64,000 nt of DNA from Pyropia yezoensis (taxonomy: Eukaryota > Rhodophyta > Bangiophyceae > Bangiales > Bangiaceae). The translations under genes and the position numbers were made by a program. Below, in pieces: positions 1-64,000 of the stretch (its first letter is position 1; each line of letters starts with the position of its first letter). Where the stretch lies: NCBI GenBank assembly GCA_009829735.1, contig CM020619.1:28484063-28548062 (forward strand), written 5' to 3'. The notes below the pieces were generated by a model that saw nothing but the letters and a program-made list of their open reading frames with translations, ran no database searches and was not told the origin of the DNA.

Positions 1-498
1 GTACTACCTGAAGCTATGACACCCTTTTGTCTCGACCCGCACATTTCTCTGCCGGTTGCAGCCATGGCATGTGAGGTCGTCTACATCCAGTGATTCAAAA
101 CCTCCAGTTTGTTGTCTTCTCTTTGTCTGGTACCTTCAGCTCGCTGCTGTTTTCAAGCTTGCTGTGATTCCCGTTTTGTCCGTGTCAATGGAAGCCCCGG
201 TGTAAGCAATGGCGCCACCGCTTCCGCGGCCGCCGCTCTGTTAAAGGAAAGACATAGACTTGACAAGTGTGTACAACCACAAGCTTGCGACGCTGTTGGT
301 GTTGGGCTGCGACGGCGGAGAGCTTGTTCTCAAAACCGCTCTCGCAAGAAGACAGCTGCCATGAACGCCATTGCCCGAGCTCCTGCCGCGCTCTTTTGCC
401 GCCGGACTCCGGCTCTTGAAGATGTGGAAACGCCGTGCACGTACAAGAAGAGCTGTCCATTGAGCGGGAAGTAATCAGACCCATGACCCTGTCCAACC
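1..498. other. Unassigned sequence left of element R1
   Basis: No gene, RNA or repeat is recognised here. Short open frames exist on both strands (for example 109-474 plus) but they overlap each other and show no family motif. The stretch ends where the R1 5' LTR begins. Confidence 0.5.
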
Positions 499-965
499 AG
501 TGGCAGTACTCACCCCAGGTAAGGCGCAACACGTGCCAGACAAGGGACGGCAGGCAGCTAGTCTGACCCGTTTCTCCCCATGCATTTGGGTGCATATTCC
601 CCAGTGTAGGGATAATTTGCATAGTAGTAAGACCAACTTGGACTTGTGGGTTTTCTGCATTTTATAGTCTCGAGTTTTCGTGTGGCCCGGTGGGCAGATG
701 CTGGGGTGGGAGATTCTGAGTGGCGAGGTTCTGAGGGACCCTGGGGGGATAAGGAGAGCGAAAGCGGGGCTTGGCCTCGCTTCCCCGTCCCGACCAAGAA
801 ACTGTTGGCCCACACACCGTCCTCTTGTTTGGCGGTGGGGGGTTTGCGGCACAGGAGGGACAGCGTGGGTGCGGCTTGCGCTTCTTCCGGCTGTCAACGT
901 TACGAGAGGCACCGGTGCCGTTGCCACCAACTTGGTGGAGGTTACTGTGAGCGGGTATTGCCACA
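499..965 (+). repeat. R1 5' LTR
   Basis: Aligns along its length with 5669-6131 and, reversed, with 27464-27932. It shares the segments around CAACACGTGCCA, GGACTTGTGGGTTTTCTGCA and CGTGTGGCCCGGTGGGCAGA. It ends in CCACA directly before the primer-binding site. The first two bases (AG rather than TG) look mutated compared with the other copies. Confidence 0.8.
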
Positions 966-1920
966 TATGGTGGAGCAGCAGAGGATGGAGGTAAGCTTTA
1001 CCGCCGGGGGCGCCCGGAAGTAGAACGCACTTCCGCTTTCTTCCTTGGCTTGCAACGTGAGGGTCCTAAGCCAACACGGCTGGATCGGACCCCCCGCCGT
1101 TCGAGAAACTCTCCGGTGACGACTTTGCTCCGGCGCCTTCGAATACTGGCCAGACACGGGGTGTTCCTGGGGTCGCGGAGGTGCTAGAGGCACTCCAGCC
1201 AGCAGGGCCGTCGGTATGGGTGCGGGCGGTATTCCATCCCGACAAATTCGGGTGTTCACCCTGAGGGTTCTCCTTGGACCGGTGGTTCGCACTTCGGCCA
1301 CAGAAAGGTACGCTCAAAGGGACTGTCCCAAGGTGAGAGGATTGTCCCCGCGAGATCCACTCGGGTTGGATTCAACTTCGGCGTAGAGCCATCGCCAACT
1401 AGGCGGGTAGAGGACGGCGGACCTTCACTCGTCGGTGATGGGCTCGAGGCTGTGATAGGGGTCGTAACAAGTTGTTACACCCGCCACCCTCACGGAAAGT
1501 ATCCTTGAACGGGAGCGCGACGCCCCCTGCTGTGTTTAGCTCGGGTCTAGTACACCATACTAGATCCTGAGGACCAGGAACTTCTGGCCCATATGAGAGT
1601 TGACGCATGTGGATGGGTTGCTGTATGCAAAAGCGGTCCGTGGAGACGTCCCGCACTGTCTTGCCGCGTGTAGCATCCCGGAAAGGACTCTGTCAGACAC
1701 CGGACCGAATTTTGTGCCCGTTGTGCTCCAATGAGTATTGGACAGGCCGCGGGTATTCACGCGCTCCGGGCAGGTGTTCGGCCCCGAGGCGCCAGAGAAC
1801 AACAAGTGCTTGCCCCTATTAGTGGACTTAGTTGTGAGCTCCCAGGCTTAAAGTGCCTTCTGCAAGTTGCAGAGGGAGCCGCTGGACGCTTTGGCCGAGA
1901 TGCAACTCTTCGTCGGAGAC
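966..1920 (+). other. Decayed R1 interior, no recognisable gene
   Basis: By position this should hold gag and the start of pol, but no zinc knuckle, aspartic protease DTG or reverse transcriptase motif can be read in any frame. The open frames on both strands are short. Gag to RNase H would normally need about 4 kb, so most of it has been deleted. Confidence 0.5.
968..981 (+). promoter_or_regulatory. R1 primer-binding site
   Basis: TGGTGGAGCAGCAG lies two bases after the LTR end. The same 14 bases follow the 5' LTRs of R2 (19381), R3 (minus strand, 34940-34927) and R4 (38131), which identifies it as the tRNA-primed minus-strand start site. A primer would be a tRNA ending CTGCTGCTCCACCA; I cannot name it. 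Confidence 0.75.
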
Positions 1921-3307
1921 GATAGCCTCCTTTCGAGGAGAGGGGCGATCTAGGAGACTGAACTAGTTGTTGTCCCCTCATCACTGAAGGAGAGCATTCT
2001 TCAGCGGGAGCATACCGCTCCCAAAGGTGGCCACCTGGTGTCTAGCAAGCTTTATCAGACACTGAGGATCCGGTACTACTGGCCCTCTATGGTGGTGGAC
2101 ATCTACAAATGGGTAGCTACATGCACAAGTTGTGCGCAGAATCGCCTGATGAAACGGCGGCCTACTTCGGCCATGCTGCTGCTCCCGGCTAAGAAACCCT
2201 TCGCCGCGTTGGCGATGGCCATCCTTGGGTCTCTGCCAGTGACGGAGGATGGTTACCAAGACCTCCTGGTTATCTGCGATTGCTTTACGAAACTTACGCG
2301 AGCGATCCCCCTGGCAGAGATCACGGCCATGCTGGTCGTTTCAGGCCTCCAAGTTCACTTGATTGCCGCGTATGGCATCCTGTACAGTACGCTGTCGGAG
2401 AAGGGACCGCAACTTGCGTTCGTACCGTTTCAGGAAGAGCTGGATGTGTTGGTGGTTCGGGCAAACTATGCCACCCCCTACCACCCTTATGCTGATGAGC
2501 AGGTAGAGCGCTTGACCAAAACTATTGCAAGGCGGCTGCGCCGCTTTGTCAGTGAGCAATTGAAAACGTGGGACCAATACATTTTTATCTTGACTTCGGC
2601 CTACAATCGCAGGCTCACTCTCGTACACGAGAAGCACCCATTTCTTTTGTGATCCACGCAGCGTGCGGTCTATTGCTTTTCAGCGGTCACTCCCAACTGC
2701 GGAGGCCGGTGGAAGGACATCTACTCGTACTGAGAGTACGGTGGAGTCTGTCGCAACGCTAGAGACCCTCATCCCACAAGTCAGGGCTGAGGTGGACAGG
2801 CCGCAGAAGCGCTACAAGCCTACTTTTAATAAGAAAGTTCGTTACGTCAAGCACGTCCCCAAGCAGGGTGACTGGGTGCTGTGACTTTCGCACAACCAGA
2901 CTGGGGGGAAGCTAGTGATTCAGACGAAGGGAGCACACAATGTCCTTCGTACTAATGAGCGACGGTTCACCGTTGACAGTGACGATGGGATCCGTAAATT
3001 AAGCGGACAGGACGTGGTGAAGGTTGCACCACCTCCTCCAGGCGACCCGGCTCGGTCGCGTGCGCTGAAGGTGTGGCGTTTGCTTTGGCAGCCTGCGAGC
3101 AACAATGGCCAGCAGGAGTTCGTGGTCGATAAGTTCATCGACCACGGCTGGGATGAGGATACTGACCGCCTCATCTTGAGTGTGCGTTGGTTTCGCTATC
3201 GTGCCAAGGACTGTACTTCGGAGTATGTAGAGGACCTCCCGGCTGAGAAGGTCCGGGATTACTGCCCCCGGAACGACATCGGCCCTGACCGTCCTCTTTC
3301 AGCGTGA
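1921..3307 (+). pseudogene. R1 pol remnant: integrase and chromodomain
   Basis: The translation from 1921 resembles the integrase half of R2 pol. A zinc-binding HHCC region is readable (histidines near 2011-2033, CTSC near 2130), then the catalytic core. The first catalytic Asp is replaced (MAILG where R2 has MDILG), the second motif reads SEKGPQ where R2 has TDNGPQ, and the Glu of QVERL remains. Frame breaks occur at 1951 (TAG), at about 2650 and at 2881-2883 (TGA). The last part, about 3110-3307, is a chromodomain (EFVVDKFIDH, then VRWFRYRAKD), which would direct integration to chromatin. Two catalytic residues are lost, so the enzyme is dead. Confidence 0.8.
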
Positions 3308-3883
3308 GGGAAGGTCGAGTGGCTGTGCCACGAGAGTGCTTCATATCGAAGTGGTACGCAATGTGGCTTTTACTACAGCCCTAGACCTCTCACTCTCTCA
3401 ACAAAAGCAACTTTCAACTAAGCACGCATGCTGAACTCCCCACCCTCACGTGAAGGGGAACGGCGAGACCCATGTCGATAGCGATCCCCGCTAGTCGACG
3501 AAGCCGGCGGTTCCAAGTCGGAACCGTCGTTACCAACACAGTCGCGAGCGCGACGACGATTGCAGTTTGTAGCCTGCTTGGTATGGCACGCAAGGTTTGT
3601 GACGCAGACGCTGGACCGACTGGGTCGCCGACGGGGTGGATGACTCCGACGCGGATTGAGACAACTCGTCTTCCGACACGGAGGGAAAGCGCCTTGAGTA
3701 GCGGCGACGACGACGAGGGGGTCAGTAGGTCCGGCTCGCCCGACGATTGCCGCGCCCAAGCGGTGCCAAAAAAGGTATGATGGACCCGATACGAGCCAAC
3801 TCAGCCGTCATGAACTCTGCTACGGACTCGGAACGCGCGAATGAGATGACTGTCACAGAGCGCTCTTCAAGTTTTGTAGGCTC
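3308..3883. other. R1 spacer between chromodomain and antisense frame
   Basis: Frames are open on both strands over parts of this stretch (3472-3780 plus, 3418-3759 minus), but neither resembles anything known and they shadow each other. It may hold the 3' end of the antisense frame in a shifted phase. Confidence 0.3.
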
Positions 3884-4498
3884 CTACGCTTGGAGGGTGG
3901 CAGCGGACGCGGCCTTCCACGACATCCTGCCCACCATTGTGGTGATCAGTATCTCCGACTTCAAGGGCGTTGTCGGCAACATCAACTTGGGGTAGGCCGT
4001 GAGAAGAGTGACCCCCAAGTTGGGGGACACAGGCGTGGATGAATCGATTGCAACGCTTATCAGGATGTCCCCGTGCGGCTGGAACGGGACGAATGGAAGA
4101 AAAGGGAGACGCCGAGCGGGTGCAGCGTGAATGTAGCAGCGACCTCGAGTTGAGGCCGCCGCCGTGCCTTGCGCCAAACACTCTGGGTGCAAAGCTACGC
4201 CCACCACTGACATCTTGTCTGGAGGCGGTGCAGTGTGGCGCTCAGCCCCCGGGGCATACGGGTAGTCTCCCATGCCCAATCCTTCCATGAGTACCACCCG
4301 GCCGTCGTGAAGTTCACGGCCGACCCAGACGAAGTGGCGTAGTGAACCTTCCTCCTTGGACCCGTGGGAGGATCGGCGCAACTTGTGCTCGATTCTCCCC
4401 CACTCGATGAGTTTGTGACGTCTCAGCATCTCCTCAAGTAGAGAGAGCTGGCCCGCCGGGTACACCTCAGCCACTAGCCGAGGAGCGAGCTGCTCCAA
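3884..4498 (-). pseudogene. R1 antisense protein, probable C-terminal part in shifted frame
   Basis: A 204-codon open stretch on the same strand and directly downstream of the antisense frame that stops at 4564. It has no ATG at its left edge (the first codon is TTG) and lies in another phase, so I read it as the continuation after a frameshift. It contains SLLEEMLRRHKLIEW and LRHFVWVGRELHDGRVVLME. The latter sits where R4 has GSGWVQVVYQCSPAKVQLAT, a weak but positionally consistent similarity. Function unknown. Confidence 0.4.
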
Positions 4499-4563
4499 AG
4501 CTCAGATCAGGCGAGGAAAGAGCGCCACAACATCCCGCGTCGCTGTACAAACGCTACACAGGT

Positions 4564-5346
4564 CTACATGACCTCGAGGAGCCACAGTGTTGCCATCATG
4601 ACGAACATTGAGTGGTCCGGGCTAGCCGTCAATATGACGAAGCCAAAGTGGTCAACAAACCGCGGCAACAATGCCGGGAGCCCATAGGGGGCCTCAACTT
4701 GATGCCACCACTCATGCTCCTTGGGGTAGAGTTGCTTCTTGTTCGCCGGCGCTTGTTGCGCACACCCAAGTTGGCCTGAGGTCACCAAGTAGGGACCTCG
4801 CCGGATGTCCTTCTTCATCCGTGCATCAAAGTGGTGCAGGTGGGAGTCCGTCGTACGTAGGTACGTGGGGCGAGTTGCCACCGCGTCCCACGTGAAGGTC
4901 GGCATGTTGGCGGGGCCCTCGATGGCACCCCAGCGGGCCAATAAGTTCTTGACCCGCTGCACGTCTTCGACCTCTTCGTCGTAAAGAAAGGCAACCTGGT
5001 TCGTCTTGAAGTCGGGACGGAACCTGACCCTACGAGGGAACGTCTCCCGTAGGCGCCGCCAGATGCGCTCCATCGCTGTCCCAGCTTGGCCGCAGCGGAT
5101 GATCGCCAAGCCCTCCCCGTACAGGGGCCATGGTGGGTAGAACCACCTCTTCAAAGCCTCCCGTGGAGTAACTGGGCCTACCTCCGGGGGAGAGCCCGCC
5201 ACCAACCCAACGTCGGTTGACGCAGGCATCCCATCCACCGAGTCAGCCGAGGAGCTCCCGTTGGAAGTTCTGACGGTTGGTACGACGCGGGGCGTGTCCT
5301 CCATCCGCTCGTCCTGAGAGTCGGCCTCCAACCCCGCACTCACCAT
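4564..5346 (-). CDS. R1 antisense protein, N-terminal part
   Basis: Runs against the direction of R1 between the chromodomain and the 3' LTR. The frame is open from 5610, but the first ATG is at 5346 (residue 1), giving 261 residues to a stop at 4564. The function is unknown; no catalytic motif is recognised. It is homologous to the antisense protein of R4. Its segment YLVT...AN...LYPK aligns without gaps with FLVS...AN...YYPK of R4, and its end MFVMMATLWLLEVM aligns with MTVLAANHWLHEVL. It has stayed open while the sense-strand pol of the same element decayed, which suggests a real protein. The frame probably continues, shifted, into 3884-4498. Confidence 0.6.
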   Translation of the reverse strand: MVSAGLEADSQDERMEDTPRVVPTVRTSNGSSSADSVDGMPASTDVGLVAGSPPEVGPVTPREALKRWFYPPWPLYGEGLAIIRCGQAGTAMERIWRRLRETFPRRVRFRPDFKTNQVAFLYDEEVEDVQRVKNLLARWGAIEGPANMPTFTWDAVATRPTYLRTTDSHLHHFDARMKKDIRRGPYLVTSGQLGCAQQAPANKKQLYPKEHEWWHQVEAPYGLPALLPRFVDHFGFVILTASPDHSMFVMMATLWLLEVM

Positions 5347-5668
5347 GAATCTCGGTAAGCTAGGGGGACGCAACTCGGTCGAAGCGTCCCGAGGTCCACC
5401 TCGAGATGAGGAGGACCTGGATCGAGGGTGGACCGGGGGCCGCCCCAGCGTGGGGTGGTCCTGGGTGAGCTGGAGGAGATGAAATGTCGTGGTGGAGGTG
5501 GAAAGTGGTGGAGAGGGGAGTGCAAGCTGCCAAGTGGGCAAGCTTGAGGAGAGGCGCAGTCGACGTGACGTACCGAGGACAGCGAGTTGCGCGCCTTGCG
5601 AGTGCAACACGCGCTCTTATACCTTATCTCGGGGCCGACCGGGTCGGTCGGAACTGAGGAGAGGGTAG

Positions 5669-6131
5669 TGTGTCAGTATCGACCCCAGGTAGGGGGCAAC
5701 ACGTGCCATACAAGGGACGGCAGGCTGCTAGTCTGTCCCGTTCCCCCTATGCACTTGGTTCCGTAATCATCAGGTAAGGAGTAGTTAGTTTAGTAGTAAG
5801 TCCAGCTTGGACTTGTGGGTTTTCTGCATTTTATCGTCTCGAAATTTCGTGTGGCCCGGTGGGCAGATGCTGGGGTGGGAGATTCTGATTGGCGAGGTTT
5901 TGAGGGACCCTGGGGAAATAAGGGGAGCGAAAGCGAGGCTTGGCCTCGCTTCCCCGTCCCGATCAAGAAACTGTTGGCCCACACACCATCGTGCTTCGTG
6001 GTGGGGGGTTTGCGGCACAGGAGGGACAGCGTGGGAGCGGCTTGCACGTTTACCGGTTCCCGACGTTACGAGAGGCACAAACACCGTTGCCACCAACCTG
6101 ATGAAGGTGACTGTTAGCCGGTGTTGGCACA
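5669..6131 (+). repeat. R1 3' LTR
   Basis: Starts TGTGTCAGTATC and ends GTTGGCACA, and aligns with 499-965. It is preceded by a polypurine tract (GAGGAGAGGG, about 5656-5665), as expected for plus-strand priming. Confidence 0.8.
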
Positions 6132-6620
6132 AAGGTCATCAGTGTCTGCTCCCGAGTCCTTGCACCACATTGAACATAATCTTTCCATCAGCCGTACGAT
6201 GCATGTACGCCGAAAGGTACGTCCTGCTCCACCTTTCAAGATCCTTATGGCTCCCTTTTTCACGCGGCGTCGATGTCCTATGAACATTGTCTCCATGTTC
6301 TGTAGAACAAACATACTTGACCTCGGTGTGCACTCAATCATTGGAATCCCCTCTCCCAGCGAGGAGCTCGTGGCGAAGCTCTCTTAGAGGGTCCTAGACT
6401 TTCACTGATGAACCGTGCGACATTTGCCTCCGCCGTCGCCGGCAGGACCCGTCGCTGTATGAAAGAAGGCAGTGGTCCCGTCCAGAGGTCTCTCCGAGAC
6501 GAGTTTGGTCGTTGCCCCGACAGGGCTCGTAGTACCGCCACCGCCTCCACCGCATCCACCGCCACCACCGCCTGCACCGTCACCGCCTCCACGGCGACCG
6601 CCTCTCCCGCCAACACTGGC
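6132..6620. other. Sequence between R1 and the Fanzor relic
   Basis: No gene is recognised. On the minus strand this is immediately downstream of the Fanzor-like frame, where a guide RNA (omega/fRNA) and a transposon end would be expected. Around 6535-6610 there is an imperfect ACCGCC-type repeat. I cannot define an RNA boundary or terminal repeat. Confidence 0.4.
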
Positions 6621-8953
6621 CTACACCACCCATGGCGGGTGCCACTCCGACCACGTGTCGCGTAAGCACTGGGAAGTAGCCGCCGGAGGCCGACGAGGGT
6701 GACACTTGCGGAAAATGGGAAACGCAGACCGCCCCAGCAATGAACTGACGTCCACCTGCGCGATGTTGTGCGCCGCGTTTTTGTCACGGTTGAAGTACAG
6801 CCGACCACAGTCGGGGTTGACACACTCCTTTACGGACCAGAACGCCAGCACATCAAAGACGCCAGAGCGCCTGCTACTGGCCTAAATCTCGGCCAGCCGC
6901 TCCCGCGCCTCGCCGGCGTGGCGCTTTTTTGCTCGTCCTCGCCGTTTAACGCCCCGTGGGGAGCAACCCCCGCGGCGGTCGCACCAGCGACGCCCATTGG
7001 CCGTCCTTCGCCGGCGCACCACGACCTTGCATCTACGGCCTTCTGGGTCAAAAAGCGCCTGCGCCGCGTACTAGGCCACGTTGATGACCTGCCGCTAGTC
7101 CTCCGGGGGGAGGTCACTGAGGTACACGAGCACCAACTGACAGTGACAGCCGGCAGAGGTCTGTGGCAGGTCTGCGACGAGTTGTACGCGTCTGAGGTGT
7201 CGAGGAAGCACCCTCGCGGTACTCGGCGCCGCAAGGCCACCGCACCCTGCCTCGTTGCTGGCGCCCCCCGAATCACCAAAACGGCCTTGCCGTGCACGAT
7301 GCGAGGACAATGCCCGCCGCTCAGATCCCGAGCGGCCTTGGCCGCGAACCGTACGCGCTGCGGCTGGCAGTGAACGCGCGGCTTGCGCAGCGACCGCTAC
7401 GCGTTCTTTTCCTTGGCACTATCATTGTCGGCAGTGCTGCGAAGAGAAGCTCAGGTGAATGCGGCTGTCGCCTCATCCAGCGACGTCGGCTGCTTGAGAG
7501 ACGTACCCTCAAAGAGGACCTCTGGGGTGGCCTCGGAGCCGGCTGGCTGGCTGCCCTCCCACATCGCCCGCAATGAGGCCTGTGCCCCCGCCATAATCGC
7601 AGAGCCCGACTGCTCGGCATATGCAGCACTGCTCGCAGACAGTGTTGCCCCTAGAGGTGGCCAAGCGGGGGGGGGTATTGGCGGCTGTCGCCGTCGTACC
7701 CGCCGCCGTCGCCGACGGGCACACTCGCCGTGCGCCCCGGTAGCCCCGTTGGCCCCCGCTGCCCGCATCGCCTCTCCGTAGAACATTTCAACGAGGCACG
7801 CAGAGGAGCTCGTCTGAGCGAGCTTCTCCTGCGCCTCCTGGCGGAGCTCGGCCCGTGCCGTCCGCCTGGCCGTTGCCGCGCATCCCCTGCACTCGCGCTG
7901 CGACCGCCGGCGGCGCCGGCACCGGGCGAGCTTACCCGCCGCTGCCGCGGTAGCACTACCAACTGCACCACCACTAGCAGTCGCAACGCCAACACCCACT
8001 GCCTCTGACAGAGATGCACTGCCGTTGACGTTGAACGGGCCCACCGCACCGGCAAACGACTCACCGACGACACCGCCCGCTGTCGCGTCGTCTATCACAG
8101 CAGAGGATGGCAGCCTCTTGGTTTTTTCATGGGTTCCGCGTGCGACAGATAGGGGCGGCATGGCTCCCCGCCTTGCTTCTTCCGCCGTCTTGATCACCGG
8201 GGCTTGAGACGGTGAGGCGACAGTCGCGGCCAGCCGGCTCACTGCGCGCGCCGCTCGCGCCAGGGAGTGGGCTACGACCGTCCATGGCCGCTCCATCCGG
8301 TAAGCAAGCACGTATCGCGATGGGACGACCACAAGGTCGGGATCCAGGCGCAGGGAGTACACCGCGTAGATGTCATTGACTTCCGGTTCCACGCCCATCA
8401 CACGCTTCTTGACCGCCCCGTCAAGGGGCAGCCCGATTACGGCCGCCTTGTGTTCCAGGCTCGTCACCCAGCCGCCCGACTTGGTCCTTTTCCCGTCCCA
8501 AAATCGTCAGGCAAGGTGCGCTTGCGCGGCTGTCACGTCGGCCACGGTGGCAGGCTGCTCCGGGGTAAAGACGATACCCGTCCCGTCAGTAACAACGTGC
8601 GGGAAAAATCGTAACCGCCTCATACGCACCCCGGCCATGGCGACCAGCTTGGAGACACCGGCGCTCCCGTTAGTGCCGCGACACACAGCCGACAAGGTTT
8701 GGACCTCGCCAAGCCCCGGGTGTGAAACGAGTTCAGTCCGTTCAATCGCCCGCCGCGACAGCGTCTGGGTAACGGACGCCAAGCGGCAGAGGTCGCGTGC
8801 GAGGCGCGGAAAGACCGCACGCGACGCGCGCTTCCGCGACAACCGCAGCCGCTGAACGGTAATAAGGACTGGAAGAAAGCGCCGCCAGCACCCCTGGCGG
8901 CGCGTCTGAGAAAGGGTGATCGCCAGCTCTGCAGCGGCCTTCATCGACAGCAC
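6621..8953 (-). pseudogene. Fanzor-like (eukaryotic TnpB/OMEGA) RuvC nuclease relic
   Basis: Fanzor proteins are RNA-guided DNA nucleases carried by eukaryotic transposons. Reading the minus strand, one frame runs from 8953 to 7451 with a single TGA at 8507-8509. It contains VVTDGTGIVF (about 8564-8611), then VMGVEPEVNDIYAV (8360-8401), which resembles the RuvC-I motif GVDPG..D with the Asp changed to Glu. After about two frame changes come FGDSGGAS (about 7270), YNSSQTCH (about 7165, like the TSxTC before the zinc ribbon), and at 6765-6840 ECVNPDCGRLYFNRDKNAAHNI. This last is the classic end of TnpB/Fanzor: C..C, then NRD.NAA.NI carrying the third catalytic Asp. The total is about 770 codons, within the usual large Fanzor size. 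Frame breaks and lost cysteines mark it as inactive. Assignment to Fanzor rather than another OrfB relative is inference. Confidence 0.65.
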
Positions 8954-9668
8954 CCGCGGACAAACTGCCTAGAAGACTGCGGCGATCCGGTGCTATACGA
9001 ATGGTGGCGCCTGCACGGGCCATGAGCCGTGCTTGACCTCGGCGGCAATCCCCATTACCGTGTCGGCAATGATCCCTGTGCGCCTGCTGCGGAAGGCGCG
9101 GCGCTTACGGTCTTGAGCGCGGCCTGCAGGGGTGGCAGCCTGCGCCCGCGCCTGTGCTGTTGCAGGATCAGTTGGCGGGTAGGCACGTGCACACTCGCGC
9201 ACACAAACACTTTCCGACCCCGCGCCCGCTCCACACAGCACACGCGAATTGTGACGGTGGCGTACTCTTGGGGGAGCGGTGGAGGGTCCGGGGAAGAAGA
9301 ACGGTGTCGAGGGTGTGGGGGTGTGCAGTGGGGGTGAGCATGACGACGGTGGGCAGGTGGTCGATGGTGAAATGGTCTTTGATTGGGGTCTCGGCTTCGA
9401 TAGTTCCTGGTCTGCCCCCCCCCTCTCTCCGCTCTTGCTCTCGGTCACTTCGTACATATACCCTCGCAGGTCTCTCAAAAGGCCCTCCGCGTAGTCTCTC
9501 AAAGGTCAGGCACGAGGTTCCTCGAAATCGGTGGGGACCGGCGCCCCCTCTCTCCTAGGACGTCTTCAGAAGTGTTCCATGGCCGTCCGAGGACCCGGCG
9601 TCGGCAGGGGTGCTTGGCAAGGCCATGGCACCCTCTGGAACCACGAATGGCGGTTTCGGATTGGTCAG
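8954..9668. other. No recognisable gene
   Basis: On the minus strand this would be the 5' side of the Fanzor-like frame. Several overlapping low-complexity frames are present (Ser/Pro-rich minus 8993-9502) but none shows a family motif. Confidence 0.4.
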
Positions 9669-9746
9669 GATGGAGGCCCTGGATGACGGCCTCGGATCAA
9701 GGCCCCAGATGGAGGCCCTGGATTGAGGCCTCGGAGTGAGGCCTCT
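9669..9746. repeat. 39-bp tandem repeat, two copies
   Basis: GATGGAGGCCCTGGAT recurs at 9669 and 9708, each followed by a GGCCTCGGA-like segment. The unit is 39 bp in two imperfect copies. Confidence 0.7.
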
Positions 9747-9912
9747 ACGTTCGGTGTCAAGCCGCCTCGGTGTCGGCCGCATTGACACGCCGCCATATTA
9801 CCTTGTCGTGTCCGCGCTGGCCTCAACGTCAAGCCGCCAGCGTCATGGTGCATTGTCATCACAGGGACACGTGGAGTTGAACTTTGGATGTCGAGGATCA
9901 AGTTAGCGAGGC

Positions 9913-10036
9913 GTAATCCGCTCGGCCGCGGGCAGATCTTGACAACCGCGGTTGTCGGCCGAGATTTAATCCGCCGGTCCGTGAGTAATTCTGAGCTAGT
10001 CAGGAGAAACTACCTTGTAAGGACTCAGTCCTTACA
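9913..10036. other. Compound palindrome
   Basis: A perfect 16-bp palindrome GACAACCGCGGTTGTC (9941-9956) sits between inverted CTCGGCCG (9921-9928) and CGGCCGAG (9956-9963). A 10-bp perfect stem with a one-base loop (TGTAAGGACT/AGTCCTTACA) follows at 10016-10036. TAATCCG is directly repeated at about 9914 and 9968. The stretch could be a transposon end or a structured RNA; the role is unknown. Confidence 0.6.
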
Positions 10037-11265
10037 GCGGTCGAGGGTGGGAGCGGTAACATCCCCATCGCTTGCAGGGCATCATCGAGCATCACCTTCC
10101 CAAGGCACGTCACTGCCGTCCTTGCTGTTCGCGACACGTGCACCGAGATGGTCATGGCCACCTTCTTGAACGCAAGCGCATCGCCCAGTCCTGGCAGATC
10201 ATTGCTGCAGTGCAGCGGCTCCTCTTCTTGAATGTTAGACACGAAGCGGGCATAGGCGGCGGCAAGCGCCCTACTGCCCAGCCCATCGCCGGTATAGGCC
10301 GACACCCTGGGGTGCCTTGCCGGGGCACTCTGGCAGCAACATGAGAGCCTGCCTTCGGGCCGCCGCACCATCGCTATGCCGCGACACGGGTTTGCCGCCG
10401 CGACCCACCTGATCGTGGGCGAGTGGCTGCCGCTTGCCAGCGACAGGAGTAGGGCGTAGACTAGGTCTTGCCAAGAGGCATTCGCTTGGCAGAGTGGCGG
10501 GAAAGCATACTCAATGCCGAGCGTCAAGAGGTGCCTGTGGTGGGTGGCCATTGTGGCCAGTGACCGGAGCGCGCATCCCAATGCATGGGCCACAGCAGGG
10601 TCACTGACCGTCTTGCGCAACCGCTTCGGCGGCCCGTCCCGACCGCGATGGTTGTCAGCGCAGGTGGCGCGCTCTGCCGCCACCCCTCGGGTGAGGTTGC
10701 CGCCAGGGGGCGGGTCGCCCCAACGCGAGCCAGTGAGAGTAGCACGGAGGTGTGCACTTTGTACTCACACAGCGACAGCAACGGCACCGCTGCTGAAGTC
10801 GCCGCAAATGAGTCCCATGCGCCAGCACATGGCTGCGCATCCGCCCATTTTCCGCACTCATCAAGTGACACCACACGCGCAAGGTTAAGGAAGTGTTCCC
10901 GCAGCTGGTCGACAAACTTCGCGGCAATAAACCACAAGCGACTATGCACAGCCTGCACCCCAGCGGTGGCAAAACTCCGTACAGTCCCTGCGGCTCCGAG
11001 GGCTCCTGTGAACGACAAGAGTCATGCCGTGGCTGAAGGTGCAGCATGGCGGCACACGCCGCGTCGCTCTGGCAGCTGGCAACGCCTGTGAGGGCGAGGG
11101 CTTTATGGGTGTAGAGTCCGCAGGCCCGATGGATGTTTCTGTTCCATGCAGATCACCAGCGGCCCGTATGGGACCCTGTTTATAGTAACCGGCACCCCTC
11201 AGAACACATAGAGCGCGCAATGTCAGAGCCTCCACTGCAGTCGTGAAAACCCTCGCTTGCTGCAC
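10000..11265 (-). other. Unassigned minus-strand coding-like frames
   Basis: Three overlapping minus-strand frames (10942-11265, 10524-11018, 10000-10683) read as helical, globular-looking protein, for example VDQLREHFLNLARVVSLDEC and ALRSLATMATHHRHLLTLGI. They change phase between pieces, as in a broken gene or one with introns. They lie upstream of, and on the same strand as, the Fanzor-like relic, so they may be its N-terminal region or another gene of the same transposon. I do not recognise the family. Confidence 0.3.
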
Positions 11266-11904
11266 ACCGTCCGCCTCATCTCACACAAACATCTCCTCCA
11301 AATTCACATCGGAACGTGCGCGCCGTACGGCCACACCCTCCATTTGGCATCTGAGTCGGGGAGCCACCGTTCGTCGACGAAGGTAGGGCCCCCCCGGCAG
11401 TTCGTCAGGGTGCCGCCCGGCATAGCACCTTGGACAATGAAGGACGCTTCAAATTTGTCGTAGCGTCTCCCAGCGGCCTTCAGCAGCAGGAATAAATCAT
11501 GCAGCCCCCTGACCAACGTTCTCCTTGCCCCTTTCACACTCCCTTCAGCAGAGATTCTCCAGCTGTTGTTGCCGCACGTGCCGCTGTGACGCCAGAGAAC
11601 GCCGTAGGAACGTTGGCCTTGAAGGGCTACCAAGAATGGGCTTGCAAGGAGTCCAACCGCCACATGTAGCCGACAAGCCAGCATCCCCACCCCAAAGCCA
11701 CTAGCAGGCGGACAGATTGACGCGGCTTAGGATCCACCATAAGTACATCAGCTCCCCGGTACATGGAGCGAGGTTCGTCTCATGACTACCATCACCGCGA
11801 CGGGCACCAACCACGCGGTGGCCAGACAAGGCCGTCACCGCTTGCAACGTTCAGGCGTGGAGGGCTTCATATTCGGGTGTGTACGTCAGCAAAGCGTTGA
11901 CGCG
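11266..11904. other. No firm gene; weak minus-strand frame
   Basis: A 128-codon minus frame (11304-11690) has no recognisable motif. It continues the run of same-strand frames between 12.7 and 10 kb and may be part of one broken gene. Nothing else is seen. Confidence 0.3.
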
Positions 11905-12709
11905 CTACTGCTTTGCGTTCATCACAGTCAGCAACTTGCCGATGCGCCCTGTCTCCGACTCACCGCATGCACCAGCGCGCGCACCACCGCCTGGACCGAC
12001 GGCCGCCTCACTGCCTGCGACGCCGAGCGCTCTATCTCCTGCACCACCGCCAACACCACCGCCGCTACCACCACCGATTGTTGCACCTGCACCTCCAACA
12101 GCACCGATATCCAACTGTGCTGCCTCGTCTGCATCTGCGGCACCATCCGCAGCACCATCCCAACCGCCGTCTGATCCCACATCGCTGTGCGCGCCGTTAA
12201 CCTCACCAGCATGCCCACCGCCGTCCGACTCCGCATCGTCTTCCACGTCCTCCAGGTCGTCACCATCCTCGTCTCCATTTGCGTACTCATTTCCGTAGCC
12301 GCTCTTTTCCGCATCGTTTTCCACCCACTCAAGCTCACCACCATTCTCGTCTCCGTCTCTGACCTCATCTCCGCAGGTCGCTCTTATCCGCATCTCCGTC
12401 ACCGCTCGCATTTACAACTTCCGTGCTGGCATGAGCATCCTCGTCGTCACCCACATTTCCAGCGACGTACGTATCGTAGCTGATGTTCTTTGACGTTCTC
12501 CCATGTATTGGGGAATTCAACTCCGTAATGCGCAGGCCGACACGTACCCGAGCGCTGGCGGCTGCACCCGTCCACCGGACTCCCTTCAAGGACGTCCCGC
12601 TCAGACCACCGTTCTTCGTCAGCCGCCCGATCGTGGAGAACTGATGTGCAAAAGTATTCTTGGTGGCGAAGCGTGTTGAGCGAGGGGAAAGATTGGGCGA
12701 GGTGGGCAA
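11905..12709 (-). other. Acidic, glycine-rich minus-strand frames, unassigned
   Basis: Two minus-strand frames in different phases (12365-12709, then 11905-12411). The second has acidic tracts (GDEVRDGDENGGELEW, NGDEDGDDLEDVEDDAES) followed by Gly/Ala-rich sequence. The acidic units recur about every 20-25 residues, pointing to an internal repeat. They could be the N-terminal low-complexity part of the gene that continues toward 10 kb, or a chance product of a repetitive stretch. Confidence 0.3.
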
Positions 12710-14243
12710 GGGCGGGAGGGGGGGGAGCAGGTGGATGTTGTCACGGTGAAGCCCCGCAAGAGATGGCCAACGGTCACGCTACATGGTGACTTGCACCGGA
12801 TGCTGATCTCGAGGTCTGCTGCGGTCGTGGTTGCGTCCGCGCTTACACTCTCGGATGAATTCCGAGCTAATACTTACTTCATGTCGTGTCGGAAAGTTGC
12901 CCGATGCAGCTCGCGACAGCTCGAAAGCTCTGCTTTTTTTCTCAAGGACAGCCTTAACTGTGGCATACGAGGATCGCCCCCGCCGAGAAAACACTCAATC
13001 CCCCTTCGAATCTCTGAACAGCCCCGATTCGATAATTGCGGCACGTTTTCACCCGAAGGTAAAGCTTTGGCATCGGACACTCGGTCAAACAGGCTGTCAA
13101 CGACGAGTGCCTAGCACTCGATGCTGCGCCAGAGCTGTCTCACGAGGCTCTGGGCAGATGGCACCTGGATTATCTGAGGTCGTCCGGTGGCATGCGTCTC
13201 CTCTGCGTCATCCCATCTCAGCAGGACGCGCGGGGGCGCCTCAACGGCTGTAGCCAGCAGGCGTTAGCGGTAGGCGCCGCCCGGGCCGCAAATTGGGGGG
13301 GCTTCCCCCCGCCGCCGCGGCAGCGTCGCCTTCTCTCGTTTATTTTTCATGGAGGGGTGCGGTGCGGAGGGAGAGGTGCCCTGTTTTCCATGCCCTGTCC
13401 ATCACCTCCTCGTCACTGTGATCCACTTGCTGCCCCTTCACCTCGTACCCTCCTGCTTTTCAGATCACGGTGTCGTTGTATTTTTCCTCGAGACCTGCCA
13501 CGCCAGCGAGGACTTGCGGCGTGAGCGACTATTTCGCCGCCTGAGTCGGGCGCGGCAATGGCCGGTCGGCGGTCTCGCTCCCTTCGGGGAATACTGGCCA
13601 CCACGCATGGGCGTTTGCCGCAATCTACATGGCGGGACCAACGTCGGGCCGATGCCCCCCTCAGACGCCACGCATCGTCCGCGGCGGCAACCACCAGCCA
13701 GCCGCCCAGAAAACAGCCGACAGGAGGCACACGCTTGCGGCTCCGGACGCAGGCCTGCCCTCCTCTCCCCACCCCCGCCCCTACTACCAAATGGTGCCCA
13801 CAGCCCCCCCTGCCCCATACCTTTCCCCTTTGGCCCCCTTTTTCCTCATTTGACAGCCCCTTTAGCGTCTATCTTCGCTGCTTCTTTCACTTGTCTTCCT
13901 GAAATCCCAGTACGGCGCAGTTTTCGCGGCCCGCGAGCTCGCGGGGCGCCCATGTCGCCGACGCGATCGGAGCAGGGCGCTCCCGCTCCGCCGCGGCGGC
14001 CGCCAGGTAATTGTGCATCTTTTGGGAGGCGCCCCGGATCTCCTGCAGCAGCCGTTGCCTGAGCACTGGAACTTGGGTGCCGCGGCCGGGGGCGGCATAG
14101 GCGCCGCCGCCGCCCCGCGATCGTCGCGTGTCCTCGCCGCCCGCGTTATCACGGGGAGTGAAAAACCGGAGCTTGAGCACCCTCCGGGACGGCACTCACT
14201 GCTCGCGGGTGTTGAGCGTCATTGAGGGGCGCCTGCGGGTAGC
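12710..14243. other. No recognisable gene
   Basis: Long GC-rich frames exist on both strands (plus 13349-14062; minus 13465-13818 and 13887-14195). None carries a recognised domain and they overlap each other. The plus frame has a proline-rich segment near 13745-13850 that recalls, without clear homology, the linker of the transposon B protein. Confidence 0.4.
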
Positions 14244-14815
14244 TGTGGTATCAAACTCGATGCCTTAAGACACGTGTCAGTGTCCCTCGGGGGAAAGGGG
14301 ACTGGTAACACAGAAAGGGGAACTACGAGGATGGTATGGCTGTTGCCTCACGTGCCTGTCGGCAGAGTTGACAGATACGCACGGTTGTGCACACGGGGAA
14401 GAGGAAAGCAAACGCGCAGTTGAGTTTTTCCCTGACGGCGCGGGCCTAGGGCGCCTCGCTGTCCCTCTTAACGTGCATCTGAGGGAGCCTCGGCACGTTG
14501 GCCTGGTAGCTCCACCCTGGTCCTGAGTGGCCCTGACCCGAGTCTAACCTCGTCAGTTCGGGGGCCACTATCACTACTAATTCTATTCTTCCTCAACAAT
14601 CTCGCACTCAAATCTCCCAATTCAAGTCCCGCATGAATATGCAAAAACCCGTCAGAAATCCCTCTCTCGCGTGTCGGTAGCGTAGTGCACCGCATCGCAG
14701 TGCCGGACACGGGCCACGGCCGCCAACCATCCCCACACGGCGGGTGTGTTCTAGCACCTGGTGCCCCCTAGTCGCCATCCTGGGTCGGCGCCCAGTCAGG
14801 GCCAGGGATGCTACG
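14244..14815 (-). repeat. Reversed LTR of the R4 family
   Basis: The reverse complement aligns over 572 bp with the R4 LTRs (same length). It shares the segments for AGCATCCCTGG, GCACCAGGTGCCAGAACAC, GAGAGAGGGATTTCTGA and the TATACCACA-like end (here GATACCACA). It is more diverged than the two R4 LTRs are from each other. Flanks GTAGC and AGGGA do not match, so there is no target duplication. Confidence 0.85.
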
Positions 14816-15087
14816 AGGGAGCCCTTCAGCTGCTGTTTCATGGCACCTTCGGTGTAGATGTTACCGCATAGTTCCGTCAGACCCTGTCAGCGTACCGCAA
14901 TGGCCTCGATCCCCTCATCCGGTTCTTTGTCGGCCCGCATGAGCTTGTCCTGTGCTCGTGCGAACGCACGGGGTTCAGTGTACGTTTTTAAGGAACGTGC
15001 TCACAGCCTCGAGAAAACTTGTGATTGAAGCGCCTGCTGACGCGCCTGAAGAGCCCGGAAGGGCCCGAGTGTACCGCATCCTTGACT
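14816..15087 (-). pseudogene. Ty3/gypsy gag fragment, R3-like
   Basis: On the minus strand this 0.27-kb piece aligns with R3 gag at about 33750-34005. Shared features are the segments around TCATCCGGTTC, the AACTTGTCCTG-like tract, and the reading ...MKQQL at the 3' edge. It is abutted on one side by an R4-type LTR and on the other by the truncated Copia reverse transcriptase, so both junctions are rearrangement breakpoints. Confidence 0.75.
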
Positions 15088-15107
15088 TGTGCATCCATAT
15101 TCGCGCT

Positions 15108-17141
15108 TCAGTAGTCACCTGCGCCGCACAGACCATACAGTGGCTTGAGGACTCGCAGTTCTTCGGCAGAAGAAACACCTAGGATGGCACGGTCCTCCTG
15201 ACATGGGTCCAGGTAGACCGGTCGAGTCAGCTTGTCTTTGCCCTGCAAGAGGACAGGGTGACATCGGATGAGATTATCCTGAAGGCGAGACCGCACTGGT
15301 AGAGAGGATGACTTTGGTCGTGCGCTGCCGCAGAGTAGTTAGGTTTTGCACCACAAACGGCTTGGCCTTGTCCTTGCTGCTTTGTACGAAGCAGCGACTC
15401 TTGCCCTTCTCTTCCGGTGTGTCAACGTGCTTTAGCGCGTAGACAAAGCGGCCGCGCAGGATGTTGGCGCCACGCGGGAGGTCCTTGCGCTTGACACGAG
15501 GCCAGACTTTCCGCCTCAGAAGCCGGACTGCTTCGTTCAGGCGTGCGTCTTGAATGATCTTGGATGACACGCGTGCGTCTCCAGGCTGGAGTACCTGAGT
15601 CACCAGCACCTCCGCTGCTCTCGGACGGTCATCTATGTCACCAGAAGACAAAGAATCCATTGGAAGCAATGCCCTTTGGCCATCGTCAGCCAACTCGACG
15701 ACGCCGCGGACTCGCTTCGCATCATGTGCCATGGTCGCACCGCCATCTCCCTCAGACGGCGTCTCTAGAGCTTGCTCCGGCACGTACTCGTTCACTTTGT
15801 CCACGGAGAAGAGTTTCACGGAGTGGCCGACGCGAAGCCAGACCTGCTCGCCATCCGCAAATAAAACGTCATACGGCCCCACCTATTGATCCACCGGCTT
15901 TTCGAGGTCGAACAAGACCGACATACCAGCACGGATGACAGCGTCAGTACCGGCTGGGACACGACTTCGCACCGCGCGTTCAAGCCGCGACCTAGTGACG
16001 TGCTTCGCCATCTCGGCCCGTGTGGCGTGCATCGCCATGACACGGTCACGCTGAGCGGAAAGGTTGACCGGCACCACCGGCATGGGCGGCAGAACCCGAA
16101 AGACCAGAAGCGTTGGAACCAATCCGCTTGGCCCAGCAGTCTGTTTCGCGCCCCACACAGACAAGGCCAGGGCACCCTCCGTAGTTAGGCCCTGATGAGA
16201 CGCACGCACGCGCCCGCAGATGCGGCGTAGGAAGATATGGTAGCGCTCACCGACACCGAGAGAATTGTGCGATTCGATACTCGACTCCAGTGGCTTGATG
16301 CATGCCGACTGCTGCAGCGTCTTCCATTCGTCTGACGCCAGCTGCGGCCCTTGGCCAGTGTGCTTAGAGTCCGAGTAGCCGACGTAAGGTGTCACCCAGC
16401 AGCGCACATAAGCCCGCCAGACGTCCTCCGTAGATTCTCCGCTAGAGAGGAACGCCGTGGCACTAAATGAAGGGCCTTTGTCCACCACGTGTAGCAGCGG
16501 CTTCCCGTCCAGGTACATGATGTCCAGTAGCACAGTTCGGTTGAACACGATGGCGTCCGAAGGTAGTGCATCGCAGAACCTGCTCGGCTCCTCCGCGAGC
16601 CGCTGACACAGGTCACAACTACTCGACAGTTCCTGCAGTTGCTTCAGGGTGCTTGGCTTCGCGTGATCTCCGCCTGCCTTGTTATAACGGCATACAGGCG
16701 ATCAGGCTGCGGGTGGAAGAAGTGTCGATGCAGCTTGCGCTGCTCCGGCATTGTGTCGATAACGTTCCTCTCCCATATGAAGAAGACGTGACCAAGCTTA
16801 CGCACGACGGCAAAGACTCGGAGCACGCTTCGCATACAAGTCGGTTAAGCCTGTGTTGGCATACATGGGGAATTTGTCGAGGTTCTCCAGCCCAAGCAGC
16901 AAAGAACGTCCACGACGTCCATCGACAGATCCATGAAGACTTCGCTGGCCAGAGGAAAGCGCATGTTCAGCTGATCCACGCTGGCATGACGACTACCGCC
17001 ACACCGGTACACCTCCGGCGTTTTATTCTTCTGCAACCGACGCGGCAACCCTGCCCACTTCAGGTACGCTAGCGCTTGCGGCTTGCCGATCACCGTACGT
17101 CGTGCTCCAGTGTCTACACAGGCTCCTTTGAAGTCCTCCAC
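15108..17141 (-). pseudogene. Copia pol remnant
   Basis: The protease motif is ACVDTGARRTVIG (about 17110). A pre-integrase motif reads LHRHFFHPQPDRLYAVI (about 16690). The integrase core shows DIMYLDGK, then SDSKHTGQGPQLAS, then GVGERYHIF (Asp, Asp, Glu positions). A TAG at 15883-15885 interrupts the frame before GPYDVLF. The reverse transcriptase begins with LPRGANILRGRFVYALKHVD and ends with VLKPLYGLCGAGDY after another frameshift. Multiple shifts between 17100 and 16550 make it non-functional. Confidence 0.85.
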
Positions 17142-17236
17142 CGTCTCCAGCAGCGTCAGGAACTCACGATCCTCCTCGGTACGCAGTGGTCGTCCCCGCC
17201 GTCTACGTTCGAGAGCAAGTCGACGATTCTCGCCCT

Positions 17237-18733
17237 CTACGCAAAATCCGGATCGTCGCTGGTCGTCCCGTCGCCGTCCATGGGCACAGGCTCGGAGCCA
17301 TCTACCCCAGCCTGAGAGATGCCGACCTCGCTCGCCGCTGCCTCGATAGCTTCGTCGCTCTCCTCATTGGCGTCGTCGTCCTCATCGCCCGTGACTCCGG
17401 CCGCGTCTAGCTGCGCACAAGGCTGGTACAGGATGACGCTGGCTGCAGGACGTTCGGCTCCCTTCTCGGCGAAATACTCCACCTTGCGGTTCGTGGCCTT
17501 GATTGCGCTGACGTGGTGAGGGCACTCATCGAGAGAGTGTGATCGATCGTCGCTGTTGAAGCACCCTATCGGGAACAAAGGGTCGCAGCCACCGTTGCTC
17601 TTGGAAGAGTCGAACCGCTTGGCAACGCTCTTTTTCTTGCGCCCATAGCGACCGTGGCCAGCAAATAGGATGCCCTGTACCTTGTCCTCCAGCTTCCAGG
17701 GCCCGTGGCCAACCTCGGTTCCCATCACGGCCAGGGGGGCCTTGTTGCGCAAGTAAAGAGCAGCCTCGAGCGCGCCGTACAGCTGCTGGAACGTCCGTAG
17801 ATGAGTCGCAACGCAACTAAGTGGCTCGGTAGCCCAGTTGTTGCCAACGACTGCGTTTCGAAGAAACTCGACCTCGTACGATTCGCCATGGTGGGTGCGA
17901 TGCACTTGCGGCGCCAGCTTGCTGATCGTGTTTTGTGTCTTCTCCGGCGCAGCGGTCACGTTCGTCTCGTCGTTGACGAATGAGCTCAGCCGCAGGCTGC
18001 TCAGATAGTTCTTCTCGCGGCCTTGACGGACGATGGAGTTGTACTTAGTGCTGACCACGTCCACGGCCTGCGCAAGGGTAGCAGCCGTACCGTGCACACG
18101 GTCAAAGAAGAAGCGCTTTGCGTCGCCACGAAGCAGGTGGCCAAGTTCCAGCGGGTTTTGCAGGTCCTGCAGCTTCTGCGACGCCGCCAGCTCGTAGTCA
18201 CGCGCCACTTGCTTGATCTCTGCGACATACTCGCTCCAGCTCTCGCCCAGGTTGCTGCTGAACTTTGCAGCCGGATCTCGGAAATGCATGGCCACGTTAT
18301 GAGCAGAGCGATCCACACTGGCACCTTGCGACATCGTAGTGGTAGCCGCCGACGGCGAGCTCTCCTGCTGAGTTCCAGCGGTACGGAAGCGACGACCAGA
18401 CGACTCCACCTCCGACGCCATCTCGGTAGCCACGGTCCGTTCCTCCGCCTCTGGATACAACGCCGTCGCCAGCTTCAGCTTGATTCGGAGAGAGCTGTGC
18501 TGCTCCAGGTTGGCATTACGCGCGTTCAACCAGTTGCGCAGGGCCCGGTGCAGATAAGGAAGAGCCACCAAGCTTGTACCGAACAGCACAGCAGGAGTAA
18601 GCAGCTCCAAAACAGCGGCCTTGAACTGCGCGCCCGACAAAGGCGTGGCCGCCATGTCGGCCTCCCGCATGCGAGTGGACGTCACGACGCCCTTCTGTTC
18701 CTCGTTCAGCATCTTGTCATCAGCAGCAGCCAT
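17237..18733 (-). CDS. Copia gag polyprotein, open
   Basis: A 498-codon frame starting at an ATG (18731-18733). It would form the retrotransposon particle. It begins MAAADDKMLNEEQKG; residues about 120-360 are the typical Copia gag region (WSEYVAEIKQVARDYELAA). Near residue 405 there is a single degenerate zinc-knuckle-like motif, CFNSDDRSHSLDEC, followed by an acidic C-terminus (DEDDDANEESDEA). The frame is uninterrupted for 1.5 kb although the downstream pol is riddled with breaks. That may mean a shorter time since damage or some retained use; I cannot tell which. A hydrophobic stretch near residues 40-60 is not convincing as a membrane anchor. Confidence 0.75.
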   Translation of the reverse strand: MAAADDKMLNEEQKGVVTSTRMREADMAATPLSGAQFKAAVLELLTPAVLFGTSLVALPYLHRALRNWLNARNANLEQHSSLRIKLKLATALYPEAEERTVATEMASEVESSGRRFRTAGTQQESSPSAATTTMSQGASVDRSAHNVAMHFRDPAAKFSSNLGESWSEYVAEIKQVARDYELAASQKLQDLQNPLELGHLLRGDAKRFFFDRVHGTAATLAQAVDVVSTKYNSIVRQGREKNYLSSLRLSSFVNDETNVTAAPEKTQNTISKLAPQVHRTHHGESYEVEFLRNAVVGNNWATEPLSCVATHLRTFQQLYGALEAALYLRNKAPLAVMGTEVGHGPWKLEDKVQGILFAGHGRYGRKKKSVAKRFDSSKSNGGCDPLFPIGCFNSDDRSHSLDECPHHVSAIKATNRKVEYFAEKGAERPAASVILYQPCAQLDAAGVTGDEDDDANEESDEAIEAAASEVGISQAGVDGSEPVPMDGDGTTSDDPDFA

Positions 18734-18739
18734 AATTGG

Positions 18740-19378
18740 GGGGGTTTACCGCACACCTCGGACTAGGGGCATCCCCCTTCAGGGGGAGGCGGATCGTGGC
18801 GACCTTTGCCCCTGACCAATCGGGGGCAGGAGTGGGTCGCTCCTCCCTCGGGATGGGCACGCCACATCATCCTCCCTGGATCCCCCCCATGAATGGGTAG
18901 GGAAGATAACATAATATCGGGCAGAGCGATTCCGCTCACCCGATTGGAATTGGCCTTCAGGCCAGTGCAGGGAAGTTACCTAGGGCGGGCTACTTCCTCC
19001 CCAATCTGGCCGAGATTCAGTGAGATCCCACCACTGAGCGTGTTTTGCGTGGAGAGATGTGTTGGAGGGCTCTGAGTGTTTTGATTGGGTGTTTAGTGTA
19101 GGGAGTGTGGGCCCGCACTCCGGGGTCCCACAGCGGGCCCTGGACCGGCGGGCCCAAGAGGGATATCTGCGCGTGGGGCTGTGCCAGTTGCTTCCCCCTC
19201 ACAAAAAATCAACCTTGCGTTACCCTCGCGTTCCCCGGCCCGGACGCTTTCACCTTCGCGTGGAGCTCTACGTTCCGGCGGCTCTGACTCCAGGGTTTAT
19301 ACCCCGGGTTCCCCACCATCTCCTTAAGGAGGATAAGGTACCCCGTTGGTGTGGGCTTACGCCCAGATAACCGCCACA
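18740..19378 (+). repeat. R2 5' LTR, left edge uncertain
   Basis: The right edge is set by CCACA followed by TT and the shared primer-binding site. The left edge is not marked by a TG terminus I can defend; it lies between the Copia gag start (18733) and the first hairpin (about 18765). Inverted repeats such as AGGAG...CTCCT (about 18810) and CTGGCCT-like arms (about 18950) are already present. Confidence 0.5.
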
Positions 19379-19380
19379 TT

Positions 19381-19394
19381 TGGTGGAGCAGCAG
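19381..19394 (+). promoter_or_regulatory. R2 primer-binding site
   Basis: TGGTGGAGCAGCAG, two bases after the LTR end, identical to the site in R1, R3 and R4. Confidence 0.8.
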
Positions 19395-19529
19395 GGGAGG
19401 GGATTCGCTCCGCCTTCTGGTGGAGTCTCCTCTCCTTTTGTTGGGTGGTTTTTTGGTCGTGTGCTCTCTGGTCCCCACCCGTTGTGACCCTTGGTACCTT
19501 TTCTTTCTTGCTTTTACAGGTGGGTCGAG

Positions 19530-21385
19530 ATGCAGTCTGATAATTCTGCTCCTCCTCAAGGAGGAGGTCCTACACCGGTGGAAACGTCAAACGTGACAGC
19601 AGGCACCGGCGAAGCTCCCGGTGCCGCCTCGCGGACCAACCCTGGTGTTGAGTCGGCCGCTCAGCGGGAACGTACGAGTTTGTGCAGTTTGGACCTGCTT
19701 CCGGGTGGAGTGCCAGGCGCCGGTGAGGCTCGCAGCCTGGCACATGCCACTTTAGGCGCGACCCCTGACGGGGAGGCAGCCCACGGCTTCGGCGACCGCT
19801 CTACCTTTACCTCCCGTGAGTGGGGGGCCTGGGCCTTACCCGCGGGGGAGGGTACATTTGCATCGCCCACCCAGGACCGTATGGATACGGATAGTTTTAG
19901 AGGCGCCCCTTTGGGGGGCGTACCCGCTGTGGGGGGGTCGTCCTCCACGGCTATGGGAACTGTTACTCTGGCGGCTTTCCGCCAGATGTGGACTCAGGTG
20001 GTGTCACCAATTTCTGCTCGACTCGATAAGGTCGAGGGTTCAATCTCTCGATCTGGTCGGCAGACTCGCCGCCGACCGCACGGTTATTCGCAGACATCTT
20101 CCTCTTCAGAGGCAAGTGATGTTGATCCTGAGAGACGTGGGGCGAGGCGCTTAAGCGCTTCGGCCCACCGCCGGGTGGCCCGTGTGCTATCCCCGGGATG
20201 TAACGGGGAACCGGAGCGGGTTATCCCGCTCAAGATAATACCCGATGATGATACCTTTAAAGGTATCCTGGATTGCGAGTCTTATGCACTCGCCAATAAG
20301 AGCGTACGCTATGATGAAGAGATGGCTCACGGCTTAGGCCGAAAGCGCAAAGAGATATCCCTCACGTTTGGGCGTGACGCCCTTTGGGACGGGACCCCCC
20401 CTCTAGGGGTGTTCGAATTTCTACATCGCTTTCGTAAGGCTAGCGATGACAACGACCTCTCAGAAGGTCGGGCTATGTACCTCCTTCCGGAGTTTACCAA
20501 AGGGGAACTCAAGAAGGAGCTCCTCTCCCTCATCCCCTCTAAGGCGGGGGGACGAGCGGGAGAGGTCACTTCGTATCTGGAGCTGGTTAACTGGCTCCTC
20601 CGCAGTTATGCGGACGCGGAAATTATATCATCCCAAGTGGCAGCGTTTAATAACGTTGCCCAAGAGGAGGATGAAACTGAAACCGCCTTTTACGGGCTCG
20701 TCCGCGACGCAAATGCGCTCTGCGGGTATATACATACTGCGAGCCAACTTGAGGGCCGCCTTATTCAAGGGGTCTGGTGGGAGGACGGACTGATGTCCGT
20801 GAATTTAATACACCAGACACGCCCATAAAGGCGTTGGTACGATATGCTCAACGCAAAGGCGACATATGTCGCCGGCGCAATGAGGAGCTGCGGGCCCAAT
20901 GGTCCGCAGACGCCGCGGAGCGTCGGGCTCGACGCAACGCCTCTAAAGGCAATGCTGCGGGGGTGGCTACTCCCCCCAGCGGTTCCTCTGTACCTTCGTT
21001 GTACGGGGGGAAGGCCAGAGTTGGCACTGATGCCGGAAGGGAGCGTTTAAATCGCTACCCCTGCTTGGCTTGTAATAGCCATGAGCATTTTACGCGCCAC
21101 TGTCCCGACCTTAGTGTCGAGACGCGGGCTAAGTTTGAGAAAGCCCGTAAGGAGCGCGCTCGGGTTGAGGGCCGTTCCCCGCGGGGTACGGCGAGGACAG
21201 CGCAGCCCGTAGCGGTTGTCACTGAGGGGGGGCCTTCGGGCGCCCCTAAAGGGGGGCTTGGCCCCCAGGAGAATATTGAAGAGTCAGAGGACTCTTCATC
21301 TGAGGATACCCCCTCCTCAAAAAACGATGAAGAGGGAGGCCTGATGAGGAATATTCCTCCCCCGGGGAAGAGGATGTCGTGTTGA
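19530..21385 (+). pseudogene. R2 gag, one frameshift
   Basis: The ATG at 19530 follows a pyrimidine-rich stretch. The frame runs to about 20780, where the reading continues one phase over (VREFNTPDTPIKALVRYAQ) to a TGA at 21383-21385. The nucleocapsid zinc knuckle CLACNSHEHFTRHC (about 21061-21102) is a perfect CX2CX4HX4C. The central part (GVFEFLHRFRKASDDNDLSE) matches R3 and R4 gag. It would package the RNA and build the particle. The pol frame overlaps the gag end in the -1 phase from 21331. A slippery AAAAAAC stands in correct phase at 21319-21325, but the -1 frame meets a TGA at 21328, so this copy could not use it. Confidence 0.85.
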
Positions 21386-24300
21386 AACGCATCTTACCCC
21401 GACCTCGTGAGGTGAAGCGTAAGATGGTCCGCCCTAAAGGGAAGGACGAAGCCAAACAAGCAGCTCGGATGGTGGCATTAGTGTCACCACCCACGGCTTA
21501 TCAATTAGCCGTACGGCGTTTTATTACTAAGGGATATGAATGGGCGACGAGGGCCATTCTCGATACCGGGAGTGGCGCTTCACTCGTCCGGAAGCAGGCA
21601 TTACCTCGAGGGTTCCCTATGGAACCCCTGGGAGACCTGGAAACCTTAAGGTTTTATGATGTGAACGGGGGATGGCTCCCCATAGTGGGAAGCGTCACCC
21701 TGGGGGTCTGTGTGGGAAAACAAATCTCATACACATCCTTTGGCGTGGTTCCGAATATGTGCGTCCCTGTACTCCTGGGGAACACATTCGTGGACCACGA
21801 AACTAAGAGTATTAACTCGGATGACCAGACGGTCACCCACTTATCGGGGGAGACCGTCCCCATCCTGCGGGGGGTTCAGAAGAACCCCCGCCGCAAGCCG
21901 AACAGGGAGGCGGTGTGTGCGTGTCCCCGGGGGGGGAACGCCCGCCTGGCCCTTTCCCAGAAGACGCTTATGCGTCCGGGTACGATTGCGCACGTTCAAG
22001 TGCGTGGCAACTTTCAAGGCCACGGATACATCCGTGGCAAGAGCACATTGCACTCCATTCATGGAGCGCAACTGGCCGAGGGGCCCGCCACGCTTAAGCC
22101 TGGCCAGCCTACTACGGTACAGGTTATGAATCCGACTGAGCGGCCGGTACGTTTACGTGCCGGCATGGCCATAGGACACATTAATGTGTTTGATGGCGTC
22201 AGCCACGAGGCTTCCACCGAGGAGTTAAAGGATCCGGAGCCGAAACCGGCTCCGAAAGAATCCTCCCTTGCCACAGGCATAGACCTGGGGACGGTGCCAG
22301 AAGGCCTACGAGCTAAGCTCACGGCACTTTTAGAAAGATAAAATTCTCTCTGGGATGGCACCCTCGGGACTATCAAAGAGGCGGTACACCGTATCCGGCT
22401 TAAGCCAGGAGCGGTCCCCGTCCGACAACATCCCTATAAGTCTGGTCCTAGGACCCGTCTAGTTGAAGAAGAGCAAGTCCGATTAATGGACTCGCTCGGG
22501 GTTATAGAACCCTCCCACGGGGATAGGGCTAGCCCCGTGGTAATCGTCCTCAAGCCTGGGGGCGGTAAACGATTTTGCATCGACTACCGTCGTCTTAATG
22601 AGATGACGGTGAAGGATGCATATCCTATCCCGCGTATGGACGAGTGCTTAGATTCACTCGGGAACGCCAACGTCTTTTCGACGTTGGATTGTAATGCTGG
22701 CTACTGGCAAATACCGGTAGCCGAGGAGGACCGGCCGTTAACAGCCTTCACGTGCCACTCTGGCACATGGCAGTGCAAGCGCCTCCCTTTTGGGTTGTGC
22801 AATGCACCAGCCACCTTTCAGCGTGCCATGGACATGATCCTGGTAGGCGTGAAGTGGCAGATATGCCTCGTCTAATTGGATGACGTTATTGTCTTTTCCA
22901 AGTCGGCGGAGGATCATTTAGAGCACCTTGAGACGGTGCTCTCCCTCCTCAAGACCCATGGGGTTTCCCTCAAGGCCAACACGTGCCACCTCTTTCAAGA
23001 GGAGGTCGACTACCTCGGCCATGTCATAATACCTGGCCGCGTTCTCGTTAACGAGAAAAATACGAGAGCGCTACGAGGGATGCAATACCCTCGTACACAA
23101 GCCCAGATGAAAGGTTTTCTGGGGGTGTGCGGCGTCTATCGGCGCTTCGTACGGGACTTCGCCAAAGTAGCGAAGCCCCTAACCGCGCTGAGAAGTACCA
23201 AGCTTCCTACGAAGCTATCTCCCCCCACAGAGGTGGAGAGGAACGCTTTCGAGACGTTACGGGGGCTGCTTCTATCACCCCCCGTATTAGCGACACCTTG
23301 GATGGGCGGCCACTATATAGTGGACGTGGACGCGAGCTATGAGCAGCTCGGCTCTTGTTTGTTACAACAGCAACCCGACGGGGAAAACCTCCCTGTAGGG
23401 TATTACTCCCGGCCGTTGAACCCGGCCGAGAGAAATTAGAACGTCACCGAGATTGAAGCGCTCGGTGTTGTATGGGCCGTGACACACTTACGATCCTACC
23501 TTGAAGGGGAGGAATTTGTAATAAGGTGTGATCACCGTGCCCTTTTGTCGGTGCTGGCTACAAATAGCCCAAACATACGGAATAACCGTTGGCGGCTTCG
23601 GCTGTCTGAGTTCACCTACAAACTCCGGTATAAACCGGGGGCCGACCATAAGGTGGCCGACGCTTTGTCACGCCTGCCCACAGACGAGCCTTACAAGGCT
23701 CCTATCGATGCGGACCTTCCGGTCATCGCCACGGTGACCAGGTCTGCTCAGGCTTTGGCCGGGCGGGGCGAGAAGCATCGCCCTTTGGGGCCTATTACGG
23801 TAGAGGAGCTTATAAATGCTCGGGCTGGGGACACCTTCTGCCTGGGACGGCGGAAGGAATGGGAGTCGGTACCTCCCCCAGACCCAAAATGGGCCAGGAA
23901 GGCTTTCTTCTTCGAGAACGAAGAAGGAATACTATGCCGGAGGTCCTTCTTCCTGGACACCACTCAGATGGTGGTCCCCACATCTGTAGAGGAGCGTCTT
24001 ATGACGTGCCACCATGAATTACCATTGGCGGCCCATCCTGGGGCTCGCCAGATGTACGCCACGCTGAGGCGTGGGGTCTACTGGCCCACCATGATTGTGG
24101 ACGTTTACAAACACGTCTCCCAGTGCACGGGGTGTGCTCGGAATAGGCTGGATGAGCGTAGGCATACGTCTACGCTCAAGCTATTCCCAGCTAACGAGCC
24201 CTTCGCCAGTCTGGCGATGGATATTCTCGGACCCTTACCCGCTTCTGAAAACGGTGTCAGGTTTATAGTTGTTATGGTGGACCGTTTTAGTAAGCTCACC

Positions 24301-25387
24301 CGGGCGGTCCCCATGAATGAGATTACCGCGGTGGCAGTGGCTTCGGCCTTTATTGACGTCTGGGTAGCGTCTTATGGCATACCCGACTCAACGCTGACCG
24401 ACAACGGTCCGCAGTTTGCTTCCGTCTTTTTCCAGAGGGACTTAGGACTCCTAGGGTTTGAGGCAAAGTAAACGACGCCTTACCACCCCCAATCAAACGG
24501 GCAGGTGGAGCGATATAATCGCACTTATGAGGCAGCTCCGGGTTTATACCGCGGAGCACCCAAAGGATTGAGACCGTTATGTTTCACTCCTGACAACGGC
24601 CTATAACACTCGAGTGCATTCTAGCACTGGGCAGGCCCCCCTCATGTTTGTGAGCCCAAGGCGGCTCCAAACAATGGCGGTCGAGCGCCTCCCGAAGCTC
24701 CGTCCTCTTAAGGAGAAGGAGGACTTGGGGGAAGGCGAGGATGAGGACTCCCAGACCGCAGCCTTACGGTTTGTGGAAGACCTGAAGAGTATTATCCCCC
24801 AGGTGCGTAAGCACCTGGCCAAGGCGCAGGAGGCGTATAAGAAAACCTTTGACGCCACTGTCGCGGAGAAGAATAAGGACCTACGGGAGGGAGACTGGGT
24901 TTTCCTGGCCTCCCATGCCCGTAAGCGGTCTAAGCTCGCTCATAAGAGCGTGGGCCCCTACATGGTCTTGAGGACCGATGGGCGACGTTTCACTGTGGAG
25001 ACCCCTTCAGAGATCCGAACGAGTACGAGTGACCATGCCACTCGTGCCCCGGCGCCCCAAGCAGGCCATCCTGCCTGGGCACGTGCCGAGGCAACATGAG
25101 CCAACTTTAAAGAGGCTCAGCCCTCCTCGAGTACAGGGGATGGCAAAGAGTACGTGTTCGAGAAGTTTGTGGACCACCGCTTTAATGCGGAGCGGGCGCT
25201 TGAATTACGCATACGCTGGTTCGGCTATGGCTCCCAGGTTGATACCTGGCGCCTAGCAACGGGTTTGCCGGCTGAAGCCGTGCGAAAATATTGCAGAAGA
25301 AGGAAGCTTAAAATTCGGGTTACCCCGAGTGGCACCTTCTTTTATGCAACGGCACTAAAAGGCAAGGGGCCGAAGCTTGGACTTTAA
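21331..25387 (+). pseudogene. R2 pol: protease, RT, RNase H, integrase, chromodomain
   Basis: Domains in order: aspartic protease AILDTGSGASLV (about 21553); reverse transcriptase with FCIDYRRLNEMTVKDAYPIP (about 22574) and the LDD of the active site (22876); RNase H (about 23310-23700); integrase zinc finger (H...H...CTGC, about 24010-24140); catalytic core with MDILGPLP, TDNGPQFAS and QVER (24217-24515); chromodomain FEKFVDHRF...IRWFGYG (25154-25260). Nonsense codons: TAA 22339, TAA 22873 (at the Tyr of YLDD), TAG 23437, TAA 24469, TGA 24569 and TGA 25097; a one-base shift lies near 24520. The frame ends with TAA followed at once by TGA (25385-25390). Integrase catalytic residues are still present. 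Confidence 0.9.
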
Positions 25388-25390
25388 TGA

Positions 25391-25971
25391 AAGTCGCCCT
25401 CTCTCATCTCTCCCGCCGACTGTGACGACTACGCTTGTCATCAAGATCACAAGGAGGACCCCGTTGTGCACGATCACTCTGCGCTATCATTGTGGGAAAA
25501 TGTTTTGCTTCACGACCGTAAGGTCGTGGGTTCAGGTTGACGGCATCAGTCGTCGACCTTCCCCGAGAGGCTATCACCTTCGTGAGGAAGCGCAAGGCTG
25601 ACGACGATGGCGGACGCCATCGTCGTCGCCAGAACCTTTTGCGTCGACCCCATATGGGGTCGCCTTGCTAACGGCGTCGATGGCGTACGCCTCGACCGCC
25701 GTTTACACTGGTACCGTGGTACCACTTGGCCAATTCACCCGCCAGGAGGGGGTGGTAGACGCGTACGTTTACACGTGTGCGTGGCTTGGCACGTGGCCGT
25801 CGTCACCCCCACGGGGGTGCACAGGCACAGGGCGTGCTAGCAGAGTGACGGGAGAGGGTCATAAGACCCTCCCACTGTTGCCGCCCTTGACGGTGGCAAC
25901 AACGACCGCTCGCCCTTGTCCTTGGTGGAGTCGTGCCGATCCTCGTCCATAGGGACGAGCGGTACGCCCCG
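25391..25971 (+). other. R2 3' non-coding hairpin array
   Basis: A chain of near-adjacent inverted repeats. A 12-bp perfect stem with a 4-base loop lies at 25600-25627, and an 18-bp perfect palindrome CGACCCCATATGGGGTCG at 25645-25662. GGCGTACGCC at 25682-25691 sits inside a larger imperfect stem (25670-25703). AGGGTC/GACCCT is at 25855-25870, an imperfect 9-bp stem at 25878-25900 and CTCGTCC/GGACGAG at 25942-25959. No gene is seen. Confidence 0.75.
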
Positions 25972-26671
25972 TGTAGCGTTATGGCCCTTCTGGCCCAGGG
26001 TCCACACACACAAGAAACCACAACGGGGTCAGGAAGGAACGGGTAAAGGTCCCAGCGTGATCCACTCGCCCGCCCCTTCAGAGGCAAGGGTAAAAGGACA
26101 AAAGCCCGAGGGAGCAAGAACCCAAAGAACCGTTGATTTTACAAGTTTGCCCCGGGGAGACCCCGGAGCACCCCTCAAGAACCCCCCCCTTGGCCCCTCC
26201 TGGGGCCTGGAGCGGGGCCCCTAGAGGGCGCCTCTAGCGGGTCGAGCGCCAGCAAGGCGTCTGACCTCCACCAGGTCCTCCAGCGCATCCCCCACACCGG
26301 GGTGACACTGGGGCGCCGAGGGTCACCAATCAACCCCCGGTCGCCAAACACAAGCGAAAAGCAAGCGAAAATCCCCCCACACACAGATGCCAATCCCCGA
26401 AAAAAACCCAGTGGGAAAAAGGGGAAAGACACGAAAACACGCAGTGAAAACAAATACGAAACGAGTGGCCACAATGGCCAGTAAGGCCACCCCCACCGGC
26501 CAAATCCGCCTCCCTGGGTGGGACCAATCAGGAATCCGGGTGTGTCGCCACAATCCCGAGTCACTGACAGAGGGGGCCCCGGCAAGAGAAGGGCTCCACG
26601 TAGGATAGCCCGCCGGGTCCCAAGTCACCTTCCCAAGGGCCCGCCTGTCCCCAAAGGCTCAGAACGCCACA
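25972..26671 (-). repeat. R3 3' LTR
   Basis: Minus-strand termini TGTGGCGTTC...GCTACA. Aligns almost base for base with 34945-35643. A G-rich tract (TGAGGGGGCC, read on the minus strand from about 26681) precedes it as a candidate polypurine tract. Confidence 0.92.
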
Positions 26672-28767
26672 TGGCCCCCTCACAAAGGCCGAGCGTCCCG
26701 CCGGCCAACAATGTACAGGATTCGAGCGGGCCGAGGGGAGGAACCGATGGGTCCACGGGGTGAGAACCGCACACGACCGCGCCGAGGCACACAGGAGGGT
26801 CACACCGGGGCCACACGCGTGGGAAAATGGGAGTTTTCCGCAGCACCCCACCCCGTGGCACACTTGGCCCCGTCCCCTTCTGCCGCAGAGCGTCAGGGGA
26901 AGGGTCGGCGCGCTGCCGTACGGGGGGTGAGGGCGCAGGCGTCGCCGCCGGGTCCGCCCCCTGTTCGGGGGGACGACCCGCACATAAGCGGGCCCCCTCG
27001 GGTTCCGGTGTCCGTCTCCACAACGGCCACCCGACCCGCATCCTCTTCACGCGGGCCCTCTGACCCGGTCGCGTCGTCGGGTCCATCACCCACTCCACCG
27101 TCACCACCGATCCCTTACCTGGCCCACCGTCACGCGGGCCACCTGGGTCGTCCTCCTCCCCCACTGCGGGTCCCTAGTCTTCCCAAGGGCCCGTTCTTAC
27201 CTGCGCCGCGGCGCCGCCGACCAACATGACTTCCACCGGCGGCGGCGACGTGAGTGGGGCTGCTGGCATCGACGGGTCCTCGTGCTACACCGGGCCCGCG
27301 ACGACGCGCCGGACGGAGGCCCACGGGCACGACGGGACCAAGAAGACGGACGCGGTTATCGCCATGGACCAAGAAGGACGTCCCCTGCGCCGGAGTCCGC
27401 GCCTGCGGGGAATACGGTCGGGGCCCATGAGACTCGTCGGGCTCGACACATCCACTTTCGCACTGTGCCAAAAACCACTTGCACACACGACACCCAAGTT
27501 GGAGCGGTGTACAAGGGCTGCCTCCCGTGTCGGGGGAACCGGAAGAAGTGCAAGTCGCACACACTCTGTCCCTGTTGTGGGGCAAACCCCCCACAGACAA
27601 ACAAGAGGATGGTGTGTGGTCCAACAGTTTCTTGGTCGGGCTGGGGACGCAGGGCCAAGCCCCGCTGTCCCTCCCCTTATCCCCCCAGGGTCCCCTCAGA
27701 ATCTCGCCACTCAGAATCTCCCACCCCAGCACCTGCCCACCGGGCCACACGAAAATTCAAGACGATAAGTGCAGAAAACCCTCAAATCCAAGTTGGATTT
27801 ACTACTAAGCTAACTATCCCAAACTTAAAGAATATGGACCCAAATGCAGGGGGAGGAACGGATCAGGCTAGTGGCCTGCGGCCCCTTGCATGGCACGTGT
27901 TGCCCCCCTACCTGGGGGTCAATACTGCCACACGCACGGCGGGACCCAACAAGGTCCCAATAATGCAGGCCGGGTGAGGACAACCATTGGCCAGGACGAA
28001 CCACGGCGTGGGAAGGTAAGCACGGGTCCGTCGACTACTGAGGCCCTCATGGCCACGACGGCCCCCACACCCAACGACGCCCCGAAGACGGAGAGGCCCA
28101 CAAGACCCACGTGACTGGAAGGACCACGGAGACCAAGTGAACAAGGCCCAAAGGAGATACCGGGACACCTAGAGACGACGGACGATGGGCAGGGGTAAGA
28201 CGGGCCAGTGCCAGGGCCACTCAAGTCGGACGGGACCGCCACAAGTACAAGCACGCCGGCGCCTCTTCCGCTCACCCAGGGTCGACTCCCTCCACCCCAT
28301 GTATTCCAAGATGGGCCCATCACGTCGCCCAGAGAGGGGGAGTGAGAGGCACAAAGAGGGGAGTGGGGAGCGCCAGATGTTGGGGAGACGTAGGAGAGGG
28401 TAGGTAGCTGTATGCAATAGATTTGGCGGGAGCGTTGCAAAACCAAAAATTGGTCCCAAGTCGTTGCAACGCCTCGAATCCGGTCGAGTCCTTGGGGAAC
28501 AAGATGCGTCCTTGCCGAAGTTGATGCCGGGGAACAAGATGGGCGTGACGACGGTGATGATGCAAAAGTAGCCCCCGTAAGGAAAAGTCTTGGAAGTACT
28601 AAAAGTCTCCGCGGTCACTGCTGCTAGTCAGCGGACCTGCCGACACATGTGGCCCGCTCAACAATGCTCGAGTCCATGGGATAAACCCCAGCTTAGTCAG
28701 GCATGGGACCCATAGCCTGTGGCAGTGTGGGCCCATACTCTCCACCGCTGTCTCACGGACCATGGGC
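26672..28767. other. R3 3' region between pol and 3' LTR
   Basis: 2.1 kb, including the 469-bp solo LTR. R1 and R4 carry an antisense gene in this position. Here plus-strand frames (26711-27229, 27226-27768) are open but compositionally biased, show no match to the R1/R4 antisense protein, and run into the solo LTR. No gene is supported. Confidence 0.5.
27464..27932 (-). repeat. Solo LTR of the R1 family nested in R3
   Basis: The reverse complement matches the R1 LTRs. It has TGTG...CACA termini and is flanked by a perfect 5-bp direct repeat CGCAC (27459-27463 and 27933-27937). An R1-type element therefore inserted into R3 and was later reduced to one LTR by LTR-LTR recombination. Confidence 0.9.
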
Positions 28768-31700
28768 CTAGTGAAGGCCAGGAGGTGGGTTACATGGGAC
28801 AGGGCCAGAGCATCGAGGGCCAGGGTACTCCAGCGGTCCACCACGAGGGCACATGTCCGCCCCCGGCTCCAGACACCAGGGCCAAACAGAGTAGATGGCC
28901 TTCAATGGTTCCAGTAGAGCTAACGCCCGTTCCTCCAGCATAGGGGGCTCGGTCCCGACTCGGAAACAGTACTGGGTCACCTTGCGCCGGTCGAACGTGT
29001 ACCAGGGTTCCCAATTGTCCTCGCTGGGGGCGTACCCCCACCAACGTACCTTGAGCCAGAGGTCCCCATCAGTGTCACGGTCCCAAGCGACAAAACGTTC
29101 CCAGACAAAATGCTTCCCAGTGTCCTCATGGTCCAGTGGTACAACCGGTTCCTGCGGGCCATGAGGCATTGTTGAGGAGTCCATCTCTCCCGCTGGGGTC
29201 GGGGCTTGGGCCACATGGTCACTGCTGACTCTGTCAGGGGACCCCTTGGCCATCACCGTGAAGGTGTGGCCATCGCGTCTTAGGATCCGGTAGGGCCCTT
29301 CAACAATCTGGTCCAACTTCTTGCGCTCCTTGTCGTGAGTGTCCACATAAACCCAATCGCCGGCCTTGAGGGTCTCATTAACCGTATTGACCCGACGATC
29401 ATAACTCTTCTTGTATCTCTTCTGGGCCAGCTCGAGGTTGCTACGGACCTTAAAGGCCAGGTCACGAAGATCGGCCCGTCGAGCCTCACGCATCTGCTTA
29501 ACGGACCCAGTGAACTTCAAGGGATACGGAGAACTCGGCAACTGGTCCAAAGCATATGACCGGACCCTCTCTGGGACCGCGAACTCCAACGGGGCCACGC
29601 CTGTGCTCTGCTGGGGCCTTGAGTTGTAGGCCACCGTCAACACGGATACAAGCTCGTCCCATCGGTCCTGGTGGTCCTCAATGTAGGTCCTCAACTGGGC
29701 CACTATGGTCCTGTTGTAACGCTCAACCTGGCCCTGAGTCTGTTGGTGGTATGTGGTCGAGGTAAGATGCTTGATACCAATCATACTACACACGGCCCGG
29801 AAGTGAGTTGAGGTAAGCTGGGGCCCATTGTCGGTTAGCAAAGTGTCGGGGTGTCCACAGGAAGCTACCCAAGTGTCCAAAAAGGCCGACGCTACGGTCT
29901 CAGCGTCTTCACGGTCCGCAGGGACAACACGGGTCAGTTTTGTGAAACGGTCCCCCATGACCACCAAATACTTGTTGCCATTAATGGTCTCCGGTAAGGG
30001 GCCCAGCACGTCCAGACCCACATCGGTAAACGGTTCAGTGGCCGGGAACAGCCGGAGTGGGTTGGTCCGCCGGCGCCCTTGGACCTTGCCTTTCGCACAG
30101 GCCGAACATCGGGACACAAAGGCGTACACATCCGTGATCATAGAGTCCCAGTAACACGACCGACAGAGCGACGTGTACATCTTATTGACTCCAGGGTGTC
30201 CCGCGTGGCCCGGCTCGTGATCGAGCATGAAGATCTCCATCTGTAGGCTCTTCGGGACCAGTATCTGCACCGCACGGTCCAAGGGGGCCAGGCGAACAAG
30301 TAGGCCATCGGGAGTCTCCCTAAACCGAGAGTTAGCATTCTGGTTCATGTGGTCCCTTATCTCCTTGCATCGGGGGTCCTTGGCCTGGGCCTCAAGAATT
30401 CTCTGAACCGTCATGGGCGGATACCGCTTGTCGCTCTTGAAACACGGTTGGACCCAGCCCCTTGCGAAGTTGGCTCGGGTCAGTAGGGCCGGGATCTCTT
30501 CCGGTATGGGTCCGCGGTCCGCGCCCGACGTGGCCAGTCGCGACATAACGTCCGCCGCGTGGTGGTGTTGACCGGGCCTTGACTCCACCGTATAGTTGAA
30601 CTCTGCAGGCCTTAAGCGCCAGCGGGCCAGACGTCCATGAGCCCCATCCATATGTAGCATCCATTTGAGGGCCGTGTGCTTCGTGCGGACAACAAAACGG
30701 GTCCCTTGAAAATAGGGCCTTAGCAAAAACAGGGCCCACACGACGGCCAGGCATTCCCGCTCCGTCGTGCTGTAGTCGCTCTCTGCCGCCGTCAGGACCC
30801 GACTCCAGTATCCAACGGGCCGGTAGGACCCGTCCTCTTGCTCCTGGAGCAAGACGCACCCAATTTGGGCTGCGCTGGCGTCGGTATCAACGATGTACAG
30901 ACCCGTGCGTCTCGGTAGGGCCAGAATGGGAGTGTGGGTCAGGCGATACTTGAGGTTCTCAAACGCGTCCATTTGTTCCGGGGTAAACGGTGGCAAGGGG
31001 TCAGGGACCTTAGTACTCGTCAGGGCCAAAAGGGGACGAGCGACCTTGGTGTAGTCCCTTACGAACCGACGGTACACGTTGCACATACCAAGGAAACTTC
31101 GCAGGTCCTTCTTGGTCCTTGGGGCCTTGGCTTGACGGAGCCCGACCAGGTTCTTCTCATTGACCCGGAGCTGGCCCTTGCCGACGATGTGGCCCAAGTA
31201 TTCAACTTCATCCTGGAACAGCTGACACTTCGTGGCCTTGAGGGACACACCAGCTTTAGATAGCAACTCAAAAACCTCCTCAAGATGGGCCAGGTGCTCC
31301 TCATGGGACCTAGAGAAGACAATCACGTCATCAAAGTAAACCAAGCACGTCTTCCACATGACTCCAGAAAGGATCATATCAATGGCCCGTTGGAACGTAG
31401 CGGGCGCGTGAGTGAGACCAAAGGGGAGCCGGACGTTCTTCTAGGTCCCTTCGTGACAGGTGAATGTCGTCTTGTCCTGGTCCTCGAGGGCCACAGGGAT
31501 CTGCCAATAACCAGCGTTGGCATCCAACATAGAGAAAACGGTCGCTTCCCCCAGGAAGTCAATACAATCGTCCATCCGGGAAAGGGGGTAAGTGCCCTTG
31601 ACCGTGAGGTCGTTGAGCCGACGGTAATCAACACATAATCGGGGGGTCCCATCAGACTTAGGAACCAAAACGACAGGAAAGGACCATTCGGCTTGCGACG

Positions 31701-32883
31701 GCTCGATGACTTGGAGCTGCAGCTGCTTCTCGACCTGCTCCCTAATGAGGTCCCGATGGTGGAGCCCAGTGCGATACAGTTGGGACCTTATGGGCCGTGC
31801 CCCCTCCTTCAGCGTGATGCGATGAGGGGTGATGTCCAACCGGCCCAGCTGGCCATACCAGAGTCTCTTGGATCTGTCCAGCAGTTCTCGTACCGCGCCG
31901 TGTAGGGCCGAAGGGATCAGGTCATAGGCCACCCGCGGCCGAGGCTCCGGACCAACGATGTCCATCTCGGGCCTCTCAATCGGGGGAACAGGGTCACCGG
32001 TCTGGACCATCTTGGCCTGCGGTTCCCCCAGTTCCGCCACTTGCGACGTGGCTCCCTCAGCGGGCACCGACGTGGCCAACGGGTCGGCCCCCTCACAAGG
32101 CTCTGGCAACTCCTCGAACGGGATCTCTTGAACCGGACCATCATATGGGACCGCGAGGCCCACTGCTAAGTTCTTGGGCAGGTTCACGGGCCTCTTGGAC
32201 AGCTTCGTCAGGTACAGTCGGAAATCCCTTCGGGTCTTAACATTGGCCAAAGCATTGTGGAGTCGTAGGCCCTTCTTGGCCATCTTGTGGGGCCTTTCGT
32301 ACAACAGGCATCGGCCCTCGGTCCCGCAGCGTACGTAGACGGCCTGGATGGACCTTGGGGCCAACGCTACGCCCTTTGACAGGCACAGGGCGCTCGGATC
32401 ATGTCGGACCGGGTTCCCCTTGAAGGACAAGGCCTTCTGCTTCTTGCCGTCCCATGCCCGCTTGGCATACGTGAGGATCCCACTGGACCAAAATACCGAC
32501 TCGGTCCCAGGGTAGATGGCCTTCACGTGCTCCTTCTGGAAGTCCATCCCCAGGATCACAGGGACAGAAAGGGCCCTCACGATCATAAACTCAAGCGGCA
32601 TGGCCCTTCCTTCCACAATACCGGATGACTCAACGAGTCCACGGGCCTTCAACAACTGGCCCGAGGCATCACAAACATGGGTCTTCATAGGGGCCCGCGC
32701 TGCCTTGTCTCTCCAGTCCTCAGCAAGCACGTCCTCCCTTACTACACTGGGCCCGGCTCCAGCGTCCAAGACCGCCATCGTCGGTCTCGGGTCCTCAGTG
32801 TCCAGCGGGACCAAAGCATCTAAAGCAAAGTTTCTCTTGCGTAAAACGAGCAGTGTCCCCTTGAACCCATAGGGCCGTTTCAT
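28768..32883 (-). pseudogene. R3 pol: protease to chromodomain, one internal stop
   Basis: Read on the minus strand from an ATG at 32883, with the frame open back to a TAG at 32950. Protease: VLDAGAGPSVV (about 32765). Reverse transcriptase: CVDYRRLNDLTVKGTYPLSR, then CLVYFDDVIVFS. RNase H with DTDASAAQIGCVLL. Integrase zinc finger ending SACAKG, and catalytic core LDVLGPLP, TDNGPQLTS, QVERYNRT with Asp, Asp, Glu intact. Chromodomain VWERFVAWDRD...VRWWGYAPSEDNW (about 29095-29005). A single TAG (31438-31440) falls inside RT where R2 has Trp. Otherwise all motifs are intact, making this the least damaged chromodomain pol in the window. It is in the -1 phase relative to gag. Confidence 0.92.
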
Positions 32884-33083
32884 CCCCGCCCGGCGTTGAT
32901 GCCACGTCTTGGACCGACGAGTCAGGTGGGGTAAACGCGACTTGGGTACCTAAGAATCATTTGTAGACGCAGAAGGTACAGGTACAGTAGGGCCCCGAAA
33001 GATCTTCGAGAAGCCCAGCGCAGAGGCAATCGAACATGAACTATCGGGCCGACGGGGAGTGGACCTCTTGGACCCGCCCCCCC

Positions 33084-34799
33084 TTACTCTCTTCCCAGGG
33101 GCTTGGGGTCCTCAGGGCCATCGTTCTCTGGATCTACACAATCCGCCTCGTCGTCCGAGAGGTTGATCCCCTCGCACAGCGCCTGGACCGTAGCGATCCG
33201 AGTCTTACGATGGAACTCGTGGTCCGCCTCAGGATGGACCTCGGTAGACTGACTCCGGCCCCGTGTGGCTCCAAGGAAATTATCACGAGCCTTCTGGACC
33301 ATCTTGCGTTGCGCCTCCGTCAGGGTGGGACATTGGTGGGCCATGCGTCCCGTCTCCCAACAGAGGTAGCACCGAACGGGGAGTCGACTGTCCAGAGTTC
33401 GGCCCCTGACATACGAAACTGCGGGGGCCTTGAGCCCATACGTCCTGCCAGGGTCAATATTGTCCGTTTCCCTTCCCACGGGCCGCTGCAGAACCGTCGT
33501 AGGGCCCGTCGAGTCCACCGTCAGCAGCGGTTCAGAATCAGTGGGCTTCCGGGGCTTGAAATCAACGGGCCGACGTGTGGCCCCAGGTGGAGAGCCCCGC
33601 GAAGAAGACGCTTGGCCCTGGGCCATCTTGATCACATCGGTGGCCGCCTTGTGCTTCCCAGAAGCAAAGGTGACGAGATGCTGATAGGTCCGTTTCGGAC
33701 CGTTAAAGACGTACGCATCGGTCCGTAGGAACTCAGGGAGCCCTTGGATCAGTTGCTGCTTCATGGTCCCTTCCGAGTGGATGTTTTCAACCGACTCGGT
33801 GAGCTCACGGAGCCGCAGAGCAAAAGCCTCAATAGTCTCATCCGGTTCCTTTGTGGCCCTGCTAAACTTGTCCTGGGCCACAGCGAGCGCATGGGGTTCA
33901 GCATAGGTCTCCAGGAACCAATTGACGGCCTCCGGGTAACTAGTGATCGAAGCGCCCCCCGACGCGCTTGTGGAATCAGGTAGGGCCCGTGAGTACCGCA
34001 ACTCCGCGTCGCCCGAGAGGAACTGAGGAATCACATAAAGGGCCATACCTTCAGAGACCCCATTGTCGTCACAGGCCTTCACCAGCTTACGGAGCCAGGT
34101 AAACACTTTGAGCCCATCCTTACCGGAGAAGTTCGGAAATCCGGCAAAAGAGTGTCCCATGTTACGGGCCGCACGGCCCATCTTCTGCGCTTCACGGGTC
34201 CCATACGTGTTCTTCTTGTTCAGGAGTCGATGGGTACGATAGTCTAGGACCTCGGAAAAGCGATCATCGGAACAGCTAAGGATCTCGGGGCCAGGTCGCA
34301 CGCCATCCTGCGCGCCGGTGGACTCCGCACTAGAGGAAGAGGACCCAGAGGTCCAGGAAGAGGATGAGGAGCCCGATGAACGGCGACGTCGGGACCGACG
34401 GCGACGGGAACTAGTACGAGTGGACCGTCAGGAACCAGGGGATCGTTCGGGACCAACGGACCCGCCCTGGCCAGCGGGGCTCTGGCTCAGGGCCTGCAAT
34501 ACTATGGCCAAAATCTCGTCACGGAAAGTCTCAAGGACCGAATGAAGCTCTGTCGGCCCGGAATCATCTGCGGGACAAAGGACACGGGTTCCACCTCGAA
34601 CCCCGGTCCCTTCGTCTCGACGCGAATCAGAAGCAATCACAGCCGGCGGCGTCTGACGCCGGCGCGGAATACCAGAGGGCCCGCTTCCGCCGTGAATCTC
34701 AGGACCACTTGGGGCCCCACGACCACGACCAGCGGGTGTCACCATCGATGCGTCCGAGGGCGCACCGCGGCCCCGCCCACCAGGGGGAAGGTCCGCCAT
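33084..34799 (-). pseudogene. R3 gag, one internal stop
   Basis: The first ATG is at 34799 (MADLPPGG). The frame is broken once by a TGA at 34428-34430, followed by a Ser/Arg-rich linker, and then runs intact to a TAA at 33084-33086. The capsid-like part (KVFTWLRKLVKACDDNGVSE, about 34110) matches R2 and R4. The zinc knuckle is CYLCWETGRMAHQC, a variant spacing (CX2CX7HXC). The end of gag (GGGAAGAGAGTAA on the minus strand) is the counterpart of the R4 slippery site but is no longer a slippery heptamer. Confidence 0.88.
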
Positions 34800-34926
34800 G
34801 TTGGCCCTACCGTAATCGACCTGATCCAAAGGGTACCTCGAACAGGGTCAAGGGACCAAAAGAACCACAGCGCCACCAAGGATGGGAGAGGTCCTTCCCG
34901 ATACTGGAGAAGAGTATGGCCCTCCC

Positions 34927-34940
34927 CTGCTGCTCCACCA
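34927..34940 (-). promoter_or_regulatory. R3 primer-binding site
   Basis: TGGTGGAGCAGCAG on the minus strand, four bases after the 5' LTR; identical to R1, R2 and R4. Confidence 0.82.
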
Positions 34941-34944
34941 AAGA

Positions 34945-35643
34945 TGCAGCGTTATAGCCCTTCTGGCCCAGGGTCCACACACACAAGAAACCACAACGGG
35001 GTCAGGAAGGAACGGGTAAAGGTCCCAGCGTGATCCACTCGCCCGCCCCTTCAGAGGCAAGGGTAAAAGGACAAAAGCCGAGGGAGCAAGAACCCAAAGA
35101 ACCGTTGATTTTACAAGTTAGCCCCGGGGAGACCCCGGAGCATCCCTCAAGAACCTCCCCCTTGGCCCCTCCTGGGGCCTGGAGCGGGGCCCCTAGAGGG
35201 CGCCTCTAGCGAGTCGAGCGCCAGCAAGGCGTCTGACCTCCACCAGGTCCTCCAGCGCATCCCCCACACCGGGGCTACACTGGGGCGCCGAGGGTCACCA
35301 ATCAACCCCCGGTCGCCAAACACAAGCGAAAAGCAAGCGAAAATCCCCCCACACACAGATGCCAATCCCCGAAAAAAACCCAGTGGGAAAAAGGGGAAAG
35401 ACACGAAAACACGCAGTGAAAACAAATACGAAACGAGTGGCCACAATGGCCAGTAAGGCCACCCCCACCGGCCAAATCCGCCTCCCTGGGAGGGACCAAT
35501 CAGGAATCCGGGTGTGTCGCCACAATCCCGAGTCACTGACAGAGGGGGCCCCGGCACGAGAAGGGCTCCACGTAGGATAGCCCGCCGGGTCCCAAGTCAC
35601 CTTCCCAAGGGCCCGCCTGTCCCCAAAGGCTCAGAACGCCACA
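34945..35643 (-). repeat. R3 5' LTR
   Basis: Minus-strand TGTGGCGTTC...GCTGCA. Partner of 25972-26671. Confidence 0.92.
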
Positions 35644-36123
35644 CGCCCGCCAGGGCGCCGCTGCAGTTACGCCCGCTCCCCCACCCCGAGTTAAAACGGC
35701 TGTTGCCGGGCATCCTGGGTTTTCAGGGCCGCGCCCCATCCGCATTGGCTGAGCACGTTCAATTCGATCCGGCGCTGAAGCAATTCTGACACCGCATTGG
35801 CCTATCCACAGTCTGTCAGGTTTTTTCCTTTACTTCTGCATCAAGCACCACACAATCATTGGAAAATGCACACGTGGTCGCCATAGCCCTCGTTGCAGCC
35901 GTCTGTGGGAGGTCAGATGGGAGACATTGGAGAACAGTTCATGCCGGGGAGTCGCGACTCGTCGAAAAATCGCTGCACGGACCACAAACTGTCTTCATCG
36001 TGTCGCGCTGCAAGCCCCTCCCGCCTCGCCGCGACCGCCGCCGGCCCACCCCACCCCCTCCATCACTCACACCCCCCGGCCCTATCCCCGTTAGCTCAGT
36101 AATCGTTAAAGTAAAAAACCATA

Positions 36124-36666
36124 TCACTCGTCACCGCATCCCGTACCAGGAAGGTCAAAAAGGGGGGAGGTTGGTGCTGGCGGTGTCACTGAGCGTCTGG
36201 GGGGAGTGCGGTCCCCCCAAGACGGCCCCCAAGCCACATCCGGTGCCGGTGGAAGCAGGTCAAAAAGGGGGGAGCTCGGCGCTGGGGGCGTCACAGAGCA
36301 TCCTGGGGGGGTCCGTTCCCCCTGCGCCCAACCCACATCAGACGCCGACGGCGCCGACAGTGGCTCACGCGACCGCGGCGCATGCCTGCGACGGGAGCCT
36401 CCCCGCGCACGCCCCCCAGGTGCCTCCCAGAGACGCGGAGGAATTCCGTATACGAACACCTCCGGGATACGCGGGGCGACGAGAGGGGAGCTCTCGTCGC
36501 CCGACAGGGTCGGGTGGGTCGGGGGGGGGCTCAGGGGGGTCAGGGGGGGGCTTGGGGGGGTCGGCGCCGCAGTGGCGCGGCGAGGCAGCAAAAGCTTGGT
36601 GCTGCCTTTTGGGCGACAGGGACGCTCACGTAATGCACTATACGACCGAGCTTCCGCTTGATCCAC
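36124..36666 (-). pseudogene. Transposon A copy of the downstream proline-rich frame
   Basis: Counterpart of 51326-51793 in copy B. 180 codons with two repeats of a unit ending SVTPPAPxSPLFDL, and Arg/Pro-rich flanks. In A it sits directly after the deletion junction (about 36604) and is joined to other upstream sequence. Whether it is translated is unknown. Confidence 0.35.
36140..36345. repeat. Tandem repeat within transposon A
   Basis: Two imperfect copies of a unit of about 105-110 bp. Each starts AGGTCAAAAAGGGGGGAG (about 36151 and 36258) and contains a GTCAC(T/A)GAGC core. The same pair exists in transposon B near 51580-51765. Confidence 0.7.
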
Positions 36667-37509
36667 ATCTCAGATGGAGTTGTGCGCAGCAATACCGTGT
36701 CCACAATTAATTGCAGATTAGGTCCATTCGCGTCATTCCAAAAGTTCCCGGCCCGTAATTTCCGAAGAAATTCCGTGACCATGCGGGACCCGTCCGGTTC
36801 GCTCTGAGCCACCGCTAAGGCATTAGCGTCCGGCATCGGAGCGGGTGGAGTCGCAAGGGCGGCGGCCAGCTCCTCGCGGAGCTTAACTGCCGCCGCGCGC
36901 TCAAGCGCCAGCAGGCGCTCGGCGCGCACCACGCGCTCCTGAAAGTTTTTTAAACTAACTGCCGAAAGAGGACAGGCGGGGCATGAGCCAGGGGAAGGGA
37001 ATTCGGAAAGGGGGGGTTCGGGGGAAGGGGGGGGGTCAGGGGAGGGGGCAGAGGTTGGGAAGGGGGGGGGGGGGGAGGAGGGGGGGGAATAGGGGGAGGG
37101 AAGGGGATGGGGGGCGGGTGGTGGGTTGGGGATGGGGGGGGGGGTAGGGGGAGAGGGGCAAGTCATTGCTCCTTGACATTGGTTGAGAGGAAGTGGGGAG
37201 GTGTGGTGCCCGCCTTGCTTGGCGGTAGCACCGGTCGCATACCCCGTGGGTAAGGCCGTGGCCATCCGGCCCCAGGTTTGTCTTGCAGAACCTTGCGGGC
37301 AGCGCGGCCACCGCCCGACCAGCGGCCGTCTCCGCAGCCTCAGGCAGTTGCCTCCATTTTTCGAGGCCAACCCCCCGCTTGAGGATTACCCCGCCGCAGG
37401 GGGTGCAGAAGAACGCGAGCACCTTCTTAGAAAAGACATTCTTTATCTCAAGAAGGGACAAGCTGCAAAACGACACGGTAAAAAAGCAAGAGAAAAAGAC
37501 CGTGTCCAC
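36600..37509 (-). pseudogene. Transposon A transposase, N-terminal fragment
   Basis: Matches the first third of the transposon B protein: FFCTPCGG...FCKTN...CDRCYRQ (putative zinc-binding Cys clusters), a proline-rich linker, and the ERVVRAERLLALERAAAVKL helix. It ends at VAQKA at the deletion junction. The phase changes inside the C/G homopolymer-rich linker relative to copy B. The DDE-like core is missing. Confidence 0.7.
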
Positions 37510-37549
37510 GTCCGTGCCAGGACATTACCCAGAACAGTAAAGCAGTATG

Positions 37550-37554
37550 GCCAC
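37550..37554. repeat. R4 target-site duplication, left
   Basis: GCCAC directly before the 5' LTR; the same five bases follow the 3' LTR at 46430-46434. Transposon B shows the unoccupied site (near 47800) with a single copy. Confidence 0.92.
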
Positions 37555-38126
37555 TGTAGCATCCCTGGCCCCGACTTGGCGCCGACCCGGGACTACAACC
37601 AGAGGGCACCAGGTGCCAGAACACGCCCGCCGTGTGGTGATGGTTGGCGGCCGTGGCCCGTGCCCGGCACTGGGATGCGGTGGACTACGCTATCCACACG
37701 TGAGAGAGGGATTTCTGATGGGTGTTTGCATACTTGTGAGGGACTTGATTTGAGAGAATTTGAGTGTGAGATTAGTGAGTGGGAATAGAATTAGTAGTGA
37801 TAGTGGCCCCCGACCTGACGAGGTTAGACTCGGGTCGGGGCCACTCGGGGTTATGGGGGGGGCTACCTGGCCAACGTGCCAAGGCTCCCCCAGATGCACG
37901 TTAAGAGGGACAGCGAGGCGCCCTTGGCCCGCGCCCTCAGGAAAAAGACAACTGCGCGTTTGCTTTCCTCTTCCCCGTGTGCACTACCGTGCGTATCTGT
38001 TTGCTCTGCAAGCAGGCACGTGAGGCAACAGGCATACCATTCTCGTAGTTCCCCTTTCTGTGTTACCTGTCCCTTTCCCCCGAGGGATATTGACACGTGT
38101 CTGAGAGGATCGAGTTTTATACCACA
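37555..38126 (+). repeat. R4 5' LTR
   Basis: TGTAGCATCCCT...TATACCACA, 572 bp. Differs from 45858-46429 by four substitutions that I can see. Confidence 0.96.
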
Positions 38127-38130
38127 TATT

Positions 38131-38144
38131 TGGTGGAGCAGCAG
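38131..38144 (+). promoter_or_regulatory. R4 primer-binding site
   Basis: TGGTGGAGCAGCAG, four bases (TATT) after the LTR end. Confidence 0.85.
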
Positions 38145-38338
38145 GGGATTGTCGGAGTGTTTGAGAGGAGACATTTGGAAGCTGCGGTTGGGTTGTTCCT
38201 GTTCTGTCTTTCTCTGTGGTTTGGGAATTATTTGCACCCGTTCACGGGAATCCCATTCCTGGCTCTCCAACCCCTCTCTTGTGGTCTTGCGATCTTTGGA
38301 CACGCAGGCAACTGGACTGTGGCTGTCAAGAGACCAAC

Positions 38339-40099
38339 ATGGCTACCCTCCCTGGCACGACGGTGCCCGACGGGGTAGACCCCGCGTCCCTTGACGCATC
38401 CCTGGTCACCGCGGGGGACGGTACCCATCCCGGCGTTCTCCCTACGGATGAAGCAGACCTGGGTGTGACATCCGGTAGCGGACTGGAGTCTACAGGCGGC
38501 CAAGCACCTCCTGCTCCCGTTCCTCCGGCCGTTCCTCCTGTAAGAGCCATCCCGGGGTCAACGGCGCTTGAGTCCGCTCGCAGCAGACGTCTCCCTCATG
38601 TCGGTTCTACTCCTCAACCTCCAGGGATAGCCCCTGGTGTGTTTACTCCTGGACCCACACATGGCAGCTGGGTGTATACACCTCTTCCTGTGGGCACTAG
38701 CAGTGCCAGAGGCACCGCTGTGACTGGTTCTACGGGTCTCCCTGAGACTTCGACTCCTGGGACCGGCCAAGCTTTTCCTCCCCTTGCATCCTATCGGGCG
38801 GGGAGCTCTAAGACCGGTAACCGGAGCAGCCGGAGGCGTCGGCGTCGTCACCGTCGCTCTAGCACCAGCGAGACCAGCTCCTCCAGCTCTGAGGAGGGAT
38901 ATGACTGGGATGCATCTCCCGGTCCCACCCGGCGCAGGCTAGTCGAGTTTGACTTCCCCGCCCACCAAGTGGGAGATGCCACCCTGAACAAGGTCACGTA
39001 CTGGGGTAACTACCAGCTGAAGAACCAAGACCAAGGTTACACCCGGAAGATGGCCAAGAAGATGGCATCCCTGAACCAACGAATGCACCCGAGCTTCGGG
39101 GGACATCCTAAGTTTTCCGGGAAGAGACCGGCGCTTATCTTTGCCTTCCTGCGCCGGTTTGTCAAGGCATGCAATGACAACGATGTGTCCGAGGGCAAGG
39201 CTCTCTACCTCCTGGTTAACTTCATGACTGGAGAAGTGGAACAGCGGTTTGCACAGGTTCTACCAGACTCTGCCGGAAACATTGTCGGGCGTACCGTTGG
39301 GAGTTATCCGGAGGCGGTCAACTGGCTCCTGTCCAACTACGCTGACGCGGACTCCCTGCGTAAAGCAGTCGGCAGGCTGAACCGGGCAACCATGGAGAGA
39401 CAAGAGACTCCAGAGGCCTTCGCCCGTCGTGTCCGGGAGATGAGCGAGGCTTGTGGCAACGTTTACCCTGAGGACAGGCTCAAGATGATCTTCTCGGAAG
39501 GGCTTCCTGAATATCTTCAAGTGGATGCGGAGAACTACAACCAGGAACTTCAAGAACATACCTTCCAGCAGTTGATGGCCTACACCCAGGGCAAGTACCG
39601 GCAAGCCAAGGCCCTCCAAGCTCCCATGGTATCAACTCCCAAGCCGTTGTCGCGAGTTCGTCCCGGACCCGACAAGTATAAGGGAGGTGATAGCCCTGTA
39701 CCGGTACTCACAGTTGGCGAGGCCTCACCCGTGGGGTCAGGGGACAAGTGGGGCGGCTTCGTTTCTAAGGAGCAACCTTCCCTGGTCGCCCCCAAGCAGG
39801 TCAAGAACCAGCGGTTCCGGTCTTGCTGGCTGTGCCAGAAGGAGGACCTCCTGTCCTACCAGTGCCCGACCATTCCCAAGGATCTCCAGGAGAAACTCAA
39901 GCGTCAAGGACTGGTGTTTGCAAAGGCGGTCAACTGGGCTGACCGGCGAGCACCCTCCAAGATGGACAAGGCACAGGTACACGCAATCCGAGTGGCAACC
40001 TTACAGAGCATCACGGAGGCTCTGGCAAGGGAAACTCCTACGGACTTTGACCTGGAGACCGAAACCTCTAGGGACTCCTCGGACCCGGGAAACGAGTAG
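38339..40099 (+). CDS. R4 gag polyprotein
   Basis: Starts at the ATG at 38339 (MATLPGTTVPDG), 586 residues, stop TAG at 40097-40099. It forms the retrotransposon particle. The N-terminal 160 residues are Pro/Thr/Ser-rich, followed by an Arg-rich then Ser-rich segment (about 38835-38895). The conserved capsid-like region (IFAFLRRFVKACNDNDVSEG, about 39137) is shared with R2 and R3. The nucleocapsid motif CWLCQKEDLLSYQC lacks the usual His, so the zinc knuckle is probably degenerate. The frame is uninterrupted. Its last codons contain the -1 slippery heptamer GGGAAAC (40087-40093). Confidence 0.93.
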   Translation: MATLPGTTVPDGVDPASLDASLVTAGDGTHPGVLPTDEADLGVTSGSGLESTGGQAPPAPVPPAVPPVRAIPGSTALESARSRRLPHVGSTPQPPGIAPGVFTPGPTHGSWVYTPLPVGTSSARGTAVTGSTGLPETSTPGTGQAFPPLASYRAGSSKTGNRSSRRRRRRHRRSSTSETSSSSSEEGYDWDASPGPTRRRLVEFDFPAHQVGDATLNKVTYWGNYQLKNQDQGYTRKMAKKMASLNQRMHPSFGGHPKFSGKRPALIFAFLRRFVKACNDNDVSEGKALYLLVNFMTGEVEQRFAQVLPDSAGNIVGRTVGSYPEAVNWLLSNYADADSLRKAVGRLNRATMERQETPEAFARRVREMSEACGNVYPEDRLKMIFSEGLPEYLQVDAENYNQELQEHTFQQLMAYTQGKYRQAKALQAPMVSTPKPLSRVRPGPDKYKGGDSPVPVLTVGEASPVGSGDKWGGFVSKEQPSLVAPKQVKNQRFRSCWLCQKEDLLSYQCPTIPKDLQEKLKRQGLVFAKAVNWADRRAPSKMDKAQVHAIRVATLQSITEALARETPTDFDLETETSRDSSDPGNE

Positions 40100-43000
40100 G
40101 GCAGGCGCTCTCCCCAAGTGTCTTCCCGAACCTCCAACGGCAGGGTACTTCTACCCGTTCTCCCCTTGCGTGCCGGGAGGAAGGACGGCAGTTACCTGCT
40201 CAACTGGTAGCCGCCCGGACACCCTGTTTGTTCAAGGGGACCTTGCTCGTCCTGCGTAAGGAAAACCTCAAGATTAATGCTCGTATGCGTGTGGGGGATA
40301 GCCTCCCCCAAGCTGTTACGCCGGTGGTTGACACGGGAGCCGGACCAAGCGTCATCACTGAGAACCTGTTACCTCCGGGCTGGCGTCGACATGCCTGGAG
40401 GGCGCCTACCAAAACCCGCATTGTCGACGCATCAGGTCAAACCCTACGACCGCTGGGCCGCCTTCCCGTCGCCATCTATGTCAACAATGAACCAATGCTT
40501 TTTCCCTTTCTAGTAGTCCAGACCCTATCAGTCCCCCTTATCCCAGGCTGGGACTTCCAGAAGCAGCATGTCAAGAGCATCCTACCCGGAGAAGGGAAGG
40601 TGCAGTTCAACCATGGGTTTGTGTCACCGGTATTGGAGCATCTGGACGCAAAAGTTCGTGTAGCCAAGAACAAGAGGGAACGCATCCCGCCCTCTACCTT
40701 GACTCTCTTCAAACCGGTGCTCCTACCTCCTCGCTCGGAGACCAGGGTTCAAGTAACGACCCGGATTGCTGGTCAATGCCTGATCTACGGACGTAAGGAA
40801 TTTCTGGCGAAACACCGGTTATACTTGGCCCACGGACATCACAAGAAGGTAGAAAGGCACACCCCGTTCTCGGAGCTGATCGTCAACGTAAGCCGGAAGC
40901 CAATAACCCTCGCCAAGGGCACCCGAGTTAGTACAGCAGAGCCTTACCGGGGGTCCGCCCGTGCTATGAGCAAGGAAGACCTCTTGAACCTGCAACAAGA
41001 GCTGGCATCCAACTCGACAGCCTTAGACGTACCTCCGAAACAAGAGCAGGCTGGCAGCGCCCTTCCGAAGCCCGAGCAAGCACCACCCGGGATGCCGAAG
41101 GTCAAACAAGAAAATGTCCCTCCCGACTTGAAGGAGGCACTGGAGAAGCTTCTCCAGGAATATCGGCACCTGTGGTCGGGAGAGCTGGGCAAGATGGACG
41201 CCACTCTACACCGGATTCAACTCAAACCGGAAGCTAAGCCCGTACACCTGCAACCATACCGGGCTGGACCTCATCGCCGGGATGAGATTGAGAAGCAGGT
41301 TAACAAGATGCTCAAGATGGATGTTATCGAGCCGTCTGATGGCGAGTGGGCCTTCCCGGTGGTAGTCGTCCCGAAACCTGGCGGTCACTTCCGTTTCTGC
41401 ATTGACTACAGGCGTCTGAACGAGATGACCGTCAAGGATGTATACCCGATACCCCGGATGGATGATTGCATCGACTTTCTTGGTGATGCCACCCTCTTCT
41501 CGACGCTGGATTGTAATGCCGGTTACTGGCAGATCCCTCTGGCTGATGAGGACAAGGACAAGACCACCTTCACGTGCCACCTGGGAATATTCCGGTGCAA
41601 GCGTCTTCCTTATGGTCTCACCAATGCTCCGGCCACCTTCCAAAGAGCCATCGACATCATCCTGTCGGGGCTAAGGTGGAGAACATGTTTGGTCTACCTG
41701 GACGACATTATCGTTTTCTCCAAGACCCCAGCGGAACACCTGGAGCACCTTCGAGAGGTCCTGGCCCTCCTGTCCAAGGCTGGAGTTACCCTCAAGGCCG
41801 AGAAGTGCCACCTGTTTGAGACTGAGGTGGAGTACATGGGGCACGTGCTGAGTCCAGGGGAGCTCCGAGTCAATGAGAAGAACATCAAGGCCCTCCGGCA
41901 TGCACGGCAACCTAAAACCTAGACGGAACTCAAGAGCTTCCTGGGTATGTGCAACGTCTACCGCCGGTTCGTACGGGACTATGCTCTGATTGCCCGGCCA
42001 TTGACCAAGCTCACCAGCAAGAAGCTTCCCGCACAACTCCCGGTGTTTGACGAGAAGCAGACCGCGGCCTTCGAAGAGCTCAAGAAGCGCCTGACCACCA
42101 CTCCAGTACTGGCGTTACCCAAGCGGGAGGGCCAGTTTGTTCTGGAGACTGATGCCTGTGGCGTCCAGGTGGGGTGCTTACTACTCCAGCAGCAACCTGA
42201 TGGGCACTTCCTCCCGATAGGCTACTACAGTCGCGTCCTGATTCCAGCCGAGAAGAATTATTCCACGACGGAGCGCGAGTGCTTGGCGGTCGTGTGGGCT
42301 TGCTTCCTGTTACGTCCATGCCTTGAAGGACAGGAGTTCCTCGTCCGGACGGACCACGCCAGCCTAAGGTGGCTGCTATGTATGGACAGCAGCCAAGGAA
42401 GGGTCGCCCGGTGGCGCTTACGCCTTTCGGAGTTCAAGTATAAGGTGTGCACCAGAGCAGGGAGGGAGCACCACTGCGCCGACACCATGTCCCGGCTGGA
42501 GACTCCTGCAGCCGACACCGGTCCTATTCCCGAAGAAATACCTTGCTTCATCCTCCCGAATGTTGGACGTGGCTGGCATGCTCCCCTGTATGAGACACCT
42601 GAAGCTCATCAACCGGTGACCATTCACCGGATGCTGGAGGCACAACTGACGGATCCTCTATGCTTGGAGCTTCGCCACCAAATGGACCTGAACCGGAACA
42701 GTCATTTCTCCGAGTCTACAGACGGACTCCTGGTACGGGTGTCACCCTTCGATGGAGCAACTCAAGTCTACGTACCCCGAAGTATGCGAGCTGACATCCT
42801 ACGCCTGGAGCACTTTTCTCCCCAGGCCGGACATCCTGGCATCAATCGGATGTATGCTTCAATGCGACGACATTACTACTGGGAAATCATGGCCAGCGAC
42901 GTCCGTAAGCACCTGGAGGCTTGTGTTTCTTGTGCAAGGAACCGGTTGTCCCTGAGGAAGAAGACTTATAAGCTACGCCTATTCCCAGCGGCGGAGCCCT

Positions 43001-43764
43001 GTGCAAGCTTAAGCATGGACATCCTGGGGCCCCTACCTGAAACATCCAGCGGCAACATATACCTGCTCATCATTTGTGACCTGTTCTCTAAGTTCACTCG
43101 TGCAATCCCGCTGAGGACCATTACGGCTCTGGAGGTCACGTCAGCCTTCTGCGAGTACTGGATAGCTGCCTACGGCCCTCCAGACTCCGTCTTAACCGAA
43201 AATGGCCCCCAGTTTGCATCCCTGTTCTTCCAAGGAGTCTGTGACCTGATGGGCATCAAGAACTTGTTCACCACGACGTACCACCCGCAAACGAACGGGC
43301 AGGTGGAACGATTCAACCGGACCCTAGTGGATATGCTACGGCACTACGTGGAGGAGCACCAAGAAGACTGGGATGAGCTCCTGGCTGTCCTCACTCTAGC
43401 CTACAACTCCCGAGTTCACCGGACAACGGGGGTCGCTCCACTCGACTTTGTGACCCCAAGGCGGCTGACCAACTTCTCCCTGGAAAGAATACCAGACGGT
43501 CTCCCGCCTGCATTGAAGTCAGGTCCCAAGGCCAAGGATGAGTTCCTGGAACAACTGAAGCTCCTGCTCCCCAAAGTCAAGGAGTCAATCTCAAAGACCC
43601 AGGAGCGATACAAGCGGGACTATGACAAGGGAGTCCGGGAAAAGAACAAGGAACTGGGTGGTGGCGACTGGGTTTTTGTGGACAACCATCGCCAGACCCG
43701 GGGGAAGCTGGACTCTAAGACGGATGGACCTTATGCGCCCCTGGGAGCCAGTGAAGGTCTCTGA
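40072..43764 (+). pseudogene. R4 pol, one in-frame stop, no chromodomain
   Basis: In the -1 phase to gag. Protease VVDTGAGPSVI (about 40326); reverse transcriptase FCIDYRRLNEMTVKDVYPIP (about 41395) and CLVYLDDIIVFS (about 41687); a single TAG at 41920-41922 where R2 has Gln; RNase H (ETDACGVQVGCLLL); integrase zinc finger ending CVSC (about 42930); catalytic core MDILGPLP, LTENGPQFAS, QVERFNRT. The second catalytic Asp reads Glu (TEN rather than TDN), which may impair integration. The C-terminus GDWVFVDNHRQTRGKLDSKT ends shortly after at 43764 with no chromodomain, and its last 174 bases overlap the antisense gene. Confidence 0.92.
40087..40093 (+). promoter_or_regulatory. -1 ribosomal frameshift slippery site, gag to pol
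   Basis: G GGA AAC in exact gag phase (X XXY YYZ), followed by GAG and the gag stop TAG. The -1 frame is closed by TAG at 40069 upstream of the site and is open from 40072 through the gag stop into pol, so slippage here would give a Gag-Pol fusion. I have not identified a downstream stimulatory structure. Confidence 0.75.
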
Positions 43765-45672
43765 CCACTGCTGGGCCAAACCATGCCGCGTCAAAGTCGC
43801 CAGAAGTTGGCCAACCAACGGGCTGTCCGACATCTGGCCGCTGTCCGCGCAAGCAAACACCTGGTCAACCACGTCATTCAAGACGCTGGCGAAAGTACCC
43901 AGCACCAGGGAAGACCCGACGCCTTCAACCTGCACCGGAAGACGACCCAGCTGGTCTTCAATCATGCCGACGTCGTACTGGTCGCATGTCGGGCCACCTC
44001 GGTTCAGGTACCAGTCAGGCACCCGGAAGCGGGTAAGGCGCAGAGTCGGCGCCGGGATCTCGAACCGCCCCGAGGACGCCACTACCGGACGGTCCAAAAC
44101 AGCCCCAGAAACCGGAGCCCCCAACTCCAGCGGAGGCACAGGGCCGCCGACGTTTATAGAAGGCGCCCGAGGCACAACGGCCGGAGTAGACGGCGACCGC
44201 ACGGCCACCCCCAGACTCGCTGCAGACAAGCGCTGTGCCGGAGGAGCTTGAAGCACCGGCACAGACGAAGCGGAACGCAAACGCGCCGGCGACGGTCCTG
44301 GCGAAGCCACCGGGACGACAGGTGCAACAGGAGCAAGCGGAACCGCCGCAGACGCCCGAGCGACCGCCGCGGCCCACCCCGACTCTTGCACCGGCGGCCC
44401 AGTTGGCAGAAGATCGAGGGCGACCGGAACAGGAAAGCTGCCCAGCTGCGGCCACCCCGGAAGCGGTGTCGCTAGCTGCACCTTGGCCGGAGAACACTGG
44501 TAGACCACCTGCACCCAACCGGAGCCATCCCGACGCGGGCTGTTCTGGTCGGCGATAGCGTTCAAGAAGCTCCGGTCATGCACCGGCAGCCGACGCCGGA
44601 AGTCAATCATCGCCTGGAAGAGCTCCTTGTACTCCTCGTCCTGGCTGCACAGGAAGTCGACGGTCAACTTGTCGACAATCCAGACCATCAGGAGGTCGGG
44701 GAGAAACCAAAGCGGGTTGGACACCAAGACCTCGTGGAGCCAGTGGTTGGCCGCCAAGACCGTCATCTCGGAGGTGTACATCATGTACGGGATCGAGTGG
44801 AAGAAGCCCTTGATCGACGCCTGGGTCAAGGCGTCCAAGAAGTACCAGGTGAAAGGGATGCTGGATGGAGCAAACCCGACCGGGATCTCGATTTCCTGCT
44901 GCTGCGGGATGACCTTGGGGTAGTACGCCGCCCGGTTAGCCTTGTCCAGCTTCCAGAACTCCTGGTGATTGCAGCTCACGAGGAAGTCACGCTGACGCCC
45001 GCGTCGCTCACCCTGCTCCCGTGCCGGCGACAACTTGGAGTATTTCCGGGTCAGGAAAGGCGGCTCCAGAGCGACCGTGCTCGGACGGGGATCGCAGTTC
45101 AGGCTCCCCGACCCCTTGAGCGCCTCGTCCCAGACCTTAAGCGCCCGGTGGACGTACCCTTCCTCCTCTGGCCACCGGAGAACGGACGCGGACACGCGAC
45201 GCTCGGTCAGGGGTAGATCCAGCACCAGCGCGAAGGGGAGATCCTCCAGACGAGCAACCCAAGAGGAACTCGAGAAGCTCTGGGAGCGGTCTTGTGCCAG
45301 GCGCATCTGGTCCGCCGTATGAAGACGAGTCTTGTCCATCTCGGTCAAGACCCCGCGCTGGAGTTCCTTGCGCCAGATGTCCAAGCAGTCCTGTTGGCAC
45401 TGGGCCGCGCTGGCGTTGCCGATCACCGTGGAGTAGCGCCGGCCCGCCAGAGGGTCCTGCCCAAGAAGCATCTCCGGGAGACCCACCGGGGGGGTCTCGA
45501 CCGGGTGCAACGCAGAAGCCGGGGGAACCCGATCCGTCCCCGCCGTGGCGACCGGCGCCGGCACCGAAACTCGAGGAACCGGAGGCAGGAGAGGGGCGCG
45601 CCTACCCGAGTTCTCTTCCGCAACACTCGCCGCCGGAACCACGGGCCCAGCTTGGATCTCGGAACTGGACAT
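43591..45672 (-). CDS. R4 antisense protein of unknown function
   Basis: A 693-codon uninterrupted frame opposite to R4, from ATG 45672 (MSSSEIQAGPVVPAASVAEE) to a TGA at 43591. The frame is open back into the 3' LTR (45927) but there has no ATG before 45672. It occupies the whole space between pol and the 3' LTR and overlaps pol by 174 bp. Layout: Pro/Ala-rich N-terminus, a structured middle (about residues 95-390, including FHSIPYMMYTSEMTVLAANH), a low-complexity Pro/Ala/Val stretch (about 425-560), and a second structured part (IPAPTLRLTRFRVPDWYLN to the end). The middle is homologous to the R1 antisense protein. No enzymatic motif is recognised. Plant Tat-lineage elements also carry antisense ORFs here; homology to those cannot be judged by eye. 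Confidence 0.7.
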   Translation of the reverse strand: MSSSEIQAGPVVPAASVAEENSGRRAPLLPPVPRVSVPAPVATAGTDRVPPASALHPVETPPVGLPEMLLGQDPLAGRRYSTVIGNASAAQCQQDCLDIWRKELQRGVLTEMDKTRLHTADQMRLAQDRSQSFSSSSWVARLEDLPFALVLDLPLTERRVSASVLRWPEEEGYVHRALKVWDEALKGSGSLNCDPRPSTVALEPPFLTRKYSKLSPAREQGERRGRQRDFLVSCNHQEFWKLDKANRAAYYPKVIPQQQEIEIPVGFAPSSIPFTWYFLDALTQASIKGFFHSIPYMMYTSEMTVLAANHWLHEVLVSNPLWFLPDLLMVWIVDKLTVDFLCSQDEEYKELFQAMIDFRRRLPVHDRSFLNAIADQNSPRRDGSGWVQVVYQCSPAKVQLATPLPGWPQLGSFPVPVALDLLPTGPPVQESGWAAAVARASAAVPLAPVAPVVPVASPGPSPARLRSASSVPVLQAPPAQRLSAASLGVAVRSPSTPAVVPRAPSINVGGPVPPLELGAPVSGAVLDRPVVASSGRFEIPAPTLRLTRFRVPDWYLNRGGPTCDQYDVGMIEDQLGRLPVQVEGVGSSLVLGTFASVLNDVVDQVFACADSGQMSDSPLVGQLLATLTRHGLAQQWSETFTGSQGRIRSIRLRVQLPPGLAMVVHKNPVATTQFLVLFPDSLVIVPLVSLLGL

Positions 45673-45857
45673 GACGTCCAGAATCCGGGGAGAACGAGAG
45701 GGCCAAGGTGAAGGGGGGGGGGGGGGGACAGAATCGGAGCAGGTGATCGTGACCGGGGTGAAGACGCTCGACCTCGGCACCGGTGTGGACGTGCTCGAGG
45801 CTGTGCATGGTGGCACCTGGTTCGGCCCGAGGACGTGCCGGACAAGGGAGGGCGCTA

Positions 45858-46429
45858 TGTAGCATCCCTCGCCCCGACTTGGCGCCGACCCGGGACTACA
45901 ACCAGAGGGCACCAGGTGCCAGAACACGCCCGCCGTGTGGTGATGGTTGGCGGCCGTGGCCCGTGCCCGGCACTGGGATGCGGTGGACTACGCTATCCAC
46001 ACGTGAGAGAGGGATTTCTGATGGGTGTTTGCATACTTGTGAGGGACTTGATTTGAGAGAATTTGAGTGTGAGATTAGTGAGTGGGAATAGAATTAGTAG
46101 TGATAGTGGCCCCCGACCTGACGAGGTTAGACTCGGGTCGGGGCCACTCGGGGTTATGGGGGGGGCTACCTGGCCAACGTGCCAAGGCTCCCCCAGATGC
46201 ACGTTAAGAGGGACAGCGAGGCGCCCTTGGCCCGCGCCCTCAGGAAAAAGACAACTGCGCGTTTGCTTTCCTCTTCCCCGTGTGCACTACCGTGCGTATC
46301 TGTTTGCTCTGCAAGCAGACACGTGAGGCAACAGGCATACCATTCCCGTAGTTCCCCTTTCTGTGTTACCTGTCCCTTTCCCCCGAGGGATAATGACACG
46401 TGTCTGAGAGGATCGAGTTTTATACCACA
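45858..46429 (+). repeat. R4 3' LTR
   Basis: 572 bp, partner of 37555-38126. Preceded by GACAAGGGAGGG as the likely polypurine tract and followed by GCCAC (46430-46434). Confidence 0.96.
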
Positions 46430-46886
46430 GCCACGAGAAGGAAAGCGGCACGGAAAAAAATTAAATGCATGGTGCAAGGTACCACTCACCTTATCGCTCG
46501 ACCACTCACGGCGCTCGGCTCACCCATCCGGCGATGCCACAGCCGCACAGTCAGGGGGAGGAGGAAAAGCAGGGTGATCGGTCAGGTGGAGTGGGGACGG
46601 CAGGGTGAGTGGTGAGGGGGTAGAGATAAAAATAGCGCCGCGGCCGGGGTGGTCGACCACCGGTCGCAGACCCTGGGTGCTATGGGGACGTGGATGCGCA
46701 AGAACTGGGCGCGGAAGACGCCGGTGCGACGCATCGCCCTCTCACGGGCTCTGTGGGGCGGTGACCAAAAATTAGGGGCACGAAAGTGCTCCCAATGTTT
46801 GCTCCAGCCAGTGGCAGGCCTCCACGTCTGCTGGAAAGATTGGTGCAAACAAAAGCCAGTAGGCCCACCTTAACTAGGGGTGCCCC

Positions 46887-47343
46887 CGGCTTGGCTCGCC
46901 ACGCCCCGCGGCGCGACGACCAACAAATTAAAACGGACGGACCGGATACCCCGAAGATTCGCATACTCAAAACATAATTAACTACACTACGCTTGGGAAG
47001 CTGGGCAAGTGCGTACCCGATACTCTTGCCCCCCCCCCCGCCTGGCCCAGTGAGTGTTTGAGTGCCTCCGGAGCAGTCGCGTCCCGCGTAGCCAGATACG
47101 CTTGACAATTACGCGTGTGTTACTCTTGACCAATATACGCTTGAAGAGCCCTGCTCATAACGCCACAGACGGTGTTGCTGTCGCTCCCGCCCTGCCCCGC
47201 GGGCGGCGGCGGCGTGCGCCCGTCGACTCGTCTGGGGGGGGGAGGGACAGCACGCGGCGGGGGGCGAAGCGCGCGCGGCCGGGCGCCCACGTCTGGTTGG
47301 TGCGTTTGCCGCCTACCCGCAACGAGGTGGCGTTGGCGGCACC
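46887..47343. other. Unique spacer between transposon copies A and B
   Basis: About 457 bp with no inverted partner and no recognisable gene. Contains a C-run at 47030-47040. It is the only sequence separating the two inverted transposon copies. Confidence 0.6.
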
Positions 47344-47840
47344 TGGGCGCCCCTAGCTAAGGTGGGCATCCTGGTTTTTGTTTACATCACTCTTTCCAGC
47401 AGACGTGGAGGCCTGCCACTGGCTGGAGCAAACATTGGGAGCACTTTCGTGCCCCTAATTTTTGGTCACCGCCCCACAGAGCCCGTGAGAGGGCGATGCG
47501 TCGCACCGGCGTCTTCCGCGTCCAGTTCTTGCGCATCCACGTCCCCATAGCACCCAGGGTCTGCGACCGGTGGTCGACCACCCCGGCCGCGGCGCTATTT
47601 TTATCTCTACCCCCTCACCACTCACCCTGCCGTCCCCACTCCACCTGACCGATCACCCTGCTTTTCCTCCTCCCCCTGACTGTGCGGCTGTGGCATCGCC
47701 GGATGGGTGAGCCGAGCGCCGTGAGTGGTCGAGCGATAAGGTGAGTGGTACCTTGCACCATGCATTTAATTTTTTTCCGTGCCGCTTTCCGTCTGGTGGC
47801 CATACTGCTTTACTGTTCTGGGTAATGTCCTGGCACGGAC

Positions 47841-50610
47841 GTGGACACGGTCTTTTTCTCTTGCTTTTTTACCGTGTCGTTTTGCAGCTTGTCCCTTCTT
47901 GAGATAAAGAATGTCTTTTCTAAGAAGGTGCTCGCGTTCTTCTGCACCCCCTGCGGCGGGGTAATCCTCAAGCGGGGGGTTGGCCTCGAAAAATGGAGGC
48001 AACTGCCTGAGGCTGCGGAGACGGCCGCTGGTCGGGCGGTGGCCGCGCTGCCCGCAAGGTTCTGCAAGACAAACCTGGGGCCGGATGGCCACGGCCTTAC
48101 CCACGGGGTATGCGACCGGTGCTACCGCCAAGCAAGGCGGGCACCACACCTCCCCACTTCCTCTCAACCAATGTCAAGGAGCAATGACTTGCCCCTCTCC
48201 CCCTACCCCCCCCCATCCCCAACCCACCACCCGCCCCCCATCCCCTTCCCTCCCCCTATTCCCCCCCTCCTCCCACCCCCCCCCTTCCCAACCTCTGCCC
48301 CCTCCCCTGACCCCCCCCCTTCCCCCGAACCCCCCCTTTCCGAATTCCCTTCCCCTGGCTCATGCCCCGCCTGTCCTCTTTCGGCAGTTAGTTTAAAAAA
48401 CTTTCAGGAGCGCGTGGTGCGCGCCGAGCGCCTGCTGGCGCTTGAGCGCGCGGCGGCAGTTAAGCTCCGCGAGGAGCTGGCCGCCGCCCTTGCGACTCCA
48501 CCCGCTCCGATGCCGGACGCTAATGCCTTAGCGGTGGCTCAGAGCGAACCGGACGGGTCCCGCATGGTCACGGAATTTCTTCGGAAATTACGGGCCGGGA
48601 ACTTTTGGAATGACGCGAATGGACCTAATCTGCAATTAATTGTGGACACGGTATTGCTGCGCACAACTCCATCTGAGATGTGGATCAAGCGGAAGCTCGG
48701 TCGTATAGTGCATTACGTACGCGTCCCTGTCGCCCAAAAGGCCGAGGTCAACAAGCGCCAAGTGAACCAGCGCCTGGCGTTTGGCCGGCAAGTGCTTGGC
48801 GCGACTGGGGTTGACGGCACCTCTTTGTCCCCCAAGTCGCGCAAGGGGAAGCAGCCACGGACGCTTTGTCGGTTGTCAGTAGAGGAGCAGGTGGGGATGA
48901 TCGCAACGGTTGGGGTCAGCTCGTCCCAGTACGACAAAATCCGACGCGGCTTCGGTGCTGCTGAGAGCGGCATGGCGAGTCTACCTGTTCTTCGCGCGAA
49001 GCGGCGCCGCCTTGAGGGCTTGGAGTCAAAGAGGGTGGTTGTGAATAGCACTGGTGCCCATCTGGCGGGTCTCCGCGACGCCGTGCAGGAGAAGGTGGCT
49101 GCGTTGTGGGATTCTGGCTCTTTCGTTGAGCGGCTTCTTCATGACAAGGAGGCTCGGCCAATTGCGCAGACAGACGACTACGTTGTCCCAGCAGCGGACT
49201 CTGGCAGCCCATGGGCCGTCATCCATCCTCCGCAAGTGAAGGACGTCCAAGTGACGCTCGGTCTCGACAAGGGCGGTGATCCCAGCTCCGTCAAGATCGT
49301 AGCTTCCATCATCAACCAGCGCAAGCCGAACAAGCTTGAAAGCACGATTCTGGTGCCTGTCTGCCCTGCCAGCAAAGACAAGCATGAGCAGGTGTTACCT
49401 ATGCTGGCCGGTCACCTGCCGCAGATTGAGTTGCTGCTTAGGGATGGTGTCCTGGCTGGCGGTAGTCGGCGAGCCGGGCGTCTCTTCAGCGCGGGTGACT
49501 ACGATGCCCTGTGTACTGTGCATGGGCACAAAGGGCCAAAGTGCGACGATGCCCTGCCTCGGGTGCTGCAGCACAAGGGCTCCAAGCGCAACAAACGCTG
49601 CTCTTGGCGCCAAGTACGGCACTCTACAAGACGTGACGGGCGCCCGGCACCTGCGGTCGCATTCCCATATTCTCGCCACGGAGGCGGCCCACGTGCTTCC
49701 AGAACCGCTGCCCAGTGAGCAGCCTGTATCGAAGCACCTCTCTATTGAACGGCTTCCCCTGCTTAAAGGGAACCCGCGGCAGATCGTGCCTATTCCCCTG
49801 CACCTTACTCTGGGAGCAAACATGCGCTTTCTGCGACTCTGCGTTGAGCTTGTGATCATGTGCACGAGCCCAGAGGTAGGCAAGACCTACGCCAAGGGAC
49901 TTGCCGAGACGTTGAGGCGGTCCGTACGAGTTCAACCTTCACCGTACCACGGGGGCATCTTCATCGGCAAGGACTGCGACACCATCGCGGTAAGAAGGGA
50001 TGTTGTGGTGCACACGCTCCTGGGAGTGGTTCCTGACGCCGACTACAGGGCGGCCAAGATGGTTTGGAATCTGTAGGACAAGGTGAGGAGGACACTGAAC
50101 CGAGCGGACACTGTCGATGAGGAGGAGATCAAGGCCTTTCGCTCCAACACGACCGCCCTCGTGACCTGGCTCAAGAACAAGTTCCCGTGGCTTATTGTTT
50201 CTCCTAAGATGCACATCCTCCTCTACCATGCACCTGACTTCCTGGAGCGGTTTAGAAGTCTTGGGCTCTACGGTGAGCAGGCCATTCAGGCGTGGCATGG
50301 CCACTACAATCAGAACGCGAACAAGTACACTGCCGAGACTGAGCTTCAGTCGGCGGCCAAGCTGGTGCGGGACAAAGCGCTGGCGAGAGAGGCTGGAGAC
50401 TGGAGACCAAATAGTGCTACCAGGAGAAGGCCCGCGAAGCCTGGAGCGAGGTTGGCGACCAAGGCCGGCGACAAGCGGCTCCGCGAGAACAAGGAAGGTC
50501 TGCTGCACAGCGACGCCATGTTGGAAAAGAGCATTCATGATGGATCGCGGTGGGCATCGTCCGTCTACGAAGAGAGCCTCCGGACTACGTCTGTTTTCTC
50601 GCGGGCTTAG
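47841..50610 (+). pseudogene. Transposase-like protein of transposon B (DDE-like, one frameshift, one stop)
   Basis: The frame opens without an ATG near 47841, perhaps after the splice-acceptor-like TTTTGCAG at 47880-47887. N-terminal Cys clusters (FFCTPCGG, FCKTN, CDRCYRQ), a long proline linker, a basic helix region, then a conserved core: VTLGLDKGGDPSSVKIVASI (about 49251), SAGDYDALCTVHGHKG (about 49489). After a one-base shift near 49540 it continues to a TAG at 50074 and then SPKMHILLYHAPDF and LGLYGEQAIQAWHGHYNQ (about 50200-50310). GLDKGGD, GDYDALC and YGEQ suit an Asp/Asp/Glu catalytic set. I recall similar GDKGGD...GEQ proteins as uncharacterised in invertebrate genomes. Calling it the transposase rests on position and terminal repeats. 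Confidence 0.6.
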
Positions 50611-51325
50611 CGTAAGCGCAAAGATTTTTGTAAGAGATAAACGGAAGAGACGTACCGAGAGTGACCTTGTATGCAAGGCGCCATGTTGGAGGTGCGCTGG
50701 GCTGGGGCGCCCGTTGAACAGCTGCACCGGTCGCTCGGTGAGCACTTTGGACTCTCCCGCAGAGGGGAGGGCAAACAGGTCACATTGCTGGCTTGAAGAC
50801 GGGGTGCGACAGTAATCGAACTGTCGTCAAACTCCCGAAGTACATTCGTCGGCCGGCCTGATTCCACCAATGATACACTAGGATTTCCTCAGGGAAAGAA
50901 CTTATGTATCAAGTAGATTGTTTCCCACTCAGTTGCGTCGCCCACTACCTCTTCCATGCCAGACATTCTCCAAGCTGCCGCACCCTGCCCAGTCGTGCCG
51001 ACCTGGTAGCTGTCGCTCCTCCCCCCCATGTCCCTTTCCCCTCTCTTTGTGCTTTTTCCCTCTCTCCTCCCCCCCCTGTCCCTGTCCACTCTTTCAGTTC
51101 TCCCCCTGCCCTCCGCCCAGTGCGTGGTCGCGTGCGCAGAATGGCGCAGTCAAACCACCGCAGCGCTGGCGCCGAGCGTTGTACGAGGTGCGTCTGCGTC
51201 TGGGCTCGTACATGTAGCGTGTAGCGTGTGTTTCTCTTCCTTTCTCTTATCATGGGACAGAGTTATCGGGCAGTCACTGATGTGGATAATAACTCTCATT
51301 TTTCTTTCTTTGCAGCACCAAGCTT

Positions 51326-51793
51326 TTGCTGCCTCGCCGCGCCACTGCGGCGCCGACCCCCCCAAGCCCCCCCCTGACCCCCCTGAGCCCCCCCCCGACA
51401 CCCCCGACCCTGTCGGGCGACGAGAGCCCCCCTCTCGTCGCCCCGCGTATCCCGGAGGTGTTCGTATACGGAATTCCTCCGCGTCTCTGGGAGGCGCCTG
51501 GGGGGCGTGCGCGGGGAGGCTCCCGTCGCAGGCATGCGCCGCGGTCGCGTGAGCCACTGCCGGCGCCGTCGGCGTCTGATGTGGGTTGGGCGCGGGGGGA
51601 CCGGACCCCCCCAGGATGCTCTGTGACGCCCCCAGCGCCGAGCTCCCCCCTTTTTGACCTGCTTCCACCGGCACCGGATGTGGCTTGGGGGCCGTCGTGG
51701 GGGGACCGCACCCCCCCCAGACGCTCAGTGACACCGACAGCACCAACCCCCCCCCTTTTTGACCTTCCTGGTACGGGATGCGGTGACGAGTGA
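51326..51793 (+). CDS. Proline-rich frame in transposon B, possible 3' exon
   Basis: 156-codon plus-strand frame beginning after a strong splice-acceptor-like TTTCTTTCTTTGCAG (51301-51315) and ending TGA. It has two repeats of GDRTPPxxSVTPxAPxxPLFDL. The same frame survives in copy A. It may be the last exon of the transposase or a separate product. The opposite strand is also open over 354 codons (51150-52214), so coding is not proven for either. Confidence 0.35.
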   Translation: MLPRRATAAPTPPSPPLTPLSPPPTPPTLSGDESPPLVAPRIPEVFVYGIPPRLWEAPGGRARGGSRRRHAPRSREPLPAPSASDVGWARGDRTPPGCSVTPPAPSSPLFDLLPPAPDVAWGPSWGDRTPPRRSVTPTAPTPPLFDLPGTGCGDE

Positions 51794-52238
51794 TATGGTT
51801 TTTTACTTTAACGATTACTGAGCTAACGGGGATAGGGCCGGGGGGTGTGAGTGATGGAGGGGGTGGGGTGGGCCGGCGGCGGTCGCGGCGAGGCGGGAGG
51901 GGCTTGCAGCGCGACACGATGAAGACAGTTTGTGGTCCGTGCAGCGATTTTTCGACGAGTCGCGACTCCCCGGCATGAACTGTTCTCCAATGTCTCCCAT
52001 CTGACCTCCCACAGACGGCTGCAACGAGGGCTATGGCGACCACGTGTGCATTTTCCAATGATTGTGTGGTGCTTGATGCAGAAGTTAAGGAAAAAACCTG
52101 ACAGACTGTGGATGGGCCAATGCGGTGCCAGAATTGCTTCAGCGCCGGATCGAATTGAACGTGCTCAGCCAATGCGGAAGGGGCGCGGCCCTGAAAACCC
52201 AGGATGCCCGGCAACAGTCGTCTTAAGTACTAGGGGTG

Positions 52239-52694
52239 TGGGGGGGGGGAGGAGCAATCTGTAATTACCAATACGTGGATCAACCAAAGGGCGTTGGCGC
52301 GACAACCAGCGTGGCCGCTTCATAAAGAGCTTCGCTAATAAAGAGCTTCGCTAGTAACACAATTTCAAATGTTTAAACGATTGTGTCACGAGCCGTGTCC
52401 GTACCAGCGCACCGACAGCACGTGCGTCCGGAGCCCGCGCCAGCCACGACTGCCACCCGCTTTTTTGTAGTCGGACCCGGTGGCAGCGTTGCGCTTCCGC
52501 CTTCGCCCCTGGTGGCGTCCTTAGCCCCTCCCTCTGATTGCCGTGCTGTTGGACGCAGTTTCTCTGAAGTCAAGACCGGCGCCGGCCTTCAACGTCGCCG
52601 GTGCCACCGGTGCCGCGGCGTTCTGCGCTCCCCGCGTCGCGGCCGAGTGACAGCAGCCTCTATCCCAGGCGGTGGCGTCCCGACCGCGACAACC
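52239..52694 (+). promoter_or_regulatory. SMC4 upstream region
   Basis: Between the transposon B end and the SMC4 ATG. Holds a G-run, a perfect 16-bp tandem duplication at 52322-52353 and an AT-richer patch (about 52350-52385). No TATA box is recognised. The SMC4 frame is open back to 52383 without an ATG. Confidence 0.45.
52322..52353. repeat. 16-bp perfect tandem duplication upstream of SMC4
   Basis: ATAAAGAGCTTCGCTA twice without a gap, 340-370 bp before the start codon. Confidence 0.9.
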
Positions 52695-55600
52695 ATGGCG
52701 TCGTCCCCGGGGCTGTCGCTGGTGGTGGAGCCTCTGGCGGCACCCTCGTCGCCGCCGGTCCTGTCGCCGTCGGGGTCGCCGTCTCTAGCGGCGTCCGCCG
52801 CCGACGGGCCCGCTCCCACTCCGCCCCCCGCCGGCGGGCGGGCTCGCCTGGCCATCCGACGTGTACAGCTGGAAAACTTCAAGTCGTATGGTGGGACCGT
52901 CACGGTGGGCCCGTTTCACAAGCGCTTCTCTGCAATTGTGGGCCCCAACGGGTCGGGCAAGTCCAACGTCATTGACGCGATGCTCTTTGTGTTTGGCAAG
53001 CGCGCCAAGCAGATGCGCCTGTCCAAGGTGTCGGAGCTGCTCCACAACTCGGCTACCCACCCGAATGTCACTGCGGCGACGGTGACGGTGGACTTTCACG
53101 AGATTACCGACACGGGCGACGGGGACGATGACTACACGGTGCTGCCGGGGTCGTCCTTTTCCGTCTCGCGGACGGCTTTGAAAAACAACTCGTCCCGCTA
53201 CGCCCTTGACGGCCGGACAGTAACGTTTGGGGAGGTTAACGCGGTGCTGCGACGCAAGGGCGTTGACCTTGAGCACAATCGCTTCCTCATCCTACAGGGG
53301 GAGGTGGAGCAGATCGCGATGCTGCGGCCGAAGGCGCCAACCCCACACGACACGGGGCTGCTCGAGTACCTCGAGGACATCATTGGCTCGTCGGCGCATG
53401 TGCCCGAGATTGAGCGCCTCGCCGCGGAGGTGGACACCCTCAACGAGGAGAGGCTAGCCAAGCTGCACCTTGCTAAGGCCGTTGAGCGGGAGCGCGACGG
53501 CCTCGTCGGTGCCAAGGACGAGGCCGAGGCGTTTCTGGCGCTCGAGGGGGAGCTCGCCGACAAGCGTGTAACGTTGCTGCGCGACAGTCTGGCAGGGGAG
53601 ACGGTGACGGCAGCGACCATATTTGCCCGGCGAGACGCCCTACAGGCCCGCGTCGACGCGCAGCGTGCCGAGATGTCCACGGCCGCCGAGACGATCAAGG
53701 CGCTTGATAAGCGCCACGCGGGGGAGAAGAAGAAATACGACGCTGCTGCGACGGCGGCCACTCAAGCGCACGACGCGGCGGTGGCGATTGAGCGCAAGGA
53801 TATTCAGCTAGGGGAGGCGGCCAAGCACCTGGCAGCCAAGGAGAAAAAGCAGGCCGCCACGGCAGAGCGGGAGGGCGCAAAAGCCGAGGCGGCAGACGCG
53901 GACGCGGCTACCCACAGCGCTGCCGCTGAGGCTGCGTCAACCGACGTATCGGCGGCACAGGCAGGCCTGACCACCGCTGAAGCCGCGTTGCAGGCCCACT
54001 ACGACCGTATCCGCGGAGAAACGGAACCGCTGCGGCGGCAGGTCGAAGCTGCCCAGCGGGCACTGATGCCCCACACTGGCGCCGTGCACGACGCGCAGCG
54101 GGCGGTCGACGTGGCGGTGAAAGAGGTGGACCTTCTGGCATCCCAGCTGGCCGCCCCTCAGCGCGCCCAGGAGGCTGCCGCCGCCGAGGTGGACGCCGTT
54201 GCCCGGGAGCTCACCGCCGCCCGAGGACGGCTGGCGACGGCCGAATCGGACGCGGCCATGACCGCCACGGGGGTTGCCAATGCAGATGCCGCCCGCTCGT
54301 CCACGGCCTCCGCCCTGGCCGACGTAGAGGCCCGCATACCCGCCCTGCGGGTGACCGTCGAGCGCGGGCGGGCGGCGGTGGCGGAGCGATCCACCCGCAG
54401 TCGCCTGTTCGCGGCGCTCGCGGACGAGCCGTCGCTGCGAATCGTCGGCCGCCTCGCCGACCTCGCCTCTGTCGACGCCAAGTACGATGTGGCCGTAGGC
54501 GCCGCGGCGGGGGGCACCCTCGACAACATTGTCGTGCACACGGCCGCCGACGCGACGGCGTGTGTGCAGTTCCTACGGGCACGGGGGCTTGGCCGTGCCA
54601 CGTTTATCATCCTGGAGAAGATGCGGTACCTGGAGCGCTCCCTCGGCACCCCGTCGGGGGCAGCCCTGCCCCGCCTGTTTGACCTCCTCGGCCCGCCGGC
54701 GGGAGGCGAAGCCGCTGCCCGTTCGTTTGCCACGGTCCGCACGGCTTTTTACTATGCCCTCCGGGACACCCTCGTTGCCGACACCCTCGACGCCGCTACC
54801 CGGGAGGCGTTCAAGCCAACCCGCCGCACCCGGGTGGTGACGCTCGCAGGGGAACTGGTGGAGCCATCGGGGGCCATGTCGGGGGGCGGCTCTGGTGCGC
54901 CGCGCTTCCGGCTTGGGGGTGGTGGCGGGGGTGGTGGCGCCGGGGGCAGCGCCGAAGATGCATCTCCTGCCCGCATCGCGGCGGCCTCCAAGGAGCTGGA
55001 CGCGGCACTGGCTGAGCTGACCCGCCTCCGCTGTACGGCGTCGTCGGCGGAGGCGGCCGTCACCGCTGCCCGTTCTGCGGCCGACGCGGCTTCGACGGCG
55101 GTGGAAGGTGCCCGCCTTGAGGTGGCATCGGCCGAGGCGCGGGCCACCGCGGCCGCACGTGACTTGGAAGTCAAGACTGCTGCTGCAGGAGAGGCGGCGT
55201 CGGCGGCCACCACCGACCGCCACGCGGCCCTCACCGCCTCCCTCCCACGCCTGCGCGACGCGGTCGCCGCTGCCAAGGAGTGCTGCGCCGCCCATGAAGC
55301 GGAAATTGCATCGCTGCAGGCACAGGTGATGGCGGTGGGGGGGGCGGAGCTGGAGGCGGCCAAGACGGACGTTGCGACCGTGACCGTGACCCTGGACGCT
55401 GCGTCGACGGCCGCGTCGACGGCCGCGGTAAAGGCCGAGACGGCCAAGCGGGCGGGCGCCAAGGCCGCGGCGGCGGCCCAGCGCGCCGCCGCTGCGGCCG
55501 CCACCGCTGCTGACGAGCGGACGCGCATCGAAGCGGAGCGGGCGGGCCTCGAGGCGCAGACGGCGGATCTGGTCGCCGCCCAGGAGGCGGCCGAGGCCAC

Positions 55601-56963
55601 CCTGGCCGACCGCAAGCGGGACCTCGACGCGATCGCCGCCGAGCGTGCCGAAGCGGCGTCGAGCGTGGCGGCGCAGCGGGCAGCCGAGGTGGACCTGGTG
55701 GCCCAGCTGGACACAGAGGTCCGCGCCGCCACCGAGGCGCGCCGCCGCGTCAGCAGCGCGCGCAAGCGCCTGGCGGGGGTGCGCAAGCAGCAGCGGCGGC
55801 TTGCTGCGGAGCTGGATGCGATTGATGAAGACGAAGACAGCGGGGAGGATGGGGCTGCGGGTGGGGGCGAGGGAGGTGTTGAGGACCCTGCGGGAGGGAC
55901 GTCACGTGGCGCTGACAGCGCGAATGCCGATGAGGACGGCATGGATGTGGACGCTTCTACTGGAAGGGCGCGGCCAGGCTCGTCGAGTGCACGGAAGCGG
56001 AGAAAGACGCCAGCCAAGAAGAAGCGGCGACGTCGGCAGAGTGTCGCCGCGTCTGCTGCTGGGAGCGGGGATGAGGACCCTGATAAGGCCTCAGGGGACG
56101 ACGAGGAGGAGGGCGAGGAGGCGGAGGGTGCAGGCCGAGACAAGGAAGGTGAGGATGGGGACGATGATGACGACGCACCAGAGGATGAAGAGAACGTCGA
56201 CGACGTCGTGCGGATGGACGCGGCGGAGCGCAAGACCGCCGACGCAGAAATCAAGGCGCTGGAGGCCCGCGTGGCGGCCATGAAGGTCAACATTGGGGCC
56301 ATCAAACAGTACCGCCGCAAGGAGCGCGAGTGCCGCCGCCGCATGAGCGCCCTAGAGGCCGCCACGGCCGCTCGCGACACCGTTCGCCGCAACTGTGAGG
56401 CGGTACGGCGAGCGCGGCTGGAGGAGTTTATGGCCGGCTTCTCCGCCATCACCCTCAAGCTCAAGGAGATGTACCAGATGATCACCCTTGGTGGGGATGC
56501 GGAGCTAGAGTTGGTGGACAGCCTCGACCCCTTTTCCGAGGGTGTCGTCTTCTCGGTGCGCCCGCCCAAAAAGTCGTGGAAGAACATCAGCAACCTGTCG
56601 GGCGGGGAGAAGACCCTCTCCTCTCTCGCACTGGTGTTTGCGCTGCACCACTACAAGCCGACGCCCCTGTACTTCATGGATGAGATTGACGCAGCGTTGG
56701 ACTTTAAGAACGTGAGCATTGTGGCCAACTATGTCAAGGAGCGCACCAAGGACGCGCAGTTTATCATCATCTCGCTGCGGAACAACATGTTTGAGCTTGC
56801 CGACCGGCTGGTGGGCATCTACAAGACGTTCAACAGCACCAAGAGCGTCACTATCAACCCGCACGCTTTTGCGCTGCCGGCGGTGGTGCGCCCGGGGGGG
56901 CTACGGGGGGGGGGCACGGCCACGGCAACAGCAACGGCGGGCTCGGACAGGCAGCGACGGTGA
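52695..56963 (+). CDS. SMC4: Condensin subunit SMC4
   Basis: 1422 residues from the ATG at 52695 (CAACCATGG context, first ATG of the frame) to a TGA; intronless. SMC4 pairs with SMC2 as the ATPase arms of condensin, which compacts mitotic chromosomes. The N-terminal ATPase lobe starts after a Pro/Ala-rich leader with RRVQLENFKSYGG, then Walker A GPNGSGKS (residues 83-90). VSELLHNS and EVEQIAMLRPKAPTPHDTGL are SMC4-typical. Coiled coil follows, then the hinge (about 575-770, ending in EPSGAMSGGG), a second Ala-rich coiled coil, signature LSGGEK (1301-1306) and Walker B YFMDEIDAALD (Asp/Glu 1329-1330). An insertion of about 125 residues (about 1044-1170) in the second coiled coil has acidic runs around a basic nuclear-localisation-like RKRRKTPAKKKRRRR. 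High GC at third positions. Confidence 0.98.
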   Translation: MASSPGLSLVVEPLAAPSSPPVLSPSGSPSLAASAADGPAPTPPPAGGRARLAIRRVQLENFKSYGGTVTVGPFHKRFSAIVGPNGSGKSNVIDAMLFVFGKRAKQMRLSKVSELLHNSATHPNVTAATVTVDFHEITDTGDGDDDYTVLPGSSFSVSRTALKNNSSRYALDGRTVTFGEVNAVLRRKGVDLEHNRFLILQGEVEQIAMLRPKAPTPHDTGLLEYLEDIIGSSAHVPEIERLAAEVDTLNEERLAKLHLAKAVERERDGLVGAKDEAEAFLALEGELADKRVTLLRDSLAGETVTAATIFARRDALQARVDAQRAEMSTAAETIKALDKRHAGEKKKYDAAATAATQAHDAAVAIERKDIQLGEAAKHLAAKEKKQAATAEREGAKAEAADADAATHSAAAEAASTDVSAAQAGLTTAEAALQAHYDRIRGETEPLRRQVEAAQRALMPHTGAVHDAQRAVDVAVKEVDLLASQLAAPQRAQEAAAAEVDAVARELTAARGRLATAESDAAMTATGVANADAARSSTASALADVEARIPALRVTVERGRAAVAERSTRSRLFAALADEPSLRIVGRLADLASVDAKYDVAVGAAAGGTLDNIVVHTAADATACVQFLRARGLGRATFIILEKMRYLERSLGTPSGAALPRLFDLLGPPAGGEAAARSFATVRTAFYYALRDTLVADTLDAATREAFKPTRRTRVVTLAGELVEPSGAMSGGGSGAPRFRLGGGGGGGGAGGSAEDASPARIAAASKELDAALAELTRLRCTASSAEAAVTAARSAADAASTAVEGARLEVASAEARATAAARDLEVKTAAAGEAASAATTDRHAALTASLPRLRDAVAAAKECCAAHEAEIASLQAQVMAVGGAELEAAKTDVATVTVTLDAASTAASTAAVKAETAKRAGAKAAAAAQRAAAAAATAADERTRIEAERAGLEAQTADLVAAQEAAEATLADRKRDLDAIAAERAEAASSVAAQRAAEVDLVAQLDTEVRAATEARRRVSSARKRLAGVRKQQRRLAAELDAIDEDEDSGEDGAAGGGEGGVEDPAGGTSRGADSANADEDGMDVDASTGRARPGSSSARKRRKTPAKKKRRRRQSVAASAAGSGDEDPDKASGDDEEEGEEAEGAGRDKEGEDGDDDDDAPEDEENVDDVVRMDAAERKTADAEIKALEARVAAMKVNIGAIKQYRRKERECRRRMSALEAATAARDTVRRNCEAVRRARLEEFMAGFSAITLKLKEMYQMITLGGDAELELVDSLDPFSEGVVFSVRPPKKSWKNISNLSGGEKTLSSLALVFALHHYKPTPLYFMDEIDAALDFKNVSIVANYVKERTKDAQFIIISLRNNMFELADRLVGIYKTFNSTKSVTINPHAFALPAVVRPGGLRGGGTATATATAGSDRQRR

Positions 56964-58640
56964 TGCATTGCGGTCTGCGACGCGACCATGCACGAAAACG
57001 AAGAAATGTGGGGCGTGGGGCTCGTATGCCTACTTTCACGCATGTTCTTTACCTCCCCTCTGCGGCTCCGTCGCTGAAAGCGCTGTCCTCTCTGCACCGG
57101 GTTGTATCTTTGCCTTGTCGTGCCGTGTGCGCATATCTCCCTTTCCTACTCCTTTTCCTCGCGCAGCGGGCTGGCCATCCTTTTCGTCAAACTTGTTCTG
57201 AGGCTCAAAATGGCCGCTCACGCGTGGCGGTCGGCTGTGTCGAAAACCGCTGCCCGCGTCTCGACCGTCCCAAAAGCCGCAGCAGTCGCAGCAAAGTAAA
57301 GTGTCGCACCGTCCCATCGTTTGATAGCTGCATCATCAACGTCCGCGGAGGGCGCGCCATCGTCGCCGTCACGCCGACGCAAACGCACCGCGGCTGGGAG
57401 GCGGGGCGGTAGGCAGGTCGTGCAGGGGAGGGGGAAGCCTGGGCAGTTCTTTTCGGTTCTTTGTTTTTGCTCCCGCCAGACACTGTCTGTATTTCTGCCG
57501 CAACACAGGACAGGCCCAGCGACTGCTCATCCAGTCCCCATGGCGCAGGTCCGGCATGCGTCCTCAGTTGAGGTCTAGATACCTCGGCGGCCAGGAGGGT
57601 AGTGGCATGCAAACCACACAACGGGATGAGGGGCGCAAGGTGCAGCGCCCGAGTGGAAGCCGCGCACGGATCTGCAAGGGCAGCAGCCCCCCCCACAGCG
57701 CCCTCTGACGCCAGTTCGCTGCGGCTCACCCCGTCCGCACGCCACCCGTCGTGTGGCCACCCGCCAATCTGGCCGCCGCCGCCGCCGCAGTCAGCCTTAC
57801 CCTTGGCAACACACCAATGGACTGCCCCCGCGGAACGGCGGCCGTGCAGCACGAGCTTCACAGTGGGGCGGGGCCCAGTGGTTGCATGACGCAAGGCATG
57901 CGGCGAGAGCGACCACTGGGGACGTGCCCCCTCAGACCGCCACCGTGCCGTCCCCGTGCGCACAGCAGACGACCTTGGGTATCCGCTGTGGGATGAAAGC
58001 ACTGACGAGGGGGTGGTCAGGAGAGTGCCAGGGGGTTGACATCACCAGGGGGAGGGCAGCGGTGGGATTGGGCGAGCGGACAGCAGCGGGGAGGTCGGGG
58101 GACGGCCCGCAGCGCGAGGGTCGGGGGACGGCCGGCAGCGGAGGGGTCGGGGACGGCCGGCAGCGGGGTATGACAAGAAGAAAACCCAGCCAGCAGCAAC
58201 AGAGAAGGAAACGGGAGGGCCAATCGCGGGCCGGCCTCTCGTTCCACCCGACCAACCCCCGGCATACCCCCCACGATACCAGTCCTTGCACGGTCAGTGG
58301 ACGATGCGCGGGGGGGATTGCGCAAGGAGCGATACCTTCCCACTCGAGAAGCAGCGTCGTTGAACCGATGCCGTTCCCGCGCTTTGCCCTTTCGTCAGGC
58401 AGGTTCCGTCCGAGGACGAGCCATGGAAGACGAGGGCGGGGGCCGGGGGGTGAATAAGGCTCCTTGTCTGCCGACTGGTGTGTGTCGACCGATGGATTGG
58501 AAAGAGGCACGGCACACGGACACGCACCATGCGCCACTGCCACACCGACAACTCACAGCTGTGCAAGGGAAGGGGCACAAAGAAGGACGCGTCGGCGGAC
58601 AGCACCCAACATCGGTAACGGTCAGATATTGGCGTCCGCC

Positions 58641-58712
58641 AGCGCCGCCGCCGAGGCGGCCTTTGCCGCCGCCGCCGAGGCGGCCTTTGCCACCGCCGCC
58701 GAGGGCGCCGCC
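58641..58712. repeat. 24-bp tandem repeat, three copies
   Basis: GCCGCCGCCGAGGCGGCCTT-type unit with GAGG at 58653, 58677 and 58701 (period 24). Confidence 0.75.
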
Positions 58713-61700
58713 GCCACCGCTGCCGCCATCCAAACCCTTCCCGGTGGTGGTGGCTGGCCTGACCTGCGTCTGAGGCGCCACGACAGGGCTCCACGAGGGA
58801 CATCGAGGCGTTCTCGCTTGCAGCATCCTCCAGTGTCAACTCCCTTTATGCAAGGAGGTCAGGTCCCTGATCTCTCGTTTGTGCATTGTCGTGTGCGAAT
58901 TTGAGGGGTACGCATGCTTCAGTGGGGGGTACTCTTTCCTGGACGCCTCCCGAGTCTGGACGCCGAAGCGGGCGCCTCACGCCTCGGACGTCGAGGGTTG
59001 ACACCACCTTCTTTGCCCCCATCCCAACCGACCGTCTCCGCACTGACCAGAAAAGAAGGCTTCCGCGCCATCTTTACTCCGCTCTCTTGTGCCCAATGAC
59101 ATATGCCCGCCGGCTTGGGTTGCGTCGCCAGCTGGTCGGCATTGGCCCCTCCTCTTGGCCCCAACAAAGATGGCCTTGGACCTCCTCCCCCACCTCCCAC
59201 CATCCCCGCCCTCTCACGTCCTTCCCCCCTCCCGCCGCCGGCCAGAATGAATACTGCCTCTTGTCGCAGGGACAGAGGGCCTATCTCATGTGCTGCTGGC
59301 GTAACCTGCGAGGAGCTCCAGCCGGATTGTGCAGCGTTCGGCTCCCACGAGAGGGCACTCAGCGGTCTTTATCAAGCTCCTTGTTCGCCTGGTCCGACGT
59401 GGAGGCTCGCTCTGCAATGGCCAACCGGCTTTGGCGGAAGTGGCTTTCCTGACAGACGCTGCGCCCTGTCCTGAGACGCGTTCATGAGGACACGTCGTCC
59501 CTGTGATAGATCGGCCACAAGGTCGCTAGAACGGCTGACCCAGAACAGCATAGCGGATTCGCAAGGCGTATTTATCACCCCCACGACCCCTCCCCCACCC
59601 CGCCTTTCGTGTCATTGTGCATAACCGCTTCCAGACACGATCTTGGGAGCACACCCTCTCGCAAGACCAACCCAGGCCTGGTGAGAGGGGGCCAGGTGGC
59701 CCCACAGTAGTGACACGGAGGCTGTCCGCCGAAGGAGACCCCTCAGCAAGTAGAAGTCAACCACCCGGCACCGTCCCACGGGCCTGCGTCACGGCGGGGA
59801 CCTCATCTCGCCCCGTTCGAGGCCTCGAGGCAACCGTGTGGCACCGAAACCCCACGTCGCCATGGTCCTGCCCTTTGGTCCCCCCCTCCCCCCCTAGAAC
59901 AAGATAGAGCGGGGCATCAACGCAACGGTGACGCCGACTTTCGCGGCCCGCCTCCAATCACCTCCTCTTTCCAGCCACTGAGGCCTTTCTGACACGAGGC
60001 TTGGCAAGAGGCTCCGTGCGGCTCAAAGTTGCCCGAGCCCACACGCGCCCACGTTGTGGTATCGAGAGCGCGTACGAGATTGCCGTCACACGGCCACGGT
60101 GGCCGCAAGATCAAACCACCCTGAATGAGGCATCAACTGAGACGGCGCTTGGCGATCCACGATCCGCGTGATGCGTGTGCCGAGTCCTCGCCCCCGCTCC
60201 GGGACGCGCACGCACGCAAGCCGGCGACGAACGGCTCGAGTGTCACTTTTCAAAAAATGAACTGATATGCTGCTGTTCTATTGGGCTGGATACACTCTAA
60301 GAACCATCCATTGGTTCTCCTACTAGCTGTCAGTAACTTTGCACAATAGAAAAGAAGCCCCAATGAACCAATCGCCGTGTCCATAGAGGCCCCCATCAGG
60401 CGTGTGCATGCACACTGGAAACGGCCGGGGCGCACCGAACATGTGACTCGTTCAAGCCGGAAAAGCTCTCATGGACTCACTTTGAGACAGATTCCTGCAA
60501 ACATTGAATGTATGCTGTAAGACTTGAGGCATCCCAACAGCGCAACGTTGAGCATCCAGGGGGTCACTCGACCCGGACAAGCGCCGAAGGTCGCTTGCCC
60601 TTTTGCGGACGACCCGGCTGGGGTAGACGTTTGCATCGCTGCCCGTGAGCCTCGGACGCAGCGTTGACAGCACGGATGAGAGGCGGTGGTGGAGGCGGGG
60701 ACGCGGCATCGGTCACGTGAGCTAATCCGGGGTCGCCACCGCACGAGCCGCAGGCCGCCGCCGCCTCCGTCGTCACCGACGACGAGGCGGCGGAGGTCAC
60801 CTGTGGTCCTCGGCAGCCAAAGGGGCACGCGTTGGCGGCGGCCGCCGAGGTCACTTTGCGGGCAGGACGCCTCTGAACCTTCACGGCAGGGGAAGGGGGT
60901 CAGCCGGGCAGGAGGCAAGTGGCCTGGCGCCAGGGCTCGCGGGGTGGCGGAAGGTACGGCAGGGGGCCCGCGCGACCCCCGAGCTAGCGGGGCCCGCGCG
61001 GCTGCTCCAGGGCTGCCCGTGGCCGCCAGCGCCCCGCGACTGGGGGGTGCGGCTGAACCCAGCACCCATTCACGGATTCCCTCTGGACACCCAACCCGCA
61101 ACCTCGCGGGTGCAGCAGAGCTTTGGCTTCGTGGAGCTTGCTAGCAGCGGGGCCGTCGCCTGTCAGTGTGGGCTCTTCGCGCCCCTGTGATCGGTCGGCG
61201 CCGGCCGCAACGGCGGCGGTGGCCTGAAGAAGTGTTTCCATGCCCCCGCCTCAGAATGCCCCCTTCCAAGCCCCCCTCTCTCCAACCCTGCACGCACGTT
61301 CGTGCACCGGGCGGCCGGCCATGGCGGCTGCGGGAGTGGCGGGTTGGTGGCCAGACGCCCGGGCCATTGGGGCGTTGGGGAAGGATGCGACTGAGAGCAG
61401 CGGCGACGGCGGGGGAGCACTCGGCTGCGCGCCCCCCCACTCAACCGCCTCGCCCCCCCCCCTCCTCGTGCAGCCTTTAACTCAATCTCTCAGCATGGTA
61501 GAGCAGCTGTTGAAGCCGTCGCCGCGCCATCGCTGCCGCCCGCCGAGACGGCCACCGTTGGCCCGCCTGCCCGCCCGCCCGCCCTCCCGTCCGCCCAGGC
61601 CGGCCTCCCCACCCGCCAGCCCGCCAGCCGGGACAATGGCGAAACGGGGGGCGCGGCGCCGACACTGGGCGCCCGCTTGAGGGCCGTGGCCGCCCCACGC

Positions 61701-61880
61701 GCCGACGGCAGGCCGTGGTGATCCCCCCTCCGCCCTGCCCCCCCCCCCTCTCCTGGAGCAGGACAAAGGGGGCGTGGAGGAGGTGCCTCGCAGGCGTTGG
61801 CAGTGGCAGAGGAGTCGGTGGTCAGCGAGGCGCTGGCCACCGCCTCCTGGCCGCCCCCCTCCCTTCGCGCGTCCCTGGCG

Positions 61881-61908
61881 CAGCCGCTCCGCTGCCGCTG
61901 CCGCCGCT

Positions 61909-61952
<44 letters not shown>

Positions 61953-61978
61953 TGCCGTCGCCGCCGCCGCCGCCTCCG
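61881..61978. repeat. CCG trinucleotide microsatellite
   Basis: Nearly pure CCG/GCC repeat of about 95 bp with a few CTG, CTC or GTC interruptions. Both strands stay open through it, giving alanine, proline or arginine runs with no meaning by themselves. Confidence 0.9.
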
Positions 61979-63024
61979 TCACCGCGACTGTCGTTGCTTC
62001 CGCTCTTGTGGAGGGGCATCCGCCCCTGCCAGTGACGCCTGTCGGCCTGGCCAGGGGAGTAGGGAGCAGAGAGACCCTCTGGGGCGGCCGGCGGCCTCGG
62101 GGTGTGACCGGCGAGAGTGCGGTCCCAACGGCCAACGCCCGTCGCCCCCAGCAGCTGGGTGGCGGTGCTCTTCGTTCTGCTGCTATCGCGACAGAGAACG
62201 CCGCTGGCTGCTGCGGCCGCCTCTGTCACCACGACCGCCATTCCATTGCTACAAACGGCCGCCCCGGCAGTGGGGTCCATACCACATACATATCATTGGT
62301 CTAGGGACCCGGCCCCTCACCCCCCCCGCCTGGCCCGCCCCCCCCCCCTGGCCACCTCCCGCACCACACACCAACCGCTGGACCCCCCAACTACCCCCCC
62401 GTCGGCTTCGACACCTCCCACCCTCCATCCACCCCTCTCCTCGCCGGTTGCCCACCCCCACGGATTCGTGCATTGCGCACACGTTAGTGGGGATTGGTTG
62501 TTGGGGCGACCCCGCGCGCACCCTCCACGATCATACGGGGGGGGGGGGGGGCGGGCGGCGGGGGCGGGCGGGGGCGGGGTGAGCTGTTGCAGCGCCCCGC
62601 GCCAGCGCCAGATATTCCCCCCTGACCCTGCCGCGGCGTGCGGAACGGGCCTCGCTCGCGCGCGGCGTGCGGGCGATTGGCGGTGGCAGCTGCGGCAGCG
62701 GTGCTGGCTGCAGTGGCCGCAGCGGCGTCGGCGGCGGGAACGCGGCGCCGGCAGGCTACGGCCCACCGGGTGGCGAAGTGCCGAAGGCCGGCAGAGCGGC
62801 GGCCACACGGGCCGCCCGCCAAAGAGGCGGTGCTCTCGGGGGGCGGCCGTCTGCGGGGCCGGTTGGCGGGAGGGCAGCGGGCCAGCGGGCAGGTGGCGGG
62901 GGGTACGGGTGGAGGCACGCTGGCGAGCAGGGGGCCGCCGGGTTCGACGGAGATTGAGAGCTGGCCTTGGCACCTCCACCGCCGGGTGGTGGGAGCTGCC
63001 CCCCCACAACCCCTGCGGGTGGTG

Positions 63025-63031
63025 TATATAT
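63025..63031 (+). promoter_or_regulatory. TATA-box candidate for the secreted protein gene
   Basis: TATATAT in a GC-rich surround, 274 bp before the ATG at 63305. If used, transcription would start near 63055 and leave a 5' leader of about 250 bases. Confidence 0.5.
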
Positions 63032-63304
63032 GAGGCGACGGTGGCGGCTCCGACCGTTAGCCACACACCCACTCACCCTTCGCTGTGCAACAGCCATCGC
63101 CCTGACAACGCCTTCCGGTGCAGAAGCGGGTCTTGCGTGGCGGCACCTCTTCCCAAGACGACCCACGCGTACCTCACTTTTGACGTGGAGAGGCGCTGCT
63201 GCCTGGTGACCACCCTCTGCAAGGCCCAACCCCTGTGTGTCACCCGCTCATCCTCCTCCCCTATCCTTTCTGCCCTTTTCCCGTCGGTCCACTCAACCTC
63301 AAGC

Positions 63305-63868
63305 ATGAAGCTGGGGCAGATGGTCCGTCTGGCGGCGGCAGCGGTCCTGGCCGCCACGGCCGTCGCGGTCAGCACCACCCCCGCCGCCGTGACGGCGGCC
63401 AAAACGCCCGTCTGGAAGCTCTGCCCCGCGTCGCGCTGCCAGCTGCAGAGTGCCTACGCCGCCAAGCTGATGGCCACCCGCAGAGCGCTGGCCAAGCAGT
63501 ACAAGGTGGACTTCACGGCCTCCCGCACCCTGCCGGTGATAACGCTGATTGGGAGCGCCCGCTGCCGTTCGGGCACAAAAATTGTGCAGCCCGTGCACAT
63601 TTGCTGGAAGGAGAAGCCGGACGTGGCGTTCAACAAGTCCGTCATGAAGGTCCGCAGTATTATCATCAAGGCCGAGGCTGTACGGACGGGCAACTGTGCA
63701 AAGTGTCCCGGGGCAAGCTTCCTCTACGAAGGCGGGTGCTGCCGTACAGTCTGCAACCTACACAGGAGGACTGAGGCGAGCAAGAGGGCCCCGTACAACG
63801 TGCTCCGGAACTGCTGCGTGAAGAACTATCTGAAGTGCCAGCTCCTCAAGAAGGACGTCAAAAAATGA
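63305..63868 (+). CDS. Small secreted cysteine-rich protein, unknown function
   Basis: 187 residues from the ATG at 63305 (AAGCATGAAG context) to a TGA. The first 30 or so residues form a classic signal peptide: MKLGQMVR, then an Ala/Val-rich hydrophobic core (LAAAAVLAATAVAV) and an Ala-rich cleavage region. The mature part is basic and has 12 cysteines (LCPASRC, ARC, HIC, NCAKC, GGCCRTVC, NCC, KC), an even number fitting disulfides. One N-glycosylation sequon (NKS) is present. No known family is recognised. Secreted or wall/extracellular location is inferred. The frame extends far upstream (to 62117) through low-complexity sequence, but the TATA-like element and signal peptide place the start at 63305. 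Confidence 0.75.
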   Translation: MKLGQMVRLAAAAVLAATAVAVSTTPAAVTAAKTPVWKLCPASRCQLQSAYAAKLMATRRALAKQYKVDFTASRTLPVITLIGSARCRSGTKIVQPVHICWKEKPDVAFNKSVMKVRSIIIKAEAVRTGNCAKCPGASFLYEGGCCRTVCNLHRRTEASKRAPYNVLRNCCVKNYLKCQLLKKDVKK

Positions 63869-64000
63869 CTCAAGTACTGAGGGCGCTGGCACCGCGTTGT
63901 GGGCCGGGTGGCGAGGATGTGAATGTTGTTTTCAGTGCATTGACGTCGTCTTTTTTCATTACGCAAGTTCCGAAAAGAATCCATTGAAACCATGCATATG
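63869..64000. other. 3' flank of the secreted protein gene
   Basis: No AATAAA. A T-rich stretch (CTTTTTTCATT) lies at about 63950. No further gene is seen before the window ends. Confidence 0.4.

What the first reader, a model, noticed from the sequence alone, without database searches (positions are those of the whole stretch)
18740..25971. An entire retrotransposon (R2) is saturated with small perfect hairpins, coding regions included
Perfect inverted repeats recur every few tens of bases along R2. Palindromes: GATACCTTTAAAGGTATC 20250-20267, GAGGAATATTCCTC 21346-21359, ACACATTAATGTGT 22176-22189, CTCGTTAACGAG 23044-23055, CCACTATATAGTGG 23310-23323. Stem-loops: 21278-21297 (8 bp), 22019-22038 (9 bp), 22667-22687 (8 bp), 22920-22942 (8 bp), 23072-23095 (8 bp), 23907-23926 (7 bp), 24154-24177 (8 bp). 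R3 and R4 encode the same domains and do not look like this. Protein function is preserved, so the pattern must come from synonymous choice or from a mutational process such as template switching in reverse transcription that perfects quasi-palindromes. The hairpins end where the R3 LTR starts, so they are a property of R2.
Basis: seen in the sequence. Interest (0 to 1): 0.87.

Follow-up and report, generated by a model that had tools for sequence, protein, structure and literature searches.

The report
Retrotransposons written in family-specific mini-hairpins
Several related jumping genes in this genome carry dozens of tiny DNA/RNA hairpins inside their protein-coding sequence, most families with their own preferred loop, which looks like a hidden second code kept up by evolution and has no precedent that I know of.

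Summary
R2 (18740-25971) holds 38 perfect inverted repeats (stem >=7, loop <=10) against 3.4 in dinucleotide shuffles. Its coding parts hold 50 (stem >=6, loop <=8) against 13.4 in synonymous-codon shuffles. R3 and R4 show no excess. It is a clade property: 8 of 19 retroelement sequences sampled are clearly rich, all within one well-supported group of 10. The new result is a family-specific loop. R2 and its relative L029 use tetraloops centred on TA (43 of 306 TA cores in R2), L031 uses N-(A/T)-N triloops (40 of 42), and L032/L038 use N-A-(C/G)-T-N pentaloops (62 of 326 in L032); control cores sit at 0-5%. Between R2 and L029 the arms diverge less at fourfold sites, pairing is kept and changes are balanced between arms, which fits selection on pairing better than one-arm template copying. 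Dead copies lose stems at the neutral rate. Own-integrase targeting is not supported. Best guess: repeated binding sites for an element-encoded nucleocapsid-like Gag. The strand acted on is unresolved.

The parts
18737..19378 (+). R2 5' LTR (TG...CCACCACA in other copies); few hairpins in the window copy
   Evidence: repeated as 3' LTR in L011, L012, L022
19491..20828 (+). gag-like ORF 1 (445 aa), no Pfam match
20777..21385 (+). gag-like ORF, second frame (202 aa), no Pfam match
21062..21103 (+). CCHC zinc knuckle CX2CX4HX4C, the only one found in the window with open flanks
21379..24471 (+). pol frame with in-frame stops in this copy (RT, RNase H, integrase)
22549..22845 (+). RVT_1 (first part)
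   Evidence: Pfam PF00078 E 3.8e-19
23227..23436 (+). RT_RNaseH_2
   Evidence: Pfam PF17919 E 1.2e-14
23974..24147 (+). Integrase_H2C2
   Evidence: Pfam PF17921 E 1.5e-13
24193..24453 (+). rve integrase core
   Evidence: Pfam PF00665 E 1.3e-7 (just under the curated cut-off)
18772..18787 (.). hairpin stem 7 loop 2
19549..19566 (.). hairpin stem 8 loop 2
19602..19625 (.). hairpin stem 8 loop 8
19967..19986 (.). hairpin stem 8 loop 4
20055..20077 (.). hairpin stem 7 loop 9
20214..20231 (.). hairpin stem 7 loop 4 (TTAT)
20250..20267 (.). palindrome stem 9, centre TTAA
   Evidence: fully paired in 11 of 15 other copies covering it
20424..20448 (.). hairpin stem 7 loop 11
20858..20873 (.). palindrome stem 8, centre ATAT
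21277..21298 (.). hairpin stem 9 loop AGAG
21346..21359 (.). palindrome stem 7, centre ATAT
   Evidence: fully paired in 4 of 17 other copies
21610..21627 (.). hairpin stem 7 loop CTAT
21641..21654 (.). palindrome stem 7, centre TTAA
21787..21801 (.). hairpin stem 7 loop 1
21867..21891 (.). hairpin stem 7-8 (21870-21889 loop AGAA)
22019..22038 (.). hairpin stem 9, tetraloop TACA
   Evidence: used as the search word for copies, so its presence in them is by selection
22176..22189 (.). palindrome stem 7, centre TTAA
   Evidence: 0 of 21 other copies fully paired (mean 5.6 of 7)
22235..22254 (.). hairpin stem 8 loop AAAC
22515..22540 (.). hairpin stem 8 loop 10, identical stem in L029
22667..22687 (.). 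hairpin stem 8 loop 5; C-G pair replaced by G-C in L029 (double change)
22920..22942 (.). hairpin stem 8 loop 7, shared with L029
23042..23057 (.). palindrome stem 8, centre TTAA
23072..23095 (.). hairpin stem 8 loop 8
23310..23323 (.). palindrome stem 7, centre ATAT
23445..23467 (.). hairpin stem 7 loop 9, shared with L029
23686..23701 (.). hairpin stem 7, tetraloop TACA
23907..23926 (.). hairpin stem 8 loop AGAA
24153..24178 (.). hairpin stem 9 loop 8; same centre, different stem letters in L031
24203..24217 (.). hairpin stem 7 loop 1
24799..24818 (.). hairpin stem 8 loop GTAA
25025..25045 (.). hairpin stem 7 loop 7
25511..25528 (.). hairpin stem 7 loop GTAA
25600..25627 (.). hairpin stem 13 in the window copy (one pair less in the other copies shown)
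25645..25662 (.). palindrome stem 9, centre ATAT; a DNA transposon sits at its central TA in L016
25709..25724 (.). hairpin stem 7 loop 2
25804..25819 (.). hairpin stem 7 loop 2
25854..25871 (.). hairpin stem 7 loop ATAA
25876..25901 (.). hairpin stem 7 loop 12
25942..25959 (.). hairpin stem 7 loop ATAG; largely re-paired with other letters in L020

Best explanation
R2 belongs to a lineage of Ty3/gypsy-type LTR retrotransposons in which natural selection on the active elements keeps up dozens of short hairpins per element, spread over coding and non-coding parts. Each is a loop of preferred size and composition (R2: N-T-A-N; L031: N-A/T-N; L032, L038: N-A-C/G-T-N) on a stem of about 4-9 Watson-Crick pairs of arbitrary sequence. 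In the genes, synonymous choice is needed for most of them. Individual hairpins come and go; density and loop type persist within a family and differ between families. The most likely use is a repeated binding site for an element-encoded protein, with the CCHC nucleocapsid part of Gag as the candidate, that collects or condenses the element's own nucleic acid during particle assembly and reverse transcription. SHOWN: the excess, the loop types, the clade, persistence with balanced changes, neutral decay in dead copies.
For: Excess over synonymous shuffles in five families (R2, L031, L032, L029, L038). Core specificity in coding sequence: R2 TA hairpins 32 of 228 v shuffle mean 3.5, max 10 in 300 shuffles; L032 A[C/G]T 28 of 148 v 3.0, max 8. 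Exclusivity: R2 TA 43/306 and A[C/G]T 1/135; L029 16/150 and 0/72; L038 0/139 and 21/152; R3, R4 and nine other sampled elements 0-5 hits each for either core. L031 triloop centre A or T in 40 of 42. R2 v L029: 29/73 fourfold sites changed in arms v 116/206 outside (P=0.02); 73-77% of pairs kept v 60% for random pairs; arm changes more balanced than binomial (P=0.006). In dead R2 copies stems break at the general rate (269 v 275.9), so they matter only in active lineages. A CCHC knuckle is present in R2, L031, L032 and L038 and was not found in R3 or R4.
Against: The signal is nearly strand-neutral, which a sense-RNA function does not predict. G.U is not clearly favoured over A.C (231 v 203 pooled in 8 families, expected 216/213; 20 v 17 among pairs broken between R2 and L029). 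In the A[C/G]T families A.C even exceeds G.T (44 v 24), while in R2 copies G.T exceeds A.C (31 v 20, 33 v 16, 28 v 12; not independent). R2 folds equally well on both strands. The three loop types are each closed under reverse complement, although L038 prefers ACT (17/82) to AGT (4/70). Compensating double changes between R2 and L029 are only slightly above random pairs (5/178 and 7/184 v 2.1%). No protein-nucleic acid contact was tested. Knuckle status is unknown for L044-L046 (the stretches fetched showed none) and for the nine distant elements, and other CCHC proteins abound in this genome. L046 is hairpin-rich without an identified core.
Confidence: 0.4

Rival explanations
1. A mutational process: the reverse transcriptase of this lineage switches template at short hairpins, copying one arm onto the other, so quasi-palindromes are made and kept perfect during retrotransposition; selection only removes harmful ones.
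For: Stems are exact and strand-neutral; the lineage is defined by its pol genes; stems do not improve once copies are integrated, as expected if the process acts only during retrotransposition. Homogenisation could also lower divergence in arms. Template switching is a published way to create and maintain hairpins (PMC8794818, abstract and start of introduction seen).
Against: Changes between R2 and L029 are balanced between arms, not one-sided. Loop identity (TA, A/T, A[C/G]T) is not predicted by simple switching. In L032 the density in the 3' non-coding part (17 in 2.3 kb) equals that in the gag-pol stretch (38 in 5.0 kb; 7 in the 1.6-kb 5' part), although a frame-blind process should be filtered in genes. 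In R2, though, stems >=7 are denser in the 3' non-coding parts (4.9-5.4 per kb in the ORFs, 5.6-14 per kb beyond).
Confidence: 0.22
2. Selection for a globally folded RNA genome (as in genome-scale ordered RNA structure) against nucleases, RNAi or antisense pairing, with no specific reader.
For: Local folding energy exceeds shuffles by 7.6 kcal/mol per 120 nt in R2, close to phage MS2 (8.8). Set against the baseline of R3 and R4 (sense less folded by about 1.0), the rich families are shifted towards the sense strand.
Against: Loop letters would not be so specific; the antisense strand folds equally well in R2, whereas MS2 favours the sense strand (-1.47 +- 0.72); no clear G.U excess.
Confidence: 0.14
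3. A DNA-level role on both strands (cruciforms or single-stranded cDNA hairpins of either polarity), for a resolvase-, integrase- or silencing-type factor.
For: Reverse-complement-closed loop types, equal folding of both strands, ACT:AGT 48:49 pooled over four families, no consistent G.U preference; two TA-type DNA transposons sit at or near R2 hairpin centres, sites as good as the best 1.3% and 6.2% of R2 positions.
Against: L038 is strand-biased in its loop (17/82 v 4/70, P=0.009); dead integrated copies show no maintenance, so any DNA role is in the replication intermediate.
Confidence: 0.16
4. The hairpins are preferred landing sites of the elements' own integrase (self-nesting).
For: The loop lengths 4 and 5 and the symmetric centres recall target-site consensus sequences of integrases (recalled). 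Of two L032-type insertions in R2 that could be scored, one lies at a site as palindromic as the best 6% of R2 positions (the other 24%).
Against: R2 makes 5-bp target duplications at sites without a TA-centred hairpin (judged by eye; GTAGC in L023 lies in a short GC-centred palindrome), although its hairpins have 4-nt loops. L032's target duplication is GTCCG, and the left flanks listed for its LTRs (about 100 of 1995, read by eye) do not carry the A[C/G]T core. Four insertions of another LTR family in R2 avoid hairpins.
Confidence: 0.03

Closest known systems
Dispersed packaging signals of ssRNA phages such as MS2 (PMC4751978, abstract and outline seen)
   Same: Many degenerate hairpins along a coding genome; MS2 is also hairpin-rich by the same counts, 16 v 7.0.
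   Different: R2 is richer (65 v 12.0); loops differ between families and are closed under reverse complement; no strand preference shown; no coat contact shown; retrotransposon, not an RNA phage.
Template-switch hairpins (PMC8794818, abstract and start of introduction seen)
   Same: Perfect stems kept up by re-pairing changes.
   Different: Changes here are balanced over both arms and the loops have preferred letters.
Coding palindromes in Nematomorpha mitochondrial genes (PMC6649704, abstract and outline seen)
   Same: Inverted repeats embedded in functional coding sequence.
   Different: There long perfect repeats (up to 284 bp); here 5-13 bp stems with a loop type, in a nuclear retroelement.
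Retroviral NC zinc knuckles binding stem-loops in the packaging leader (recalled; related titles seen in listing)
   Same: CCHC protein and hairpin loops.
   Different: There a few leader hairpins; here dozens over the whole element.
Ty3/gypsy chromovirus-type LTR retrotransposons
   Same: LTRs, 5-bp target duplication, RT-RNase H-integrase order.
   Different: Hairpin saturation; not seen in the related families R3 and R4.

Membership tests
Ty3/gypsy LTR retrotransposon (R2) | two LTRs with TG..CA ends | tested here: met
   other copies L011, L012, L022; the 3' LTR is absent from the window copy
Ty3/gypsy LTR retrotransposon (R2) | RT, RNase H, integrase in that order | tested here: met
   Pfam
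Ty3/gypsy LTR retrotransposon (R2) | short target-site duplication | tested here: met
   5 bp: ACCAC in L012, GTAGC in L023 (solo LTR); imperfect in L022
Chromovirus | C-terminal chromodomain | tested here: inconclusive
   no Pfam match in the 161-aa C-terminal piece; several relatives carry PF00385
Dispersed packaging signals (MS2 type) | many hairpins spread over the genome | tested here: met
Dispersed packaging signals (MS2 type) | shared loop motif | tested here: met
   not found in L046
Dispersed packaging signals (MS2 type) | read on the genomic (sense) RNA strand | tested here: inconclusive
   G.U v A.C, folding of both strands, loop symmetry: no consistent strand
Dispersed packaging signals (MS2 type) | bound by the coat/Gag protein | not testable with these tools
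   none
Genome-scale ordered RNA structure | folding energy below shuffled controls | tested here: met
Genome-scale ordered RNA structure | excess specific to the sense strand | tested here: not met
   R2 difference +0.10 +- 0.35; L032 -0.81 +- 0.42 leans to sense
Template-switch hairpins | multi-base changes confined to one arm | tested here: not met
   balanced arms, P=0.006, 22 R2/L029 comparisons with three or more changes, shared or overlapping hairpins counted more than once
Integrase target palindromes | element insertions centred on the hairpins | tested here: not met
   flanks of L032 seen on one side only
Known Rfam RNA | match above gathering score | tested here: not met
   two weak matches, both far below gathering score

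The most novel reading that the evidence does not exclude
A lineage of retrotransposons carries a second, structural code overlaid on its genes: some 40-60 mini-hairpins per element whose loop obeys a family-specific rule closed under reverse complement (TA; A/T; A[C/G]T), so the same signal stands on RNA, on both cDNA strands and in duplex DNA, and it co-evolves with an element-encoded reader. When a family changes its reader, all sites along the element are rewritten.
Probability: 0.35. Interest if true: 0.95.

Novelty: categorically new. Interest (0 to 1): 0.85.

Why it matters
LTR retroelements are thought to mark their genome for packaging mainly with a structured leader (recalled). Here whole elements, genes included, appear to be marked dozens of times, with a loop that differs between families of one genome. 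If mutation is the cause, it is a reverse transcriptase that writes palindromes with a chosen centre. Either answer bears on how retroelement genomes are recognised and on how far a second code can be laid over protein-coding sequence.

Tried and rejected
Rejected: chance or base composition. Amino-acid sequence alone: the synonymous shuffle lies near the codon-order shuffle in L031 and L032 (ratio 0.88-1.05) and above it in R2 (1.20-1.53) and L038 (1.21-1.27); the ten control elements range over 0.80-1.36. Self-targeted integration; the idea came from the symmetric loops. Ongoing perfection of stems in integrated copies. Known RNA families. Relatives in viral contigs: none confirmed. Not resolved: strand; I first read a purine bias beside the L032 core as strand-specific, but the A-before/T-after enrichment is symmetric. 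Knuckle status of L044-L046 and of the distant elements. Host identity: actin closest to animal actins, then Dictyostelium, among PDB chains; not pursued. Literature: seven searches listed nothing on hairpin-saturated LTR retrotransposons among the 8-20 titles shown each (5); apart from listings only the outlines and abstracts of three papers were seen.

Selection effects: the R2 copies L001-L028 were found by a word that is itself a hairpin (22019-22039), so that hairpin's conservation is not counted as evidence. Only 20 of the 46 places found were taken as 10-kb stretches, plus 8 short loci. In one search I left out the short loci L002-L008, whose places lie inside longer ones, and L029-L032. 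L029 and L030 were chosen as the most diverged R2-like hits; L034-L043 as intact-looking frames from a capped list (150 of 3595 candidates scored). L029's 5 kb holds upstream DNA that does not match R2, so family figures use its last 3.3 kb. The 22 arm comparisons were typed (three or more changes); one hairpin is in twice (rows 883 and 884). With two changes, 13 of 15 rows have one in each arm (counted by eye).

Full report
WHAT IS THERE. The window lies in a 107.5-Mb assembly (G000, contig C2), eukaryotic by its LTR elements and actin genes. R2 is an LTR retrotransposon: 5' LTR 18737-19378, gag-like ORFs with a CCHC knuckle at 21062, then RT, RNase H and integrase. The window copy is dead (stops ending at 22341, 22875, 23439, 24471) and its 3' end is missing where R3 begins at 25972; other copies continue about 1.1 kb to a 3' LTR. 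The search word found 46 places in the genome; the 21 copies laid on the window are 93.0-95.5% identical to it, and some have frames up to 1355 aa.

THE OBSERVATION. All 12 quoted repeats are real. Against five dinucleotide shuffles R2 has 65 v 12.0, 38 v 3.4 and 19 v 1.2 repeats at three thresholds; the other four parts of the window lie at 0.8-2.2x. In coding parts, with stops held fixed, R2 has 50 v 13.4, 30 v 4.7 and 16 v 1.5 against 100 synonymous shuffles; nine other long ORFs of the window show no such excess. L031 and L032, whose pol frames are open over 1314 and 1327 codons, give 26 v 7.4 and 28 v 8.1. Shorter frames of L029 and L038 give 11 v 3.2 and 22 v 7.3.

A CLADE, NOT ONE ELEMENT. 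RT-integrase stretches of 19 elements were compared. Eight are rich (2.4-3.7x at stem >=6, loop <=8): R2, L029, L031, L032, L038, L044, L045, L046. Nine are at 0.4-1.4x: R3, R4, L034, L036, L037, L039, L040, L042, L043. L035 and L041 are at 2.1x and 1.8x. In a tree of RNase H-integrase all eight rich rows fall in one group of ten with support 100/100, together with R3 and R4; the remaining nine form a distant group. The tree needs two changes of the label, so one gain with a loss in R3/R4, or two gains, are both possible.

THE LOOP. Physical loops of stems >=6 are mostly 4 nt in R2 (29, v 5 of 3 nt and 2 of 5 nt), 3 nt in L031 (15 v 2 of 4 nt and 2 of 5 nt), and 5 or 3 nt in L032 (8 and 6 v 3 of 4 nt); the rest of the window gives 37, 25, 18 and 24 for 3-6 nt. 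The R2-like 3.3 kb of L029 gives 1, 7 and 4 for 3, 4 and 5 nt. The centre is specific. With a test that skips the pair next to the core and asks for at least 5 of 7 Watson-Crick pairs, R2 has 43 of 306 TA cores in hairpins but 1 of 135 A[C/G]T; L029 16 of 150 and 0 of 72; L038 0 of 139 and 21 of 152; eleven hairpin-poor or weak elements give 0-5 hits for either core. In the nearly complete L032 element 62 of 326 A[C/G]T cores qualify, against 1/70, 4/368, 3/219, 8/267, 9/363 and 9/230 for other core pairs. In coding sequence alone: R2 TA 32 of 228 v shuffle mean 3.5 (max 10 of 300), L032 28 of 148 v 3.0 (max 8). In L031 the middle base of the triloop is A in 27, T in 13, C in 2 and G in 0 of 42. 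L046 is rich without an identified core; L044 and L045 show A[C/G]T weakly (9/83, 5/88). In L032 pairing is strongest at pairs 2-5 from the core and fades by about pair 11, and pair 1 (0.32) is little above background (0.25), so the loop is N-A-S-T-N.

HOW IT EVOLVES. R2 and L029 are about 76% identical over RT-integrase. Ten of 28 L029 hairpin centres coincide with R2's (rotation mean 1.1), with double changes such as C-G to G-C at 22674/22680. One centre (R2 24153-24178) is shared by R2, L029 and L031, with different stem letters in L031. Otherwise the families share few centres: in the five pairings among R2, L029, L031 and L032 that involve L031 or L032, tolerance 2 gives 1-4 shared centres, two of them above rotation at P<0.05. 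So density and loop type persist while sites turn over. Arms differ less than the background (0.16-0.17 v 0.243); fourfold sites 29/73 in arms v 116/206 outside (P=0.02); pairs kept 130/178 and 141/184 v 60% for random pairs; double changes to another Watson-Crick pair 5/178 and 7/184 v 2.1%; changes balanced between arms (sum of squares 34 v 83.8, P=0.006, over 22 hairpin comparisons with three or more changes, shared or overlapping hairpins being counted more than once). Among 22 R2 sequences, 1809 singleton changes were found; those in paired columns break pairs at the general rate (269 v 275.9) and make pairs at the general rate (37 v 32.9). So stems are kept only in active lineages. One copy, L020, has a hairpin re-paired by several clustered changes; recombination with a sister element may explain it.

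WHICH STRAND. Folding excess per 120 nt is -7.6 sense and -7.8 antisense in R2; the sense-minus-antisense contrast is +0.10 +- 0.35 in R2, +0.15 +- 0.47 in L029, -0.18 +- 0.42 in L031 and -0.81 +- 0.42 in L032; R3 and R4 show about +1.0, so against that baseline the rich families lean to the sense strand. MS2 gives -8.8 and -7.3, contrast -1.47 +- 0.72. G.T v A.C neighbours of cores: 231 v 203 pooled over eight families, expected 216/213; among pairs broken between R2 and L029, 20 v 17. In selected A[C/G]T hairpins G.T 24 v A.C 44 (P=0.02), in three R2 copies 31 v 20, 33 v 16 and 28 v 12 (not independent): opposite directions. ACT:AGT is 48:49 pooled, but 17/82 v 4/70 in L038. I conclude that no strand is established; the loop rules are each closed under reverse complement.

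MECHANISM. Own-integrase targeting is not supported: target duplications are 5 bp and the sites are not the hairpins (one search listed about 100 of 1995 matches, left flanks only, read by eye). Six LTR-element insertions inside R2 score as follows for palindromes within 2 bases: two of L032 type as good as 24% and 6% of R2 positions, four of another family 61-99.7%; two TA-type DNA transposons 1.3% and 6.2%. Template switching explains exact, strand-neutral stems but not balanced arms, loop letters, or equal density in genes and 3' non-coding DNA of L032. I favour selection for a repeated site read by an element-encoded protein. Gag NC is a candidate because R2, L031, L032 and L038 carry CX2CX4HX4C knuckles in the gag region, while none was found in R3 or R4; knuckle status of the other rich families and of the distant group was not established. 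That NC proteins bind hairpin loops in RNA and DNA is recalled knowledge, not tested here.

NOVELTY. Seven literature searches listed no hairpin-saturated LTR retrotransposon among the titles shown. The nearest kinds are dispersed packaging signals of ssRNA phages, template-switch hairpins and coding palindromes of Nematomorpha mitochondria (outlines and abstracts). As far as these show, none has a loop type that changes between families and is closed under reverse complement. I therefore rate it as categorically new as an observation, with the mechanism open.

Noticed in passing
L016 (sense strand), between R2 25653 and 25654: A ~1.03-kb DNA transposon with ends CAGTGCGTACGC and a TA duplication sits exactly at the centre of an R2 palindrome.
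   Followed up: partly
L023, at R2 20403-20406: A ~240-bp element with ends (G)TGTCTATTCTAC and a CTAG (or TA) duplication lies inside a weak (5-bp) R2 hairpin.
   Followed up: partly
window 25972-26671 and 34945-35643: R3 has LTRs about 98% identical; the 3' remainder of R2 is not found downstream of R3, so the junction is not a simple nested insertion.
   Followed up: partly
window 27920: An end of the L032-type LTR lies here; 1995 matches to an LTR-start word in the genome show that L032 is a very abundant family.
   Followed up: partly
L020, R2 25942-25959: Hairpin carries several clustered substitutions that largely re-pair the stem, one as G.T.
   Followed up: partly
L035, L041: Weak hairpin excess (about 2x at stem >=6) outside the main clade, with no TA or A[C/G]T core.
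   Followed up: no
window 35691-37554 v 47796-52226: Several long inverted repeats of 98-100% identity, probably nested retroelement copies.
   Followed up: no
L049: An uninterrupted host actin frame of 371 codons, closest to animal actins in the PDB; the host was not identified.
   Followed up: partly
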